From assembly GCA_020832905.1 (NCBI GenBank), contig JAJHRG010000003.1, positions 62,001 to 126,000 of the forward strand: a stretch of 64,000 bases of DNA, given 5' to 3'. The translations under genes and the position numbers were made by a program. Shown here piece by piece: positions 1 to 64,000 of this stretch. Each line of letters opens with the position of its first letter. Within the stretch, counting starts at the first letter, position 1. The stretch is from Thermoproteota archaeon. GTDB lineage: Archaea > Thermoproteota > Methanomethylicia > Methanomethylicales > Methanomethylicaceae. Under the pieces are notes generated by a model. The model searched no databases and had not been told where the DNA came from. It saw only the letters and a program-made list of their open reading frames with translations.

Positions 1-1
1 A

Positions 2-532
2 AATCCAATTGAAGTAGAAGAAAATGCTCCTATTGTTGTTAAAAAAATGGTAGATGTAACAAAAAAATTAGGTATAGGTCCAATGGCAGCAGTAGCAGGA
101 GTTTTAGCTGATTTAGCTTTAGAAGCTGCTATGAATGAAAATTCAAAATATATTTTAATTGAAAATGGAGGAGAAATTGCTATTAATGGAAATCATGAAT
201 TTAAAGTTGGAATTAAAGTAGGAAATTCAATTATTTTTAGATTAAAAATAAGACCTTGTGATATGCCTATTGGAATAGCTACAAGCTCAGGAAAATATGG
301 TCATGCATTAAGCTTTGGAATTGCAGATTCAGTAACAATAATAGCAGATAATGCTAGTATAGCTGATGCTGTTGCTACAACTGTATGTAATTATACTAGA
401 GGAAAAAATCCTCTAGAAAATGGATTATTAAAAGCTAAAGAAATAGCTAAGAATATAAAAGAAGTAAGAGGAGTAATAATAATGGTTAATGAGGAAATAG
501 GAATTTATGGAAAAATTCCTGAAATTATATAA
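2..532 (+). CDS. UPF0280 family protein (ApbE-like), 5' end outside window
   Basis: The frame is already open at base 2 and reads coding-like sequence before the first ATG at 47, so the gene begins before the window and only its C-terminal part (about 176 residues) is present. The glycine-rich stretches around GIGPMAAVAGVLAD, the ENGGE segment and the C-terminal CNYTRGKNP region fit the UPF0280 family, which is related to the ApbE flavin transferase fold. The exact function is not established; members are common in archaea and often lie near cofactor genes. It is followed after 13 bp by a TldE-like gene and two moeA genes on the same strand, so co-transcription is likely. Confidence 0.75.
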   Translation, partial: NPIEVEENAPIVVKKMVDVTKKLGIGPMAAVAGVLADLALEAAMNENSKYILIENGGEIAINGNHEFKVGIKVGNSIIFRLKIRPCDMPIGIATSSGKYGHALSFGIADSVTIIADNASIADAVATTVCNYTRGKNPLENGLLKAKEIAKNIKEVRGVIIMVNEEIGIYGKIPEII

Positions 533-545
533 AGCTGGTGAAAAA

Positions 546-1865
546 ATGAGTAATAATGAATTATTTTATATTGGAGAATATGTAATGAAAAATATACTAA
601 ATAGAGGAATGAATGATTGTATAGTTATTCCAATTCATATAAGAAAGACGATGATAAGATTTAGTAATAATGATATAGATGTTGTTCAAAATTGGTCAGA
701 AACAGGTGTAAAATTTTTAGCAATTAAAAATGATAAAAGTGTTATTGGATATATTGGAAATGTAAGTAAAGAAAGTATTGATAGAATATTAGAAAGAACT
801 TTAAAATTCTTATGTGAAAGATCAGCTATTATTCCAATAGGTAAAAAATTTCAAAAAAGATATTCAAAAGAAAAACTAAATGAAGAGAAAATGATAGATT
901 ATGTTTATTCTGCTATTAATTCTTCATTAAAAGAAGGTGCAGAAAGATGTGCTGGAGTATTTACAGGTTGTTTAAAATCTATTTGTATATTAAGTAGTAA
1001 AGAAGCAGAAGGATATGATGAAAGAATTACTTATGAATTAAATATAAGAGCATTTAAAGGAGAAATGAGTGGTCAAGGATTAAGTTGTGCAAATTCTATA
1101 AGTAAAATTAATAGTGAAGAAGCTGGAAAAGAAGCTGGTATTATAGCAAGTAGTGCTAAGGAATTTCTAAAATGGAATGAAGGAAAATATAGATTATTAA
1201 TTAGTCCAATAGTAGCAGCAAATTTAATGGAGAGATTAGTAAGTGCTACTTCTGCATTTAATATCGATGCTGGTTTATCTTGTCTTGTAGGAAAAATTGG
1301 AAAAAATGTTGTATCAGAAAAATTAACAATTATTGATGATGGTGTAATAGAAGATGGATTAAATTCAAGAATATTTGATGATGAGGGAATAGATGTAAGA
1401 AGAAATATTATTATAGAAAAAGGAGTATTGAAAAGCTACTTACATAATAGTAAAACAGCAAGAAAGTTTAATACTGAAACTACAGGAAATGCAGGATGGA
1501 TTAAACCTCATCCATGGAATATAATAGTAGAATCAGAAGAAATATCATTTAAAGAAGCTATGAGTTTACTAAAGAATGGAATTTATGTTACTAGTAATTG
1601 GTATACAAGATTTCAAAATTATAGAATTGGAGATTTTTCAACATTATGTAGAGATAATGTCTTCTTAGTAGAAAATGGAGAAATAAAAGGAGCTATAAAA
1701 GGTGTTAGAATAAGTGATAATTTATTAAGAATTTTTAACTCAGTAGATTATATTTTTAAAGAAAGAAAATGGATAAGATGGTGGGAAGTTTCAATACCAA
1801 CATTTATTTCCTCTATGATTTTAAATGATGTTTATATAACAAAAGCTCAGGGTTATATTACATGA
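546..1865 (+). CDS. TldD/PmbA family protein, TldE-like
   Basis: About 439 residues. The layout (N-terminal PmbA/TldD domain, central domain, C-terminal domain with the segment RIGDFSTLCRDNVFLVENGEI) matches the TldD/PmbA family, whose TldD-TldE heterodimers proteolyse small peptides. No HExxxH zinc motif is visible, so this is the TldE/PmbA-type subunit rather than the catalytic TldD; no TldD partner lies in the window. The ATG at 546 is chosen over the ATG at 507 because GGTGA sits just upstream of it and because 507 would overlap the preceding gene. The 3' end overlaps moeA by 4 bases (ATGA), which indicates translational coupling. Confidence 0.8.
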   Translation: MSNNELFYIGEYVMKNILNRGMNDCIVIPIHIRKTMIRFSNNDIDVVQNWSETGVKFLAIKNDKSVIGYIGNVSKESIDRILERTLKFLCERSAIIPIGKKFQKRYSKEKLNEEKMIDYVYSAINSSLKEGAERCAGVFTGCLKSICILSSKEAEGYDERITYELNIRAFKGEMSGQGLSCANSISKINSEEAGKEAGIIASSAKEFLKWNEGKYRLLISPIVAANLMERLVSATSAFNIDAGLSCLVGKIGKNVVSEKLTIIDDGVIEDGLNSRIFDDEGIDVRRNIIIEKGVLKSYLHNSKTARKFNTETTGNAGWIKPHPWNIIVESEEISFKEAMSLLKNGIYVTSNWYTRFQNYRIGDFSTLCRDNVFLVENGEIKGAIKGVRISDNLLRIFNSVDYIFKERKWIRWWEVSIPTFISSMILNDVYITKAQGYIT

Positions 1866-3085
1866 TGGAAAAAGGATTTAAAGAATTAAAAAATGTTGAT
1901 GAAGCATTAAGTATAGTAATGAATATTTTTGGATCAAAAAATTTTGAAAAAGAAGAAGTAAAGCTAAGTGAAGCTTTAGATAGAGTATTAGCTGAAGATA
2001 TAATATCAGATATTGATATACCTCCTTTTGATAGAGCTGCTGTAGATGGATTTGCTTTAAAATCATATGAAACATTTAGTGCAAATCCATATAATCCTGC
2101 AATTTTTAAAATTAAAGGAATTATAGAAGCTGGAGTTGAAAATGAAGAAATTGAAGTAAGAGAAGGAGAATGCTATGCAATATATACAGGTGCTCCTATA
2201 CCAAAAGGAGCAGATGCAGTAGTAATGGTTGAAGATTGTGATTTTGATGAAAATTATGTAAGAGTAAAAAAACCAGTACCAAAGTATGCAAATATTTCAT
2301 TAAAAGGTGAAGATATAAAAAAAGGAGAAATTATAATGAGAAAAGGACAATTGATAAGACCATGGCATATTGGTGTACTTTCATCTATAGGAAGAAAAAA
2401 AGTTATTGTATATAGATTACCAATTGTAGGTATATTTTCTATTGGTAATGAATTAATAGATTATGAAGATAAATTAACTAAAGGAAAAATTATTGATTCA
2501 ACAAGACCTATGATAATTAGCTTATTAAAAGAAATTGGATGTAATGTAATTGATAAAGGAATTGTAAAAGATGATTATAATGAAATATTAAATACATTAA
2601 AAGAACTTTCAAGTATTTCTGATATTATAATTACTATAGGTGGAACTTCTTTAGGAGGAAAAGATTTAGTACCAAAGGTTATTAAAAATATTATATTTCA
2701 TGGATTAGCAATAAAGCCAGGAAAACCTACAGGATTTGGAATTTTTAATGAAAAACCTGTATTAATGCTTCCTGGATATCCTGTTTCTGCATTAGTTGGA
2801 TTTGAATGTATAGGAATGCCATTACTATCTCATTGGAGAGGAAAGAAAATTGAAAGAAAAAAGATAAAAGCTATATTATCAAGAAGAATTCCAATAACTC
2901 CTGGTATAAGACATTTCTTAAGAGTTTCTCTTAAAAAATTAGATAATAAATTAATTGCTGAGCCAATTGCTCTTACAGGCTCAGGACTTTTATCATCTAT
3001 TACAAAAGCAGATGGAATTGTTGTAATTAAAGAAAATATAGAAGGATTAGAAGAAGGAGAAGAAGTTGAGGTAGAAATTTTATGA
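1862..3085 (+). CDS. moeA: Molybdopterin molybdenumtransferase MoeA (first copy)
   Basis: A full-length 407-residue MoeA. It shows the FDRAAVDGFAL segment near residue 60, the TGAPIPKGADAVVMVE segment near residue 110, the GGTSLGGKD molybdopterin-binding loop near residue 260 and the PGYPVSALVGF segment. MoeA inserts molybdate or tungstate into adenylylated molybdopterin in the cytoplasm; in a thermophilic archaeon the metal may be tungsten. It starts inside the TldE stop (ATGA) and its own stop overlaps the next moeA in the same way. A 48-nt tract (2186-2233) is identical to the second moeA. ATG at 1865 is an alternative start three bases downstream. Confidence 0.95.
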   Translation: MMEKGFKELKNVDEALSIVMNIFGSKNFEKEEVKLSEALDRVLAEDIISDIDIPPFDRAAVDGFALKSYETFSANPYNPAIFKIKGIIEAGVENEEIEVREGECYAIYTGAPIPKGADAVVMVEDCDFDENYVRVKKPVPKYANISLKGEDIKKGEIIMRKGQLIRPWHIGVLSSIGRKKVIVYRLPIVGIFSIGNELIDYEDKLTKGKIIDSTRPMIISLLKEIGCNVIDKGIVKDDYNEILNTLKELSSISDIIITIGGTSLGGKDLVPKVIKNIIFHGLAIKPGKPTGFGIFNEKPVLMLPGYPVSALVGFECIGMPLLSHWRGKKIERKKIKAILSRRIPITPGIRHFLRVSLKKLDNKLIAEPIALTGSGLLSSITKADGIVVIKENIEGLEEGEEVEVEIL

Positions 3086-5004
3086 GAAAAATTTTTCATG
3101 AGCTTGTAAGTATAGAAGAAGCATTAAATAGATTATTTAGCAAAATTAATAAAGATATTGAAACTGAAGTTATTGATATTTATAATGCATATGGAAGAGT
3201 ATTAGCAAAAGATATTATTTCTCCAATAGATTTACCTTCTTTTGATAGAGCAGAAGTAGATGGATATGCAGTATTATCATTAGATTTAGAAGGTGCTTCT
3301 GAACAAAATCCTATTAAGCTTAAAGTAATTGGAAATATAAATCCTGGAGATAGTAATTTAAAAGAAATATCAAGAGGAGAATGTATTGAAATTTCTACAG
3401 GTGCTCCTATACCAAAAGGAGCAGATGCAGTAGTAATGGTTGAATATACAAGAAGAAGAGGAGATTATGTTGAAATTTTTAAATCAGTAACACCAGGTGA
3501 AAATATTGCTTTTACTGGTTCTGATATAGAAATAGGAACAATTGTTTTAAGAAAAGGAACTTATCTTGGTGTTAAAGAAATTGCTCTTTTAGCAGCATTA
3601 GGATTTAAAAAAATTGAAGTTTATAAAAAACCATTAATTGGAATAATATCTACAGGTAATGAAATTTTAGATCAAGAATGTATTTTAGAATATGGAAAAA
3701 TTTATGATGTTAATGCTCCTATGCTTTATAATGCATTAAAAGAAGAAGGAGTAGATGTAATATTCTTAGGAAGAGCAAAAGATGATTATAATGAAATAAA
3801 GGAATTATTAGCTAATGGATTAGAAAAATGTAATGCAGTTATATTATCAGGAGGTACTTCTGCAGGTATTGGAGATATTGTTTATAGAGTTTTAGAAGAT
3901 TATTGTGATCAAGGAATAATTGTTCATGGTCTTAAAGTTAAGCCAGGAAAACCTACAGTTATTGCTATACATAAAGGAAAACCTATATTTGGTCTTCCTG
4001 GATTTCCTGTTTCTGCATTAATAATATTCAATGAAATTGTAAGACCATATATTCATTATATAACAAAAAAGAAAAGAAAAGAAGAAAAGAAAATTATTGC
4101 TTATCTTTCTGATAGAATAAATACAATAAAAGGAAAGAAATGGTTTCTTCCAGTACATCTTATAAAAAGAAATTCAATTATTGCTTATCCAATTTTTATA
4201 AGTTCTGGAGCAATTGGAACATTATCTAAAGCAGATGGTTATATAGTAATAGATGATAAAAAAGAATTCTTAGATAAAGGAGAAAAAGTAGAAGTAAATT
4301 TATTTAGTGAAGAATTAGCAGATATTGTAATAATTGGTAGTAATTGTCATGCTTTAGATATATTAGTTGAAATAATTTTTGAAAAATATGGATTAAAAAC
4401 TAAGCTTATAAATGTAGGATCATTAGCAGGATTAGAAGCTATAAAAAGAGATGAAGCTGATATTGCAGGTATTCATTTATTTGATCCAGAAACTGGAACA
4501 TATAATAAACCATTTCTTAGAAAAATGAATATTCCAGAAGATTATCTTATAAAAGGTTATAAAAGATTACAAGGAATAATGGTTAAAAAAGGAAATCCAA
4601 AGAATATAAAGGGAATTGAAGATTTAATTGAAAAAGATATTACATTTATAAATAGAAATAGAGGATCGGGAACAAGAGCTTTAATTGATTACCTATTGAA
4701 AAAAATTTGTAATGAAAAAGGATTAAATTTTAATGAAGTTATTACAAAGATAAAAGGATATAGAATTGAAGCAAAAACTCATTCTGCAGTAGCAGCTGCT
4801 ATAAGCCAGGGAAAAGCAGATATGGGAATAGGAATATTAAGTGCTGCAATTCAATATAATCTTGATTTTATTCCATTATGTTATGAAGAATATGATTTTG
4901 TTATTAATCCTAATGGAAGATTTAATAATATATTTATAGAATGTTTAAAATCAAAAGAATTTTTTGATAGAATAAGTAAACTACCAGGATATAAAATTGA
5001 ATAA
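3082..5004 (+). CDS. MoeA fused to a C-terminal periplasmic-binding-protein-like domain
   Basis: 640 residues. Residues 1 to about 410 are a second MoeA, with FDRAEVDGYAV, TGAPIPKGADAVVMVE and GGTSAGIGD motifs. From about residue 410 a type 2 periplasmic-binding-like domain follows, with IIGSNCHALDIL, the RNRGSGTRALIDYLL loop and a repeated ADIAGIH/ADMGIGIL pattern typical of the molybdate/LysR-substrate-like module seen in archaeal MoeA fusions. The domain has no signal peptide, so it acts in the cytoplasm, probably sensing or delivering the oxyanion or the cofactor. It overlaps the first moeA by ATGA. Paired MoeA proteins in archaea are often read as Mo- and W-specific, which is inference here. 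Confidence 0.92.
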   Translation: MRKIFHELVSIEEALNRLFSKINKDIETEVIDIYNAYGRVLAKDIISPIDLPSFDRAEVDGYAVLSLDLEGASEQNPIKLKVIGNINPGDSNLKEISRGECIEISTGAPIPKGADAVVMVEYTRRRGDYVEIFKSVTPGENIAFTGSDIEIGTIVLRKGTYLGVKEIALLAALGFKKIEVYKKPLIGIISTGNEILDQECILEYGKIYDVNAPMLYNALKEEGVDVIFLGRAKDDYNEIKELLANGLEKCNAVILSGGTSAGIGDIVYRVLEDYCDQGIIVHGLKVKPGKPTVIAIHKGKPIFGLPGFPVSALIIFNEIVRPYIHYITKKKRKEEKKIIAYLSDRINTIKGKKWFLPVHLIKRNSIIAYPIFISSGAIGTLSKADGYIVIDDKKEFLDKGEKVEVNLFSEELADIVIIGSNCHALDILVEIIFEKYGLKTKLINVGSLAGLEAIKRDEADIAGIHLFDPETGTYNKPFLRKMNIPEDYLIKGYKRLQGIMVKKGNPKNIKGIEDLIEKDITFINRNRGSGTRALIDYLLKKICNEKGLNFNEVITKIKGYRIEAKTHSAVAAAISQGKADMGIGILSAAIQYNLDFIPLCYEEYDFVINPNGRFNNIFIECLKSKEFFDRISKLPGYKIE

Positions 5005-5014
5005 GGTGAAAATT

Positions 5015-6085
5015 TTGGGAAAGAAAACTTTACTATATGAATTATATAAGAATAAAGCTCATATGGGTGAATTTGCAGGATTTGATTTACCTTTATGGTT
5101 TGAAGGAATTAAAGAAGAAGTAATTTCTGTAAGAGAAAATGTAGGATTATTTGATGTAAGTCATTTAGGAAGAGTAATAATCTCAGGAAAAGATGCAGGA
5201 AAATTTCTAGATTATTTAACAACAAATGATATTTTAAATTTAGAAGTTTTTCAAGCAAGATATTCTTTAATTTGTAATGAAAATGGAGGAATAAAAGATG
5301 ATATTATTGTCTTTAGAATTAGTAATAATGAATATTTAGTAATATGGAATGCTATAAATCATGAAAAAAATATGAAATGGATTAGTGAAAAAATTAGTAA
5401 TTTTAATGTAGATATTAGTAGTATTTATGAAAAAAGCTTTATGATAGCAATTCAAGGTCCAAAATCTGAAAAAATCCTAAAGCAATTATTTAATGAAGAA
5501 ATTTCTTCAATAAGAAGATTTAGAGGAAAAATAATAAATGATTACATAATTATGAGAACTGGATATACTGGAGAAGATGGATTTGAAATAATAGGTGAAA
5601 ATAAAGGAGATGAAATTTGGAATTCATTAATTTCTTTAGGAGTAAAACCATGTGGACTTGGAGCTAGAGATGTATTAAGAATTGAAGCAGGATTACCATT
5701 ATATGGAAATGATATTAATGAAAATATAAATCCATTTGAAGCTAGACTTGATTTTGCTATTAAAATGAATAAGAATTTTATTGGAAGAGAAGCTCTATTA
5801 AATATTAAAATAAATAAAAGAAGAATGGGAATTAAAATGATGGGAAAAAGTATTCCAAGAAAGAATTTTAATGTATATTTTAATGGAAAGCCAGTAGGAT
5901 ATATTACAAGTGGTACATTTTCTCCAATTTTAAATTGTAGTATTGCCATGGCATATCTTCCTTTAAATATTAATATTAATGATATTGTTGAAGTAGAAAT
6001 AAGAGGAAAATTTGAAAAAGGAATTGTAGTTGATTTTCCATTTTATGATACTAAAAAATATGGTTGGAGGAGAGAAATTAAATGA
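5015..6085 (+). CDS. gcvT: Aminomethyltransferase, glycine cleavage T protein
   Basis: About 356 residues with the full GcvT fold: GEFAGFDLPLWFEGIKEE at the N terminus, VGLFDVSHLGR, RTGYTGEDGFEI near residue 185 and GLGARDVLRIEAGLPLYG near residue 215. GcvT transfers the aminomethyl carbon of glycine to a reduced pterin, releasing ammonia. The TTG at 5015 is preferred over the TTG at 4997 because AAGGTGA lies five bases upstream of it and because this avoids an overlap with the moeA fusion. The other glycine cleavage proteins (P, H, L) are not in the window. A folate-dependent GcvT-like regulatory role as in YgfZ is less likely given full conservation of the core motifs. Confidence 0.9.
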   Translation: MGKKTLLYELYKNKAHMGEFAGFDLPLWFEGIKEEVISVRENVGLFDVSHLGRVIISGKDAGKFLDYLTTNDILNLEVFQARYSLICNENGGIKDDIIVFRISNNEYLVIWNAINHEKNMKWISEKISNFNVDISSIYEKSFMIAIQGPKSEKILKQLFNEEISSIRRFRGKIINDYIIMRTGYTGEDGFEIIGENKGDEIWNSLISLGVKPCGLGARDVLRIEAGLPLYGNDINENINPFEARLDFAIKMNKNFIGREALLNIKINKRRMGIKMMGKSIPRKNFNVYFNGKPVGYITSGTFSPILNCSIAMAYLPLNININDIVEVEIRGKFEKGIVVDFPFYDTKKYGWRREIK

Positions 6086-6489
6086 ATGTAAGCATTATAA
6101 TTAATTATCTTTTTGGAGAGAAAATAATGGATATTAGTGGTCCAATTAATATACAAATTACTACTAATATAAGTGTTACTAAATTAGTAAAAACAGAAGA
6201 AGGATTAGAAGGTAATTTTATTTTTACAGCAAATTACAATCCTGCAATTGCTAATATAATAATAAAAGGAGTAGTAAAAATAACAGGAGAGAAAAATGAA
6301 ATTGAAAATATAAGTAAAGAATTTAATAAAAAGAAAATTTTACCTGCTGATATATTACAAATAATTGCAAATACTTCATTTATTGAAGGTGTAATAATTG
6401 CAAAATCTTTAAATATTCCACCACCAATTCCTCTTCCTATAATATCTCAATCATCAGAAGAAAAGAAAGATACAAGTTATATTGTTTAA
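6082..6489 (+). CDS. Conserved archaeal protein of unknown function
   Basis: 135 residues, or 120 if translation starts at the ATG at 6127, which has GGAGAG six bases upstream; the ATG at 6082 overlaps the gcvT stop (ATGA) and has GGAGG further upstream. Both starts are possible. The sequence is beta-rich and begins, from the second start, with a strand pattern MDISGPINIQITTNISVTKL, then has a PPPIPLP proline segment close to the C terminus. No catalytic motif or membrane segment is seen. I do not recognise the family with confidence. It ends directly against the convergent helicase gene. Confidence 0.6.
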   Translation: MNVSIIINYLFGEKIMDISGPINIQITTNISVTKLVKTEEGLEGNFIFTANYNPAIANIIIKGVVKITGEKNEIENISKEFNKKKILPADILQIIANTSFIEGVIIAKSLNIPPPIPLPIISQSSEEKKDTSYIV

Positions 6490-9339
6490 TTACTTAAATT
6501 TAAATCTCATTTTTAGTGATTCTTTTTCCTCTCTTAATATCATATCAATAAGAATATCTAAATCTTTTATATTTGATGATGCTATTTTAATAATTGATGG
6601 CCATGATAGATTTTTTGCAGCTATTGCTAATATAGCTGGTAATCCATATTTTTCAATAAGTTCTCCAATTTCCATAGCATCTCTATACATTTTCTTAAAT
6701 CTTTCAGAAATTCTTCCTTTTTCTGTAACTTCTATTACCATTTGATTTACTTCATTAGGATCTCCATCTAGTAATGCTATTCTTTTTGATTTACAAATTG
6801 GACATTTTAATTCATTTAAAATATCCTTTATCTTTACAATTTCTAAATACTTAAAACATTCTGTACATAATGCAATTCTTGCTTCATTTAATATTCTTGC
6901 TTTTCCAGATTCAATTAATATTCTTCTTAATCTATCTGCAGGAATAATATCAGATTTCCAACTTAATTTTCTTAAACCAATTCTTGAAATTGGTGATAAT
7001 CCTTCTATTATTTTAATTTCATATTCTCCTTTCTTAATTTTTTCAATAACATACTTAAGTCCTTCTATATCTAAGTCCTTATATGATATCTCTCTTAATG
7101 TTTCTTTCCATATAATAGTTCCTTTTAAACTTTCCATAAGTTGATTTATTCCAACATCACTTAAATCAGCATTTTTTGATATTATACCAAATCTCTTTGC
7201 TACATGTAGTAATCTTCTTTTAAATAATCCACTTCTTTCAATAGCTTTTTCAATAATTTTCTCTATTTCTTCTACATTAATATCATTAATTATCTTTAAT
7301 AAAGTTTTTACATCAATTGATGTTTTTAAGAAAACTCTATATGGATCTTGAGAAACTCCAACACCACTTCCAGTATATTCTGTTATTAAATATCCTAGTA
7401 CTCTTGCTAATGCTTTATTTATCATTAATCCAAATGTACAATTTATTATAATATAATCCTCCCATTCTTCAATAGTTATAACTTTATGAGTTGGTATTTC
7501 CATATTTCTTTCAAATTGTTCTTTAACTTCACTTAATGCTTTTTTAAGTAAATCCTTAGAAACAGGATAAATTTTACATAATTCATTAATAATATCATCA
7601 AATTTTACTCCTTCTTTTAGCTTTCTATAAACAAAATCTCTTATTTCTCCAACTTCTTGAGCAACTTCAAAGAGAACAGGAATTTCATCTCCAATCCAAT
7701 CTGGTATAGCACCAGTAGGATCATTTTCTGCTTTTACATAAACTATATCATTGTAAATATGTAGAATTTTCCAAGGAGATCCTCTTACAATAAATTTTAC
7801 ACCTGGTTCTCCATATTCAGCTACAAAAGCTTCATCTAACATTCCTACAGCTTCATCTTTTTCTTCATCAATTACAAGATAATGTTTTTCCTCTGGTATC
7901 ATAGATAGATTTTCAAAATAATATTTAAATACAGCATCATATGGTCTTGCTTTTACAACAATATTTTCTTCTGGTATATAAAGTAATAACCTTGGTCTTC
8001 TATTACTCATATATTCAAGAACTGATATTAATTCTTCTTTTGTTAAATTTCTATAAGGATATGCTTTTCTTACTAATTCTAAAATTTCATCTACTTTCAT
8101 TCTTTTATATTCTATAATTAAACCTGCAATTTGATGAGTTAATACATCTAATGGTTTTTCTATAATTTTAACATCTTCAAGTTCTTCTTTAAGAGCACGT
8201 CTTGCTATTACAATAGATTCAAGAAAATCATCAGAATCCATAGCAATTATAACTCCTTTTGCAATTCCACCAATCCAATGACCTGCTCTTCCTATTCTCT
8301 GAACTAATCTTGTTACTTGTCTTGGAGAGTTATATTGAATTACTAAATCTATAGTACCAATATCAATTCCAAGCTCAAGAGAAGATGTACATACTACTCC
8401 TTTTAATTCTCCTCTTTTTAATCCTCCTTCAGCTTCTATTCTTGAAGTTTTTGAAAGACTTCCATGATGTATACTTATTGGAATATTTATATCCCATACT
8501 CTAAATCTACTTGCAAGTACTTCAGCTTCAGATCTTGTATTTGTAAAAACTAATGTAGATCTATTTTCATCTATTAGTTCTTTTATTCTTCTAAGTCTTG
8601 CAGCAACTTCAGGAAAAGTTGCTAATTTTTCACTAAGATAAATATCATCTTCTCTTACTTCTGGCATTTCTACACTTAATTTCATTATTCTTTGAGCAGA
8701 AACTTTTACAATTTCACAATTTCTTCCAGTACCAACTAAAAATTTTGCAACTTCTTCAGGAGATCCTATAGTTGCAGATAATCCTATAATTTGTGGCTCT
8801 TTTTCTAATATTTTCCTTAATCTTTCTAAAGCAATTGATAATTGACTTCCTCTTTTATCATCTGTAAGTTCATGTACTTCATCTACTATAATCCATTTTA
8901 CTTTTGATAAATGTTTTCTTAATACTTTTCCAGTAAGTATTGCTTGTAGTGTTTCAGGTGTTGTAATTAATATATCAGGAGGAGATGATGCTTGCTTTCC
9001 TCTTTCTCTTACATCAGTATCACCATGTCTTACTGAAATTTTAAAATCTAATTTACTACACCACCATTGTAATCTCTCCATTAAATCTCTATTTAATGCT
9101 CTTAATGGTGTAATATAGAGAACTTTTATTCCTGGTTTTCTTTCTTCTCTTAACATCATATCTAATATTGGAAGAAATGCAGCTTCAGTTTTTCCAGTAC
9201 CTGTTGGTGCAATTATTAGTACATTTTTTCCTTCAAAAATAAGTGGAATAGCTTTTTTCTGAGGTTCTGTAAGCTCATTAAATCCTTTTTCTTCTAATAA
9301 TTTTTGAATTGGTTTTGAAAATAATTCCTTCATTTCCAC
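6490..9339 (-). CDS. Lhr-like superfamily 2 ATP-dependent helicase
   Basis: 949 residues. Motif I APTGTGKT lies at residues 44-51, motif II DEVH at 153-156, motif III as LSATIG, and motif VI as QRIGRAGH, followed by a long Lhr-type C-terminal region with winged-helix and Lhr core domains. A CTEC ... CPIC pair near residues 840-865 forms a probable zinc site. Lhr-family helicases translocate 3' to 5' on single-stranded DNA and act in repair or replication-associated remodelling. The start MEMKEL has a second ATG two codons in. It is divergent from sfsA across only 36 bp and convergent with the small unknown gene with no gap. Confidence 0.92.
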   Translation of the reverse strand: MEMKELFSKPIQKLLEEKGFNELTEPQKKAIPLIFEGKNVLIIAPTGTGKTEAAFLPILDMMLREERKPGIKVLYITPLRALNRDLMERLQWWCSKLDFKISVRHGDTDVRERGKQASSPPDILITTPETLQAILTGKVLRKHLSKVKWIIVDEVHELTDDKRGSQLSIALERLRKILEKEPQIIGLSATIGSPEEVAKFLVGTGRNCEIVKVSAQRIMKLSVEMPEVREDDIYLSEKLATFPEVAARLRRIKELIDENRSTLVFTNTRSEAEVLASRFRVWDINIPISIHHGSLSKTSRIEAEGGLKRGELKGVVCTSSLELGIDIGTIDLVIQYNSPRQVTRLVQRIGRAGHWIGGIAKGVIIAMDSDDFLESIVIARRALKEELEDVKIIEKPLDVLTHQIAGLIIEYKRMKVDEILELVRKAYPYRNLTKEELISVLEYMSNRRPRLLLYIPEENIVVKARPYDAVFKYYFENLSMIPEEKHYLVIDEEKDEAVGMLDEAFVAEYGEPGVKFIVRGSPWKILHIYNDIVYVKAENDPTGAIPDWIGDEIPVLFEVAQEVGEIRDFVYRKLKEGVKFDDIINELCKIYPVSKDLLKKALSEVKEQFERNMEIPTHKVITIEEWEDYIIINCTFGLMINKALARVLGYLITEYTGSGVGVSQDPYRVFLKTSIDVKTLLKIINDINVEEIEKIIEKAIERSGLFKRRLLHVAKRFGIISKNADLSDVGINQLMESLKGTIIWKETLREISYKDLDIEGLKYVIEKIKKGEYEIKIIEGLSPISRIGLRKLSWKSDIIPADRLRRILIESGKARILNEARIALCTECFKYLEIVKIKDILNELKCPICKSKRIALLDGDPNEVNQMVIEVTEKGRISERFKKMYRDAMEIGELIEKYGLPAILAIAAKNLSWPSIIKIASSNIKDLDILIDMILREEKESLKMRFKFK

Positions 9340-9375
9340 AACTATAAAATAGAACTAATTTAATAATTTTATCGA

Positions 9376-10062
9376 ATGTTTATGAAACTAATAGAATTTC
9401 ATGATTTACTTGAAGGAAAATTTTTAGAAAGAATAAATAGATTTACAGTTTTATTAAATTATAAAGATAGTAATATTTTATGTCATCTTCATGATTCTGG
9501 AAGATTAAAGGAAATACTAATACCTAATACTAGAATTTTATTTAGAAAAGTTAAAAGAAATAATAGAAAAACAGAATATGATGTATTAGCTGCAGAAAAT
9601 AAAGGAAATTGGGTTATAATTGATTCTAGAATTCCAAATATTATATTTAAAAAACTCATAGAGTTATCAATTATAGATTATAGAATTATAGATGAAAATG
9701 TAAAATGTGGAAATTCTATAATAGATTTTCTATTAGAAAGAAATAATAAAAGATATTTAGCTGAAGTTAAAGGATGTACTTTATGTAAAAATGAATATGC
9801 ACTTTTTCCTGATGCTCCAACAATTAGAGGATATAAACAATTAATTAATATGATAAATTTATGTAAGGATAATCCAATATTGATATTTATTATAATGAGA
9901 AATGATCCAAAAGTATTATCAATAAATAAAGAAATTGATCCAAAATTTTATAAAGCTATTAAAATAGCTTTATCTAAAAATCTTAAAGTAGAATGTTATA
10001 AAATAGCTTTAGAAGAAAATACTATTTATTTCAAAGGAGAAATTCCTTTTCTTATTAAATAA
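9376..10062 (+). CDS. sfsA: SfsA family DNA-binding/nuclease-like protein
   Basis: About 228 residues (226 from the ATG at 9382). The HLHDSGRLKEIL segment near residue 38, the central SIIDFLL segment and the LAEVKGCTL motif are typical of SfsA, which combines an OB-fold and a PD-(D/E)XK nuclease-like fold; the D and ExK residues are present. The bacterial name refers to sugar fermentation stimulation, but a nucleic-acid role is more likely. The 3' end overlaps the convergent thioredoxin reductase gene by 37 nt. A TATA-like TATAAAAT lies in the short divergent region shared with the helicase. Confidence 0.9.
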   Translation: MFMKLIEFHDLLEGKFLERINRFTVLLNYKDSNILCHLHDSGRLKEILIPNTRILFRKVKRNNRKTEYDVLAAENKGNWVIIDSRIPNIIFKKLIELSIIDYRIIDENVKCGNSIIDFLLERNNKRYLAEVKGCTLCKNEYALFPDAPTIRGYKQLINMINLCKDNPILIFIIMRNDPKVLSINKEIDPKFYKAIKIALSKNLKVECYKIALEENTIYFKGEIPFLIK

Positions 10063-10961
10063 TCATATGCACTTAAAGCAGCAATAGCTCCATCTCCTGC
10101 AGCTACTATTGCTTGTTTATATGGTCTATCAGTTACATCTCCAGCAGCAAATATTCCTTCACAAGAAGTTTTTTGATACTTATCAACTATTATTTGTCCT
10201 TTTTCATCTAATTTTACAAGATGCTTAATATAATCTATTTTTGATTCTCTTCCAATTTCTATAAATATCATATCAACATTTAAATCATATTCTTCATTAG
10301 TAATAATGTTTTTAATAGTTATACTCTCAACTTTATTTTCTCCATTAATTTTTGTTACAATGGAATTTAGTATAAACTCTACATTATTCAAGCTTTTAGC
10401 AATATTTATTAATATTGGATCTGCTCTAAATTTATCACTTCTATGTATTAAATAGACTTTTTTTGCATATTTTGAAACAGATTCTAAAGCTTGAAATGCA
10501 GAATTTCCACCACCAATAATAGCAGCAATTTTATTTTTAGAAAAAGGAGCATCACAAATAGCACAATAGCTTACTCCTCTTCCAATTAGTTTATCTTCTC
10601 CTGGAACATTTAATTTCCTTGGAATACTTCCACTACAAGCAATTATAGCTTTAGCTAAGTATTCTCCTTCATTAGCTATTACTTTAAATATTTCTCCTTC
10701 TTTTTCTACTTTTTTAACTTCACCATATTTAATTTCTACATCTAAAGCTTTAAGTTGTTTTCCAAGTATTTCTACTAATTCATAACTGTTTTTACCAATA
10801 AATCCAGGATAATTTTCTATTTTTCCACTTACTAATAATCCTCCTCCAATATCCATAGTTATAATTAATGTATCTAATTTCTTTCTTTTTGAGTAAATAG
10901 CTGCAGATATTCCTGCAGGTCCACCACCAATTATTATAATATCATATATCTTATTATTCAT
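10026..10961 (-). CDS. trxB: Thioredoxin reductase (NAD(P)H:disulfide oxidoreductase)
   Basis: 311 residues, the usual length. The FAD-binding GGGPAG is at residues 12-17, the redox-active CAIC at 133-136 followed by DAPF, the pyridine nucleotide-binding GGGNSA near residue 150 and the C-terminal FAD motif GIFAAGDVTDRPYKQ. It transfers electrons from NAD(P)H via FAD to thioredoxin or a glutaredoxin-like protein in the cytoplasm. No thioredoxin gene lies beside it. It is convergent with sfsA and separated by about 58 bp from the KITE-like gene upstream. Confidence 0.95.
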   Translation of the reverse strand: MNNKIYDIIIIGGGPAGISAAIYSKRKKLDTLIITMDIGGGLLVSGKIENYPGFIGKNSYELVEILGKQLKALDVEIKYGEVKKVEKEGEIFKVIANEGEYLAKAIIACSGSIPRKLNVPGEDKLIGRGVSYCAICDAPFSKNKIAAIIGGGNSAFQALESVSKYAKKVYLIHRSDKFRADPILINIAKSLNNVEFILNSIVTKINGENKVESITIKNIITNEEYDLNVDMIFIEIGRESKIDYIKHLVKLDEKGQIIVDKYQKTSCEGIFAAGDVTDRPYKQAIVAAGDGAIAALSAYDYLIRKGISPLK

Positions 10962-11019
10962 AAAATAAATAATTTTTTTATTTCAACTTAATAAGCTTTT
11001 TTATCAATAATTACCAATT

Positions 11020-11544
11020 TTAATCTACTTTATAACCAGCTATAGATTCTACTAATTTTTTAATATCAACTTCAGCTTTTGTTCTCCATCCAATATATAA
11101 ATTATCATCTTTTTCTTCTAAATAGCCTTTTTTTATGAACATATTAATTACTTTATCTATTTTCCAATCAGGAAATTTTTCTTTTAGTATTTCTTGTAAT
11201 TCTTGCTTTTTTACAGAATTTCTTGTAGCAATAATTGCTATACTAATAGCTAGTATTGCAAGTTCATCTATTCTCCAACTTGATAATTCCTCTGGTATAG
11301 ATTTAAATGTAACATAAAATCTTGCTTTATCAAAATCATTTTCATCTTCTAACTCATGAATAATTTTTATTTCAAGACCTAATTCTTCTAATTTCCTATT
11401 CAATATTCTTATAATATTTAAGTAATCTTTTCCTAATGCTTTTCTTAATTCCCATCCTTTTACACCTGGTAAATGATGATGTTGAAATAATAATAATTGT
11501 AATGCTTTTTTAAGTTTTCTTGATAATATTGCTTCTTCACTCAT
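11020..11544 (-). CDS. Tandem winged-helix (KITE-like, ScpB/Nse1/Nse3-type) subunit
   Basis: 174 residues with two predicted winged-helix units: residues about 10-90 (LPGVKGWELRKALG, then helices and a wing) and about 100-160 (LAILAISIAIIATRNSVKKQELQEIL, then a second helix-turn-helix). This size and layout resemble KITE subunits, which bind the kleisin of SMC-ScpAB, SMC5/6 (Nse1/Nse3) and Wadjet complexes. The assignment rests on fold-like pattern and on context rather than on a diagnostic motif. It overlaps the upstream kleisin-like gene by ATGA and is the last gene of the SMC5-like operon. A simple ScpB is the alternative. Confidence 0.55.
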   Translation of the reverse strand: MSEEAILSRKLKKALQLLLFQHHHLPGVKGWELRKALGKDYLNIIRILNRKLEELGLEIKIIHELEDENDFDKARFYVTFKSIPEELSSWRIDELAILAISIAIIATRNSVKKQELQEILKEKFPDWKIDKVINMFIKKGYLEEKDDNLYIGWRTKAEVDIKKLVESIAGYKVD

Positions 11545-12167
11545 TTTTTATTTCTCCTTTTTTCCATCCATATATCATAATTAATTACAATAGGAAGAGA
11601 TTTTACTTCTCTCTTTACTTCTTTATCCTTACATAATTCTATTAGTATTTTTTCTTCTAATGGATTTATAATAAGTCTTGCAAAACCTTCTGAAATTATA
11701 AAGCTTAATAAATATGCTCTAAGAATTGTTTCTTCATAACTATCTCTTATAATAAAATCCCAATAATCAATAGGTTCTTTTAAGTTTTTAAGTTCTTCTT
11801 TTATTTTACTAATTTCATCATTAAATTTTCTATCAGATAATATTTTTAAATTAATTAATTCTGATATTTTAATTGTTTTTTCCTTTAATTCCTTAGCTAA
11901 TTCTAATTCTTTTTTTCTTTGTGATAATGGAATTAAAACCTTCCAATAATCTAATGCATTTAGTAATTTTTTAGTAGTTAATTGTTCAATAGATACTATT
12001 GGATGCCATGATGATAAAAATATTGAAGCTAATTCCTTTTTTCCTAATATTCTTATTTTTGAATCAATAATAAAAGGATCAATAAATAAACCTAAAGCTT
12101 TTCTTTTAATCCAATCATTTTGAAGTTCTAATATAAATGATAATTCTTTTATAGCTTCAGAATCCAT
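11541..12167 (-). CDS. Kleisin-like subunit of the SMC5-like operon
   Basis: 208 residues from the first in-frame ATG, but open coding-like sequence continues upstream to about 12307 (see separate entry), giving roughly 254 residues. The protein is helical, with a charged middle and a C-terminal segment YLLSFIISEGFARLIINPL that looks like a short winged helix such as those ending ScpA and Nse4 kleisins. It sits between the SMC-like ATPase and the KITE-like gene with ATGA overlap downstream. Kleisins bridge the two SMC heads. Sequence similarity alone is too weak for certainty, so the call depends on the operon and on the C-terminal pattern. Confidence 0.5.
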   Translation of the reverse strand: MDSEAIKELSFILELQNDWIKRKALGLFIDPFIIDSKIRILGKKELASIFLSSWHPIVSIEQLTTKKLLNALDYWKVLIPLSQRKKELELAKELKEKTIKISELINLKILSDRKFNDEISKIKEELKNLKEPIDYWDFIIRDSYEETILRAYLLSFIISEGFARLIINPLEEKILIELCKDKEVKREVKSLPIVINYDIWMEKRRNKK

Positions 12168-12307
12168 TATTAATTCTTCTATAGATTTTAATTTTGGTAA
12201 TAATTTTCTTAAAACTTGAAGTTTTTGTTGAATATCTACAATAAAAGGATCTCCACCTTTTGTTCTAATAGTTTGACATAAATTTATAATTTTTAAGATT
12301 TCTTCAT
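12168..12307 (-). other. Probable N-terminal extension of the kleisin-like gene in a broken frame
   Basis: Upstream of the ATG at 12167 the same frame stays open for 46 or more codons and reads like protein (for example EEILKIINLCQTIRTKGG and IVDIQQKLQVLRKLLPKL), with no ATG, GTG or TTG in frame. An ATG at 12307 overlaps the SMC stop codon exactly as in the other gene pairs of this operon, but it is out of frame and stops after four codons. Adding one base directly after that ATG would join it to the open frame. This suggests a missing base in the assembly, a real frameshift, or a non-standard start such as CTG. Confidence 0.6.
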
Positions 12308-14049
12308 GTAACAGTTTTAATCACCTCTGATTTACCATGAATATTTTGAACTAAAATTATATTAACTAAATTATTTACAATACTTATTTGACTTGGAGTT
12401 ATAACAATAAATTGAATATTTGGATTTTCATTTACAAAAGAAAATATCATATTCATCATAATTTCACGATTTCTTGGATCCATATGAACATCAAATTCAT
12501 CTATTGCTCTTATTGGAGATTTTAAATGATGTTGAAGTGCAAGTAGAAAAGCTGTTGTTGCAACAGTTCTCTCTCCACCACTTTGAGAGTATTCTCCTAA
12601 TAATACAGGAGATGATCCTCTAAATCCAGCTGTAATTTCAATTCCAGCTTTTTCATAATCTTCTGCATTAGAAATTCTTATATCTCCTGTACCTCCAACA
12701 TTTGCTAAAATTGATTTGTAAATAGGATTAATTTCTTCTATTAAATTTTCCATTACATTTCTCCATACTTTTTTTCTTTCTTCAATTTCTTCTAATAATT
12801 TCTTTCTATTTTCAATTATGTTTTCTATTTTTTGCTTTAATTCATTATAAGTTTCTAAATATTTTTGATATAATAGAGGAGTATCATCAGGTATTTCTCT
12901 AAGAGATAATAAATGAGCATTTACAGTTTTTAATTCATCAGATATTTCAGAAATTGTTCTTGTTGTATTGATTCTTTCTCCAATTTTATTCTTATCAATT
13001 TTATTTTTAATTTCAAAAAGAGCTTTTTTAGCATCATTAATTGAAGAATATAATTCTTTTATTTCTTCTTCAATTTTTTCTCTCTTATAATTTAATAATG
13101 CACTATCAACTCTTATATTTACATAATTTTTTATTATTTTGTCTAATTCTTCATTTACTAATCCTATTTCTTTTAAATTATTTTCTAAAATTACTTTTCT
13201 AAATTTCTCCTTAAGATATAAATATTCATTCCATAATTTTACTGATTCTTCTTCTTTTTTAATTATTTCATTCTTTATGAATTCTAATTGAGAATTTTTA
13301 AGTTTTATTTTATCTTCTATTTGAGTAATAGTATTTTCATATTTTATTATTTGAGCCCATATTAATTCTCTTTCTAAATATGATTTTCTTTCTAATAATT
13401 TCATTTTCTCAAGATATTTTTCATATTTATCCTTCCAATAGTTTAATATTTGTTCAGTACTTTTTAGTAAATTTGATGTTACTTCTTCTTCTCCTATAAC
13501 TTTCTTAAGTCTATTTTCTGCTTCTTTTATTGCTTCTCTATATCTAGAAAATCCTACTGCTTCTTCAACCATTTTAAGTTTTTCCTCAGGAGGAATAATA
13601 GCAAATTCTTCAATCATATTTTGATGCATTATTACTAGCATATTATCAGGATTAATTCCAGCATTTTTAAAAATTCTAGTAACATCAAATTTACTAACTT
13701 CTCTACCATTTATTTCAAACCAATATCTTCCATCTTTTTTTAAATATCTAGAAATAGAAACAACATCACTATTTATATGTGAAATAGGACGTTTTTTATT
13801 TATTTTACTATTATCAAGTAAAATTGTAACTCTAGCAGTATCTTTCCCTCTTCTTATTAAATCTGATAGTTTTTTTGATCTTTCAGTATAACTTTGTCCA
13901 ATTGCTACAGAAATACCAAGTAATATAGAAGATTTTCCTGCACCATTTGGACCACATATTATATTTAAACCTCTTTTTAATGGTATTCTAGCATATTCAT
14001 ATGACATAAAGTTTTCAAGAATAACCTCAAGTATTGCTAAACTTCCCAT
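12304..14049 (-). CDS. Short SMC5-like ATPase
   Basis: 581 residues. The N-terminal head has LENFMSYE and Walker A GPNGAGKSS at 33-41, then SDLIRRGKDTARVTI. The segment MLVIMHQNMIEEFAIIPPEEK closely follows the SMC5 pattern (Q.....EFA..P.E). A coiled coil of about 250 residues follows. The C-terminal head has EDYEKAGIEI, signature SGGERT at 490-495, Walker B AIDEFDVHMDPRN near 515-525, and FIVITPSQ, again SMC5-like. SMC5 proteins are usually about 1,000 residues with a hinge; here the coil is short, I see no hinge domain and no CxxC zinc hook. It begins an operon with kleisin-like and KITE-like genes. Alternatives are short haloarchaeal Sph-type or other SMC-superfamily proteins. Confidence 0.85.
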   Translation of the reverse strand: MGSLAILEVILENFMSYEYARIPLKRGLNIICGPNGAGKSSILLGISVAIGQSYTERSKKLSDLIRRGKDTARVTILLDNSKINKKRPISHINSDVVSISRYLKKDGRYWFEINGREVSKFDVTRIFKNAGINPDNMLVIMHQNMIEEFAIIPPEEKLKMVEEAVGFSRYREAIKEAENRLKKVIGEEEVTSNLLKSTEQILNYWKDKYEKYLEKMKLLERKSYLERELIWAQIIKYENTITQIEDKIKLKNSQLEFIKNEIIKKEEESVKLWNEYLYLKEKFRKVILENNLKEIGLVNEELDKIIKNYVNIRVDSALLNYKREKIEEEIKELYSSINDAKKALFEIKNKIDKNKIGERINTTRTISEISDELKTVNAHLLSLREIPDDTPLLYQKYLETYNELKQKIENIIENRKKLLEEIEERKKVWRNVMENLIEEINPIYKSILANVGGTGDIRISNAEDYEKAGIEITAGFRGSSPVLLGEYSQSGGERTVATTAFLLALQHHLKSPIRAIDEFDVHMDPRNREIMMNMIFSFVNENPNIQFIVITPSQISIVNNLVNIILVQNIHGKSEVIKTVT

Positions 14050-14117
14050 ATTTTTCCCTTCAAAAGAAAAACTAAAAGTTAATTATTTAAAATTAATTAA
14101 TAATTACTAGTGTAAAA

Positions 14118-14789
14118 ATGGTATTATCAGCTAAAATATTTAATGTAAAAGAAAGAACTGATTTAACTACAATAGCAGAAAAATTAAAAGGATTTAAGCA
14201 AGAAGAAGAAATAGAAGAAGGAAAAGTAATTACAGAAATACAAAATCTAAAAATTGGAAATAATTATATTGAAGGTATATTTTCTCAGGATATTCCTATT
14301 ACTTTTTATCATAGAGAAGGAGAAAAAACTATAATAAAAACCATAGAAGCACCTTTTTTATTTCAAATTTATAATGATAGAATCTTTTTAGTTGTTCTTG
14401 AAAAAAAGAGATTAGCAAATAACATAGCTAATCAGTTAAGTAAGATAATATTTATTACTACTGGAAGTATAGTTGAAGCAAGAATATCTCATGAAACATT
14501 AAGAAAATTTCATGAATCTAATCCAGAAGATACAAAAGTAATTTTCTTTGATAATGTAGATATTCCAAATATTAAAAAGTTATCACTTTATGGTTCTCAA
14601 CTTTTAAATACTAATTTATATAATGAATACTTATCTCATGGTAATATTTGGTATATAGTATTTAAATCAAAAAAATTTGGAATTATAGTAGGTATAACAA
14701 GAAATTGTGTAATTACATGCTTTAGTAAAATAGAACAAAAAGAATTTTTAAATTATATAAAAAAAGAAGTATTTCCACTTATAGAATAA
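14118..14789 (+). CDS. Conserved archaeal protein of unknown function
   Basis: 223 residues, divergent from the SMC5-like operon across 68 bp. No membrane segment, signal peptide or nucleotide-binding motif is seen. The C-terminal half (residues about 125-215) looks most conserved, with ISHETLRKFHE, VIFFDNVDIPNIKKLSLYG, NIWYIVFKSKKFGI and GITRNCVITCFSKI, an alpha/beta pattern. I have no function to offer. Its position opposite the SMC operon may mean a shared control region, which is inference only. The last 11 bases overlap the convergent membrane-protein gene. Confidence 0.7.
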   Translation: MVLSAKIFNVKERTDLTTIAEKLKGFKQEEEIEEGKVITEIQNLKIGNNYIEGIFSQDIPITFYHREGEKTIIKTIEAPFLFQIYNDRIFLVVLEKKRLANNIANQLSKIIFITTGSIVEARISHETLRKFHESNPEDTKVIFFDNVDIPNIKKLSLYGSQLLNTNLYNEYLSHGNIWYIVFKSKKFGIIVGITRNCVITCFSKIEQKEFLNYIKKEVFPLIE

Positions 14790-15132
14790 TTTGGAAGTAT
14801 TTTCTTACATTTTCACTTCTAAGCCATAGTATAACAATTAATCTCATCATAAATAAAATTAAGTATAATAATATGGGATTAGAAATATAAGAAAATACAT
14901 AGCTTATGATATTAATTCCACTATAAGCAAGTCCAAAGAACCAAGCCCATCTTGATCCTCTTAAAAATCCAATTATTAAAATAAAATCAAGAAAAGCAAA
15001 TAAATATGCCATTAAGAAATCCCATTCAGTATAGTAAATATATTTACCAAGTAAAAAAGGATTAAAGAGATCATAAGCAACAAAAATTAATTGTAAGAAA
15101 ATTATTAAATATAATCCTCTTGGTTTCTTCAT
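14779..15132 (-). CDS. Small multi-spanning membrane protein
   Basis: 117 residues with about four hydrophobic segments (residues 7-27, 42-58, 67-83, 86-104), a positively charged N terminus (MKKPRG) and a short tail. No known transporter motif is visible. It is the third gene of a minus-strand run cysteine desulfurase - 114-residue protein - this gene, with gaps of 9 and 13 bp. Function is unknown. Confidence 0.65.
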   Translation of the reverse strand: MKKPRGLYLIIFLQLIFVAYDLFNPFLLGKYIYYTEWDFLMAYLFAFLDFILIIGFLRGSRWAWFFGLAYSGINIISYVFSYISNPILLYLILFMMRLIVILWLRSENVRKYFQIIL

Positions 15133-15145
15133 AATAAATTATCAC

Positions 15146-15490
15146 CTATTTATTTTTTGAACAACATGAGCAATTATTAAATGTTGGAATTTCTAAAATT
15201 CCTAACTTTACAACATTTCTTACTATTCTATTACTATTCTTTATTTGCTTTTCCTCACTTTTAATTATTAATATCATATTACATAGTAAATATAACTCAT
15301 AAGATATTATTATAGTATTTTCTTTCTCATCCTTAATTTCCTTTCCATGTATTATTTTTGAACCTTCCATTTCATGATTATATATAAAATGATAAATTTC
15401 ATGAATTTCTTTTATATTATTTTTAATCCATTCCTCTATTAGCTTCATATCATCTTCTGGAATTTCAATATTATCAAACCAAGTAATCAT
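15146..15490 (-). CDS. Small protein with C-terminal cysteine cluster
   Basis: 114 residues, acidic N-terminal half, a hydrophobic strand-like stretch near LYLLCNMILII and a C-terminal NCSCCSKNK that could bind a metal or be modified. I do not recognise a family. It lies 9 bp downstream of a cysteine desulfurase gene and is probably co-transcribed, so a link to sulfur or iron-sulfur metabolism is possible but unproven. Confidence 0.6.
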   Translation of the reverse strand: MITWFDNIEIPEDDMKLIEEWIKNNIKEIHEIYHFIYNHEMEGSKIIHGKEIKDEKENTIIISYELYLLCNMILIIKSEEKQIKNSNRIVRNVVKLGILEIPTFNNCSCCSKNK

Positions 15491-15499
15491 AAATAATTA

Positions 15500-16705
15500 T
15501 TAACTTTTATTTTTATTAAGCTTTTTATACTTACTAATTATTTCTTTTATTGTTTCAATGAATATCTCTATTTCTTCATAATTATTATATAAGTATAAAG
15601 AAGCTCTAACAGTACCATTGTAAGCTTTAAGTACATATTTATGTAATGGAATAGCACAATGAAAACCAGATCTTACCATTATATTAGCTATTTCATCTAA
15701 CTTTTTTGCTACATCATTTGGATTTATTCCCTTAATATTAAAGGAAACAATACCTGTTCTCTTATTTGAATCTCTAGGTCCATATATTATTACATCATCA
15801 ATTTCATTTAATCCTTCTAATAATTTTCTTGTTAAATATTTTTCATGTTCTTCTATATTATTCATTCCTATTTTCATAAGATATAATGCAGCTTCTCCTA
15901 ATCCTATAGCTTCTGCAATTGCAGGTGTTCCTGCTTCATATTTTTCAGGTCCTTTTCTTAAAATAAAAGAATTTATATCTACATCTTCAATTATTCCTCC
16001 ACCTAAAATAAGTGGAGGAATAATATCTTGTAATTCTTCTTTTATATATAATACACCAATACCAGTTGGACCACACATTTTATGTCCTGAAAAAGCCATA
16101 AAATCACAATCCAATTCTTTAACATCTATTTTCATATGAGGTACTGATTGTGCACCATCTACTAAAACAAATGCATTATTTTCATGTGCTATTTTTATTA
16201 TTTCTTTTATTGGTGTTTTTACACCTAAAACATTTGATACATGAGTTATTGCTACAATTCTTGTATTTTTATCAATAAGTGAAAAATCTGAAATTTCTCC
16301 TTCACTATTACACATCATTATTCTTACAGGAATTCCTCTTTTAATCCATGGTAAATAATTAGAATGATGCTCTAATATTGTTGTTACAATATTATTTTCT
16401 TTATTAAATTCTAAGCCATTTGCTATAATATTTATTGCTTCTGTAGTATTTCTAACAAAAATTATTTCATTAGGTTTTGCATTAATTAGTTTTGCTATAT
16501 TACTTCTTGCTTCTTCATAAGCTTCTAATGCTTTATTTGCTATTTTATAAATACTTCTTCCTATATTTGATCTAAAGCTATTATAATATTCTAACATAGC
16601 TTCTATTACACAATTAGGAGTAAGACTTGTAGAAGCAGAATCTAAGTATATGTAGTTATTTCTTAAAATAGGGAAGTCTTCTCTTACATTAAGCATAAAT
16701 ATCAC
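15500..16705 (-). CDS. Cysteine desulfurase (SufS/CsdA-type, group II)
   Basis: About 401 residues (398 from the ATG at 16696, MLNVREDFP). It shows the N-terminal YLDSASTSL, the EHHSNYLPW segment, the SGHKMCGPTGIGVLY motif carrying the PLP lysine and RSGFHCAIPLH with the active-site cysteine that takes the persulfide. The enzyme mobilises sulfur from cysteine for iron-sulfur clusters or tRNA thiolation. No SufU, SufB or SufC gene is nearby. It heads a three-gene minus-strand run. A selenocysteine lyase function is a formal alternative, as the two are hard to tell apart. Confidence 0.92.
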   Translation of the reverse strand: MIFMLNVREDFPILRNNYIYLDSASTSLTPNCVIEAMLEYYNSFRSNIGRSIYKIANKALEAYEEARSNIAKLINAKPNEIIFVRNTTEAINIIANGLEFNKENNIVTTILEHHSNYLPWIKRGIPVRIMMCNSEGEISDFSLIDKNTRIVAITHVSNVLGVKTPIKEIIKIAHENNAFVLVDGAQSVPHMKIDVKELDCDFMAFSGHKMCGPTGIGVLYIKEELQDIIPPLILGGGIIEDVDINSFILRKGPEKYEAGTPAIAEAIGLGEAALYLMKIGMNNIEEHEKYLTRKLLEGLNEIDDVIIYGPRDSNKRTGIVSFNIKGINPNDVAKKLDEIANIMVRSGFHCAIPLHKYVLKAYNGTVRASLYLYNNYEEIEIFIETIKEIISKYKKLNKNKS

Positions 16706-16751
16706 TAGTAAGTTTTATATTTTTTAACTTATAAGTATTTGAGGGGATTAA

Positions 16752-16952
16752 ATGGGAAGAAAAGCATTATTATCTGCTTTTGCAATAATTGGATTCTTTT
16801 TAGGAATTGCAGGATATTATATGTTTAAAAACATAGCTAATCTTGTAGAAAAATATTCTTTACTATCAAGTATTGACTGGATTATTGCAGGTATTGCAGG
16901 TGCTATAATAACTGTAATATTAGTTGTTGTATGGGCATATGCAACAAGTTAA
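16752..16952 (+). CDS. Small two-helix membrane protein
   Basis: 66 residues with two hydrophobic helices (about 6-26 and 43-63) separated by a short polar loop. The start is well supported: GAGGGG lies six bases before the ATG and a TATA-like CTTATAAG lies 20 bp further upstream. It resembles small archaeal membrane proteins of unknown function. Divergent from the cysteine desulfurase and convergent with the TrmB-like gene, with only 3 bp between stops. Confidence 0.7.
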   Translation: MGRKALLSAFAIIGFFLGIAGYYMFKNIANLVEKYSLLSSIDWIIAGIAGAIITVILVVVWAYATS

Positions 16953-16955
16953 TTT

Positions 16956-18215
16956 TTAATGTATTTCTTTTATTGCTTTTGTTATTTGTGATACTGATTT
17001 ATTTATTACCTTGTACTTTATGTACCAATAATTTGATTTAAAATTCTCTTCTTCACATATTAGATAATATCCAAAGATACTCATTAGTCCTAATAGACAA
17101 ATACTCCATACAGATGGAGAAATAGAAAATCCACGCTCATAAGCTATTTTATAGAAATCTGGTAATTCTCCTGAATATTCACAAAGTAAATAACTTCCAT
17201 CCCATGTGAATTTTACTTTAATTCCTTCATCTATTAGATATAAATAACTTAGTAAATCAAGAGTTTCTTGTATATTTGGTAAAATAGGAAATGGCTCTAT
17301 GCTATTTATTATTTTTCTTCCTAATTCTGCTAAGAAATCATAGACATTTTCTCCTTTCTTTGAAATAGTTTCCATAAGTACATAGAAGAAAATAGGAAGA
17401 ATGAAATTCTTATGTTCATCAATAAATGATTTTTTAAAATTTGGTAATTGTTGAATTATTAAAGGAATTAATGAATCAAATGCTTGCTTATCAATTTGAC
17501 TTAAAGTATGATTAATAATATTACAAATACATAAATCACTTAAGTGCTTAGCTATAAATTGCTTTCCATTTTTATTAAATACAATTAAATCTTTTCCATC
17601 AATTAATATGAAGTTACTATCATATGTATTTGATATATACTTTATTTCAATTAAGTCTAATAATTTATTAATTATAAGAGAATTTGAATTTGTATAGATT
17701 TTTACATTTATTCCAGATTTTGATATTCTATTTATTACATCATAACATTTACTTAGTATTTCCAATCCATCATTATTAATTACAAAATAAACATATTTAG
17801 AAGCTTGAGCTAGAGTATCATTAATATGCTTTATAATTTCATCATCTTTTATAATCCAATATTTTTGTTCTTCAATTTTAATCTTTTTTGATGAAGATTC
17901 ATAAATTTTTTGAAGTTCCAATACTGCATTTTTCATTATAATTAAATTTTCTTCTAATTCTTTTATTTGTTCTAATAAAGAATTAGTAGGTGTTAAAGCT
18001 TTTGCTTTTATAGGTTTTTCTGGTATAATAACTACTAAACCTCTTTTTTCTAAACTTTTTAATACTGGATAAATTTTTGTTCTTGGAACTTTACTATGAG
18101 CAGCAATTTCTTTTATTTCACTTATTCCTAATTTAATTAATGTTATGTAAACTTTAGATTCATATTCACTTAATCCTAATTTACTAAGAGCTTCAATTAA
18201 ATCCTGTAACCTCAA
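16956..18215 (-). CDS. TrmB-family transcriptional regulator
   Basis: 419 residues. Residues about 1-75 form a TrmB-type winged helix (LGLSEYESKVYITLI, SKVPRTKIYPVLKSLEKRGLV), followed by a short coiled coil (residues 75-110) and a PLD-like effector domain (residues about 120-240) ending in a longer C-terminal domain of unknown type. TrmB proteins bind DNA as dimers and often sense sugars. The TTG start is preceded by GGTGA. It is divergent from the cdv operon, with three AGTTACA repeats between; regulation of cell-division genes by it is an attractive inference. No sugar transporter lies beside it, which argues against the classical role. Confidence 0.8.
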   Translation of the reverse strand: MRLQDLIEALSKLGLSEYESKVYITLIKLGISEIKEIAAHSKVPRTKIYPVLKSLEKRGLVVIIPEKPIKAKALTPTNSLLEQIKELEENLIIMKNAVLELQKIYESSSKKIKIEEQKYWIIKDDEIIKHINDTLAQASKYVYFVINNDGLEILSKCYDVINRISKSGINVKIYTNSNSLIINKLLDLIEIKYISNTYDSNFILIDGKDLIVFNKNGKQFIAKHLSDLCICNIINHTLSQIDKQAFDSLIPLIIQQLPNFKKSFIDEHKNFILPIFFYVLMETISKKGENVYDFLAELGRKIINSIEPFPILPNIQETLDLLSYLYLIDEGIKVKFTWDGSYLLCEYSGELPDFYKIAYERGFSISPSVWSICLLGLMSIFGYYLICEEENFKSNYWYIKYKVINKSVSQITKAIKEIH

Positions 18216-18228
18216 TAATTGTCACCAG

Positions 18229-18266
18229 AGTTACATTGACCCTAGTTACACAATTAACCAGTTACA
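18229..18266. promoter_or_regulatory. Three direct AGTTACA repeats, putative operators
   Basis: AGTTACA occurs at 18229, 18244 and 18260, the last two as AGTTACAC, with 15- and 16-bp spacing (about 1.5 helical turns). They lie just upstream of the cdv TATA element and within the likely leader of the divergent TrmB-like gene. The placement would suit activation of cdvB and self-repression of the regulator. Confidence 0.55.
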
Positions 18267-18272
18267 CAGCTC

Positions 18273-18279
18273 TTATAAA
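18273..18279 (+). promoter_or_regulatory. TATA element of the cdv operon
   Basis: TTATAAA lies 34-40 bp before the TTG start of cdvB, which would place transcription start near 18300. The surrounding CTTTATAAG/CTTATAAAG is nearly palindromic, so the same element could serve the divergent TrmB-like gene. Confidence 0.5.
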
Positions 18280-18286
18280 GCTTAGC

Positions 18287-18305
18287 CCCTAGGATAATGC
18301 TAGGG
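18287..18305. repeat. CCCTAG/CTAGGG inverted repeat at the cdv start
   Basis: CCCTAG at 18287-18292 is mirrored by CTAGGG at 18300-18305 with a 7-nt spacer. It overlaps the expected transcription start and the AGGGTGA ribosome binding site of cdvB, so it could be an operator or a short leader hairpin. Confidence 0.45.
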
Positions 18306-18312
18306 TGAAATA

Positions 18313-18960
18313 TTGAGTAAATTTGTAGAAAAGTGGGAGCCAAAAGAAACTCCTAGTTTAGCTACAAGAGTAAAAGAAACTATAAGACCTCCAGGTCCAT
18401 TAAAACCAAGACTTGATGCTGCTATAAGAGCATTACAATTACAAATTCAAAAACTTGATATTGCATATCAAAGATTTCAAGAAAGAGATAGAATGATTTT
18501 TAATAAAATAGTTGATGCTTATTCAAGACATGATATGGATAGAGCTAAAATTTATGCAAATGAATTAGCAGAAATAAGAAAAATGACTAAGATATTAATG
18601 CAATCTAGAATGGCATTAGAACAAATTGTTATGAGACTTAGTACAGTAACAGAACTTGGAGATATTGTTGCTACATTAGCACCTGCTATGGGAGTAATAA
18701 AGAGTATTAAGACTGGAATATCTACATTAATACCAGAAGCAGAAAAAGAACTTGGCGATATAAGTACAATATTAAGTTCAATATTAGTTGATGCAGGACA
18801 AACTGCAGGACTTACTTTGAACTTTGAAACTGCAAATGAAGATGCAATGAAAATACTTAATGAAGCTGCAGCTATTGCAGAACAGAAATTCAAAGAGAAA
18901 TTCCCAGAAATACCTCCAGTAACAGTTGGAGAGAAGACTGGAGAAAAGACTGGCTTCTAA
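18313..18960 (+). CDS. cdvB: ESCRT-III-like cell division protein CdvB (core-only paralogue)
   Basis: 215 residues starting with TTG, supported by AGGGTGA five bases upstream. The Snf7-like helical core runs from about residue 28 (PPGPLKPRLDAAI) through KIYANELAEIRKM to about 170. A proline-rich FPEIPPVTV near residue 197 matches the MIM2-type motif that binds the MIT domain of CdvC/Vps4. There is no C-terminal winged helix, so this resembles the CdvB1/B2-type paralogues that constrict the membrane at the division site. First gene of a cdvB-cdvB(wH)-cdvC series. Its N terminus MSKFVEKWE is almost repeated in the paralogue at 31.4-32.0 kb. Confidence 0.92.
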   Translation: MSKFVEKWEPKETPSLATRVKETIRPPGPLKPRLDAAIRALQLQIQKLDIAYQRFQERDRMIFNKIVDAYSRHDMDRAKIYANELAEIRKMTKILMQSRMALEQIVMRLSTVTELGDIVATLAPAMGVIKSIKTGISTLIPEAEKELGDISTILSSILVDAGQTAGLTLNFETANEDAMKILNEAAAIAEQKFKEKFPEIPPVTVGEKTGEKTGF

Positions 18961-18973
18961 ATTCTTTAAATTC

Positions 18974-19024
18974 AAGAGGTGGGGGTTATTTTTAAATTTT
19001 TTTTTAAGCATACCCCACCTCTTG
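18974..19024. repeat. Perfect 12-bp inverted repeat enclosing the start of the second cdvB
   Basis: CAAGAGGTGGGG (18974-18985) and CCCCACCTCTTG (19013-19024) are perfect complements around a 27-nt T-rich loop. The GTG start of the downstream gene (18979) and its GAGG-like binding site lie inside the left arm. The loop contains long T runs (about 18989-19005) that could act as an archaeal terminator. The structure may regulate how much of the second cdvB and cdvC is made. Confidence 0.75.
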
Positions 19025-19714
19025 AGCAAAAAATTGATAATACTATTAATATTCTTTCTTTACAAAAAAGAAAATTAGAATTCTTAATTATTAGAATAAA
19101 AGAAAGAGAAAAAAAGTTATTTAGTTATATTGTATTATTTATAAAACAGAATAATTTAGTTAAAGCTAAAATATATGCAAATGAATTATTAGAAGTAAGA
19201 AAGATTATAAAAAATATTAATAAAAGTATTTTAATATGTGAACAACTTATTCTCAGATTAGAAACTATTAAAGAAGTAAGAATAATATTTTCACAATTAA
19301 ATCAAACATTGAATTCTATTAAAGATGTAATATTAGAAGTAAATAAAATTATGCCTGAATTTTTAAATAACTTAGATAATATAGATACTATTGCTCAAGA
19401 TATTATAATAAGTACAGAAGCAAAAGAAATAAATGAATCTACTATTATTGAATCATCGGAATGTAGTAATATAATTAAAGAAGTATCTAGTTTATTAAAA
19501 GATAAGCTTGAAAGAGATATACCTATACCACCAGTTGATGTAGATAATAAGATTGATGAATATCTTGTAAAATATTTAAAAAGAAAAAATGGAGAATTTG
19601 ATATAAGTGAATTTTGTAAAATAACAAAATTTCCAAAAGAAGAAGTATTAAAAGCATTAGAAAGATTATCAAATAAAGGATTAATAAAAATACTAGTAGC
19701 TGAGGAGATTTTTG

Positions 19715-19737
<23 letters not shown>
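18979..19737 (+). CDS. cdvB: ESCRT-III-like CdvB with C-terminal winged helix
   Basis: 252 residues. Residues about 15-120 align in pattern with the first cdvB (PPLEQKIDNTI, KIYANELLEVRK). A MIM2-like DIPIPPVDV lies near residue 180 and residues about 190-250 form a winged helix (FDISEFCKITKFPKEEVLKALERL), the domain by which Sulfolobus CdvB binds CdvA. This is therefore the canonical CdvB; no cdvA is in the window. The only possible start in the open frame is the GTG at 18979, which lies within a 12-bp hairpin stem. The 3' end overlaps cdvC by 23 nt. Confidence 0.88.
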
Positions 19738-20878
<1,141 letters not shown>

Positions 20879-20887
20879 GGTATAAAA

Positions 20888-21841
20888 ATGAAATGGATTT
20901 TAGCACATGCTGATTGTGATGGAATATGTTCTTGTGCTATTGCTTTTTCTATATTTAAAAATGCTAATATCTTTTTTTCTCATCCAGTTGGATTAGCGAG
21001 TGATTTAAAACAAGTAGATGGTGACTTACTAGTATTAGATATTGCATTATCTTCAAGAGAATTAGATAGTATATTAAAAGAATTAAAAAGAATTCATGAA
21101 AATGGTTATAAAATAATTTATATTGATCATCATCCACTTCCAAAAAATTTTAATTCAAATTTATTTTATGGAGAATTAATTCATTCATTATCATCAAGTA
21201 CTTCTGAACTTACATTTATGAAATTTAAAAATTATTTAAGTATGGAAATGGGAAGAATTGCTATATATGGTGCTATAGGTGATTATCTTGATAATACTCC
21301 TGGTATTGAAAAATTATTAGAATATTGGGATAAAAGAACTCTTTACTTTGAAAGTGGTTTACTTATAGAAGCTATTGAATCAATGGGAAGAGATTATAAT
21401 ATGAAAAGAGAATTAGTAAAATATTTATCAGAAAATAAATTACCAAGTGATAATGATGAAATTGTTAAAATGGCTATAAAAGAAGCTTCAAAAGAAGAAG
21501 AAATGAGAAAAATTATAGAAAAAGAAGTAAAAACCATAGGAAAAATTGCTTATTTATTAGATATTAAATGGTCTCTTGGAAAATCAGCAATTTATGCAAG
21601 AGCTATAACAAATTCTATAGTAGGTATTGGTGCTGAAACCAGAAAAAATTTTATAGATATGAGTCTTAGAACTCCTTTTGATCATATAAGATTAAATGAA
21701 ATAGTAATGGAAATAGCAGAAAAGCTAGGTGGAAGTGGAGGTGGACATAGAAAAGCTGTAGGTGCTAGAATTCCAAAGGAATACTTTTATGAATTTTTAA
21801 CTAAACTAAATGAGAAAATTTTAAATATCGAAAAAGAGTAG
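20888..21841 (+). CDS. DHH-family phosphoesterase (RecJ-like)
   Basis: 317 residues. The DHH domain shows HADCDG at 7-12, a VLDIALS segment, IDHHPLP near residue 80 and GAIGDYLDN near 130; the DHHA1-type C terminus shows GGSGGGHRKAVGARIP. Such archaeal proteins are exonucleases or oligonucleotide/cyclic-dinucleotide phosphoesterases; some associate with GINS as the Cdc45-like GAN protein. Length and motifs do not decide between these. It lies 9 bp after cdvC on the same strand, so co-expression with the division operon is likely. Confidence 0.85.
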   Translation: MKWILAHADCDGICSCAIAFSIFKNANIFFSHPVGLASDLKQVDGDLLVLDIALSSRELDSILKELKRIHENGYKIIYIDHHPLPKNFNSNLFYGELIHSLSSSTSELTFMKFKNYLSMEMGRIAIYGAIGDYLDNTPGIEKLLEYWDKRTLYFESGLLIEAIESMGRDYNMKRELVKYLSENKLPSDNDEIVKMAIKEASKEEEMRKIIEKEVKTIGKIAYLLDIKWSLGKSAIYARAITNSIVGIGAETRKNFIDMSLRTPFDHIRLNEIVMEIAEKLGGSGGGHRKAVGARIPKEYFYEFLTKLNEKILNIEKE

Positions 21842-21913
21842 TTTTTAAGCTATTAAGTTTTTCTAAAATATTACTTTAATAATAATAAGGTTATATTTTT
21901 AAAAAAAGAAAAG

Positions 21914-21920
21914 TTTATAA
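21914..21920 (+). promoter_or_regulatory. TATA element of the lysW operon
   Basis: TTTATAA lies about 30 bp before the lysW start and downstream of a T-rich stretch that probably ends the preceding transcript. It is the only good TATA-like element in the 96-bp gap, so it probably drives the whole lysine operon. Confidence 0.5.
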
Positions 21921-21949
21921 GCTTAAAACTCCTAACTTTGAAGGGGGTA

Positions 21950-22129
21950 ATGATGAAGATAAAGTTAAGATGTCCAGAATGTGATTGTGAAATTGAATTA
22001 GAAGATGTACTTGAAGGAGAAATAATAAGTTGTGAAGATTGTGGAGTAGATTTAGAAGTAAAAAAGAAAGCTGATGGAACTTATGAACTTGTAGTAGCAG
22101 AAAGTGAGGGTGAAGATTGGGGAGAATAA
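21950..22129 (+). CDS. lysW: LysW amino-group carrier protein
   Basis: 59 residues (58 if the ATG at 21953 is used). CPEC at 8-11 and CEDC at 28-31 form the zinc ribbon, and the protein ends in the diagnostic EDWGE whose terminal glutamate is ligated to the alpha-amino group of aminoadipate. AGGGGGT precedes the start closely, so the upstream TTG at 21938 is unlikely. The gene opens an operon with lysX and homoaconitase-type genes. Confidence 0.95.
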   Translation: MMKIKLRCPECDCEIELEDVLEGEIISCEDCGVDLEVKKKADGTYELVVAESEGEDWGE

Positions 22130-22990
22130 TTGCCTATTCTTTCTTTACTTTATGATAGAATTAGAGTTGAAGAAAAGCTTATTATTAATGCAGCTGAAAA
22201 AAAAGGAGTTGAATTAAAACCAATAGATGTAAAGGATCTTCACTTAGTAATTACAGATCCTAGTAAAGATAGAGAAATTTTTGGAGATGTTGCAATAGAA
22301 AGATGTATAAGTTATTTTCGTGGTCTTCATTTAGCTGCTATACTTGAAGGAAAGAATATTAAAGTCATTAATCCATATTCTATTTTAAGTATTTGTGGTA
22401 ATAAAATGCTAACAAGTATTATATTAGCAAAACATGGTATTCCAACACCAAAAACAATAATAGCTTTTACAAAAGAAGAAGCATTAAAAGCTATTGAAGA
22501 AATTGGATTTCCAGCTGTAATTAAGCCAATATTTGGAAGTTGGGGAAGATTAGTAGCTCAAGTAAAAGATAAAGATGTAGCACAAGTAATACTAGAACAT
22601 AGAGAAGAAATTAATAATCCACTTTATCAAATTTATTATATACAAGAAATGATAGAAAGACCTCCAAGAGATATAAGATGTATTGTTATAGATAATGAAA
22701 TTATTGCTTCTATATATAGATATTCTTCACCTGATGATTGGAGAACAAATATAGCAAGAGGTGGAAGAGCTGAGCCTTGTAATTTAACTGAGGATATGAA
22801 GGAAATAATATTAAAAACAGCAGAAGTAATTGGAGGAGGTGTACTTGGAATAGATGCTATGGAAAGTAAAAATGGAATTGTAGTTCATGAAGTAAATCCT
22901 ACTGTAGAATTTAAGGGGGCAATGTCTGCTACTGGAATAGATATAGCTGGAAAAATTATTGATTATGCAGTAAAAATAGCAAAGAAATAA
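22130..22990 (+). CDS. lysX: Alpha-aminoadipate--LysW ligase LysX
   Basis: 286 residues, ATP-grasp fold. The N terminus LLYDRIRVEEK, the FPAVIKPIFGSWGR nucleotide-binding segment, YIQEMIERPPRDIRC, and the C-terminal GIDAMES ... HEVNPTVEFKGA magnesium-binding part match the LysX/ArgX/RimK group. It links aminoadipate to the C-terminal glutamate of LysW. The TTG start follows directly after the lysW stop with GGGGAGA upstream. ArgX or a bifunctional LysX is possible by sequence, but the neighbouring aconitase-family and dehydrogenase genes favour the lysine branch. Confidence 0.9.
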   Translation: MPILSLLYDRIRVEEKLIINAAEKKGVELKPIDVKDLHLVITDPSKDREIFGDVAIERCISYFRGLHLAAILEGKNIKVINPYSILSICGNKMLTSIILAKHGIPTPKTIIAFTKEEALKAIEEIGFPAVIKPIFGSWGRLVAQVKDKDVAQVILEHREEINNPLYQIYYIQEMIERPPRDIRCIVIDNEIIASIYRYSSPDDWRTNIARGGRAEPCNLTEDMKEIILKTAEVIGGGVLGIDAMESKNGIVVHEVNPTVEFKGAMSATGIDIAGKIIDYAVKIAKK

Positions 22991-23033
22991 TTATTTAAGA
23001 AATTACATAAAAATAAATTAAGAAGTGATGTAA

Positions 23034-24281
23034 ATGGGAATGACAATATCTGAAAAAATTTTAGCAAAAGCTGCAGGTAAAGACAAAGTAGAACCTGGTG
23101 AATATATTATTGGAAAAATAGACTTAGCAATGTTTCATGATCTAACAGGACCATTAACATTAAATGTATTAAAAGAAGTAGGATATGATAAGCCATGGGA
23201 TCCAAGTAAAATAGTAATTATATTTGATCATCAAGTTCCAGCAAATACTATACTAGTAGCAGAACATCATAAACAACTTAGAGCTTATGCTAAAAAGTAT
23301 GGAATAAAACTACATGATCTTGGAAATCAGGGAATATGTCATCAGATTTTAGCAGAAGAATATGTAAAACCAGGAATGCTAGTAGTAGGAGCTGATTCTC
23401 ATACATGTACATTAGGAGCATTAGGAGCATTTGCTACAGGAATTGGTTCAACAGAAATGGCTGCAGTTATTCTTACAGGAGAACTTTGGTTTAGAGTACC
23501 TGAAAGCATAAAATTTGAATTAAAAGGAAATTTGAGAAATGGAGTTTCTGCTAAAGATGTAATATTATATATTATTGGAAAAATGGGTGTTGATGGTGCT
23601 TTATATTGTGCTGCTGAATTTACTGGTGATGTAAATAAATTAAGTATTGATAGTAGATTAACAATTTGTAATATGGCTATAGAAATGGGTGCAAAAACAG
23701 GAATTATTAATCCTGATGAAAAAACTCTTGAATATACCAATATGCCTAGTAACTATGGAATTATTAGAAGTGATAATGATGCTGAATATATTGATGAAAT
23801 AGAAGTTTATTTAGATGAAATATTACCACAAGTAGCACTTCCACATTCAGTAGATAATGTAAAACCAGTATCAGAAGTAGAAGGAATTGAAGTAGATCAA
23901 GTATTTATTGGATCTTGTACTAATGGTAGATTAGAAGATCTTGAAGCTGTTGCTAAAATATTAAAAGGAAGAAAAGTAAAAGTAAGAACAATAATAATTC
24001 CAGCATCACATAAAATTTACTTAGAAGCTGAAAAAAGAGGTTATATTAGAATATTTTTAGAAGCAGGAGCAGTAGTTTGTAATCCTAATTGTGGTCCATG
24101 CTTAGGTGGTCATATGGGAGTATTAGCTGATAATGAAGTTTGTGTAAGTACTTCTAATAGAAACTTCATAGGAAGAATGGGAAGTCCAAAAGCAAAAATA
24201 TACTTAGTTTCACCTCAAACTGCAGCTGTTACTGCAATAGAAGGAAAATTAACAGATCCATTAAAGTATATAGGTGTTTAG
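23034..24281 (+). CDS. Homoaconitase/3-isopropylmalate dehydratase large subunit
   Basis: 415 residues. Iron-sulfur ligands are visible as the GSCTNGR cysteine near residue 299 and the CNPNCGPC cluster near 360. HQVPANT and [15 protein letters not shown] are active-site segments. With the small subunit downstream it hydrates/dehydrates homocitrate (lysine route) or isopropylmalate. Position in the lysW-lysX operon favours homoaconitase. A 100-nt stretch (23840-23939) is identical to the second large-subunit gene at 29989-30088, suggesting gene conversion. GAAGTGATG precedes the ATG. Confidence 0.9.
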   Translation: MGMTISEKILAKAAGKDKVEPGEYIIGKIDLAMFHDLTGPLTLNVLKEVGYDKPWDPSKIVIIFDHQVPANTILVAEHHKQLRAYAKKYGIKLHDLGNQGICHQILAEEYVKPGMLVVGADSHTCTLGALGAFATGIGSTEMAAVILTGELWFRVPESIKFELKGNLRNGVSAKDVILYIIGKMGVDGALYCAAEFTGDVNKLSIDSRLTICNMAIEMGAKTGIINPDEKTLEYTNMPSNYGIIRSDNDAEYIDEIEVYLDEILPQVALPHSVDNVKPVSEVEGIEVDQVFIGSCTNGRLEDLEAVAKILKGRKVKVRTIIIPASHKIYLEAEKRGYIRIFLEAGAVVCNPNCGPCLGGHMGVLADNEVCVSTSNRNFIGRMGSPKAKIYLVSPQTAAVTAIEGKLTDPLKYIGV

Positions 24282-24282
24282 T

Positions 24283-24792
24283 ATGATAATTAAGGGAAGA
24301 GTATGGTTATTTGGAGATAATATTGATACTGATTTAATAATTCCTGGAAAATACTTAGTAATTACAGATCCTAAAGAATTAGCAAAACATTTATTTGAAA
24401 ATATGATAGAATCTTTTTATACTAAGATTAAACCAGGAGATATTATTGTAGCAGGAAAAAATTTTGGATGTGGTTCAAGTAGAGAACATGCACCATTAGC
24501 AATAAAAGCTGCAGGTATATCAGCAGTAATAGCAAAATCCTTTGCTAGAATATTCTTTAGAAATGCTATAAATATTGGATTACCAGTAATTATCTCTAAT
24601 GCAAGAGATATAGTTAAGGAAAATGAAATAATTCTAATAGATCTTGAAAATGGATATATTGAAAGAGAAAATGGAGAAAGACTAATGATAGAAAAATATC
24701 CAAAATTTTTATTAGAAATTCTAAAAGATGGAGGATTATTACAAACTCTTAAAAGAAAATTTGGAAGTGATAAAATTGGGAAGAACATATAA
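24283..24792 (+). CDS. Homoaconitase/3-isopropylmalate dehydratase small subunit
   Basis: About 169 residues from the ATG at 24283; the GTG at 24274 would overlap the large subunit and adds only three residues. The swivel domain shows [26 protein letters not shown] and [12 protein letters not shown]. It pairs with the upstream large subunit. The segment after GSSRE and the loop YLVIT differ from the second small subunit (YKFKT), which may tune substrate choice. A 61-nt tract (24428-24488) is identical to the second small-subunit gene. Confidence 0.9.
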   Translation: MIIKGRVWLFGDNIDTDLIIPGKYLVITDPKELAKHLFENMIESFYTKIKPGDIIVAGKNFGCGSSREHAPLAIKAAGISAVIAKSFARIFFRNAINIGLPVIISNARDIVKENEIILIDLENGYIERENGERLMIEKYPKFLLEILKDGGLLQTLKRKFGSDKIGKNI

Positions 24793-25783
24793 AATTGCAC
24801 TAATGAAAGGAGATGGAATAGGACCAGAAATAACTGAAGCTACTTTAAAAGTATTATCAGCATTAGAAGAAATTTCAAATTTTAAATTAGATTTTATTGA
24901 AATAGAAGGTGGAGATGAATGCTTAAGAAGAAGAGGTATTGCTCTACCAGAAGAAAGTATTGATATCATAAGAAAAACAGGTATATGCTTAAAAGGACCT
25001 GTTGGAGAAAGTGCAGCAGATGTTATAGTAAAGCTAAGATTATTATTTGATTTATATGCTAATTTAAGACCTGTAAAATCATATCCAGGTGTTCCAGCAT
25101 TAAGATCTGATATAGATATGCTAATTGTAAGAGAAAATACTGAGGATCTTTACAAAGGATATGAATTTAATATTGGAGATGATGCTATAGCATTAAGAGT
25201 TATTACTAAAAAAGGATGTAAAAGAATTGCTGAAATAGCATTTAAATATGCTATGTTAAGAAGAAAAAAAGTTACAATTGTTCATAAAGCAAATGTATTG
25301 AGAATTACAGATGGATTATTTAGAAATGTATGTCTTGAAGTTAGTAAAAAATATCCAGAAGTTAAATGTGAAGAACTTTATGTTGATGCTGCAGCAATGC
25401 ATTTAATAAGAAGACCTCAAGATTTTGATGTTATTGTTACTACTAATTTATTTGGAGATATATTATCTGATGAAGCAGCTCAAATATGTGGTAGTCTTGG
25501 ACTAGCACCAGGAGCAAATATTGGTGATAAATATGCAATATTTGAACCAATTCATGGTTCTGCTCCAGATATTGCAGGTAAGAAAATAGCAAATCCAATT
25601 TCTATGATATTATCTGCAAAAATGATGCTAGAATATCTTGGAGAAAAAGAAGCAGGAAGTATTATTGAAAATGCTATTACTAAGGTTTTATCAGAAGGAA
25701 AAGTATTAACAAAAGATCTTGGAGGAAATGCTACAACAGATGAAATTACAAATGAAATTATAAAGAAAATATTAAAATCATAG
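24776..25783 (+). CDS. Homoisocitrate/3-isopropylmalate dehydrogenase
   Basis: About 335 residues when started at the TTG at 24776, which has GGAAGTGA five bases upstream; this gives the typical N terminus YKIALMKGDGIGPE. The substrate-binding LRLLFDLYANLRPV near residue 90, RENTEDLYKG, KANVLRITDGLF, and NLFGDILSDEAA are conserved. It oxidatively decarboxylates homoisocitrate or isopropylmalate with NAD(P). Genomic position after the homoaconitase pair favours homoisocitrate. It overlaps the small subunit gene by 17 nt and converges tail-to-tail with its own paralogue. Confidence 0.88.
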   Translation: MGRTYKIALMKGDGIGPEITEATLKVLSALEEISNFKLDFIEIEGGDECLRRRGIALPEESIDIIRKTGICLKGPVGESAADVIVKLRLLFDLYANLRPVKSYPGVPALRSDIDMLIVRENTEDLYKGYEFNIGDDAIALRVITKKGCKRIAEIAFKYAMLRRKKVTIVHKANVLRITDGLFRNVCLEVSKKYPEVKCEELYVDAAAMHLIRRPQDFDVIVTTNLFGDILSDEAAQICGSLGLAPGANIGDKYAIFEPIHGSAPDIAGKKIANPISMILSAKMMLEYLGEKEAGSIIENAITKVLSEGKVLTKDLGGNATTDEITNEIIKKILKS

Positions 25784-26788
25784 CTTATTAAGTTTTTCAA
25801 CAACTGCTTTAGCAAATTCCATTGTTTTTGTATTTCCACCTAAATCTTTTGTTAAATATTTTCCTTCTGAAAGTACACTATCAATAGCATTTTCAATCAT
25901 TTTTCCTATTTTTTCTTCTCCAAGATATTTTAACATCATAGCTGAAGAAAGAATTAAAGCTGAAGGATTTGCAATTCCTTTACCTGCAATATCTGGTGCA
26001 CTTCCATGTACTGCTTCAAATATTGCATATTTATCACCAATATTTGCACTTGGTGCTAATCCTAATCCTCCAGTTATACCAGCTGCAACATCAGATAATA
26101 TATCTCCATATAAATTAGTAGTAACAATAACATTGAAATCACTTGGATTCATTACAATTTTCATAGCAGCTGAATCTACAATCATTTCCTCAGTTATTAT
26201 ATCTGGATATTCTTTTGCAACTTCAAAACATATACTTCTAAATAATCCATCTGTAACTTTTAGTACATTAGCTTTATGAACAATTGTAACCTTCTTATAT
26301 CCTTCTTTTTTTGCTAAATTAAAAGCAAATCTTGCAATTCTTTCACATGCTTTTTTGGTAATAACTCTTATAGCTATAGAATTTTCACCAATACTATATT
26401 CTATTCCACTATAAAGTTCTTCAGTATTTTCTCTTACTATAATCATATTAACATTTTTATGAATAGATGGTACTCCTGGTCTACTTTTAAATGGTCTTAT
26501 ATTTGCATATAGATCAAATAATTTTCTAAGTGTAACTGTTGGACTTTTAAATGTTTCAGGACCTGGTGGAGTTTGAGTTGGTCCTTTTAAACATGCATCT
26601 GTTTTTCTTATAATATCAATAGTTTCTTCTGGTAATGGATTTTTATATTTTTTCCATGCATTTAATCCTGCTTCTACAGGTATAAATTCAAAATTTAATC
26701 CTAAATTATTTAAAACATATAATGTTGCTTCCATTACTTCTGGTCCTATACCATCTCCATGTATTACAGCAATTTTATATTTTTTCAA
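25778..26788 (-). CDS. Isopropylmalate/isocitrate dehydrogenase family protein (second copy)
   Basis: 336 residues. GDGIGPEV at the N terminus, the longer substrate loop ETFKSPTVTLRKLFDLYANIRP near residue 80-105, RENTEELYSG, KANVLKVTDGLF and NLYGDILSDVAA mark the family. The loop is of the longer isocitrate-dehydrogenase type with T where typical isocitrate dehydrogenases have N, so isocitrate, isopropylmalate or methylmalate are all possible. The TTG start is preceded by GGAAGTGA; an ATG just upstream is out of frame. It ends the minus-strand operon that begins with leuC-leuD. Its 3' end overlaps the paralogue by 6 nt. Confidence 0.85.
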   Translation of the reverse strand: MKKYKIAVIHGDGIGPEVMEATLYVLNNLGLNFEFIPVEAGLNAWKKYKNPLPEETIDIIRKTDACLKGPTQTPPGPETFKSPTVTLRKLFDLYANIRPFKSRPGVPSIHKNVNMIIVRENTEELYSGIEYSIGENSIAIRVITKKACERIARFAFNLAKKEGYKKVTIVHKANVLKVTDGLFRSICFEVAKEYPDIITEEMIVDSAAMKIVMNPSDFNVIVTTNLYGDILSDVAAGITGGLGLAPSANIGDKYAIFEAVHGSAPDIAGKGIANPSALILSSAMMLKYLGEEKIGKMIENAIDSVLSEGKYLTKDLGGNTKTMEFAKAVVEKLNKL

Positions 26789-26829
26789 ACATTATCACTT
26801 CCTTTATGAATACTCATTTTTCTTAAAAA

Positions 26830-28407
26830 TTAAGATTGTTGAGTAATTGCAATAGATAAGAATTTTTCTACTTTCTTATTTAAATATGTAGAAATCATTT
26901 TTACAATCAATCTTAAAGTTGTTCTTACAATAGGATTATTATCTCTAGAATAATCATCTGCTAATTCTTCTAGCCATCTCATATTATGTCTCCAAATTGC
27001 TTTATATAATTCAAAATGATATGGTTTTGCATCTTCAATAAATCTCATAGGCTTACTACTTCCATCAAATGAAACATAAAGTAATGGACATAAGAAACTA
27101 CGATATGGCTTTAAATCTTCAACTAATTCTATTGTTTGTATAATATCATCTTCTGTCTCTCCTGGCAAATTAACTATTAATGTTGCAGCTGGAATCCAAT
27201 TATACTCATCACATATGGAAAAAGCATTTACAACAACATCTCTCCATTCACTTGGCTTAAATGGTGCTGGTTTATTATGCATATATTTTTCAATTAAATT
27301 TTTACTTCCAGTTTCAATACCAGTTTGAAAACCAAGCCAATGATGTCTATCTAATTCTAAAATTTCAGAGATTCTTTCTACAGTTGATGGAGATGATGCA
27401 ATAGATGCTAATGCTGCATGACTTATACTTACATTTTTTACACCAGGAACAGATTTAACACTTCTAAATAATTCTACTACTTTATTATGATCTGGTATTA
27501 GTGAAAAAGATCCATATCTTAATACATCTTCTGCATGTAGACAAATATTTCTTTGACCAAATCTTATATTAGTTTCTACATCTTTAATTATATCACTAAT
27601 TTTTCTATGTCTAAGTCTTCTAAGTGTTGGTGCACAGAATTTACATCCTTTTCCACATCCTCTTGATACTTCTACTAATCCTCCTACTGTTCCTCCTAAC
27701 AATAAAGGAATTTCTTCTGCTGATGGAATTTCATTATATTTTGGAATAATTCTTATTGGACATTCTAATGAATTTTCAAGAATTTGTTTTACAATTTTTG
27801 GAAAAACTATTTCTCCCTCACCTTCTACTACTACATCAATTCCAAATTTTCTCATTTCTTCATATCCAATTTGCCATGCTCCTGGTCCACCTACAATAAT
27901 TTTAACTCCTTTTTCTTTTGCATTTTTAATTATATTAGATGTAATTAATTTCCTAAAGTAGTATGTATTAAATGATTCTTTATGAATAATTCCATATGGG
28001 CCGCTCATTGTTGTTGATGCAGGACCTTTTCCAAATGGATCAAAAACTGTTATACCAATTACTTTTGTATCATTAGATAAAAATCTTGGAATATTTTCTA
28101 GTGTTGTTACTACAACTTCTTCTCTACTAACAATATTAGAATTAATAAGAGCAGATTCTATTCTTCTAAGTCCTTGAGGAGCTAATAATGCAATTCCATT
28201 TTTATCAACTACTGGATTACTAAATGTAGCTTTAAATAATATCTCAGAAAATAATATACCTCTTGGAGCTGTAGAAATAAAACCATAAAATAATGAAGTG
28301 TTGTAATTACTCATTAAGGTCTTATCAGCTGTAAGAATAACTTTACAATTTCTTCTCATATCATATAATAAATTTTTTATTAAAATATTTATTTTTCTAT
28401 AATCCAC
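26830..28407 (-). CDS. B12-binding radical SAM protein
   Basis: 525 residues. An N-terminal cobalamin-binding-type domain (about residues 85-205, with VIGITVFDPFG and IIVGGPGAWQIG) precedes a radical SAM domain whose cluster motif is CGKGCKFC (about residues 247-254), followed by HAEDVLRYGS and a conserved C-terminal half. Members methylate or rearrange unactivated carbons, or act as unknown oxidoreductases. A GTG at 28407 with AGGAG upstream is the likely start, giving a 19-nt overlap with the methyltransferase gene. Located between leuD-type and dehydrogenase genes; the substrate is unknown. Confidence 0.85.
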   Translation of the reverse strand: MDYRKINILIKNLLYDMRRNCKVILTADKTLMSNYNTSLFYGFISTAPRGILFSEILFKATFSNPVVDKNGIALLAPQGLRRIESALINSNIVSREEVVVTTLENIPRFLSNDTKVIGITVFDPFGKGPASTTMSGPYGIIHKESFNTYYFRKLITSNIIKNAKEKGVKIIVGGPGAWQIGYEEMRKFGIDVVVEGEGEIVFPKIVKQILENSLECPIRIIPKYNEIPSAEEIPLLLGGTVGGLVEVSRGCGKGCKFCAPTLRRLRHRKISDIIKDVETNIRFGQRNICLHAEDVLRYGSFSLIPDHNKVVELFRSVKSVPGVKNVSISHAALASIASSPSTVERISEILELDRHHWLGFQTGIETGSKNLIEKYMHNKPAPFKPSEWRDVVVNAFSICDEYNWIPAATLIVNLPGETEDDIIQTIELVEDLKPYRSFLCPLLYVSFDGSSKPMRFIEDAKPYHFELYKAIWRHNMRWLEELADDYSRDNNPIVRTTLRLIVKMISTYLNKKVEKFLSIAITQQS

Positions 28408-29123
28408 ACCATCTCCTGTTTATAAGATGTTAATGGTTTATAATCAAAACCTCCATAGACTTCCCATTTTCTAAATCCTGCAAGTCTTAATAATAATTCA
28501 AATTCTCTTTTATAAATTAAAGCAAATCTATAAGATCCCTTCCAATATAATTCTCCTTGTTTATAAACAACTACTGATGTTTCTATTATTTGATTAATTT
28601 CATCAACAAAATAAGATCTTTCTCTTACTACATATTCTCCTGTATCAGTTATTATAAGTTCTTCTGATTCTTTTCCAAAACTCATCATTCTTTCTATATC
28701 AGGATAAAAGAAATTCAATATTACTTTTCCATTTTCTTTTAAATTTCTTTTAAAATTCTTTAATGTTTTTAATTGATCTTCTGTAGTTAAATTATATAAA
28801 AAAGTTCTAAAAGGAACAATAATTAGTGAAAATTTTTCTTTAAATTTAAAATTTCTCATATCTCCTATTCTTACTTTAGGAATTAAAGACATTGCTTTTG
28901 CTTTTCTTTTTAATTCTTCTAGCATTCTCTTAGAAATATCAATTCCATAAATATCAATTCCTTCTTTTAATAATTCTAAATAAACTCTTCCAGTTCCACA
29001 ACCTACTTCTAATACTTTTCCATCTACTTTTTTTGCTTCTTTTTTATAAAATTCAATATCTTCTTTATATCCTCCATATATTATATCATAAACCAATGCC
29101 CATGAATCATAATCACTTATCAT
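28389..29123 (-). CDS. Class I SAM-dependent methyltransferase
   Basis: 244 residues. The SAM-binding motif VLEVGCGTGRVYLEL lies near residues 35-50, followed by the acidic GIDIS strand and a TIGR-like PFRTFLYNL segment in motif IV. It is a soluble methyltransferase of unknown substrate. It sits between leuD and the B12/radical SAM gene on one strand; the two enzymes may act on the same molecule, which is inference. Confidence 0.85.
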   Translation of the reverse strand: MISDYDSWALVYDIIYGGYKEDIEFYKKEAKKVDGKVLEVGCGTGRVYLELLKEGIDIYGIDISKRMLEELKRKAKAMSLIPKVRIGDMRNFKFKEKFSLIIVPFRTFLYNLTTEDQLKTLKNFKRNLKENGKVILNFFYPDIERMMSFGKESEELIITDTGEYVVRERSYFVDEINQIIETSVVVYKQGELYWKGSYRFALIYKREFELLLRLAGFRKWEVYGGFDYKPLTSYKQEMVWIIEK

Positions 29124-29146
29124 TAATAAAAAATATTAAAATAAAA

Positions 29147-29656
29147 TTATAAAAAGTTATCTTCCCAAATGAATTTTCCTCTTTTTTTATAATGCTCTAC
29201 AAGTCCTCCATCTTCTAATATTTTCATAAGGAAACTAGGAATTGGCTTAAAGCTAAATACTCTTCCTTTTGCATATATTTTTCCTTCAGAAAGTGAAATC
29301 TCAATTACATCTCCTGTTTCTACATAATCATAAAGCTCTTTTTCTTCAATTACTGGTAATCCAATATTTATAGCATTTCTAAAGAATATTCTAGCAAAAG
29401 ATTTTGCTATTATTGCTGATATACCTACATGCTTTATTACCAAAGGTGCTTGTTCTCTACTTGAACCACATCCAAAATTTTTTCCTGCTACAATAATATC
29501 TCCTGGTTTAACTTTTGAGCTAAATGTTGGATCAATTCCTTCCATTACATGTTTTGATAATTCATTTAAATCTATTGTTTTAAATTTATATTTTCCTGGA
29601 ATTATATCATCTGTTGATACATTATCTCCAAATTTCCATATTCTTCCTTTTATCAT
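29147..29656 (-). CDS. leuD: 3-Isopropylmalate dehydratase small subunit (second set)
   Basis: 169 residues with [32 protein letters not shown] and [12 protein letters not shown], ending in a WED tail. The loop YKFKT differs from the YLVIT of the lysine-operon copy. It overlaps the large subunit gene by ATGA. Placement beside a leuB-like gene favours leucine (or citramalate/isoleucine) synthesis, but no isopropylmalate synthase is in the window, so the pathway is not proven. Confidence 0.85.
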
Positions 29657-30906
29657 AATATCACCTCTGGTATGGTTATTTTTCCATTTAATGCAGTATA
29701 TGCTGCTGTAAGTGGAGAAGCCAAGTATATATAAGCATCTGCTATTCCCATTCTTCCTTTAAAGTTTCTATTTGTTGTTGAAACTACAATATCACCTGGA
29801 GAAGGAATTCCATGATGACTTCCTGCACATGGTCCACAACCAGGTACTCCTACTACACATCCTGCTTTTATAAGTTCTTCAATAATTCCTTCTTTAATTG
29901 CATTTAATAGAACTTCTCTTGATGCTGGTATTACTATTGTTCTTGTTTTTACTTTTTTATTTTTTAATACTTTTGCAACTATTCTTAAATCTTCTAATCT
30001 ACCATTAGTACAAGATCCAATAAATACTTGATCTACTTCAATTCCTTCTACTTCTGATACTGGTTTTACATTATCTACTGAATGTGGACAAGAAACCATT
30101 GGCTCAATTTTTTCTGCTTCTATTTCTAATTCATCAGAATATTTTGCATTTTTATCTGCTTTTATTTCTTTAAAAGGAATATTTACTCTTCCTTCTAGAA
30201 AAGCTTTTGTTTTTTCATCTGTTTCTATTAATCCTGTTTTTCCTCCCATTTCAACAACCATATTTGTCATTACCATTCTACTTTCCATACTCATTTCTTT
30301 AATAGTACTTCCAGTAAATTCTACAGCTTTATAATTAGCTCCATCTGCTTTTATTTCTCCTATTATATACAATATTAAATCTTTTGACATAACATTACCT
30401 TTAAGTTTTCCATTTATATTTATTTTAATACTTTCAGGTACTTTAAACCAAAGTTTTCCTGATGCAAATACTGCAGCCATTTCTGTTGAACCAATTCCTG
30501 TAGCAAATGCAGTAAAAGCTCCATGTGTACATGTATGAGAATCAGCTCCTACTACTACTGCACCAGGAAATACATGTCCTTTTTCAGGAAGTATTTGATG
30601 ACAAATTCCTTCTCCAATATCATATAATTTTATTCCATGTTTTTTTGCAAAATCTCTCATCATTTTATGTAATCTTGAAGTTCCTTCATTTGAGCTTGGA
30701 GCTACATGATCTATTACAAATACTGCTTTACTACTATTCCATACTTTTTTTGCATTCATCTCTTCAAAACTTTTTATCATTAATGGTGCTGTTCCATCAT
30801 GAGCCATTGCAGTATCTATTGGCAATACTACTATATCACCAGGTGAAGGAATTTTTCCAATTTTTTCAAATATTATTTTTTCAATTATTGTCATTTCATT
30901 TGTCAT
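29653..30906 (-). CDS. leuC: 3-Isopropylmalate dehydratase large subunit (second set)
   Basis: 417 residues (413 from the ATG at 30894). [25 protein letters not shown] and the C-terminal [10 protein letters not shown] cluster show the three iron-sulfur cysteines. The N-terminal IDHVAPSSN differs from the FDHQVPANT of the paralogue. First gene of a minus-strand series leuC-leuD-methyltransferase-radical SAM-dehydrogenase. The 100-nt tract 29989-30088 is identical to the lysine-operon copy. It is divergent from nikR across 65 bp. Confidence 0.88.
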
Positions 30907-30971
30907 ATGAAAATGCTTATTTTAAGAAAATCCTTAATAAATTTTACTAACAAAATTTATAATGATTAAAA

Positions 30972-31367
30972 ATGGGGGTAAAAAGATTTAGTGTTTCTGT
31001 AGATAATGAATTACTTAAAGAATTTGATGAACTTGTTAAAAACTTATCTCTTGATAGATCAAAAGCTATTCAACAAGCAATGAGAATTTATTTATTAGAA
31101 AATATATGGGAAAAAGAATTAGGTGAATGTGGAGGTGCTATTACAATTATTTATAGACATGATGAACGTAATAATTTAATTGATTTACAACATAATTATA
31201 GAGATATTATAAATTCAACACTACATATACATTTAGATGAAGAAAATTGTCTTGAAATAATAGCAGTTAAAGGAGATATTAAAAAAGTAAAAGAATTAAT
31301 TAATAAAATTAAAACATGTAAAGGAGTAAAACAAATTAGACATGCTATTGTTGAAATTTATGTATAA
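30972..31367 (+). CDS. nikR: Nickel-responsive regulator NikR
   Basis: 131 residues. The N-terminal ribbon-helix-helix (residues 4-45, RFSVSVDNELLKEFDELV) is followed by an ACT-like regulatory domain. All four nickel ligands of E. coli NikR are present with a constant offset of two: H74, H85, H87 and C93 (ligands H76, H87, H89 and C95). It represses nickel uptake when nickel is bound. No nickel transporter is nearby, so its targets are elsewhere; it may also touch the divergent leuC promoter. It ends 1 bp before the convergent cdvB paralogue. Confidence 0.9.
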   Translation: MGVKRFSVSVDNELLKEFDELVKNLSLDRSKAIQQAMRIYLLENIWEKELGECGGAITIIYRHDERNNLIDLQHNYRDIINSTLHIHLDEENCLEIIAVKGDIKKVKELINKIKTCKGVKQIRHAIVEIYV

Positions 31368-31976
31368 CTATATTTTTACTTCTTCCTTTACTTCTTCTGG
31401 AAGTTCTGGAAGTTTTTCTTTTATCTTTTGTTCTGCAATATTTGCAGCATCATTTAATATTTTCATAGCTTCTTCATTTGCAGCTTCAAAAGATACATTT
31501 AATCCTGTACTAGCACCTGCTTCTGTTATTAGACTATATAATGATTCACTTAGTGATGCAAATCCTTTTTCAGCTTCAGGAACTATTTGTAATACACTTG
31601 GCTGAATACTTTTAACTATTGATATAGCAGGAGTAACAACATGTAGGAAATCTCCAAAATCTCTAACAGTAGTAAGTCTTAATGCTATTGTCTCTAATGC
31701 AAGTTTAACTTGAAGTAATTTTTTCTCTAATTTTCTTATTTCTGCTAATTCATTTGCATAAATTACTGCTTTTTGTCTATCATGTTTTGTAAATGCATCA
31801 ACAATTTTTGAAAATAAAATCTTATCTTTTTCAGCTAATCTAGCACTTGCATATTCTAGTCTTTGAGCTTGAGCTTGAATTAATCTTATTGCATTTTCTA
31901 TGTGAGGTTTTAATGGACCTGATGGAGGACTTACTTTTTCTTCTTTTGCCTCCCATCTCTCTACAAATTTACTCAT
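31368..31976 (-). CDS. cdvB: ESCRT-III-like CdvB paralogue (third copy)
   Basis: 202 residues from the ATG at 31976 (a GTG at 31988 would add four). N terminus MSKFVERWE, PSGPLKPHIENAI, YANELAEIRKLEK and the MIM2-like LPELPEEV near residue 192 mirror the cdvB at 18.3 kb. No C-terminal winged helix. It stands alone, 12 kb from the cdv operon, on the opposite strand and with its own TATA-like region near 32040-32060. Paralogues of this kind in Sulfolobus (CdvB1-B3) act at successive stages of constriction. Confidence 0.9.
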   Translation of the reverse strand: MSKFVERWEAKEEKVSPPSGPLKPHIENAIRLIQAQAQRLEYASARLAEKDKILFSKIVDAFTKHDRQKAVIYANELAEIRKLEKKLLQVKLALETIALRLTTVRDFGDFLHVVTPAISIVKSIQPSVLQIVPEAEKGFASLSESLYSLITEAGASTGLNVSFEAANEEAMKILNDAANIAEQKIKEKLPELPEEVKEEVKI

Positions 31977-32095
31977 TAAGTTATTCACCTTCCAATCTTT
32001 TTGTGTAATAAAAGTTAAAAAGAGTTTCGAATTAATGATATGTATTTTATATTTTTCTTTTTGAAATATAAAGTTTATAAGATTGTAAATTATTC

Positions 32096-32186
32096 AATAA
32101 TAATGAAGAACCGATGAGCGAGGTTTGCTAGGAGCGATTGATGAGCGATGAGCCTACCTGTGAGGTCCTCATATCTGCTTATTATT
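32096..32186 (+). ncRNA. Candidate structured non-coding RNA
   Basis: A GC-richer island in a very AT-rich gap. TTTATAA at about 32074-32080 lies 25 bp upstream of 32100, as for an archaeal promoter. AATAATAA (32096-32103) can pair with TTATTATT (32179-32186) as a closing stem, and the 3' side runs into T-rich sequence. Inside, GATGAGCGA is repeated (32113 and 32140), ACCT-GTG-AGGT forms a small hairpin and UGAUGA occurs near 32139. That recalls a C/D box RNA, but no proper CUGA D boxes are found, so the class is not assigned. No ORF is present. Confidence 0.4.
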
Positions 32187-32229
32187 TTATTCTTCTGCTA
32201 TTATTATTACATGTACTCTTTTAATGGTT

Positions 32230-32317
32230 TTACCTCTTGTGAAAAGCTTTGATTTTCCTAAATGCCTCAAGCTTAATGAAAACCTAAGTGGAATACAGAG
32301 GAATAAAAATGAGGTAA
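32230..32317. other. Hairpin-rich intergenic patch
   Basis: TTACCTC (32230-32236) pairs with GAGGTAA (32311-32317), enclosing AAGCTTTGA (32244-32252) that pairs with TCAAGCTT (32267-32274) with one bulge. Base composition is less AT-rich than its surroundings and no reading frame is convincing. It may be a second small RNA, a cis-acting RNA element or the remnant of a mobile element; I cannot decide. Confidence 0.3.
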
Positions 32318-32465
32318 TGAAGATATCAAATTATATGGAATCTGAATTCCTAGTTTTATCAAATTTTTAATTTACAAAAACATAATTTCAAAGAATTTAA
32401 AAATTATTCATCATAACAAATAATACTTTACCTTTAATAATAACATCAAAAATATAAAGTTAAAA

Positions 32466-32582
32466 TATAATATAATAAATTAATGATTATAATATAATAA
32501 ATTCAAGATAATAATTATAGCATATTGCAATTAGAAAAATTAAAACATAAATAATTAAAAAATTGTTATTATCATCTTGAAT
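32466..32582. repeat. AT-rich repeat block with direct and inverted repeats
   Basis: TATAATATAATAAATT is repeated exactly at 32466-32481 and 32488-32503 (22 bp apart). ATTCAAGAT (32501-32509) and ATCTTGAAT (32574-32582) are perfect complements around an AT-only stretch. The block lies in the largest gene-free gap of the window. It could be an unwinding element or a recombination site; nothing here proves a function, and no origin-binding motif was recognised. Confidence 0.4.
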
Positions 32583-32625
32583 TTTTTCTTATGAAATTAA
32601 AATCCTCATAGAAAAATATAAATAT

Positions 32626-32916
32626 ATGATCAATAGAATGATCCATGTAGATATGTTAATATGTCCTTATTGTAAAAAATCCTTCAAGATATTAACTCAT
32701 TTAAGAAAACATGTAAGATCAGAACATACTGATTTCTGTCCAGTATGCAATAAGAAAGTTGATGTTTATATTCATGCACATTCTTATGCTAAAAAAGGAG
32801 ATAAAAAACATATGCTATTATGGGGCTTAATAGGAAAGCATGAAAAAATCTTAAGAAGAAAATGTACTAAAAAAGTATTTCAATTATGTAGAATAAAAAG
32901 TAAAGAATCTGAATAA
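32626..32916 (+). CDS. C2H2 zinc-finger protein
   Basis: 96 residues (88 from an inner ATG at 32650). CPYCKKSFKILTHLRKHVRSEH fits C-x2-C-x12-H-x4-H at residues 13-34, and a second cysteine pair CPVC follows at 38-41, with histidines HAH downstream that could complete a second zinc site. The C-terminal half is very basic. Such proteins are common on archaeal viruses and plasmids and also occur as chromosomal DNA-binding regulators. It stands alone after the non-coding AT-rich block. Confidence 0.7.
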   Translation: MINRMIHVDMLICPYCKKSFKILTHLRKHVRSEHTDFCPVCNKKVDVYIHAHSYAKKGDKKHMLLWGLIGKHEKILRRKCTKKVFQLCRIKSKESE

Positions 32917-32939
32917 ATTAACAATATTCTTAATCTTTT

Positions 32940-33356
32940 TTATTGAGGTTTTTCACTTTCTCTTATAATACTTTCATTATCAGTTTTATGTCTCCAAAGA
33001 CCTTTTCTAAAACTTATTGGAATAATTTCTAATTCATCTATTAGATAATCACTAAGTAAAACTTCTTCTACATATGGATTTATTACTATGTTACAAGGTA
33101 TTCTTTTCTTTATATTATTATCTAAAATTAACATTATTTCTGCTTTTAAAGGAAGACGAAAAACTGATACTTCTCCTCCAGCTGTTAATACTTTTTCACT
33201 TTCAAATATTGAAGATGGCCATAGTTTTATTTTTTCTGCTAATTTAAGAGGAATACAAATATCAGGTTCAGTACTTTCAAAACCAGAATTTACAAGAGCA
33301 ATAACATCTATTTCTTTATTTTCTACTAATAATTTTAACTTTATTCTTATTCCCAT
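32940..33356 (-). CDS. Retropepsin-like (clan AA) protein lacking the catalytic Asp
   Basis: 138 residues. The fold pattern of single-domain aspartic proteases is visible: ALVNSGFEST near residues 20-29 where the catalytic DTG would be, then ICIPLKLAEKI, and LLSDYLIDELEIIP near 115 corresponding to the conserved LLG..FL segment. The expected Asp is Asn (N23) with S for T, so classical proteolysis is doubtful. It may be a dimerisation or binding domain, or the window may hold a natural inactive family member. It stands alone. Confidence 0.6.
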   Translation of the reverse strand: MGIRIKLKLLVENKEIDVIALVNSGFESTEPDICIPLKLAEKIKLWPSSIFESEKVLTAGGEVSVFRLPLKAEIMLILDNNIKKRIPCNIVINPYVEEVLLSDYLIDELEIIPISFRKGLWRHKTDNESIIRESEKPQ

Positions 33357-33547
33357 TTTTCTACCTTCATGTATTTTATCTTTTTACCTGTAGATTTTAA
33401 ATAACCTATGAACTTAATTTTTTTCATTTTATTAATTTCCATCATGGTAATTTTTGTAATTTTTAAATTTAAATCTTATTTTAAAAAGAATTTACATAGA
33501 AATTTAAAGTAATAAATTATTAAAACATGTATGCTTAATTAATATTG

Positions 33548-34168
33548 ATGAAAGCAATTTATTTAATATCAGGTGGAATGGATTCTTTTGTAGCAACTTA
33601 TTTTGGAATAAAAAAAGGATGGAAACCTATTTTTCTTTACTTTGATAACTATCCATTTATTAATGCTGAAAATAAATCTAAAGTTATTGAGATTATAAAA
33701 TACATTATGAATATTACAAATGAATATGGAGAAATTATTATAGCTCCACATGGAAAGGATTTAAGCATAATAATTGAAAAATGTAGAAGAAATTTATCAT
33801 GTCTTTTATGTAAGAGAATGATGTATAGAAAAGCTGAAAGAATTGCAAAAATTTATAATTGTGATTTTATTGTAACTGGTGAAATAATTGGTGAACAAGC
33901 AAGTCAAACTATTAGAAATTTAATAGTTAATAATAAAGTTATTGATATGCCTATAGTAAGACCATTATTAGGAGTAAATAAAGTTGAAGTAGAATTAATA
34001 ATAAAAAAATTAGGTGTATCAAAAATGTTAGTAACAACAAATTGTAAAGCAGCAGCAATAAAAGCAAGAACAAAAGTAAGAGAAGAAGAATTATTAGAAG
34101 AAGAAAAGAAAATTCCAGTAGAAGAATTAATAGAAGAAAGTATAAGAGGAATTCAAATTATTAAATAA
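33548..34168 (+). CDS. ThiI-type PP-loop tRNA sulfurtransferase domain protein
   Basis: 206 residues. PP-loop SGGMDS at 8-13 binds ATP; GEIIGEQASQTIRNL near residue 111-125 is the ThiI signature. CLLC at 85-88 plus C166 in TTNCKAA correspond to the three cysteines that hold an iron-sulfur cluster in archaeal ThiI proteins. It would activate U8 (or another uridine) of tRNA for thiolation. It lacks the NFLD and THUMP tRNA-binding domains, which are encoded convergently in the next gene. ATG at 33548 follows a TTG at 33545. The last 8 nt overlap that gene. Confidence 0.8.
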   Translation: MKAIYLISGGMDSFVATYFGIKKGWKPIFLYFDNYPFINAENKSKVIEIIKYIMNITNEYGEIIIAPHGKDLSIIIEKCRRNLSCLLCKRMMYRKAERIAKIYNCDFIVTGEIIGEQASQTIRNLIVNNKVIDMPIVRPLLGVNKVEVELIIKKLGVSKMLVTTNCKAAAIKARTKVREEELLEEEKKIPVEELIEESIRGIQIIK

Positions 34169-35171
34169 TAATTTTATATGCTTTTGATATAATATTTTCT
34201 ATATCTTCTTCTACTAATTCTTCTATTACATCTTCTTCTTCTTCATAAGGTCCAAGTCCAATAAATCTAGACCATTCATCTATTAATTCATTATCTAATC
34301 CTAAAAGTGGAAGAAATAATGGTTTTTTTGAAAATTTTTTAAGTATTTCTATACTTCTAATATTAGATACAACACCTTCAACATCTTCTCTTTCTATTAA
34401 ATTTATAGCAGATAAAATTTCAATCATTCTTATATTACTAATTCTTTTAACTGGTACAACTATTACTTCAAGTTTTCTTATCCATTCTAATAGTTTTTTT
34501 AAATTATTTTTTACTTCATAAGGAATTTCTCCATTAATTTCAATAACTAAGGCTTTAATTAGTGATCCTCTTCTCATAATACACCATGATGATATTACTG
34601 ATGATTTTTTCTCATTTATAATTCCAATTAATGGTTCTTGAGTTCCAATAGGAAATCCATCAGGTCCTTTTATATAATTAAAATAAAAGAAAGCATTTTC
34701 ATCTCTTATTTCTATATATAATACTTGATCTGGATTATCTAAATTAACACTTAAATTATTCATTCTTTTTAATATTTCTCTTCCTAATTCAATTTCAATA
34801 TCTTTACTTTTATATGGATGAATTCCACTTCTACTACATCTTATAGCAAAACTACCTTTTTTAAAATTTTTTAAAGCTAAATCAATACCAATTTCAATTA
34901 TTTCATTTTTATTTGAGCTTGAAACAAAACAAGGAGATGTAGATGATACTCCAAATACTTTTGATGATAATAATGCTGCTTTTTCATTTTCCTCAGTAAA
35001 TATGTATAATCTACCTGGAGCTTTTAATAAATTATCAATTTTTATTTTATTTTCTTTTAATAATTCAATAATATGATTTCTTACTAATGATTCATAATAT
35101 CCTCTTACAAAACTACTTTTTATTCCTATTTCTCCTCCCATTCTTATTATAACTGCTTTTTTTATTTTCAT
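34161..35171 (-). CDS. THUMP-domain ThiI-like protein with degenerate PP-loop
   Basis: 336 residues. The N terminus (MGGEIGIKSSFVRGYYESLV, LLKAPGRLYIF) is the NFLD part of ThiI, followed by a THUMP domain (residues about 60-165, FAIRCSRSGIHPYKSKDIE). The third part begins EPLIGIINEKKSSVISSWCIMRRG, which aligns in pattern with the ThiI PP-loop region but has lost SGGxDS, so it cannot bind ATP in the usual way. With the separate PP-loop protein next door it probably forms a two-subunit sulfurtransferase. An acidic stretch EEEEDVIEELVEED lies near the C terminus. Confidence 0.75.
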   Translation of the reverse strand: MKIKKAVIIRMGGEIGIKSSFVRGYYESLVRNHIIELLKENKIKIDNLLKAPGRLYIFTEENEKAALLSSKVFGVSSTSPCFVSSSNKNEIIEIGIDLALKNFKKGSFAIRCSRSGIHPYKSKDIEIELGREILKRMNNLSVNLDNPDQVLYIEIRDENAFFYFNYIKGPDGFPIGTQEPLIGIINEKKSSVISSWCIMRRGSLIKALVIEINGEIPYEVKNNLKKLLEWIRKLEVIVVPVKRISNIRMIEILSAINLIEREDVEGVVSNIRSIEILKKFSKKPLFLPLLGLDNELIDEWSRFIGLGPYEEEEDVIEELVEEDIENIISKAYKIII

Positions 35172-35232
35172 CTTTTAAACATTAAAAAATTAAATAAATA
35201 TATTTTTATAAAAAATAAATAAAGGTGATTTC

Positions 35233-35832
35233 ATGGAGGATTATTTAAGAAATGAACTTGTTAAATGTATGAAAATACTTCATGATAGAGGATTAGTATC
35301 TGGTATTGGAGGAAATGCAAGTGTAAGATTAAATAAAAATGAAATTTTAATTACTCCAACTGGAGTATTTAAAGCAGATTTAAAAGCTGAAGATATTGTA
35401 AAAATTGATATTAATGGTAATGTAATAGAAGGTTGTTTAAAACCTTCTATAGAATTACCTCTTCATTTATCAATATATAAATCAAGATCTGATGTAAATG
35501 CAATTATTCATGCTCATAATCCATATACTATTGGCATAATATCTGCAGGTAAGAAAATAGAACCAATAAATTATGAAGCATGGAAAATATTTAAAGATGT
35601 ACCTATTGTAGAATTTAAACCTCCAGGATCAAAAGAATTAGCAGATTTAGTTGCTAAAAATATAAAATCAAAATCTGTAGTAATTATGAAAAATCATGGA
35701 GTAATAGCAGTAGGATCAAATTTAAAAGAAGCTTTATATATTATAGAAGCATTAGAAGAAATATCAATAATGATATTTGTAGCTTCATGTCTAGGAAAAA
35801 TAACAACTATACCAGAGGAATATCTAAGGTGA
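35233..35832 (+). CDS. Class II aldolase/adducin family protein
   Basis: 199 residues. GIGGNASVR near residue 24, ITPTGVFK, the zinc-binding HAHNPYT near residue 95 and KNHGVIAVG near residue 153 define the L-fuculose-1-phosphate aldolase-type fold. Substrate could be fuculose phosphate, a deoxyribose- or a threonate-type sugar phosphate. AAAGGTGAT precedes the ATG. It is followed after 4 bp by serS on the same strand. Confidence 0.88.
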   Translation: MEDYLRNELVKCMKILHDRGLVSGIGGNASVRLNKNEILITPTGVFKADLKAEDIVKIDINGNVIEGCLKPSIELPLHLSIYKSRSDVNAIIHAHNPYTIGIISAGKKIEPINYEAWKIFKDVPIVEFKPPGSKELADLVAKNIKSKSVVIMKNHGVIAVGSNLKEALYIIEALEEISIMIFVASCLGKITTIPEEYLR

Positions 35833-35836
35833 TAAA

Positions 35837-37123
35837 ATGTTAGATATAAGATTAATAAGAAAAAATCCTGAATATGTAAGAAATAATTTAGCAAAAAGAG
35901 GAGATCCTCAAATATTAAAATTATTTGATGAACTTCTTGAATATGATAAAAAATGGAGATCATCATTAACAAAATTAAATGAATTAAGAAGTATAAAAAA
36001 TAGAATAACTGAAGAAATTGCAAAACTAAAAAAACAAGGAATGAATATTAATGATAAGCTAATTGAAGCAGAAAAAATTGGAAATGAAATAAAAGAACTT
36101 GAAAAAATTGTTGAAGATTATGAAAATAAAATTCATTATATTTTATTAAGATTACCAAATTTAATGGATGAAAGTGTACCAATAGGAAAAGATGAAAATG
36201 ATAATGTTGTAATAAGATATTGGGGGGAAAAAAGAGAATTTAATTTTAAAATAAAAGATCATATTGAATTAGCACTTAATCTTGATCTTATAGATTTAGA
36301 AAGAGCAGCAAAAGTAGCAGGTTCAAGATTTTATTATCTTAAAGGTGATTTAGTAAGATTAAATCTTGCTCTTATTCAATATGGACTTGACTTTATGATA
36401 AAAAAAGGATTTATTCCATTTATTCCTCCATATATGTTAAGAAGAAATATTGTTGAAGGAGCAACATCTTTATCTGATTTTGAAGAAATGATTTATAAAA
36501 TTGAAAATGAAGATTTATATTTATTAGCAACATCAGAACATGCACTTCTTGGTCTTCATGCTAATGAAATATTAGATGGTAGTCAATTACCTTTAAGATA
36601 TTGTGGAATAAGTCCATGTTTTAGGAAAGAAGCAGGAGCACATGGAAAAGATACAAAAGGAATTTTTAGAGTACATCAATTTGAAAAAGTAGAACAATTT
36701 GTATTTTGTAAACCAGAAGATTCTCCAAAGGAACATGAATTTTTATTAAGAAATGCTGAAGAATTTATTCAAAGTTTAAAACTTCCATATAGAGTTGTTA
36801 ATGTATGTAGTGGAGAATTAGGAACTGTTGCTGCAAAAAAATATGATATTGAAGTATGGTTTCCAGCTCAAGGAAGATATAGAGAAGTTGTTTCCTGTAG
36901 TAATTGTACTTCATATCAAGCAATAAGAGCAAATATAAGATATAGAGATAAACCAAATGAAAAACCTGAATATGTACATACATTAAATTCTACATTAGTT
37001 GCTACAGAAAGAACTATTGTAGCTATATTAGAAAATTATCAACAAGAAGATGGAAGTATATTAATTCCTGAAGTATTAATTCCATATATGAATGGACAAG
37101 AAATCATAAAAAAGAAAAAATAA
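35837..37123 (+). CDS. serS: Seryl-tRNA synthetase
   Basis: 428 residues. An N-terminal helical arm (residues about 30-105) that binds the tRNA long arm precedes the class II catalytic core with motif 2 FRKEAGAHGKDTKGIFR near residue 258 and motif 3 NSTLVATERTIVAILE near residue 385. It is the common SerS type, not the rare methanogen type. GGTGA lies just before the ATG. Complete and ordinary. Confidence 0.97.
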   Translation: MLDIRLIRKNPEYVRNNLAKRGDPQILKLFDELLEYDKKWRSSLTKLNELRSIKNRITEEIAKLKKQGMNINDKLIEAEKIGNEIKELEKIVEDYENKIHYILLRLPNLMDESVPIGKDENDNVVIRYWGEKREFNFKIKDHIELALNLDLIDLERAAKVAGSRFYYLKGDLVRLNLALIQYGLDFMIKKGFIPFIPPYMLRRNIVEGATSLSDFEEMIYKIENEDLYLLATSEHALLGLHANEILDGSQLPLRYCGISPCFRKEAGAHGKDTKGIFRVHQFEKVEQFVFCKPEDSPKEHEFLLRNAEEFIQSLKLPYRVVNVCSGELGTVAAKKYDIEVWFPAQGRYREVVSCSNCTSYQAIRANIRYRDKPNEKPEYVHTLNSTLVATERTIVAILENYQQEDGSILIPEVLIPYMNGQEIIKKKK

Positions 37124-37130
37124 AAATAAT

Positions 37131-37568
37131 TTACTTTAGTTTAAATGAAGTAGAAGATGCCATTGCTCCACCAGTAGTTACTGCTTGAACGTAATATAAT
37201 TCATTTGGTTTTGCATCAGTATATGTTATGTCAGTAGGGATTTTTATTACTTCACCAGGAGATATAGTAGTACCACCCGTAATACTAGTGCTATTAACTA
37301 CTACTCCGTCATATCTAACTAGATAAATTGCTGTTACATTAACAGTTGTACTACCAACATTTCTTACATATACATAAGTAACATTTTGATTAGCTGTATC
37401 TACTCCTACAGCTTCTACTATAATTCTTTCAGTAGTTATAGGTGGTGTTGAAGTTGTTGTTGTTCCAACAAATCCCATAACAAATGTATAAGTTACAACA
37501 GCTGCAGCAACAGCAATTACTATTAGTAATAATGTAGCAATTACTGGTGATACTCCTTTCTTATTCAT
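37131..37568 (-). CDS. Archaeal type IV pilin-like protein
   Basis: 145 residues from the ATG at 37568. The N terminus KKGVSPVIATLLLI is a class III signal peptide with a cleavage site after KKG for a prepilin peptidase, followed by the hydrophobic assembly helix and a threonine-rich stem (TTTTSTPPITT). The rest is a beta-rich, serine/threonine-rich domain with N-x-S/T sites that could be glycosylated. It builds an adhesive pilus or similar surface filament. No assembly ATPase gene is nearby. Confidence 0.88.
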   Translation of the reverse strand: MNKKGVSPVIATLLLIVIAVAAAVVTYTFVMGFVGTTTTSTPPITTERIIVEAVGVDTANQNVTYVYVRNVGSTTVNVTAIYLVRYDGVVVNSTSITGGTTISPGEVIKIPTDITYTDAKPNELYYVQAVTTGGAMASSTSFKLK

Positions 37569-37664
37569 AAAAAACACCTTACTATAATTAGTTAATTATA
37601 CATATATATATCTTTTTATTGATATTTGTTAAATAGAAAAAATAAAATAAAAAATAAAAGATTT

Positions 37665-39181
37665 TTAAAGTCTTGCAGTCATTGCTTTATTTACAATTTC
37701 TTCAGGTGGTGGTTTAGTTACTAAGCAAACTACTATAAATACAATAATTGAAGCTATAAAGCCAACAATTACTTCATGTATCCAATATACATTGTATATC
37801 CATGGGTATGCTCTTATAACCCAGAATCTCCATACTCCTGTTACAATAAGTCCTGTTATCATTGAAGCTAATGCTCCCATTTTTGTTGCTCTTCTCCAAA
37901 GTAAACCTCCTAATACTACTGGAGCAAATGATGCTGCAAAAACTGATCCTGTATAAGCAGTAAGCTCTACAATTCCATAGGGTGGATAAATAGAAACTAT
38001 GTAAACTATTACCATGTATATTACTATGAAAATTCTTGTAAGATTAATTATTCTTTTTTCAGACCATGATGCTGCTCTTTTACTTAATACTTGAATAATA
38101 TCACGAGTTATTTGAGTACCTGCAACTAATACTGCTGGACTAATTGATGACATTGCAGCTGCAAACCATCCTGCAACAATAAATCCAATTATATATGGAT
38201 TTCCAATGAAAGTAAGTAAGTAAGGTACAACTTGATCTGTATTCTTAAAGTAAAATAATGCTTGCTCCTTTGGTATTATTGCATGAGCAAATGCTCCAAG
38301 AGGAAATACTACTAAAGAAGTAATTAATAGAAATATTGGAGCCCATATCATAGCAGTTCTAAGAGCTTTTCTATCCTTTATAGAATAAAGACGTGTAGTT
38401 ACTTTTGGATCTGATATTTGTTTAGCACCAATAGAAAATCCTATAGCAAAAACATAAAGTGGTGAAACTAATGCCCAAGTCATTAATTTATCACCAATTA
38501 CTCCACCACCTGGCATTGGATCTGGACAATTTGAAATAGTTGCTATTGCAGGTCCTATTCCACCAGCCATAGCTATTACTAATGCAAATAATAAAACTGC
38601 AGCTACTAACATTATAGCACCTTGTAAAGCATCAGTATAGTAAACAGCCCAAGCACCAGAGACTACTAAGTAAATTAATGTTACAAATAATAAAATAGCT
38701 GCACCCATTTCATAAGAAACTCCTAATGCATATTTAAAAAGCCATGCACATCCTATAACTATTGATGTTAAATAGAATATTTGTGCAAAAACTGCAATTG
38801 CAGCTCCTAATACTCTGAGAAGCTTACTATCATATCTATAATCAAAATAGTCAGTAGCAGTAATAGAGCCAAGTGCTTCAGTTTGAGCTCTTAATCTTGG
38901 AGCTATTACTATCCAAGCAAATACACAAAAGGCAACCCAAATTAATCCAACATAAACCCATGGTAATCCAAATTTATATGATGATCTGCTTGTCCAATAA
39001 ATGTAGCTGTACTTAAGTATGTTGAGTAATAACCAAGAGCAACAATCATTCCTGGTATTGATCTTCCAGCTACATAGAATTCACTAACACTTTTTTCTGC
39101 TCTTCTCTTAAACCAAACACCAATTATAATACTTACAATAAAGTATGCTATTATACAAGCAGCTATTAATGTGGTCTCCAT
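37665..39181 (-). pseudogene. Sodium:solute symporter, broken by one frameshift
   Basis: Two reading frames together form one SSF-family transporter of about 505 residues. The first part (39181 to about 38988) ends ...STATFIGQA, then drifts into a short tail that stops at 38942. Shifting one base restores SSYKFGLPWVYVGLIWV and continues without a stop to 37665. A single missing base, for example in GCAGGATCA (read as GCAGATCA near 38987), would explain it. The SSF core motifs and many hydrophobic helices are intact apart from this break. Either the gene is recently inactivated or the assembly has an error. Confidence 0.8.
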
Positions 39182-39381
39182 ATTTTCACTCTCTTCAATA
39201 AAGAAAATCTATATTTTCATTATTTTTAAATTTTGCTATTTTTTATAAGAAAATAATTTACTCACTTATAATTTTTTATTTACTAAATAATATTTAATTA
39301 TTGCTTTTTTATTAAAAAATTTAAAAATAAATTTCAATATAAAATTATAAAAGATTATTAAAAATAAAAAATAATGAAATC

Positions 39382-40380
39382 ATGGCTAAATTAATAAAAA
39401 TAAGTGATATTCCATTAATAGGAACAGTATGTTTTGGTATTATTGATAGAGGTACAAATGTAATTCAAATAAGACCTACAACTTTATGTCCATTAAATTG
39501 TATTTTTTGCTCTACAGATGCAGGTCCTAATAGTAGAAAAAGACAATCAGAATACTTAGTAGAATTAGATCATTTATTAGAATGGATAAAATATATTGTA
39601 AAAATAAAAGAGAAAAATATTGAAGCTCATATAGATACTGTAGGTGATCCATTAACATATCCATATTTAATTGATTTAATACAAAATCTAAGAGAATTTA
39701 AAGAAATAAATGTAATATCAATACAAACTCATGGATATATTTTAAATGAAAAAATAATTAATGAATTTGATAGCATAGGATTATCAAGAATAAATCTTTC
39801 TATAGATGCTTTAGATCCTATATTAGCAAAAAAGCTTGCAGGAACTGAAAATTATAATGTAGAAAGAATAATAGAACTAGCTGAATATATTACTAAAAAT
39901 ACAAAAATAGATTTACTAATAGCACCTGTTTGGGTTCATCCAATTAATGATAATGAAATAGAAAAAATAATAGATTTTGCAAAAAGAATTGGAGCAGGAA
40001 AAAAATGGCCTCCATTAGGAATACAAAAATGTGAATTTCATAAATATGGAAGAAGAACAAAGGAAATAAAGTATATGACATGGTATGAATTTTATAAAAG
40101 ATTAAGAGAACTTGAATTAAAGAAAAATATAAAATTAATATTAAAACCATCAGATTTTGGAATTTTTCATACAAAAAGTATTAAATCTAAATTTAAAGTA
40201 GGAGAAAAAATTAAAGTAAAAATAATAGGACCTGGATGGTTTAAAGGTGAAAAATTAGCAATAACAAATGATGGAAATTGGTCAGTAACAGTTATTGGAA
40301 ATAATTTACAAGAAGGAGAAAATATTACTGTTCGTTTATTAAGAGTAAAAGATAATATATTCATAGCAAAACCTATTTAG
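39382..40380 (+). CDS. Radical SAM protein with C-terminal TRAM domain
   Basis: 332 residues. The cluster motif CPLNCIFC lies near residues 36-43, followed by a partial TIM barrel. From about residue 265 (KFKVGEKIKVKIIG) a TRAM beta-barrel follows, a nucleic-acid-binding module common in tRNA and rRNA modifying enzymes. The architecture occurs in archaea and suggests an RNA-modifying enzyme, though the reaction is unknown to me. Two bases separate it from the HAD phosphatase gene. Confidence 0.85.
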   Translation: MAKLIKISDIPLIGTVCFGIIDRGTNVIQIRPTTLCPLNCIFCSTDAGPNSRKRQSEYLVELDHLLEWIKYIVKIKEKNIEAHIDTVGDPLTYPYLIDLIQNLREFKEINVISIQTHGYILNEKIINEFDSIGLSRINLSIDALDPILAKKLAGTENYNVERIIELAEYITKNTKIDLLIAPVWVHPINDNEIEKIIDFAKRIGAGKKWPPLGIQKCEFHKYGRRTKEIKYMTWYEFYKRLRELELKKNIKLILKPSDFGIFHTKSIKSKFKVGEKIKVKIIGPGWFKGEKLAITNDGNWSVTVIGNNLQEGENITVRLLRVKDNIFIAKPI

Positions 40381-40381
40381 T

Positions 40382-41131
40382 ATGAATATAAAAGGATTAA
40401 TAATTGATTTAGATGGATGTGTTTATAGAGGAAATACTTTAATAGAAGGAAGTGATAAAGCAATTGAAATTATAAGATCAAAAGGAATTAAAATATTATT
40501 TTTAACAAATAATTCTACAATGACACAAGAAGAATATGCAAATAAATTAAATAATATGGGAATTTTTACTAATCCTTCTGAAATATTAACATCAGCAATT
40601 GCTACTGCTAATTATATGAGGAAATTTAAAAGAGAAAAATGCTATATTATAGGAGAAAAAGCATTAATAGAAGCAATTAAAAATGAAGGATTTGAAATTG
40701 TAAATGAAGAAAATGCTTATTTAGCAAAATATGTAATTTGTGGATTAGATAGAAATTTAACATATAAAAAAATTGCAGCTGCATGTATTGCAATTCAAAA
40801 TGGAGCAAAATTTATTGCTACAAATAATGATCCAAATATTCCTATTGAAAAAGGATATCTTCCAGGAGCAGGAGCAATTGTTGGAGCAATAAGAATTGCT
40901 ACTGGTATAAAACCAGTAATAATTGGAAAACCATCAAAATATATAATTAATATGGCAATAAGAAAATTAGGATTAAATAAATCAGAAATTGCAATAGTTG
41001 GTGATAGAATAGAAACTGATATAAAAGCAGGAAAAAAAGCAAAAATTTTTACAATTTTAGTTGGAAATAAATTTAGTAAAGAACCAGATTTAATTGTAAA
41101 AAATTTATTGGAATTAAGTAAATTATTATGA
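40382..41131 (+). CDS. HAD-superfamily phosphatase (NagD/PNPase type)
   Basis: 249 residues. Catalytic IIDLDGCVY near residue 8, FLTNNST near residue 40, the substrate cap containing FIATNNDPNIP, GKPSKYI and the magnesium-binding GDRIETDIKAGK near residue 200 mark a class IIA HAD phosphatase. It may hydrolyse phosphoglycolate, glycerol phosphate or pyridoxal phosphate. It shares a run with the radical SAM/TRAM gene upstream and the nuclease-like gene downstream. Confidence 0.9.
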   Translation: MNIKGLIIDLDGCVYRGNTLIEGSDKAIEIIRSKGIKILFLTNNSTMTQEEYANKLNNMGIFTNPSEILTSAIATANYMRKFKREKCYIIGEKALIEAIKNEGFEIVNEENAYLAKYVICGLDRNLTYKKIAAACIAIQNGAKFIATNNDPNIPIEKGYLPGAGAIVGAIRIATGIKPVIIGKPSKYIINMAIRKLGLNKSEIAIVGDRIETDIKAGKKAKIFTILVGNKFSKEPDLIVKNLLELSKLL

Positions 41132-41146
41132 ATTAAAGGTGAAGAA

Positions 41147-41620
41147 ATGATAGAAATTGAAATAAGTGAAGAAATTCTTAATAAAGCAGAAGAATATGCA
41201 GAAAAACAATTAAAAATTCCTAGTGAAAAATCACAAGAACAATTTTTAAGATTAAAAATAGAAAAAATAGGAGAAGAAATAGGTAAAGAAGCATTAAAAA
41301 GATTAAATATTCCTTATGATTATATTAATGATACTATTGTTATTTTTCCTAATACTTTAAAGCAAAAAACTATTGAATTTAAAACTTTATGGGAGTTATA
41401 TCATATAAGAATACAAATTCCAAAAGATATTTTTATTTCTAAACCAAGAGATATATACATAGGAATAAAACTTAGATTAGAAATTAATAAAGCATATATT
41501 TATGGTTATATTACTTATGAAGAATTAGCTAAATTACATCCTATTAAGGATTTTGGAGAAGGACCTGTATATTGGGCTTATCTAGATGAACTTCATCCAT
41601 TAGAAGAATTAATTAAATAA
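41147..41620 (+). CDS. Hypothetical protein with a possible PD-(D/E)XK nuclease-like fold
   Basis: 157 residues, acidic, no membrane segment. Residues about 40-85 show a pattern like a restriction-endonuclease-like core: EEIGKEALKRLNIPYDYIND, a following strand, then IEFKTLW which could be the ExK motif, then IRIQIPKD and a late GYITYEELAKL. This resemblance is only at pattern level; a true catalytic site is not demonstrated. AAAGGTGA precedes the ATG. Otherwise an unknown conserved protein. Confidence 0.55.
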   Translation: MIEIEISEEILNKAEEYAEKQLKIPSEKSQEQFLRLKIEKIGEEIGKEALKRLNIPYDYINDTIVIFPNTLKQKTIEFKTLWELYHIRIQIPKDIFISKPRDIYIGIKLRLEINKAYIYGYITYEELAKLHPIKDFGEGPVYWAYLDELHPLEELIK

Positions 41621-41624
41621 AAAA

Positions 41625-42227
41625 TTATATTCTAATAGTTACATCTTCAATTTTCTTTTTTCTTTTTTTAGGTATTGGTTTTTGTTTTGGATATCCAAAT
41701 GCAATAATTGCTACAAGCTTTAATTCTTCTTTTTTAACATTAAAAAATTCATAGAATTTATCTTCCATTAATAATGGAACTCCAAACCAACAACTTCCTA
41801 TATTTAAGCTATGAGCTACTAATATCATATTTTCTATTGCTGCACATACACTTTGTTCAGCCCATCTTTCCTCAATTTCACTATTTTTATAATATCTTAC
41901 TCTTAAGTCCTTAAAAGCAGCAATATATAATGGTGCTTTATAAAGTCCTTCTTTAACTCTTTCTTCCCATTTTTCTAATTGTTCTTTTGATAATGGTGTT
42001 TTCATCATTTCAGTATAATATAATCTTTGAGCTTGAATTATTAAATTTCTAAGTTTTTCTAATTTCTCCTTACTTTCTACAATTATGAAAAACCATTGCT
42101 CATTTCCACCAGCATTTGGAGCTCTTATTGCTGCTTCTAAAATAGTTTTTAAATCATTTTCCTTTATTTTTTCATCAGAAAATTCTCTTACAGTTGCTCT
42201 TGTATTAATTGCTTCTATAACATTCAT
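41625..42227 (-). CDS. Nitroreductase-family flavoprotein
   Basis: 200 residues. The N-terminal TRATVREFSDEKI, RAPNAGGNEQWFFII, and the C-terminal IGSCWFGVPL and IAFGYPKQKP segments fit the FMN-dependent nitroreductase fold, which works as a homodimer. Substrate is unknown; members reduce nitroaromatics, quinones or take part in cofactor synthesis. It lies 6 bp downstream of the aminotransferase gene on the same strand, so a joint transcript is likely. Confidence 0.88.
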   Translation of the reverse strand: MNVIEAINTRATVREFSDEKIKENDLKTILEAAIRAPNAGGNEQWFFIIVESKEKLEKLRNLIIQAQRLYYTEMMKTPLSKEQLEKWEERVKEGLYKAPLYIAAFKDLRVRYYKNSEIEERWAEQSVCAAIENMILVAHSLNIGSCWFGVPLLMEDKFYEFFNVKKEELKLVAIIAFGYPKQKPIPKKRKKKIEDVTIRI

Positions 42228-42233
42228 AATGAA

Positions 42234-43397
42234 TTACTTATTTAACAATTTCATAAATTTTTCTATTCTATCAAATGCTTTTTCAAGATTTTCTATTGAT
42301 GTAGCATAGCTTATTCTTATATGATTTTTTCCATATGTACCAAAAGCAGAACCAGGTACAACTGCTACTTTTGCTTCTTTTAAAATTCTTTCAGAAAATA
42401 TATTATCATCAATAAATATTTTTGGAAATATATAAAATGCTCCTTTTGGTTTATATGATATAAATCCATTAATTTCATTTAATCTTTTTAAAACATAATC
42501 TCTTCTTTTTTTATACTCATTTTTCATATATTCAATATATTGATTACTTCTACTATCTCTTAATGCCATAGCAGCTGCATATTGAGCAAAAGAATTAGCA
42601 CATGTTGCAAGATACATTTGAAATTTTACCATTTTTGATATAGTATTAGAATCTGCAACTACATATCCTATTCTCCATCCAGTCATAGCATATGATTTAG
42701 AAAAGCTAAATACACTTATTACAAAATCTAAATTTTTATCTAAAGAAGCTATACTTATATGTTCACCATCATAAATTAATTTCTCATAAACTTCATCACT
42801 TATTATTTTTATTTTATATTCATTTGCTATATCAAATATTTCTTCAATTTCTTTTCTTCCATATACTGAACCTGTAGGATTATTAGGAGTATTTATGATA
42901 ATACATTTTGTTTTTTTAGTAATTAATTTTTTAATATCATCTGGAATTATTTTAAATTCATTTTCTATTGATGTTTTAACTTCAATTACTTTTCCTCCTA
43001 CTAATTTTGTTGCTGCAGCATGAGTTACAAAATAAGGTGATGGAATTATTACTTCATCACCAGGATTTATAAATGTAGATAATGCTAAGAAAAAAGCTTG
43101 ATTTCCTCCTATAGTTATCATTATATTACTATCAGGATCTGCATTAATATTATTCTCTTTTTTTAATTTTTCACTAATTGCATCTCTTAAAATTTTTAAT
43201 CCAATATTTGGAGTATAATGTGTATATCCTTTATTTAATGCTTCAATTGCATATTCTTTTATATGATTTGGAGTATCAAAATCTGGTTCTCCAATTCCTA
43301 ATGAAATAATATCTTTTTCTTTACTTGCAATTTCAAATAGTTTTCTAATTCCAGATTCTTCTATTTCATCAAGTACTTTTGCTATGGAAAATTCCAT
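42234..43397 (-). CDS. Pyridoxal-phosphate aminotransferase, class I (aspartate/aromatic type)
   Basis: 387 residues. It shows SLGIGEPDFDTP near residue 30, YTHYTPNIGLKILRDAI, NTPNNPTGSVY near residue 170, DEVYEKLIYDG and the PLP lysine in SFSKSYAMTGWRIGY near residue 238. This is the common archaeal aspartate/aromatic/alanine aminotransferase group; exact donor is not clear. It is divergent from the GTPase gene. Confidence 0.93.
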   Translation of the reverse strand: MEFSIAKVLDEIEESGIRKLFEIASKEKDIISLGIGEPDFDTPNHIKEYAIEALNKGYTHYTPNIGLKILRDAISEKLKKENNINADPDSNIMITIGGNQAFFLALSTFINPGDEVIIPSPYFVTHAAATKLVGGKVIEVKTSIENEFKIIPDDIKKLITKKTKCIIINTPNNPTGSVYGRKEIEEIFDIANEYKIKIISDEVYEKLIYDGEHISIASLDKNLDFVISVFSFSKSYAMTGWRIGYVVADSNTISKMVKFQMYLATCANSFAQYAAAMALRDSRSNQYIEYMKNEYKKRRDYVLKRLNEINGFISYKPKGAFYIFPKIFIDDNIFSERILKEAKVAVVPGSAFGTYGKNHIRISYATSIENLEKAFDRIEKFMKLLNK

Positions 43398-43459
43398 AAT
43401 ATTTAAATTAAAAATGAAAAGCTTTAACTTTTACTTTGAATATTATTATCTTGGTAATT

Positions 43460-44674
43460 ATGATAAGAATAGGAATAATTGGAAAGACAAATACTGGAAA
43501 AACAACACTATTTAATGCTATTACTATGTTAAATGCTGAAGTTTCTACATATCCATTTACTACAAAAACTCCAAATATTGGAATAGGTTATGTAAGAACT
43601 CCATGTGTATGTAGAGAATTAGGAGTAAAAGATAATCCAAGAAATTCTCAATGTATAGATGGATGGAGATATATTCCAATAGAAGTAATAGATCTTCCAG
43701 GATTAATAAAAGGAGCATGGGCTGGTGCAGGACTTGGAAATCAATTTTTAAGTGTAGCAGCACAATCAGATGCTTTACTTCATGTTGTTGATGCATCTGG
43801 AAGTATAAATGAAAAAGGAGAAATATGTGAACCAGGTTCAGGATCTCCTCTTGCAGATTATTTTGATATAGAAGATGAAATAATACGATGGTATATGAAA
43901 AATATAGTAGAAAATTCAGAAAAAATAAAGAAGTTAATAAAAGGAAAAGGATTAAGTTTAGTAGATGCATTATTTGAAATACTTGCTGGAATAAAAGTAA
44001 AAAAATGGCATATAGAAGAAGCATTAAAAAAAGCAAATTTAAATGAAGTACCATTTGAAGATTGGGATGATGAAGATTTAAAGAATTTTGCTTCTCATAT
44101 AAGATATATTTCAAAGCCAACACTTATTATTGCAAATAAAATGGATATTCCCATAGCAGAAAAGAATTTTAAAGGACTTCAAGAAGCTCTTGGTGAAAAA
44201 TTTGTTATTCCATGTTCAGCTGAAGTAGAATTAATGCTAAGAAGAGCAGCAAGAATGGGAGCAATAGAATATTTACCAGGAGAAGAAGGATTTAAAATAA
44301 AAGATGAAAGTAAACTTACACCAAGACAAAAATGGGCAATAAATTATGTACAATCTAGAATTTTTGATAGATGGCTTAGAACTGGTGTTGACCAAGCTCT
44401 CTTTATTACAGTATTTAAATTATTAAAAATGAATGTTATTTATCCAGTAGAAGATGCAAAAAGACTTTCAGATTCAAAAGGAAATGTTTTACCAGATGCT
44501 ATTTTAATGCCTCAAGGATCTACACCATTAGATTTAGCAAGAGAAATACATTCAGAACTTGCTGAAGGATTTTTATATGCTATAGATGCAATTACTGGAA
44601 TGAGATTACCGAAAGATTATCAACTTCATGATAGAGATGTAATAAGCATAGTATCAACTAGAAAAAGAAAATAA
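43460..44674 (+). CDS. YchF-like GTPase/ATPase (OBG family)
   Basis: About 404 residues from the ATG at 43460. G1 GKTNTGKT lies at 8-15, the DLPGLIKGAWAGAGLGNQFL switch region follows, IANKMD is the base-recognition motif (NKxD) near residue 230, and the C terminus carries a TGS domain (MPQGSTPLDLAREIHSELAEGF). Archaeal YchF-type proteins bind ribosomes or translation factors. The N-terminal TTG at 43436 adds a hydrophobic, unlikely extension. It starts a run with the Nudix and Hjc genes. Confidence 0.9.
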   Translation: MIRIGIIGKTNTGKTTLFNAITMLNAEVSTYPFTTKTPNIGIGYVRTPCVCRELGVKDNPRNSQCIDGWRYIPIEVIDLPGLIKGAWAGAGLGNQFLSVAAQSDALLHVVDASGSINEKGEICEPGSGSPLADYFDIEDEIIRWYMKNIVENSEKIKKLIKGKGLSLVDALFEILAGIKVKKWHIEEALKKANLNEVPFEDWDDEDLKNFASHIRYISKPTLIIANKMDIPIAEKNFKGLQEALGEKFVIPCSAEVELMLRRAARMGAIEYLPGEEGFKIKDESKLTPRQKWAINYVQSRIFDRWLRTGVDQALFITVFKLLKMNVIYPVEDAKRLSDSKGNVLPDAILMPQGSTPLDLAREIHSELAEGFLYAIDAITGMRLPKDYQLHDRDVISIVSTRKRK

Positions 44675-44686
44675 AGGAAGATAAAA

Positions 44687-45211
44687 ATGGAAGAATTAAT
44701 AAAAAGTGAATTAGTTTATTCTGGAAAATTAATAAAAGTAAGATTAGATGAAGTAAAACTTCCAAATGGAAAAATATCAAAAAGAGAAATTGTTGTACAT
44801 AGAGGAGCAGTTGCTATTTTAGCATTAGATAATGATAATAATATTATTCTTATAAGACAATATAGACATGCAGCAGGAAAATTTATGTGGGAAATACCTG
44901 CAGGAACATTAGAAGAAGGAGAAGATCCATTAGAATGTGCAAAAAGAGAATTATTAGAAGAAACTGGATATATTGCTAATAAAATTGAAAAATTAATACA
45001 ATTTTATGTTGCTGTAGGTTATTGTACAGAAATAATTCATTTATTTATTGCTAGAGAATTAAAAAAATTATCACAAAAAACTGAAGAAGATGAATTTATA
45101 AGTGTTCACTTAATTCCAATTGATAGAGCATTAGAAATGATAAAAAATAATGAAATAGAAGATGCAAAAACTATAATTGGAATATTGATGATGAAAAATG
45201 TCCTTAGATAA
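44687..45211 (+). CDS. Nudix hydrolase (ADP-ribose pyrophosphatase type)
   Basis: 174 residues. The Nudix box GTLEEGEDPLECAKRELLEETGY (residues about 70-92) is intact with its glutamates, and the upstream RQYRHAAGKFMWEIPAG fits ADP-ribose hydrolases. It splits ADP-ribose into AMP and ribose 5-phosphate. AAGGAAGAT precedes the ATG. Its 3' end overlaps hjc by 14 nt. Confidence 0.9.
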   Translation: MEELIKSELVYSGKLIKVRLDEVKLPNGKISKREIVVHRGAVAILALDNDNNIILIRQYRHAAGKFMWEIPAGTLEEGEDPLECAKRELLEETGYIANKIEKLIQFYVAVGYCTEIIHLFIARELKKLSQKTEEDEFISVHLIPIDRALEMIKNNEIEDAKTIIGILMMKNVLR

Positions 45212-45677
45212 AATAAAATTAGCAAGAATTAGAAAAAATAGAGGACAAGGATTTGAAAGAGAAATTGTAAAAAGATATAGAGAAGCAGGATGGTGGGCTT
45301 ATAGAGTAGGAGGATATAGTGCTTATTTACCAGATGTAATTGCTACAAATGATGAAAAAGGAGAATTTCATGTTATAGAAGCAAAAGCAGGAACAAAAGA
45401 TTATTTATATATTGAATGGGATCAAATAGAAAGAGATATAGAATTATTAAATGGTTTTAAACGATATCCTATAAGAAGAATAATATTAGCTTTTAAATTT
45501 TTAGCAAAAAAATCTAAAAAGCCAGGAGTTTATGAAAGAAGAGAATTAAGAGAATATTTTAAAGAATTACCTCAAGAGCTATGGGATAAACTTAGAGGAA
45601 AAACAATTTCATGTAATTATGAAAAAGGTTGTCCAGAATTACCAGATTTTAATCCTCCTTTTAAAGTAAAGAAATAA
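45198..45677 (+). CDS. hjc: Holliday junction resolvase Hjc
   Basis: 159 residues. The PD-(D/E)XK core shows RGQGFEREIVKRYREAG near residue 14, YLPDVIATND with the catalytic Asp near residue 45 and HVIEAKAG with ExK near residue 58. Hjc cleaves four-way junctions during recombination. It is longer at the C terminus (about 30 residues with CNYEKGCPELP) than the usual 130-residue Hjc. It overlaps the Nudix gene and meets the AN1-like gene tail-to-tail. Confidence 0.88.
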   Translation: MSLDKIKLARIRKNRGQGFEREIVKRYREAGWWAYRVGGYSAYLPDVIATNDEKGEFHVIEAKAGTKDYLYIEWDQIERDIELLNGFKRYPIRRIILAFKFLAKKSKKPGVYERRELREYFKELPQELWDKLRGKTISCNYEKGCPELPDFNPPFKVKK

Positions 45678-45803
45678 TTATTGATCTAATACCATTCCTT
45701 CACAATTATGTACTTCAGGTTGTATATGAGCTAAGCAAAAATATTTTCCACAATAAGGACATCTAATAGCATTACATTCTTTAAAGCATAAATCACATTC
45801 CAT
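45678..45803 (-). CDS. 41-residue AN1-type zinc-finger protein
   Basis: A short gene on the minus strand between hjc and the ABC transporter. It encodes 41 residues, with MECDLCFKEC, then CPYCGKYFCLAHIQPEVHNC. The order CxxC, C, CxxC, C, H, H, C fits an AN1-type zinc finger in which two zinc ions are bound, as found in small archaeal proteins. TTATATA lies about 26 bp before the ATG and no ribosome binding site is seen, so the message is probably leaderless. Function is unknown; eukaryotic AN1 proteins act in proteasome and ubiquitin pathways. Confidence 0.75.
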   Translation of the reverse strand: MECDLCFKECNAIRCPYCGKYFCLAHIQPEVHNCEGMVLDQ

Positions 45804-46042
45804 ATTTTTTTAAATTATTATAATTTTATATAAATACTTTTGTCTATAATTTTATATTAATTTCTATTCAAAATCTCTTAGAAGTAATTGAAAAATAAGT
45901 TGAACATGTTATAAAGATAGACGCATTTATATCTACTGCAAAGAAAATAGGAAGAGTATATTATTATTTTTTATTCTTTTAAAATTTAAGCTAAATTATA
46001 AATTATATAAGTAGTCTTGTACCATTATAAGATAGAAATAAA

Positions 46043-47038
46043 ATGAATATAATTATCAAGACAAAAAGCTTAACCAAGCAATATGGACATATTTTAGCTG
46101 TTGATCATATAGATTTAGAAGTATTTGAAGGTGAAATTTTTGGATTATTAGGTCCTAATGGAGCTGGTAAAACAACAACAATACGTATGCTTACTGGACA
46201 AATAAAACCAACATTTGGTGAGGCTTGGATTGCTGGCTATGATATTATTCATGAATCTATAAAAGCAAAGGAATCTATAGGAGTTGTACCAGAAGTTTCT
46301 AATGTATATGATGAAATGAGTGCATGGGAAAATCTTATTTTTGCAGCTGAATTATATGATGTACCTAGAAGTGAAAGAAGTAAAAGAGCAATTGAACTTC
46401 TTAAATTCTTTGGACTTTATGAAAGAAAAGAAGATAAAGTAGCTAATTTTTCAAAAGGTATGAAAAGACGTTTAACAATAGCAACTGCTTTAATTCATAA
46501 GCCTAAAGTAATTTTTCTAGATGAGCCTACTACTGGTCTTGATGTTCAGAGTTCAAGAATGATTCGTATTCTTTTAAAGCAACTTAATAAAACTGGTGTA
46601 ACAATTTTTCTTACAACACATTATATTGAAGAAGCAGATCAACTTTGTCATCGTATTGCTATAATTAATAAAGGAAAAATAATTGCTTTAGGTAGTCCAG
46701 AAGAGCTTAAAACAAAAGCTGAAGAAGAACATATAATAGAAATATCCTTTAGTATATCTAAAGATGTAGAAGAATATGAAGATATAGAAAATCAATTAAA
46801 AAATTTAAATTATGTAAATAGTATTTCAAGAATTGGAGATAAATTTAGACTTTATGTTGAAAATACTTCTGAAGCTATTCCAATAATTATTGATTTTTGT
46901 AGAAAGAATAATCTTAAAATAATTTCTATTAATACCTTAAAACCAAGTCTAGAAGATGCTTTTGTCAAAATTACAGGTTTAAGTCCAGAAATTATGAAAA
47001 TTGAAAAAGAAACTAAAAAGAGGGTTAGTCTTGGCTAA
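46043..47038 (+). CDS. ABC transporter ATP-binding protein (DrrA/ABC-2 type)
   Basis: 331 residues. Walker A GPNGAGKTT near residue 39, signature FSKGMKRR in the form NFSKGMKRRLTIA, Walker B VIFLDEPTTGLD and the H-loop TTHYIEEADQL are intact. A C-terminal extension of about 100 residues (EEHIIEISFSI onward) is typical of DrrA-like exporters. It drives the permease encoded by the next gene, which starts before this gene ends. The gap of about 240 bp upstream is AT-rich with a TATA-like ATATAAG near 46003. Confidence 0.92.
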   Translation: MNIIIKTKSLTKQYGHILAVDHIDLEVFEGEIFGLLGPNGAGKTTTIRMLTGQIKPTFGEAWIAGYDIIHESIKAKESIGVVPEVSNVYDEMSAWENLIFAAELYDVPRSERSKRAIELLKFFGLYERKEDKVANFSKGMKRRLTIATALIHKPKVIFLDEPTTGLDVQSSRMIRILLKQLNKTGVTIFLTTHYIEEADQLCHRIAIINKGKIIALGSPEELKTKAEEEHIIEISFSISKDVEEYEDIENQLKNLNYVNSISRIGDKFRLYVENTSEAIPIIIDFCRKNNLKIISINTLKPSLEDAFVKITGLSPEIMKIEKETKKRVSLG

Positions 47039-47774
47039 AACATGGATAAAAAGTCTAATTAAAGCATTTTATATAGCAAAAAAAGATGCTAAGGTTTATT
47101 ACTTTAAAGCACCAAATTTTACCTATGGATTATTAATGCCATTTGCATTATTTATTGCATTTTCACTTTCTGGACAAATAAATCCCTTACTAATTATCCC
47201 TGGATTAATATCTCTTGTAATTTTATTTGGAACAACATCAATTGAAGCAGTAGCAGTAGTTCTTGAAAAGCAAACTGGTACTATTGAAAGATTACTTATA
47301 GCACCTATTTCATTTTTTACAATAGTTCTTGGAAAAGCTTTAGCAGGTTTATTCTTTGGATTAATTCTTTCAATTATAATTCTTATTCCATCAGCTATTA
47401 TTTCTGGAATATCTATAGCAAATCCCTTATTAGTCCTTATAGCAATTATAATTTCTTCATTAACTTTTTCAACACTTGGAGTTTTAGTTTCTGCTTATGC
47501 AAAATGGGTTCCTGAAGCTCAAATGCTTTCTAATTTTTTAAGATTTCCAATGGCATTTATTTGTGGAGTATTTTTACCAATAGAAAACATGCCAATTCAA
47601 CTTGTAATTATAGCTCGTTTCTTACCTCTTACTTATTCTGTTGAAGCATTAAGAATTTCAGTAGGTAATTCAATATCAATATTTACTTATCTAATAGATA
47701 TTGTAGCTTTAATTTTATTTTCCTTTATATTTTTAATTATTGGATCAAAAATACTTCAAAAAAGACTTGAATAA
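47031..47774 (+). CDS. ABC-2 type transporter permease
   Basis: About 247 residues with six hydrophobic segments; the conserved ABC-2 region near PRAFPICGVFLPIEN is represented by FPMAFICGVFLPIENMP (residues about 170-186). TTG at 47031 is the probable start, with GAGGG six bases upstream; it overlaps the ATPase gene by 8 nt. The pair probably exports a lipid, drug or peptide. Substrate unknown. Confidence 0.88.
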   Translation: MAKTWIKSLIKAFYIAKKDAKVYYFKAPNFTYGLLMPFALFIAFSLSGQINPLLIIPGLISLVILFGTTSIEAVAVVLEKQTGTIERLLIAPISFFTIVLGKALAGLFFGLILSIIILIPSAIISGISIANPLLVLIAIIISSLTFSTLGVLVSAYAKWVPEAQMLSNFLRFPMAFICGVFLPIENMPIQLVIIARFLPLTYSVEALRISVGNSISIFTYLIDIVALILFSFIFLIIGSKILQKRLE

Positions 47775-47874
47775 TTGCTTATAAATTTTAATAATTTCCA
47801 TATTATTTTTTTAAATTTTACTAAAAGTTTAAAAGAGAAATAAATATTGGAACTTACAGAAAAGAGGGCAAAAT

Positions 47875-49302
47875 ATGGAAAGAGTACCTTCAGGTATTTA
47901 TGGATTAGATGAAGTAATTGAAGGTGGTTTTCCTAAGGGAAGTCTAATTATAGTTGCTGGAAATCCTGGTACTGGTAAAACAGTTTTTTCAGCACAATTT
48001 ATTTATCGTGGAGCTCTTGATTATAATGAAAAAGGTATTTATGTTACTTTTGTAGAAGGAAGAAATGATCTTATTAATTATCTTCGTAGATTTGATATGG
48101 ATTTTGAAGATCTTGAAAAGAAAGGAATGATTAAAATTCTTGATATGCTAACTGTAAAAGAAGAATCTATTTCAGATGTAATAAATATGATTATAGGCGA
48201 GGTTTTATCTTTTAATGCTAAGCGACTTGTAATAGATTCTTTTTCAGTTTTAGCTCAAGCATTTAAGGAAAAAATTGAAGCAAGAATAATTCTTCATTCA
48301 ATATTAGGAAAAATTGTTAAATCAACTAATTGTACAACAATTTTAATAATAGAAATACCATATGGTCAAGAAAGTATGGGATTAGGAATAGAAGAATTCA
48401 TAGCTGATGGAATTTTCCTACTCAAAAGGGGAAAAAATAGAGTGATTCGTGAACTTGAAATATTAAAACTAAGAGGTACAAGAATTCATCAAACAAAATA
48501 TTACTTTACATTAGAAGGAGGTTTTCATATATTACCTACTTTTAAGATAATAAAATCTAATAATACTAATAAATGGAGTCCTATTCCAGATTCTGAGACT
48601 CATTTTTCAACAGGAAATGAAGATCTTGATAAAGTATTAGATGGAGGATTTGAAAGAGGATCATATGTAATACTTGAAGCAGATTTAAATGTACCTATTG
48701 AAGCAATTCGTCTTTTTGAATTACCTCTTATATTAAACTTTTTATCACAAAAGAGAGGTGTAGCTATTTTACCTGAAGGAGGATCTAGTGCTAGTGAAAT
48801 TGTAAAAATGCTAGAACCATTTATTGGACTAGATATTATAAAGAAATATTTGAGAATTTATGAAGATATAAAACCATCAGTAGAACAATTTGCACCTTAT
48901 ATTGCATTAATGAGAGGAGGAGCAGCAAATCTTGAAAGAGATGCTGCTGCATGGGCTCAAGTTCAAATAAATTTAAGAGAATTTACTAAGCAACCTATTT
49001 TAATAGTTGTTGGTTATGATACATATGAAAGTAAATATGCAGAAGTTCCTGAAAGACTTTTTAGTGAATTAGGAACACAAGTTGCAGAATGTAAAGCACA
49101 AGGAAATTTAACATTTGCTATTGCAAAACCTGGATTACGCATAACTCAAAGAGTATTAAATATGGTTGATAAGCACTTAAGATTAATAGAGAAAAATGGT
49201 TATGTTTTCTTCTATGGTGTTAAGCCAAGAACTGGATTATATCATGTTAGTTGTCATCCAGTTAAAGGATGGCCATGCTTAAAATTAACACCAATAGTTT
49301 AA
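47875..49302 (+). CDS. KaiC-like RecA-family protein with degenerate second domain
   Basis: 475 residues. Domain 1 (residues 1 to about 225) is a KaiC/RadA-type ATPase with GNPGTGKT at 29-36 and Walker B LVIDSF near residue 121. Domain 2 (about 240-475) starts with STGNEDLDKVLDGGF but has LEADLNVPIEA where a Walker A would be, so it cannot bind ATP normally. Such archaeal KaiC-like proteins are thought to act in signalling, often with histidine kinases or pili/flagella. GAGGG precedes the ATG. It ends 2 bp before the convergent flavoprotein gene. Confidence 0.88.
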   Translation: MERVPSGIYGLDEVIEGGFPKGSLIIVAGNPGTGKTVFSAQFIYRGALDYNEKGIYVTFVEGRNDLINYLRRFDMDFEDLEKKGMIKILDMLTVKEESISDVINMIIGEVLSFNAKRLVIDSFSVLAQAFKEKIEARIILHSILGKIVKSTNCTTILIIEIPYGQESMGLGIEEFIADGIFLLKRGKNRVIRELEILKLRGTRIHQTKYYFTLEGGFHILPTFKIIKSNNTNKWSPIPDSETHFSTGNEDLDKVLDGGFERGSYVILEADLNVPIEAIRLFELPLILNFLSQKRGVAILPEGGSSASEIVKMLEPFIGLDIIKKYLRIYEDIKPSVEQFAPYIALMRGGAANLERDAAAWAQVQINLREFTKQPILIVVGYDTYESKYAEVPERLFSELGTQVAECKAQGNLTFAIAKPGLRITQRVLNMVDKHLRLIEKNGYVFFYGVKPRTGLYHVSCHPVKGWPCLKLTPIV

Positions 49303-49304
49303 AA

Positions 49305-49715
49305 TTATACTATTCTTTTTCCAGCATCAGGACTAGCACTTTGATTCCAAACTTCTTTTGGTTCAAGAATCCAAATACCTTTTGCTAAAAGACCAATTCT
49401 TTTGAGTTCAGCATTTATTTTATCTAACATTTCACCATAAGTCTGATAATCCTTTATTTCTGCTATTATTTCATATGAATTTCTTTCTTTTGTAATAAGA
49501 ATAGAAACAGACTCTCCTTTCTTCTTCATATTTTCAAGATTATTATGTGTTTTTTTCATTAGTATTGTTCCAAATACAATCATATCAGGCTTTGGTGCCA
49601 TCATACTACCTACACAAATCATGTGAATTCTTCCTTCTGGTGTTTTAGTTCCAAGAACTTTAATTGATTTTGGATCATTAATAATTTTAATTATTTCTTC
49701 TGGTAATAAAACCAT
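49305..49715 (-). CDS. Pyridoxamine 5'-phosphate oxidase-like FMN-binding protein
   Basis: 136 residues with a split-barrel pattern: PEEIIKIINDPKSIKVLGT, IHMICVGSMMAPKPDMIVFG, KKTHNNLENMKKKGESVSILI and the late IWILEPKEVW. This family binds FMN or F420 and includes small oxidoreductases of unknown substrate. Single gene, 90 bp from the divergent acyl-CoA synthetase gene. Confidence 0.8.
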   Translation of the reverse strand: MVLLPEEIIKIINDPKSIKVLGTKTPEGRIHMICVGSMMAPKPDMIVFGTILMKKTHNNLENMKKKGESVSILITKERNSYEIIAEIKDYQTYGEMLDKINAELKRIGLLAKGIWILEPKEVWNQSASPDAGKRIV

Positions 49716-49804
49716 AGTAAATTACAAATTATTGTCTCTTTTTATTAATAAATTTTCTACAAAAATTATTTAAATTTATTAATAATATAACAAAATGATT
49801 TAAA

Positions 49805-51181
49805 ATGAATGAAATTAATGCTTTATTTCATCCTCATAGTATTGCAATTATAGGTGCTTCTAGTAATCCAAAGAAAATTGGCTATCAAATTTTAAGTAAT
49901 ATTATTTCAAGTGGTTATGAAGGTAAAATATATCCAGTTAATCCTGAAGCAAAGGAAATTCTTGGCATTAAAGCATATCCATCTATTAAAGAAATAAATG
50001 ATGATATAGATTTAGCTATTATTGCTATTCCTGCTCCTTATGTTCCAAGTGTTTTAGAAGAATGTGGAATTAAAAAAGTAAAAGTAGTAATTGTAATAAG
50101 CTCTGGATTTAAGGAAATTGGAAATATTGCCTTAGAAAATGAATTATTATCTATAGCAAAAAAGTATGGAATGAGAATACTTGGTCCAAATGTATTTGGA
50201 ATATATTGTGCTTCTTCTAAATTAAATGCAACATTTGGTCCTAAATTAGTTTATCCTGGAAAAATTGCTCTTATAACTCAAAGTGGAGCACTTGGAATTG
50301 CTCTTATGGGATGGACAAATATGAATAAAATAGGTTTATCAGCAGTAGTAAGCATAGGAAATAGATTAGATATTGATGAATCTGATATTCTTGATTATCT
50401 TTCATTAGATAATGAAACTAAGGTAATAATAATATATATGGAAGGAGTAAAAGATGGAAGAAAGCTAATGAAATCTCTTTATAATATAAATAAACCTGTT
50501 ATTATTATAAAGTCTGGAAGAAGTAAAATAGGATCAATTGCAGCTTCTTCTCATACAGGTTCTTTAGTAGGTAGTGATATTGTATATACTACAGCATTTA
50601 AGCAATGTGGAGCTTTAAGAGCTTATGATGTATTACAAGCATTTGATTGGGCAAAAGTAATGAGTATGCAACCTCCTCCTATAAATGATGAAGCAATAAT
50701 AATAACTAATGGAGGAGGAATTGGTGTAATGGCTGCTGATGCATGTGAAGAATATGGAGTAAAACTATCTATATTACCAGAAGATCTTCAATATCAATTT
50801 AAAAAAATAATACCTTTCTTTGGAAATGCAAAAAATCCTATAGATTTAACAGGTCAAGCAAATGAAGAAGATTATTATAAAGCATTAGAAATAGCATTAA
50901 AAGATGATAGAATAGGTTCAATAATTTTACTTTACTGTCAAACTGCAATTACTAATCCTTTAAAAATAGCAGAATCAATTATTAATGCATGTAGTGATAT
51001 TAATAAAACAATTGTTACATGTTTTATAGGTGATATAGAATGTGAAAATGCTATGAAAAAACTTGAGGAAAATTCTATACCAACATACCCTATACCAGAA
51101 AGAGCAGTTTCTTCATTAGCAGCATATTATAAATGGTTAAAATATAAAAAAAGAAAAATTAATCCCACCATTTCTTTTTAA
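49805..51181 (+). CDS. Acyl-CoA synthetase (ADP-forming) alpha subunit
   Basis: 458 residues. An N-terminal CoA-binding domain (HPHSIAIIGASSNPKKIGYQIL) is followed by two succinyl-CoA-synthetase-like domains with TQSGALGIALMGW and the phosphohistidine segment AASSHTGSLVGSD near residue 250. It converts acyl-CoA plus ADP and phosphate to acid, CoA and ATP, conserving energy. The ATP-grasp beta subunit needed for activity is not in this window. It overlaps the next convergent gene by 23 nt. Confidence 0.92.
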   Translation: MNEINALFHPHSIAIIGASSNPKKIGYQILSNIISSGYEGKIYPVNPEAKEILGIKAYPSIKEINDDIDLAIIAIPAPYVPSVLEECGIKKVKVVIVISSGFKEIGNIALENELLSIAKKYGMRILGPNVFGIYCASSKLNATFGPKLVYPGKIALITQSGALGIALMGWTNMNKIGLSAVVSIGNRLDIDESDILDYLSLDNETKVIIIYMEGVKDGRKLMKSLYNINKPVIIIKSGRSKIGSIAASSHTGSLVGSDIVYTTAFKQCGALRAYDVLQAFDWAKVMSMQPPPINDEAIIITNGGGIGVMAADACEEYGVKLSILPEDLQYQFKKIIPFFGNAKNPIDLTGQANEEDYYKALEIALKDDRIGSIILLYCQTAITNPLKIAESIINACSDINKTIVTCFIGDIECENAMKKLEENSIPTYPIPERAVSSLAAYYKWLKYKKRKINPTISF

Positions 51182-51770
51182 TTGGCATAGCAATTATTTC
51201 TCTTATTTCTAATCTCTTTTCTTTATCCTTAGAGAATACTGTTCCTGAATATGTAGATCTTAGAACAATAGCAGTATCTGCTCCTCTTCCACTTCCTCCT
51301 ACTCCTATAACATCTTTAAATGGCTCTAAAATACCATGCTCTACAGCAATAATTACAACTTCAACTGCTACTTTCATACCTTGTCCAAATGCATAAAGAG
51401 TATCCTTAAAAATTGTTTCTGGAGTTGGAAAGTTATAATTAGAAAGCTCATAAATATTTCCATGTAATATATATGGAGTTCTATCAATAACAATTACTCC
51501 CATTTTTTCAAGTTCTTCTTTTATCTTAGGATCCATACATGGATATTCATAACCCCATTCTCTTCTATAAGCACTTTCAGATACACATATTATTCTTGTA
51601 TTTCTTATTGCATTAGCAAATTTTAATGCTGTTTTACCTGATGTACTTGCTACAACAATATCTTTTCTTCCATTCTTTTCAATATATTTCTTTACAGCTT
51701 CTATGACAAAATCAGTATTTTGCTCTCCTGGCTCTTGAAAATAATAAACTTCTCCAATTTTATAACTCAT
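51159..51770 (-). CDS. Stand-alone pyruvate kinase C-terminal-like domain protein
   Basis: 203 residues. The whole protein fits the pyruvate kinase alpha/beta (C-terminal) domain alone: VVASTSGKTALKFANAI near residue 40-56, TRIICVSES, then GVGGSGRGADTAIVLRS near residue 160. The catalytic barrel of pyruvate kinase is missing. Such archaeal proteins are widespread and of unknown function; a ligand-binding or regulatory role is likely. Confidence 0.8.
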   Translation of the reverse strand: MSYKIGEVYYFQEPGEQNTDFVIEAVKKYIEKNGRKDIVVASTSGKTALKFANAIRNTRIICVSESAYRREWGYEYPCMDPKIKEELEKMGVIVIDRTPYILHGNIYELSNYNFPTPETIFKDTLYAFGQGMKVAVEVVIIAVEHGILEPFKDVIGVGGSGRGADTAIVLRSTYSGTVFSKDKEKRLEIREIIAMPIKKKWWD

Positions 51771-51791
51771 AAATAAATTATTATTTTTCAG

Positions 51792-53891
51792 CTATTTAAA
51801 CAATAAAGAATTAGTAACAACAGATATAGAACTTAAGGACATGGCTATAGCAGCAATTTCAGGTCTTAAAGTAATAGGATAAAATAGTCCTGCAGCTATT
51901 GGAATTGCAATTATATTATAAATTAAAGCCCATAATATATTTTCCTTTATTTTTTTCATCATTTTTTTACTAATATCAATTGTTTTCTTAATGATTCTCA
52001 AATCATTTCTTAATATTATTATATCACCTGCTTCTTTAGCAATATCTGTTCCACTTCCTATGGCAACTCCTACATCTGATTGTATAAGAGCTGGAGCATC
52101 ATTAATTCCATCTCCAATCATCATTACTTTTTCACCTTTTGATTGTAATTCTGATATTATTTTCATCTTTTCATTAGGCTTTACATTTGCAAAGTAATTT
52201 ATTTTAAGCTTATTAGCAATTGCCTTAGCAACTCTTTCATTATCTCCTGTAATCATTATTAATTTATAATTTCTCAACATATCAATTACTTCAATTGCAT
52301 CTGATTTTATCTCATCCATTATTCCTATTGCTCCAAGAACTTTTCCATCATAACTTAAAATTATTGTACTCATTCCTTCTTCTTCCATTTCCATTACTTT
52401 ATTAAAGAAATTACCTAATTTTTCATTATTAATTAATTTAGTAATTAATTCTTTACTTCCAATAATTACTTCTTTTCCATTAATTTTTCCTTTTAATCCC
52501 ATACCTGGTATTTCTTCAAAATCTTCAACATCATAAAGTCTCATTCCTTTTGCTTTTTCTAATATAGCTTGTGATAAAGGATGTAAGGAATTTTTCTCAA
52601 TAGATGCAGCTATTCTAATAATTTCTTCTTCACTTATTTCTTCATTTTTTAATATTTTTACAACTTTTGGCTTTCCTTCAGTTAATGTTCCTGTCTTATC
52701 AAAAACTATTGTTGTAATTTTTTCTATTTTTTCCAATACTTCTCCTCCTTTTATAATAATTCCCATTTCTGTAGACTTTCCAAAACCTACTATAATAGCT
52801 ATTGGAGTTGCAAGACCAAGAGCACATGGACATGCAATTACTAATACAGAAGCCATAGTAATTAAAGAAAATTCTAAACTTTTTCCATTTATAATCCAAT
52901 ATATGAAAGTTAAAATAGCAATAGAGATTACTATTGGAACAAAATAAGAAGTAACTCTATCAATAATTCTCTGAATTCTTGGTTTTCTTATTTGTGCTTC
53001 TTCTATTAGTTTTACTATTTGAGAAATAAAAGATTCTTCTCCAGTTTTGTTTACCATTACTTTAATAATACCACTAATATTTAATGTACCACTTATTACT
53101 TCATCTCCTTTTTTCTTTTCAACTGGAATACTTTCACCAGTCACTATAGATTCATTAACTAATGATCTTCCTTCTACTATAATACCATCTAGTGGAATTA
53201 CTTCTCCTGGCTTAATTAATATAATATCTCCTTTTTTTACTTGATTTATAGGAATTTTTTCTTCTTTATTTGCTAAAATTACATATTTTGGTTGAAGTTC
53301 CATTATTTTCTTTATTGTACTTACTGCTTTACTTTTTGTTTTTTCTTCTAAATATCTTCCAATTAATATAAAAGTAATTAACATTGATGAAGCTTCATAA
53401 TAAACTTCTCCTATTCTATAAAATGTATTAAATAAACTCAAAATATATGCTGAAGAAAATCCAATACTTACAAGTGCATTCATATCAGTATATTTATTCT
53501 TAATAGCTTTATATGCGCCAATATAAAATTCACTTCCTCCAACAATTATTACAGGTGTTGATAATAAGAATAAAACATAATTTTTTAAATCAAAATTAAT
53601 AAACATATTTATAATAAATACTGGAATTGATAATATTAAGCAAAATATTAATTTGAATAATTTATTTTGTTTTTTATCTATTGCTTTTGGTTTATATCCT
53701 AATTCTTTTATTATTTTTTCTAATTCTTTTTTATTTAAAATATTATCATCATAATCAATTACTACAGTTTTTGTTGCTAAATTTGCACTTACATAGTATA
53801 TACCAGGAATTTTTCCAATTCCCTTTTCAATTCTATTTACACATGATGCACATTTCATATCCTCAATATAGAATACTTCTCTTTGTTTCAT
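51792..53891 (-). CDS. copA: Copper-translocating P-type ATPase CopA
   Basis: 699 residues. One N-terminal heavy-metal domain with CASC at 14-17, the actuator GESIPVEKK loop, the CPC-containing VIACPCALGLATP in transmembrane helix 6, DKTGTLTEGKPK at the phosphorylation site, the HPLSQAI histidine of the nucleotide domain and MIGDGINDAPALI are intact. It exports Cu(I) across the cell membrane. Only one HMA domain is present. The 5' end overlaps the upstream cyclo-ligase-like gene by 29 nt; the ATG at 53858 would remove the first strand of the HMA domain and is less likely. Confidence 0.95.
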   Translation of the reverse strand: MKQREVFYIEDMKCASCVNRIEKGIGKIPGIYYVSANLATKTVVIDYDDNILNKKELEKIIKELGYKPKAIDKKQNKLFKLIFCLILSIPVFIINMFINFDLKNYVLFLLSTPVIIVGGSEFYIGAYKAIKNKYTDMNALVSIGFSSAYILSLFNTFYRIGEVYYEASSMLITFILIGRYLEEKTKSKAVSTIKKIMELQPKYVILANKEEKIPINQVKKGDIILIKPGEVIPLDGIIVEGRSLVNESIVTGESIPVEKKKGDEVISGTLNISGIIKVMVNKTGEESFISQIVKLIEEAQIRKPRIQRIIDRVTSYFVPIVISIAILTFIYWIINGKSLEFSLITMASVLVIACPCALGLATPIAIIVGFGKSTEMGIIIKGGEVLEKIEKITTIVFDKTGTLTEGKPKVVKILKNEEISEEEIIRIAASIEKNSLHPLSQAILEKAKGMRLYDVEDFEEIPGMGLKGKINGKEVIIGSKELITKLINNEKLGNFFNKVMEMEEEGMSTIILSYDGKVLGAIGIMDEIKSDAIEVIDMLRNYKLIMITGDNERVAKAIANKLKINYFANVKPNEKMKIISELQSKGEKVMMIGDGINDAPALIQSDVGVAIGSGTDIAKEAGDIIILRNDLRIIKKTIDISKKMMKKIKENILWALIYNIIAIPIAAGLFYPITLRPEIAAIAMSLSSISVVTNSLLFK

Positions 53892-54507
53892 TTCTATCAG
53901 CCCATATAATTCTTGTTGGTGTTAATATTACATCCATAGGTACATCCCATTCATCTACTGGTACATAATCTACTACTTGAATATCATGAACTGAAGTAAT
54001 TTTTATTAAATTCTTATTCATATAATTCTTCCACATTTTATATTCTATATCTGAAAATCCTTTTCCTTTTCCTAATCTATATCCTTTTGGTGTTACTGCA
54101 ACTGAACCTGCAATAAATAAATCAATTTCATAATCTCCTGGTTTTACAGGTTTTCCTTTTTCTAAAATTCCCTTTATTGTAGAATCATAATATGGATTAC
54201 TTGATTTTTCTATTAGCATAAAACCTTTTGATAATCTAGGTGTTGCTACAATTAGTAATTTTTCATCTCTTAATATAATTTCTCTTATTGGTCTTTGAGG
54301 AGAATCAGGATTACAAAGAATTACTTTTGAATTTAAATATTCTTTTAATAATCTTATTTTTTCTGCAGCTTTATCTGCACCCTTAAAATTAGGTATTCTC
54401 CCGTATATTGGAAATGGAGGAAGTGCTATTTTCTTCTCTATCATTTCCTTCCATATTTTCTTTCTTATTTCCTCCTTTGTTAAATAATTCTTTTCTTCTT
54501 GCTTCAA
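53863..54507 (-). CDS. 5-Formyltetrahydrofolate cyclo-ligase-like protein
   Basis: 214 residues starting from TTG at 54507. TKEEIRKKIWKEMIEKKI and IYGRIPNFKGAD match the N terminus of the archaeal MTHFS-like group, and RLGKGKGFSDIEYKMW near residue 143 corresponds to the MTHFS GxGxGxYD loop. Archaea of this group are thought to use the fold for folate- or methanopterin-type cofactors or thiamine-related chemistry. Its first 119 nt overlap the UPF0282 gene upstream and its end overlaps copA by 29 nt, so coupling is tight. Confidence 0.82.
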   Translation of the reverse strand: MKQEEKNYLTKEEIRKKIWKEMIEKKIALPPFPIYGRIPNFKGADKAAEKIRLLKEYLNSKVILCNPDSPQRPIREIILRDEKLLIVATPRLSKGFMLIEKSSNPYYDSTIKGILEKGKPVKPGDYEIDLFIAGSVAVTPKGYRLGKGKGFSDIEYKMWKNYMNKNLIKITSVHDIQVVDYVPVDEWDVPMDVILTPTRIIWADRNETKRSILY

Positions 54508-55333
54508 GAATATCTACTTCCAATCCCATATATTCTGCAGCAGTTAATATTTTTGCTTTTGGATATTTTTCTCTTAAGTTCTTAAAAATATAAATATAAT
54601 TTCTATCTCTTAGCATATGATGATCTAATATTATTTCTTCAATACCACTTTCTATTAATTTTTCAATATTTTTTAATGAAGCATCTAAATTCTCATAAGA
54701 ATATCTATAACCAAGCATATAAATCATTGGTCCATCTATTATAGCAATTCTTGGTTTATTTTTTAATAGAAATTCTACTTGATCTTCAAATATTGGTCCT
54801 TGAACATCTGATGTATGAATTACTTTATCTCCATCCTCATCAATCATTACTTCAATAACATAACCTAGTAAATCACTAGCACCATGAAAAACTGCTTTTG
54901 AAAATTCTATTTTTACACCTTCAATATTAAAGACTTTATTATCTGCTATTTCTAAGCTTTTTGCTCTTTGTTTTATTATACCTAGAAATAATGGAGCTCT
55001 AAAATCTTTTTGACTTTTATTTATATTATTTTCAGGATCTTTTACCATAACTATTTTATTATTATAAATATCAAGAGGAATTAAATCTCCTAAATCATGA
55101 TGATCATAATGATAATGTGTTATAATAATAACATCAGCATTTAGTGCTTTTTCTGTTATTTTTTTAGCAAGTTGATTTAATCTTTCAATTTCAATTTCAT
55201 GTGGAGGTAATCCAAATCTTCTTGGTGCTAAAGCTGCACTAGGATCTATTATAATTCTAAGACTTTTTGTTTCTATATATGTACACATTGATCTTACTCC
55301 CATGCTATCAAAAGCAATCAATTCTACTTTCAT
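54389..55333 (-). CDS. UPF0282 family metallo-beta-lactamase-fold protein
   Basis: 314 residues. It shows an MBL-type metal site THYHYDHHD near residue 76, AVFHGASD, VIHTSDVQGP, and LDHHMLRDRNY near residue 238, as in UPF0282 proteins, which are archaeal hydrolases of unknown substrate. Expected family sequence seems to end near EARRKELF (about residue 278); the remaining 36 residues are rich in N, E and S and are read through the start of the next gene in another frame, so the natural stop may have been lost. Confidence 0.82.
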   Translation of the reverse strand: MKVELIAFDSMGVRSMCTYIETKSLRIIIDPSAALAPRRFGLPPHEIEIERLNQLAKKITEKALNADVIIITHYHYDHHDLGDLIPLDIYNNKIVMVKDPENNINKSQKDFRAPLFLGIIKQRAKSLEIADNKVFNIEGVKIEFSKAVFHGASDLLGYVIEVMIDEDGDKVIHTSDVQGPIFEDQVEFLLKNKPRIAIIDGPMIYMLGYRYSYENLDASLKNIEKLIESGIEEIILDHHMLRDRNYIYIFKNLREKYPKAKILTAAEYMGLEVDILEARRKELFNKGGNKKENMEGNDREENSTSSISNIRENT

Positions 55334-55376
55334 ACAGAATTAAGAATTTTAATAGGAATAGATTAATTTTTTTAAT

Positions 55377-56594
55377 GTGAAAAATATTTGTCTTTTATGT
55401 AGAGGAGGAAAAAGACTTTGTGGAAAATTAATATGTCCTATAGAGCTAAAAGCAAAATTACTCATTAAGAATATGGATATTATAAATAAAAAAGAATTTA
55501 TTGGTTCTTCTCCACCATCAGTTTTTGTTGGAAGAATAGGATATCCTAAGGTTTATATTGGTCCAATGGTTCCTCCTATTACTGGAGATACTTCTATTAT
55601 GGATATGCCTGAATTATGGATTAATGAAAGTTTAGAAAATATAGTTAATTATAGATATATCTTAATAAGAGGAGAAATTCCATATTATATAGATTCAGTA
55701 AGAAAAAGTGATAGAGTAATAGAATCATTACAAGAATTATCCATGGGAATAAGTTCTGTAGATACTGAAATTCAATTAGCTAAAGAACCATCAAAAATAA
55801 TAAAAATTGATGATAATTCTCAAATATTTGGTCCTTCTGCTCCATTAAAGAATTTTCATATTTATTCCATAAGAGTAGATAGAAAAATAGAAAAAACATA
55901 TTATGATTGGGATTTAAAAGCTCAAGATGCAATTTTTCAATTATATAAAAATAATGTACCAATTTCTAGAATACAAAAAGCATTTAGTATGGGAGTATTT
56001 GGTATTTTAAAGAATAGAAGATTAGTTCCAACAAGATGGTCTATTACTGCAGTAGATAGTATTATATCAAAAAAACTTATAGAAGAAATAAAAAATTATG
56101 ATACTATTGATAATTATTATCTTTTTTATAGAAACTATATGTATAATAAATTTATTGCAATTTTTATGCCAATGAAATGGTCTTTTGAATGGATAGAAGT
56201 ATGGTTTCCAAATACTTTTTGGAATAAAGAAGGTAAAGAACCAGTAATAATGGGGGATTATGAAGATTATAATGGAAGAACAAGCTATCCTGAAATTGGA
56301 GGATGTTATTTTGCTACAAGATTAGCTATTACTGAGTATTTAAGTAAAATTAAAAGACAAGCTACTGTTTTTGTTATAAGAGAAATTTTACCTCAATTTC
56401 CATTACCATTAGGAGTATGGTTTGTAAGAGAAAATATAAGAGAAATGTTAAAATCTAAGCCACTAGTATTTGATAATGCAAATTTAGTTATTTCTTATTT
56501 AAGTAAATTAATGAATATAAGTATTAAAAATGTTATAGAAAATAGTAAAATACTTAAAGATTTATTATTTCAAAGGAGAATTGATAAGCTTTGA
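55377..56594 (+). CDS. nreA: Nre-family archaeal DNA repair protein
   Basis: 405 residues. N-terminal cysteines (CLLCRGGKRLCGKLICP) resemble a zinc motif. SPPSVFVGRIGYPKVYIGPMVPP, RLVPTRWSITAVDS and the C-terminal PLPLGVWFVREN are conserved in the Nre family, which interacts with PCNA and helps UvrABC-type repair in halophiles. A clear C-terminal PIP box (QxxLxxFF) is not seen; the tail is FQRRIDKL. The start is GTG at 55377. It overlaps the following radical SAM gene by 4 bases (TTGA). Confidence 0.88.
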   Translation: MKNICLLCRGGKRLCGKLICPIELKAKLLIKNMDIINKKEFIGSSPPSVFVGRIGYPKVYIGPMVPPITGDTSIMDMPELWINESLENIVNYRYILIRGEIPYYIDSVRKSDRVIESLQELSMGISSVDTEIQLAKEPSKIIKIDDNSQIFGPSAPLKNFHIYSIRVDRKIEKTYYDWDLKAQDAIFQLYKNNVPISRIQKAFSMGVFGILKNRRLVPTRWSITAVDSIISKKLIEEIKNYDTIDNYYLFYRNYMYNKFIAIFMPMKWSFEWIEVWFPNTFWNKEGKEPVIMGDYEDYNGRTSYPEIGGCYFATRLAITEYLSKIKRQATVFVIREILPQFPLPLGVWFVRENIREMLKSKPLVFDNANLVISYLSKLMNISIKNVIENSKILKDLLFQRRIDKL

Positions 56595-57343
56595 TAAGTT
56601 ATATTCCATGTAAAACTGCATTATCAAAAAGTAAGTTACCAGGACTTGATTATACTTTTAATCCATACTTTGGATGTCAACATGGATGTTTATATTGTTA
56701 TGTTCCTGATGTTTTAAAAATAAATAATATGGAATGGGGAAAATTTGTTTTTGTAAAAAAAGATATTTTAAATATATTAAGAAGAGAAATTTTGAAAAAG
56801 AAGATAGGAACTGTTGGAATAAGTACTTCCACAGATCCTTATCAGCCAATAGAAAAAGATTTAGAAATTACAAGAAAAGCATTAATTATATTAATAAATG
56901 CAGGATTTCCTATTTCTATTCAAACAAAATCTTCTTTAGTTCTTCGTGATATTGATATTATAATTAATAAAAATATTGATATTGGATTAACTATTACATC
57001 AACTGATTCTTATTTTCAAAAAATTTTTGAACCAAATGCTCCTCCTCCTGATGAAAGAATTGCTACTTTAGAGGAATTATCAAATAAAGGAATAAAAACA
57101 TGGATTTTTTATGGTCCTATTATTCCTAATTATAATGATTCTGAAGAAGAAATTGAAAAAATTGTAAAAATTGCATTAAAAACAAAAAGTAAAATAATTT
57201 ATGATAAGTTAAATTTAAAGCCAAATGTAATAAAGAGATTAAACTCAATGAATATAAATTATCATGGAGATTATAGTAAAATATTTTCAAAAATTGAAAC
57301 TATTTGTAAAAAATATAATGTAAAGTGTGAATATGCTTTCTAA
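56591..57343 (+). CDS. SPL-like radical SAM protein
   Basis: 250 residues starting with TTG inside the nre stop. The cluster motif CQHGCLYCY at about 28-36 with following YVPDVL, then STSTDPYQPIEK near residue 78 and TITSTDSY are typical of spore-photoproduct-lyase-like radical SAM proteins. Photoproduct lyases repair thymine lesions in DNA; coupling to Nre supports a DNA-repair role here, but this is inference. No partner small protein is present. Confidence 0.85.
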   Translation: MISYIPCKTALSKSKLPGLDYTFNPYFGCQHGCLYCYVPDVLKINNMEWGKFVFVKKDILNILRREILKKKIGTVGISTSTDPYQPIEKDLEITRKALIILINAGFPISIQTKSSLVLRDIDIIINKNIDIGLTITSTDSYFQKIFEPNAPPPDERIATLEELSNKGIKTWIFYGPIIPNYNDSEEEIEKIVKIALKTKSKIIYDKLNLKPNVIKRLNSMNINYHGDYSKIFSKIETICKKYNVKCEYAF

Positions 57344-57369
57344 AGAAATAAATAAAGAGATTTAAACTC

Positions 57370-58704
57370 ATGATTATGAATATAAGAACTTCTACTTTAT
57401 TAGCAACAACAATGGCTTCTTTTTTAGTACCTTTTATGCTATCTGCAATTAATATTGCCTTACCTACAATTGCTTTAGAATTTAAATTAAATACAGTAAT
57501 GTTAAGTTGGATACAAACATCTTATTTACTAACTACTGCAGTATTTCTTATTCCATGTGGTAAAATTGCTGATATTTTTGGAAGAAGAAAAATAATAAAT
57601 ATTGGTTTATTCATCTATATAATTTCATCACTTTTAGTTTATATATCAAATAATTTTTCAACTCTTATTATTTTGAGAATTCTTCAAGGTATTGGAGGTT
57701 CAATGATTGCAACAACAACTATAGCTATTTTAACATCAGTTTTTCCTTTAAGTGAAAGAGGAAAAGTATTAGGAATAAATTCTGCAGCAGTTTATACTGG
57801 AATTGCATTAGGTCCTTTTCTTGGTGGAATTTTAACTGAATTATTTAATTGGAGAAGTATATTTCTTTTTAATTCTATAATAGGAATAATTTCACTTTTA
57901 TTTTTAATAAATATTAAAGAAGAATGGAAAGGGGAAAAAGAGAAATTTGATTTTATTGGATCTTTTATTTATGGTATTGCATTAATATTTATTGTATATG
58001 GTTTACTTTCCATAAATATTACTGTTCTATTTGGATTATTAGTATTATTTATATTTATAATATGGGAATTGAAAATTGAAAATCCAATTATTGATCCAAG
58101 ATTATTTATAAGAAATAGAGGTTTTTCATTTTCAAGTTTTTCAGCATTAATAAACTATAGTGCAACATATGCTACATCTTTTCTTTTAAGTTTATATTTA
58201 CAAATGATTAAAGGATTTTCACCTAAATCTACAGGAATGATCTTATTAATACAGCCATTATTTCAAGCTATTTTATCTCCTTTAGCAGGAAGACTATCTG
58301 ATAAAATTGAACCAAGAAAAATTGCTTCTATAGGTATGGCAATGAATGCTATAGGATTATTTCTATTTTCTACAATAAATCTCTATACTGAATGGTATTT
58401 TATTTTTAATACATTAATATTAATGGGAATTGGATTTGCATTTTTTGCTTCTCCAAATACTAATGCTATTATGTCATCTGTAAAAAGTGATTTATTTGGT
58501 ATTGCATCAGCTACAATTTCAACAATGAGAGTAATAGGTCAAAATTTAAGCTTTGCTATTGCTACATTTATTTTATCTTTATTTAAAAATAGTGAAATAT
58601 CTTATTTAGTTTCCATAGAAGGAATTTCTATAGCATTTTTAGTATTTTCAATTACATGTATTTTTGGAACAATTTTCTCTATTCTTGGGGTTAGTAGAAA
58701 ATGA
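57370..58704 (+). CDS. MFS drug/metabolite exporter (DHA2-like)
   Basis: 444 residues with about 13-14 hydrophobic segments. The motif A region GKIADIFGRRKIIN near residue 60, LRILQGIGGSMIATTTIAIL near residue 100 and SERGKVLGINSAAVYTGIALGPFLGG near residue 140 fit the DHA2/EmrB group, proton-driven exporters. Substrate unknown. Its 3' end overlaps the convergent RNase HI gene by 57 nt. Confidence 0.9.
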   Translation: MIMNIRTSTLLATTMASFLVPFMLSAINIALPTIALEFKLNTVMLSWIQTSYLLTTAVFLIPCGKIADIFGRRKIINIGLFIYIISSLLVYISNNFSTLIILRILQGIGGSMIATTTIAILTSVFPLSERGKVLGINSAAVYTGIALGPFLGGILTELFNWRSIFLFNSIIGIISLLFLINIKEEWKGEKEKFDFIGSFIYGIALIFIVYGLLSINITVLFGLLVLFIFIIWELKIENPIIDPRLFIRNRGFSFSSFSALINYSATYATSFLLSLYLQMIKGFSPKSTGMILLIQPLFQAILSPLAGRLSDKIEPRKIASIGMAMNAIGLFLFSTINLYTEWYFIFNTLILMGIGFAFFASPNTNAIMSSVKSDLFGIASATISTMRVIGQNLSFAIATFILSLFKNSEISYLVSIEGISIAFLVFSITCIFGTIFSILGVSRK

Positions 58705-59118
58705 TTTTAAATATTCTTCATAAGCTTTTTTACTTAATCTATCAGCTTCTTTATTTTCTTCTTTTGAAATCCAAATAAATTTTACATTTGAAAATTCTTT
58801 TAATAATTCCTTTGTTTTTAAATATAGTAAATAATATGAACCTTTATGTGCTTTCCATAATCCTTTCATTTGATTTACTAATAATTGACTATCTGATTTT
58901 ATTATAATTTCTTCATTATTCATATTATTTTCTAATAAAAATTTTAAAGAACTATATAATGCATAATATTCTGCATAATTATTACTTACTAATATTTCTT
59001 TTTCAATTACATCATATTTTTCAAAAATTTTATTTCCATTTTTATAAATAATAAAGCTATAAGTAGCAATTCTACCAGGATTTGTATTTACAAGACCATC
59101 AATATAAATAGTTATCAT
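58648..59118 (-). CDS. rnhA: Ribonuclease HI-like protein
   Basis: 156 residues. The catalytic acids D7, E50, D76 and D126 of RNase HI are all present (YIDGLVN, NYAEYYALYSSL, KSDSQLLVNQMKG, KEADRLSKKA). It cleaves the RNA strand of RNA-DNA hybrids. It follows the Rossmann-type gene by ATGA overlap, and its extended C-terminal tail overlaps the MFS gene. Confidence 0.9.
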   Translation of the reverse strand: MITIYIDGLVNTNPGRIATYSFIIYKNGNKIFEKYDVIEKEILVSNNYAEYYALYSSLKFLLENNMNNEEIIIKSDSQLLVNQMKGLWKAHKGSYYLLYLKTKELLKEFSNVKFIWISKEENKEADRLSKKAYEEYLKSFSTNPKNRENCSKNTCN

Positions 59119-59777
59119 AAATTATTTTTACCTCTTATTTTTAAAAAACTTATTATTCCATGGCATTCACATAAAGTACCTATACATAAATTATTTTTTA
59201 ATTCTTTTATTTCTTCATAAACTTCCTTACCACTTATTGCACCTATAGAACTTGATATCATTTTACTTATGAAAATTTTTTTAGCTAAATTATCTTTATG
59301 AAGAGCTTCATTCACATAAACATATAATGGAATAATTTTCTTTTTAGTAATAGGACATATATTCTTTGGTATACAATTATCAGGACATAAAAAATCTTTA
59401 GCATGTGATAGTACTACAGTAGTATTTTTTTCATCTGCTTTAACTATAATATCCTTAGGAATTTTTAATAAAAATTCATTAAAATCTTCTAAATTCTTTT
59501 CTATAATTAATCCTTGTTTATTAATATAATAAAGAAAAATTTTTGCAATAAGATTTCCTGGTATTGCAGGAACTATTAAATCAGGTATAATATTTTTCTC
59601 TAGAAGCTCAGTAATATACTTAGGAGCATCTTCTATTATTAATTCTAATTTCATTTTACTTGCTATACAATTTGGATTTTTATCTATTATAATGATCTTT
59701 TTAGATAATAATGATAATTCATTATAAGCTTTTACACCAAATTTTCCTCCTCCAGCTATTACTACAAAATTATACAT
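59115..59777 (-). CDS. Archaeal protein with N-terminal Rossmann-like motif and cysteine-rich region
   Basis: 220 residues. VVIAGGGKFGVKAYNEL at the N terminus is a nucleotide-binding Rossmann start, with the acidic IIIIDKN at the end of strand 2, so NAD or FAD binding is likely. In the second half, CPDNCIPKNICPITKK (near residue 131) and CIGTLCECHG (near residue 201) supply six or more cysteines that may bind a metal or cluster. I do not recognise the family. Co-transcribed with rnhA. Confidence 0.65.
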   Translation of the reverse strand: MYNFVVIAGGGKFGVKAYNELSLLSKKIIIIDKNPNCIASKMKLELIIEDAPKYITELLEKNIIPDLIVPAIPGNLIAKIFLYYINKQGLIIEKNLEDFNEFLLKIPKDIIVKADEKNTTVVLSHAKDFLCPDNCIPKNICPITKKKIIPLYVYVNEALHKDNLAKKIFISKMISSSIGAISGKEVYEEIKELKNNLCIGTLCECHGIISFLKIRGKNNL

Positions 59778-59834
59778 AAATAAAAATGAGTTAATGATAT
59801 ATCTAAGCTTTCTCTATTATAAAGACGATGAAAA

Positions 59835-60215
59835 ATGTCTGAAGAAGATTTAGAACTAATGTACATAAAGCTTAAGAAAATGAAAGAATTACAAAAATTA
59901 TTAGCAACAAAAACACAAAAAGTAGAGAAAAAAGAAGTTGATGATATTACTTTTATAAAATCTAAGCTTGTAGGAAGAGGAGTAGAAGTTTTAGAAGCAG
60001 CTCTTTCACAATATCCAGAAATGGCACGTGAAGTTGTAAAATATTTAGCTGAACTTTATAGAAAAGGAAAAATTAGTGGAGAAATATCTGGTGAAGAGCT
60101 TTATACATTATTTTATGATCTTGGAATGCCTATAAGATTAGAAACTTCTATTACATATTTAAAAGATGGAAAAAGAATATCAATAAGTGAAAAACTAAAA
60201 GCAAAAGAGGATTAA
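59835..60215 (+). CDS. Conserved archaeal protein of unknown function
   Basis: 126 residues. An N-terminal helical, lysine-rich half (MYIKLKKMKELQKLL) is followed by a compact conserved half with GRGVEVLEAALSQYPEMAREVVKYLAELYRKG and DLGMPIRLETSITYL. Size and charge resemble small archaeal DNA- or RNA-binding proteins, but no diagnostic motif is seen. It begins 57 bp after the divergent Rossmann gene and is followed after 1 bp by the CCG-domain gene, so they are co-transcribed. Confidence 0.65.
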   Translation: MSEEDLELMYIKLKKMKELQKLLATKTQKVEKKEVDDITFIKSKLVGRGVEVLEAALSQYPEMAREVVKYLAELYRKGKISGEISGEELYTLFYDLGMPIRLETSITYLKDGKRISISEKLKAKED

Positions 60216-60216
60216 A

Positions 60217-60897
60217 ATGCTTCTTTACTGGAAAGGCTGTATGTCAAGATATAGAACAAAAAGTATTGTAAAATCAGTAGAAAAAATTCTTTCTTACTTG
60301 AATATAAATTACATAACTTTAGAAGATGAAGGTTGTTGTGGATCAATTCTTTATAGAACAGGACAAATTAAAGATGCAATAAAAATAACTGAAAAAAATA
60401 TTGAAAAATTAAAATCTTTAAGAATTAAAGAAATTATAACATCATGTCCTGGTTGCTTTAGAACTATGTTAAAAGATTATTCTAATTACTATAATATTCC
60501 ATTTCAAGTTTATCATTTTTCTCAATTCTTATTAAAATTTAAGGAAAAACTTAAATTAAAAGAGCTTAATGCTACTGTAACATATCATGATCCATGTCAT
60601 TTAGGAAGACATATGGGAGTATATGAAGAGCCAAGAGAAATTATAAAATTAGTACCTAAATTAAAATTTATAGAAATGAAATATAATAGAAATAAAGCAC
60701 TTTGTTGTGGATATGGTGGTGGTGTTAGATCAGTTTATCCAGAAGTTGCTATAGAAGTAAGTAAAAATATAGTAAATGAAATAGATAATAATATTGATTT
60801 TATAATTACTTCATGTCCATTTTGTAAATATTCTTTATCAAGTAATAGAGTAAATGTATTAGATATTTCAGAATTAATAGCCATGGTGTTAGAATAA
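60217..60897 (+). CDS. CCG-domain iron-sulfur protein (LutA/HdrD-like)
   Basis: 226 residues with two CCG domains: GCCGSILYRTG and SCPGCF in the first (about 38-85), CCGYGGGVRS and SCPFCKY in the second (about 165-200), and HDPCHLGRHMGVYEEPR. Such proteins bind an iron-sulfur centre and form redox complexes with LutB-type partners, or act like heterodisulfide reductase subunits. It overlaps the LutB-like gene by one base. Together they probably oxidise lactate or another 2-hydroxyacid, or shuttle electrons. Confidence 0.88.
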   Translation: MLLYWKGCMSRYRTKSIVKSVEKILSYLNINYITLEDEGCCGSILYRTGQIKDAIKITEKNIEKLKSLRIKEIITSCPGCFRTMLKDYSNYYNIPFQVYHFSQFLLKFKEKLKLKELNATVTYHDPCHLGRHMGVYEEPREIIKLVPKLKFIEMKYNRNKALCCGYGGGVRSVYPEVAIEVSKNIVNEIDNNIDFIITSCPFCKYSLSSNRVNVLDISELIAMVLE

Positions 60898-62153
60898 TGG
60901 ATATTTTTGATTTAAAAAGAGAAGAATTTATTAAATGGATAAATGATGAAAATAGAAGAAAAGGAATTTCAAGAGCAGTATCATCATATGTAAGTGCAAA
61001 GGAATATGTTTTATCAAAAATGCCTGAACTTGAAAAAATAAGAAAAGAAGTAAGAAAAATTAAAGAAAAAAGTATTGATAATATATTTGAGCTTTTAAAA
61101 ATAGCTATGGAAAATATTGAAGAATCTCATGGAAATGCATATTTTGCTAAAAATTCTATAGAAGCTAGAAAAATAATTTTAGATATTATAGGAGAGAATA
61201 AATTAATAGTAAAATCTAAATCATTAACATCAGAAGAAATTGAATTAAATGAATTTTTAGAAGAACATGGAAATAAAGTTATTGAAACAGATTTAGGAGA
61301 ATTTATAATACAATTAAGAAAAGAAAAACCAACTCATATAATAAATCCATCAGTTCATGTACCAAGAGAAGAAGTTGCAAAAACTTTTTCTAAATTAATT
61401 GGAAGAGAAGTAAAACCAGAAATTAAAGAATTAGTAAAAATTGCTAGAGAATATCTAAGAGATAAATTTTTTAAAGCTGATGTTGGAATTACTGGTGCAA
61501 ATGTTATTGCAGCTAATACTGGAACATTATTTATAATTGAAAATGAAGGAAATGCAAGATTTGTAAGTAATGCTCCTCCTATTCACATATGTATAGTTGG
61601 TATAGAAAAAATTGTACCAACTCTTGAAGATGCTTTTAAAATTGTTCAAATATTACCACCATATGCTACTGGTATACCCATGTCTGCATATGTATCTATG
61701 ATTACAAGTCCAAGTAGAACTGCAGATATTGAAAAAACATTAGTTTATGGGGTTCATGGTCCTAAAGAATTACATGTAGTATTTTTAGATAATGGAAGAT
61801 CAGAAGTAATTAAAGATCCTATATTAAAAGAAGCACTATATTGTATAAAATGTGGTGGATGTATGTATGAATGTCCAGTTTATAGAGTTGTAGGTGGAAG
61901 TTTTGGTTATAATTATTTTGGAGGAATAGGAATTATATGGAGTGCATTTACATCAGGTATGGAAAAAATAGCTGCTACGATTGATGTTTGTACTAAATGT
62001 GGAAGATGTAAAGAATTATGTCCTTTAGAAATAGATGTACCAAAAATGATTGAATATTTAAAAGCAAAACTTGTAGAAAAAGGATATATTTCAAAAAGAC
62101 ATAAAGAAATAAGAGATAATATAATTAATAAAAATAATCCATTTGGAGAATAG
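60897..62153 (+). CDS. LutB-like iron-sulfur protein with LUD domain
   Basis: 418 residues. A LUD-type domain (residues about 60-300, with GITGANVIAANTGTLFI and ENEGNARFVS) is followed by two [4Fe-4S] ferredoxin motifs, CIKCGGCMYECPVYR (about 322) and CTKCGRCKELCPLEIDVPKM (about 362). It fits LutB of the lactate-utilisation system and pairs with the CCG protein. No LutC is seen; the LUD domain here may fill that role. The substrate is not proven. Confidence 0.88.
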   Translation: MDIFDLKREEFIKWINDENRRKGISRAVSSYVSAKEYVLSKMPELEKIRKEVRKIKEKSIDNIFELLKIAMENIEESHGNAYFAKNSIEARKIILDIIGENKLIVKSKSLTSEEIELNEFLEEHGNKVIETDLGEFIIQLRKEKPTHIINPSVHVPREEVAKTFSKLIGREVKPEIKELVKIAREYLRDKFFKADVGITGANVIAANTGTLFIIENEGNARFVSNAPPIHICIVGIEKIVPTLEDAFKIVQILPPYATGIPMSAYVSMITSPSRTADIEKTLVYGVHGPKELHVVFLDNGRSEVIKDPILKEALYCIKCGGCMYECPVYRVVGGSFGYNYFGGIGIIWSAFTSGMEKIAATIDVCTKCGRCKELCPLEIDVPKMIEYLKAKLVEKGYISKRHKEIRDNIINKNNPFGE

Positions 62154-62199
62154 ACATTTTTATATATTTAAAGATTAAGTTAATACTTTGGTAAGTACT

Positions 62200-62877
62200 A
62201 TGTTTGGTGGTCATGTAGGTATATGGTTATCAAGACAAACTGAAAAAGAAGTAATAAGTTTATGTGAAGATCATTTATTTAAAGTATTTGAAGTAGTAGA
62301 TAAGTTTAATCAACTTATTGAAAAATATGTAAATAATGATGTAGAAAATTGTCATCATTTAGCAATAGAAATTTCAAATTTAGAAAGAGAAGCAGATCAA
62401 ATAAAGGAAAATATTATTGAAAAATTAATGAGATTATTATTTCATCCAATGGATCAAGATGAAATTATAAAACTTGTAACTACTGCAGATGATATAGCAG
62501 CACATTTAAAATCTGCAACAAGAAAGCTCTTATGTACTACACCTCAAGAAGTTCCAAATAATATAAAAGAAGGATTAAAATCAATTACTCAATTATTAGT
62601 AGAAGAAAAAAATCGACTTAAAAAAACTATTGAAGCTTTTGTTTCTAAAGGTGATGTAAAGAAAATGGCAGAAGAAACTGAAAGAATTGAAGAAGCTATT
62701 GATGATCTTAGAGTTGATTTATTAGCTCAAGTATTAAAATGGGGAGATAATTACAAGTATATAAGTAATTGGTTAATAATAAAAGAAGCTATTGAAAATA
62801 TTGAAAGTGCATCTGATGAAATGGAAAATACTGCTGATATATTAAGAGCAATGGCAATTCTTAGAAAATACTTATAG
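62200..62877 (+). CDS. PhoU-like DUF47 protein
   Basis: 225 residues (229 from the TTG at 62188). The helical repeats EADQIKENIIEKLMRLLFHPMDQDEI and the C-terminal IKEAIENIESASDEMENTADILRAMA are typical of the DUF47/PhoU-like group that regulates phosphate uptake. It is followed, convergently and with 17 nt overlap, by the frameshifted PiT transporter. A TATA-like TATATAT at about 62160-62168 lies close, so the transcript is nearly leaderless. Confidence 0.88.
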   Translation: MFGGHVGIWLSRQTEKEVISLCEDHLFKVFEVVDKFNQLIEKYVNNDVENCHHLAIEISNLEREADQIKENIIEKLMRLLFHPMDQDEIIKLVTTADDIAAHLKSATRKLLCTTPQEVPNNIKEGLKSITQLLVEEKNRLKKTIEAFVSKGDVKKMAEETERIEEAIDDLRVDLLAQVLKWGDNYKYISNWLIIKEAIENIESASDEMENTADILRAMAILRKYL

Positions 62878-63857
62878 TAAATAACTTATAAAGAATAAAT
62901 GTTAGTATTATATTAAAAGGAATAGTCATAATCCAATAAGAAATTAATTTTGCAGTTATTTTCATATTTATTGAACTTTTTGCTCCTCCAACTCCTAATA
63001 TTGATCCTACTGCTACATAAGATGTTGATATTGGTAATCCATATCCAAATATAAAGTATGGTAGTGTTGTAAATAAGTAAACTGTAGTTGCATTTGCTAA
63101 ACCTGCAGCTAATGCCATAAGTAAATCAAGTCTTGTAATTCTAAAAGCTAATGTTCTTATAACTTTTGGACCTAATATATATCCACCAATAATAATTCCT
63201 ATTGCTCCATAAATAGATAATAGTATCATAGCATTAAAATCTGGTATTTGTCCTAATTTACATGCAATAGTAATATAAACACCAGTTGCATTTGCAACAT
63301 CATTTGCACCAAAAGAATAAGCAGAAAATAATAGTGTAAATATTACTAAAATTCTTAAAATTTTTTCAGATTTTAATGAATATTTTCTTATTAAAAAATA
63401 AGATAATTTATAAAGAGAAAATGAAAGTAAAGCACTAAGTAAAGGTGATGTTATCCAACTTATAAAAATAGTTATTAATACTCCTAAATTTATTTCTGAA
63501 AAATATCGTGCTATTCCATATCCTAATAACTGCTGCAACTATAGAATGTGTAGTAGAAATAGCCATTCCTCTCATTGTAGCAAAAAATATCCATATATTT
63601 GCAGAAAGAACAATAATAAATGCTCCTAGAATATCAACTTCTGGTACAATACCTTTTCCAATAGTTTTCATTACCATATAACCCTGAAGTAAAGCTCCTA
63701 ATAATACAAATATTGCAAATAACATTAATGCTCTTCTTAATGATAATGCACCTGAACCAATTGCTGTACTTGTAGGATTTGCAGCATCATTTCCTCCTAT
63801 ATTTATTGCCATTATAAATGATAGCAATAAGCCCAAGAAAAGTAATATTGTATCCAT
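62861..63857 (-). pseudogene. PiT-family phosphate transporter, broken by one frameshift
   Basis: Two overlapping frames together form one PiT-type transporter of about 331 residues. The first (from the ATG at 63857) has the PiT signature GGNDAANPTSTAIGSGALSL and ends coherent reading at ISTTHSIVAAV. Then the other frame continues with GYGIARYFSEINLG and runs to 62861, carrying the second half with SFGANDVANATGVYI and PISTSYVAVGSILG. One extra base near 63524 (GTTATTAGGA read instead of GTTATTGGA) explains the break. It faces the PhoU-like gene and would be its natural partner. Either a real inactivation or an assembly error. Confidence 0.82.
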
Positions 63858-63930
63858 GTACAATAATATCACCTTTTCTAAATCTAAAAAATAATAATAC
63901 TTAAAAAAGATTTCCTAATAATTAAATATT

Positions 63931-64000
63931 ATGGAAATTCCATTATCACCTATATCTATGATTGAAATAATTAATAAAATAGAAAAAGAAAAAGGAATAA
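63931..64000 (+). CDS. Start of an unidentified gene, cut by the window end
   Basis: An ATG at 63931 opens a frame that runs to the window end without a stop (23 codons, MEIPLSPISMIEIINKIEK). It is divergent from the PiT gene. No ribosome binding site is obvious and too little is present to identify it. Confidence 0.4.
   Translation, partial: MEIPLSPISMIEIINKIEKEKGI

Follow-up and report, generated by a model that had tools for sequence, protein, structure and literature searches.

The window (the whole stretch of 64,000 nucleotides that was analysed) carries an operon that probably encodes a minimal archaeal complex of the Smc5/6 type. Three co-directional open reading frames on the minus strand, at positions 11020–14049, specify an SMC-like ATPase, a kleisin, and a KITE protein, in that order (Table 1). 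The stoichiometry of the complex, the homodimerization of its ATPase, and its role are inferred, since no complex was predicted or measured. A first-pass annotation of the window had proposed this trio and a minimal SMC5/6-type complex. Its reading of the heads, kleisin, and KITE was borne out, while the first gene junction and the start of the kleisin gene had to be revised, and a fourth gene had been overlooked. The source genome is 1.16 Mb in size and 92% complete.

Table 1. Features of the operon and adjacent genes in the window
Feature	Coordinates	Strand	Description and evidence
Smc5/6-type ABC ATPase, compact, 581 aa	12304..14049	-	N-head ~1–185, arms ~175–425 (no hinge or zinc hook), C-head ~417–581; SMC_N 1.5e-35; SMC5 top in PDB; trees
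Nse4-like kleisin, 257 aa	11541..12314	-	N-terminal helices, linker, C-terminal winged helix; Nse4_C match, PDB profile, Foldseek, conserved start
Kleisin CTG start codon	12312..12314	-	GAGGTGAT ribosome-binding site ahead; within the 3' end of the SMC gene
Nse1/Nse3-like KITE, 174 aa	11020..11544	-	Tandem winged helices; AF2, Foldseek, MAGE matches
X223, conserved divergent protein, 223 aa	14118..14789	+	Adjacency, co-occurrence; no Pfam or PDB match
Lhr-type helicase, 949 aa	6490..9339	-	WH_Lhr and DEAD_assoc domains; synteny

Organization of the operon

Conservation of the operon in related genomes had been named by the first-pass annotation as a check on its reading. Each of the 40 loci on sufficiently long contigs has the three genes side by side and in an unchanged order, which rules out a chance arrangement. 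The titles of the records carrying the operon include Methanomethylicales, Bathyarchaeota, Hadarchaea, Thermofilales, and Nitrososphaeria; the closest relative with a name, a Methanomethylicales record from a public collection, shows 58% identity to the window ATPase over the part of the ATPase present on its contig. Truncation or frame-shifting of the ATPase gene was ruled out, as the same length class is kept in dozens of genomes.

ATGA overlaps had been claimed for both gene junctions. The overlap exists between the kleisin and KITE genes (11541–11544) but not between the SMC and kleisin genes, where the ATG within '..ACATGA' opens a frame of just four codons. An ATG-based reading of the kleisin gives a protein of 208 aa and a gap of 136 bp after the ATPase gene. 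The kleisin frame extends back to a CTG codon (12314–12312), which lies 147 nt upstream of this ATG, overlaps the SMC gene by 11 nt, and is preceded by a strong Shine-Dalgarno sequence. Comparison of the window with 12 close relatives showed the kleisin start codon to be CTG in 11 of the 13 and TTG in 2; a ribosome-binding site resembling GGAGGTGG or GAGGTGAT precedes every one. Since the open frame back to this CTG/TTG start is conserved, the kleisin consists of 257 rather than 208 aa. The N-terminal extension is conserved in the alignment to relatives, and its residues have pLDDT values above 90 in the structure model.

ATPase heads of the SMC5/6 type

All SMC5-type motifs claimed by the first-pass annotation are present in the ATPase, and most are invariant or nearly so among 29 relatives. 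The sequence contains the Walker A motif GPNGAGKS, followed by HQNMIEEFA, EDYEKAGIEI, QSGGER, DEFDVHMDPRN, and VITPSQ. Because the catalytic motifs (Walker A, signature, and Walker B) are intact, and invariant among relatives, the ATPase is expected to be active, this activity being inferred and not measured.

A profile of the full-length ATPase, built from 16 orthologues and searched against PDB chains, matched SMC5 (4e-58) and SMC6 (9e-52) ahead of archaeal Smc (2e-43); SMC1–4 also ranked below SMC5 and SMC6, and Rad50 scored far below them with the ATPase profiles. Head-only profiles were used so that the coiled coil adds nothing to the scores. The C-head profile of the compact family gave 107 and 96 bits for human and yeast SMC5, 73/59 bits for SMC6, and 67 bits for Smc, with lower scores for SMC1 (47), SMC3 (46), SMC4 (33), and SMC2 (26). 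The order was reversed with a control profile made from 20 archaeal and bacterial canonical SMCs, which scored Smc at 238 bits, SMC4 at 155, SMC1 at 152, SMC3 at 130, and SMC2 at 122, while SMC5 (72/56) and SMC6 (44) were the lowest of the SMCs. For the N-heads, the compact family profile yielded 92 bits for SMC2, 88 for SMC5, 84 for SMC6, and 73 for Smc, and the canonical control 229 for Smc, 138 for SMC2, 120 for SMC3, 51 for Rad50, 48 for SMC5, and 43 for SMC6. Taken alone, the N-head evidence is ambiguous and separates SMC5 poorly from SMC2.

Phylogenetic analysis of the C-heads grouped human and yeast SMC5 with the compact family (branch support 100/100), and a tree constrained to place SMC5 with canonical SMC was rejected (p-AU 0.028). 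The N-head tree joined SMC5 to the compact family with support of 89/91, and SMC2 to canonical SMC with 98/89; here SMC5 sits on a long branch, and the alternative placement could not be rejected. The eukaryotic sequences in the trees are the stretches reported by the PDB searches, and their sampling is small. On this sequence evidence, the heads are of the SMC5/6 type, closer to SMC5 and SMC6 than to canonical SMC, SMC1–4, or Rad50. Clustering of the heads with SMC5/6 had been named beforehand as support for the annotation, and both the profiles and the C-head tree provided it. Affiliation of the heads with Rad50, ASRP, or plain SMC was ruled out by the profiles, the control, the C-head tree, and the absence of a zinc hook, the NCBIfam matches of the ATPase to Rad50 and ASRP being weak.

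Short arms without a detected hinge

The short coil without a visible hinge or zinc hook, noticed in the first reading of the sequence, is a property of the family. No match to the Pfam family SMC_hinge was found in the window ATPase, and SMC_hinge is absent from the 25 families that most of the 29 ATPase members match. The CxxC zinc-hook motif was found in none of these 29 members. The segment between the heads comprises 242–355 residues, which corresponds to an estimated arm length of ~16–20 nm at ~0.15 nm per residue. Aenigmarchaeota SMCs of 800 aa were considered as intermediates and rejected, as they retain a canonical hinge.

Kleisin and KITE proteins

The second gene had been called kleisin-like, and the evidence is specific to Nse4. 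Nse4_C was matched in 16 of 17 kleisin members (best 8e-8), with no match to the ScpA family among them, and a profile of the kleisin family searched against the whole PDB matched Nse4 chains only (E<=10). In a Foldseek search with the AF2 model, yeast Nse4 occupied ranks 1–2, followed by the C-terminal domains of ScpA bound to Smc heads. The kleisin profile also has weak matches among open reading frames that directly follow canonical smc genes in other archaea, which is unsurprising for a member of the kleisin superfamily.

The KITE-like nature of the third gene rests mainly on its predicted fold. Sequence evidence is weak by itself (E ~0.002): MAGE was matched in 6 of 17 members and SMC_Nse1 in one of 17, and phmmer with the KITE alone against the PDB gave nothing useful. 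The AF2 model (pLDDT 88) consists of two winged helices. Foldseek against the PDB gave only five matches at E<=0.001, at ranks 1–5, and each is an Nse1 or Nse3 (MAGE-G1) chain; rank 6 is a JetABC chain, and ScpB follows at rank 13. The presence of just one KITE gene suggests, by inference, a KITE homodimer in place of the eukaryotic Nse1/Nse3 pair. Neither outcome that the annotation had said would refute it, heads placed with Rad50 or plain SMC or small proteins lacking a kleisin or KITE fold, was seen.

A candidate fourth component and neighbouring genes

The gene for X223, which the first-pass annotation does not mention, begins 68 bp upstream of the ATPase gene and is divergent from it. 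X223 adjoins the ATPase gene in this divergent arrangement in members of several higher taxa, while in another family it lies ~3 kb downstream of the KITE gene. Among 398 genomes, X223 occurs in 131 of the 156 with KITE and in 16 of the 242 without it (Fisher 8e-60). Counting by family over 64 families, which reduces phylogenetic double counting, gave 33 with both, five with KITE only, three with X223 only, and 23 with neither (1.6e-9). No match to X223 was found in Pfam, PDB, or padloc. It is a candidate fourth component and probably works with the compact complex.

An Lhr helicase gene is located directly 3' of the KITE gene, in convergent orientation, in relatives from several higher taxa; in the window, thioredoxin reductase and SfsA genes sit between the two. 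This neighbourhood hints at a DNA-repair setting, and the helicase is a possible functional neighbour and not a demonstrated part of the complex.

Distribution and absence of canonical SMC

Of 398 Thermoproteota genomes, 156 were positive with the KITE profile, as were 21 of 28 in the Hadarchaeal phylum. In the family to which the window belongs, KITE is present in 19 of 21 genomes, and the two misses are incomplete assemblies. Across the 398 Thermoproteota genomes, 74 have both systems, 82 the compact operon only, 94 a hinge-bearing SMC only, and 148 neither. Since 74 of the 156 operon-bearing genomes also possess a hinge-bearing SMC, the compact complex is not always the sole SMC machine: it is a companion of canonical SMC in some genomes and a substitute in others.

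Neither SMC_hinge nor ScpA was detected in any of the 40 genomes of the window's class, whereas positive controls were detected for both. The compact complex is therefore probably the only SMC-kleisin complex of this class. This class-wide absence rests on draft genomes, 21 of which are at least 90% complete. The first-pass annotation had stated that a second SMC is lacking; an SMC_N search of the source genome revealed a single SMC5/6-type ATPase gene. The annotation had also stated that Nse2-like and JetD-like partners are missing; no Nse2 SUMO ligase or Nse1 RING domain was found in the operon proteins, the only ones considered in this respect, and neither padloc nor Pfam yielded a JetD/TOPRIM match among the three operon genes and X223. 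The genome encodes a separate short Rad50 with a CPTC zinc hook.

Alternative interpretations

The tight co-occurrence of X223 with the operon and the JetABC chain at rank 6 for KITE would also suit a defence system built on an SMC, akin to Wadjet or Lamassu, in which X223 would be the effector. Wadjet likewise has a layout of SMC, kleisin, and KITE plus one further gene (PMC10586767). Models of SMC-like defence ATPases do match the head of the window ATPase, but these matches are generic to ABC ATPases. Padloc has no model matched by X223 or the kleisin, and just one matched by KITE (0.024). Defence systems are usually patchy in distribution, whereas the operon is near-universal in its family and common in the Hadarchaeal phylum, and the neighbourhood of the locus is kept across higher taxa. 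No relative was found in the viral contigs searched. We consider a defence system unlikely.

That the complex is simply an archaeal condensin (Smc-ScpA-ScpB) of the ordinary kind, whose hinge was lost and whose arms became shorter within the lineage, appears quite improbable. This reading would fit the apparent replacement of canonical SMC in the class, the nearly equal N-head scores of SMC2 and SMC5, and the weak kleisin matches beside canonical smc genes. However, the C-head and control profiles split the two classes cleanly, placing SMC5 with canonical SMC is rejected in the C-head tree, the kleisin matches Nse4_C and not the ScpA family, KITE matches Nse1/Nse3 ahead of ScpB, and the two systems stand side by side in 74 genomes. 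A Rad50- or coalescin (ASRP)-like repair ATPase accompanied by two unrelated transcription-factor-like proteins is scarcely tenable despite its similar size, similarly short arms, and weak NCBIfam matches, given the missing zinc hook, the low Rad50 scores, the separate hook-bearing Rad50 of the genome, and the identification of both small proteins as kleisin and KITE by profile and fold.

Proposed mode of action

For the Smc5/6-type complex, a mechanism can be drawn from homology throughout; nothing in it has been measured. Two ATPase copies would pair, closing their heads on ATP, and a single kleisin would span the homodimer asymmetrically: the N-terminal helices of the kleisin would contact the neck of one copy, and its C-terminal winged helix the head of the other. 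A KITE dimer, seated on the kleisin linker, would hold the DNA to the engaged heads, so that the ATP cycle could clamp, bridge, or move it. SMC motor models assume a ring closed by a hinge, with arms of ~50 nm. Since the hinge is missing and the arms are only ~16–20 nm long, the usual ring closure is impossible, and a head-centred DNA clamp or short-step motor is likelier than a 50-nm loop-extruding ring. The arms, if they meet at all, may be joined via a small coiled-coil apex. The predicted role is chromosome maintenance or organization as the only SMC-kleisin machine of the lineage.

A broader proposal can be offered only tentatively and may well be wrong: that the hinge-less Smc5/6-type complex together with X223 is the only SMC machine of the class and preserves the single-SMC, single-KITE state ancestral to eukaryotic Smc5/6. 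If the complex is indeed the sole machine of the class, neither a hinge nor long arms are indispensable to an SMC-kleisin-KITE engine. A conserved hinge-less family with a kleisin and KITE amounts to a natural deletion experiment on hinge function.

Comparison with known systems and the origin of Smc5/6

The ATPase class itself is already known. Archaeal "SMC5/6-related" SMC ATPases, sharing a clade with SMC5 and SMC6, are on record from Yoshinaga and Inagaki (2021), as cited and reused in PMC9389158. Their heads are likewise grouped with eukaryotic SMC5/SMC6; they probably represent the same class as the window ATPase and, according to the citing paper, are described at the ATPase level only. 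No description of archaeal Nse4- or Nse1/3-like partners, hinge loss, or X223 was found in the literature searched, from which most subscription journals and all preprints were excluded.

Eukaryotic Smc5/6 (Smc5, Smc6, Nse1, Nse3, Nse4) shares with the archaeal complex the SMC5/6-type heads, an Nse4-type kleisin, and the Nse1/Nse3-type KITE fold. The archaeal operon has one SMC and one KITE gene where eukaryotes have two of each; it lacks a hinge, long arms, Nse2 and Nse5/6 genes, and a RING in its KITE. Smc-ScpAB and Smc-ScpA condensins have in common with it a kleisin, a KITE (in bacteria), and an SMC homodimer, the latter inferred for the compact complex, but differ in their hinge, long arms, and canonical heads. 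Wadjet (JetABCD) resembles it in combining SMC, kleisin, and KITE with one extra gene and in the KITE fold of JetABC, while its JetC has a hinge and its JetD is a TOPRIM nuclease; the window genes match none of JetA, JetB, and JetD. Coalescin/Sph proteins, archaea-specific and SMC-related, are also small ATPases, found in some lineages without canonical SMC. They mostly bear a zinc hook (PMC9389158), in contrast to the window family, which has no hook and combines SMC5/6-type heads with a kleisin and KITE.

In Crenarchaeota, smc, scpA, and scpB were reported to be undetectable, and archaeal Smc-ScpA was argued to be KITE-less (PMC7055376). Nse4 and Nse1/Nse3 now have prokaryotic counterparts in archaea, encoded by the operon. 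These small proteins lend themselves to structural work and allow the origin of Smc5/6 to be tested directly, and X223 is a concrete new lead. The operon bears on this origin; direct ancestry of eukaryotic Smc5/6 is not established and remains open, the sample containing no Asgard genomes. One operon record, L068, is titled "Candidatus Hodarchaeaceae" and could be read as an Asgard carrier. This reading was rejected, since GTDB assigns its genome to the phylum of Candidatus Hadarchaeum; the title is probably a mistake.

Start codon, neighbouring genes and the X223 family

The kleisin gene of the operon, which begins inside the end of the SMC gene, appears to initiate at CTG, a rare start codon in archaea. 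Among the 13 genomes compared, CTG was found at this position in 11 and TTG in the remaining 2. Such a start may keep the stoichiometry of the kleisin low. The recurrence of an Lhr-type helicase next to the operon across several higher taxa suggests a DNA-repair neighbourhood.

X223, the 223-aa candidate fourth component encoded divergently to the ATPase gene, belongs to a family with no match in Pfam, PDB, or padloc. Divergent copies were also present in two complete genomes (G102 and G180), without any SMC operon in their vicinity.

Features of the operon region (window coordinates)
Feature	Position	Strand	Remark
Apparent kleisin start codon CTG	12314-12312	-	Conserved in relatives, behind a strong ribosome-binding site
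Lhr-type helicase	6490-9339	-	Adjoins the operon in several higher taxa
X223	14118-14789	+	Member of a highly conserved archaeal protein family

Distribution and other SMC-like proteins

Neither a hinge-bearing SMC nor the operon's KITE was found in five genomes of the window's class (families f3 and f6), which are 93%–96% complete. One relative carrying the operon, with a genome of 1.1 Mb, is titled "Candidatus Hodarchaeaceae," an Asgard name, in its public record; this is probably a naming slip, and the genome shares a GTDB phylum with Candidatus Hadarchaeum.

The canonical SMCs at three Aenigmarchaeota loci (L110, L111, and L121) are short, about 800–840 aa, with the hinge retained, and represent a separate case of arm shortening. 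The window's own genome also encodes an unusually short Rad50-like protein of 673 aa with a CPTC hook (L003, 1480-3501, reverse strand).
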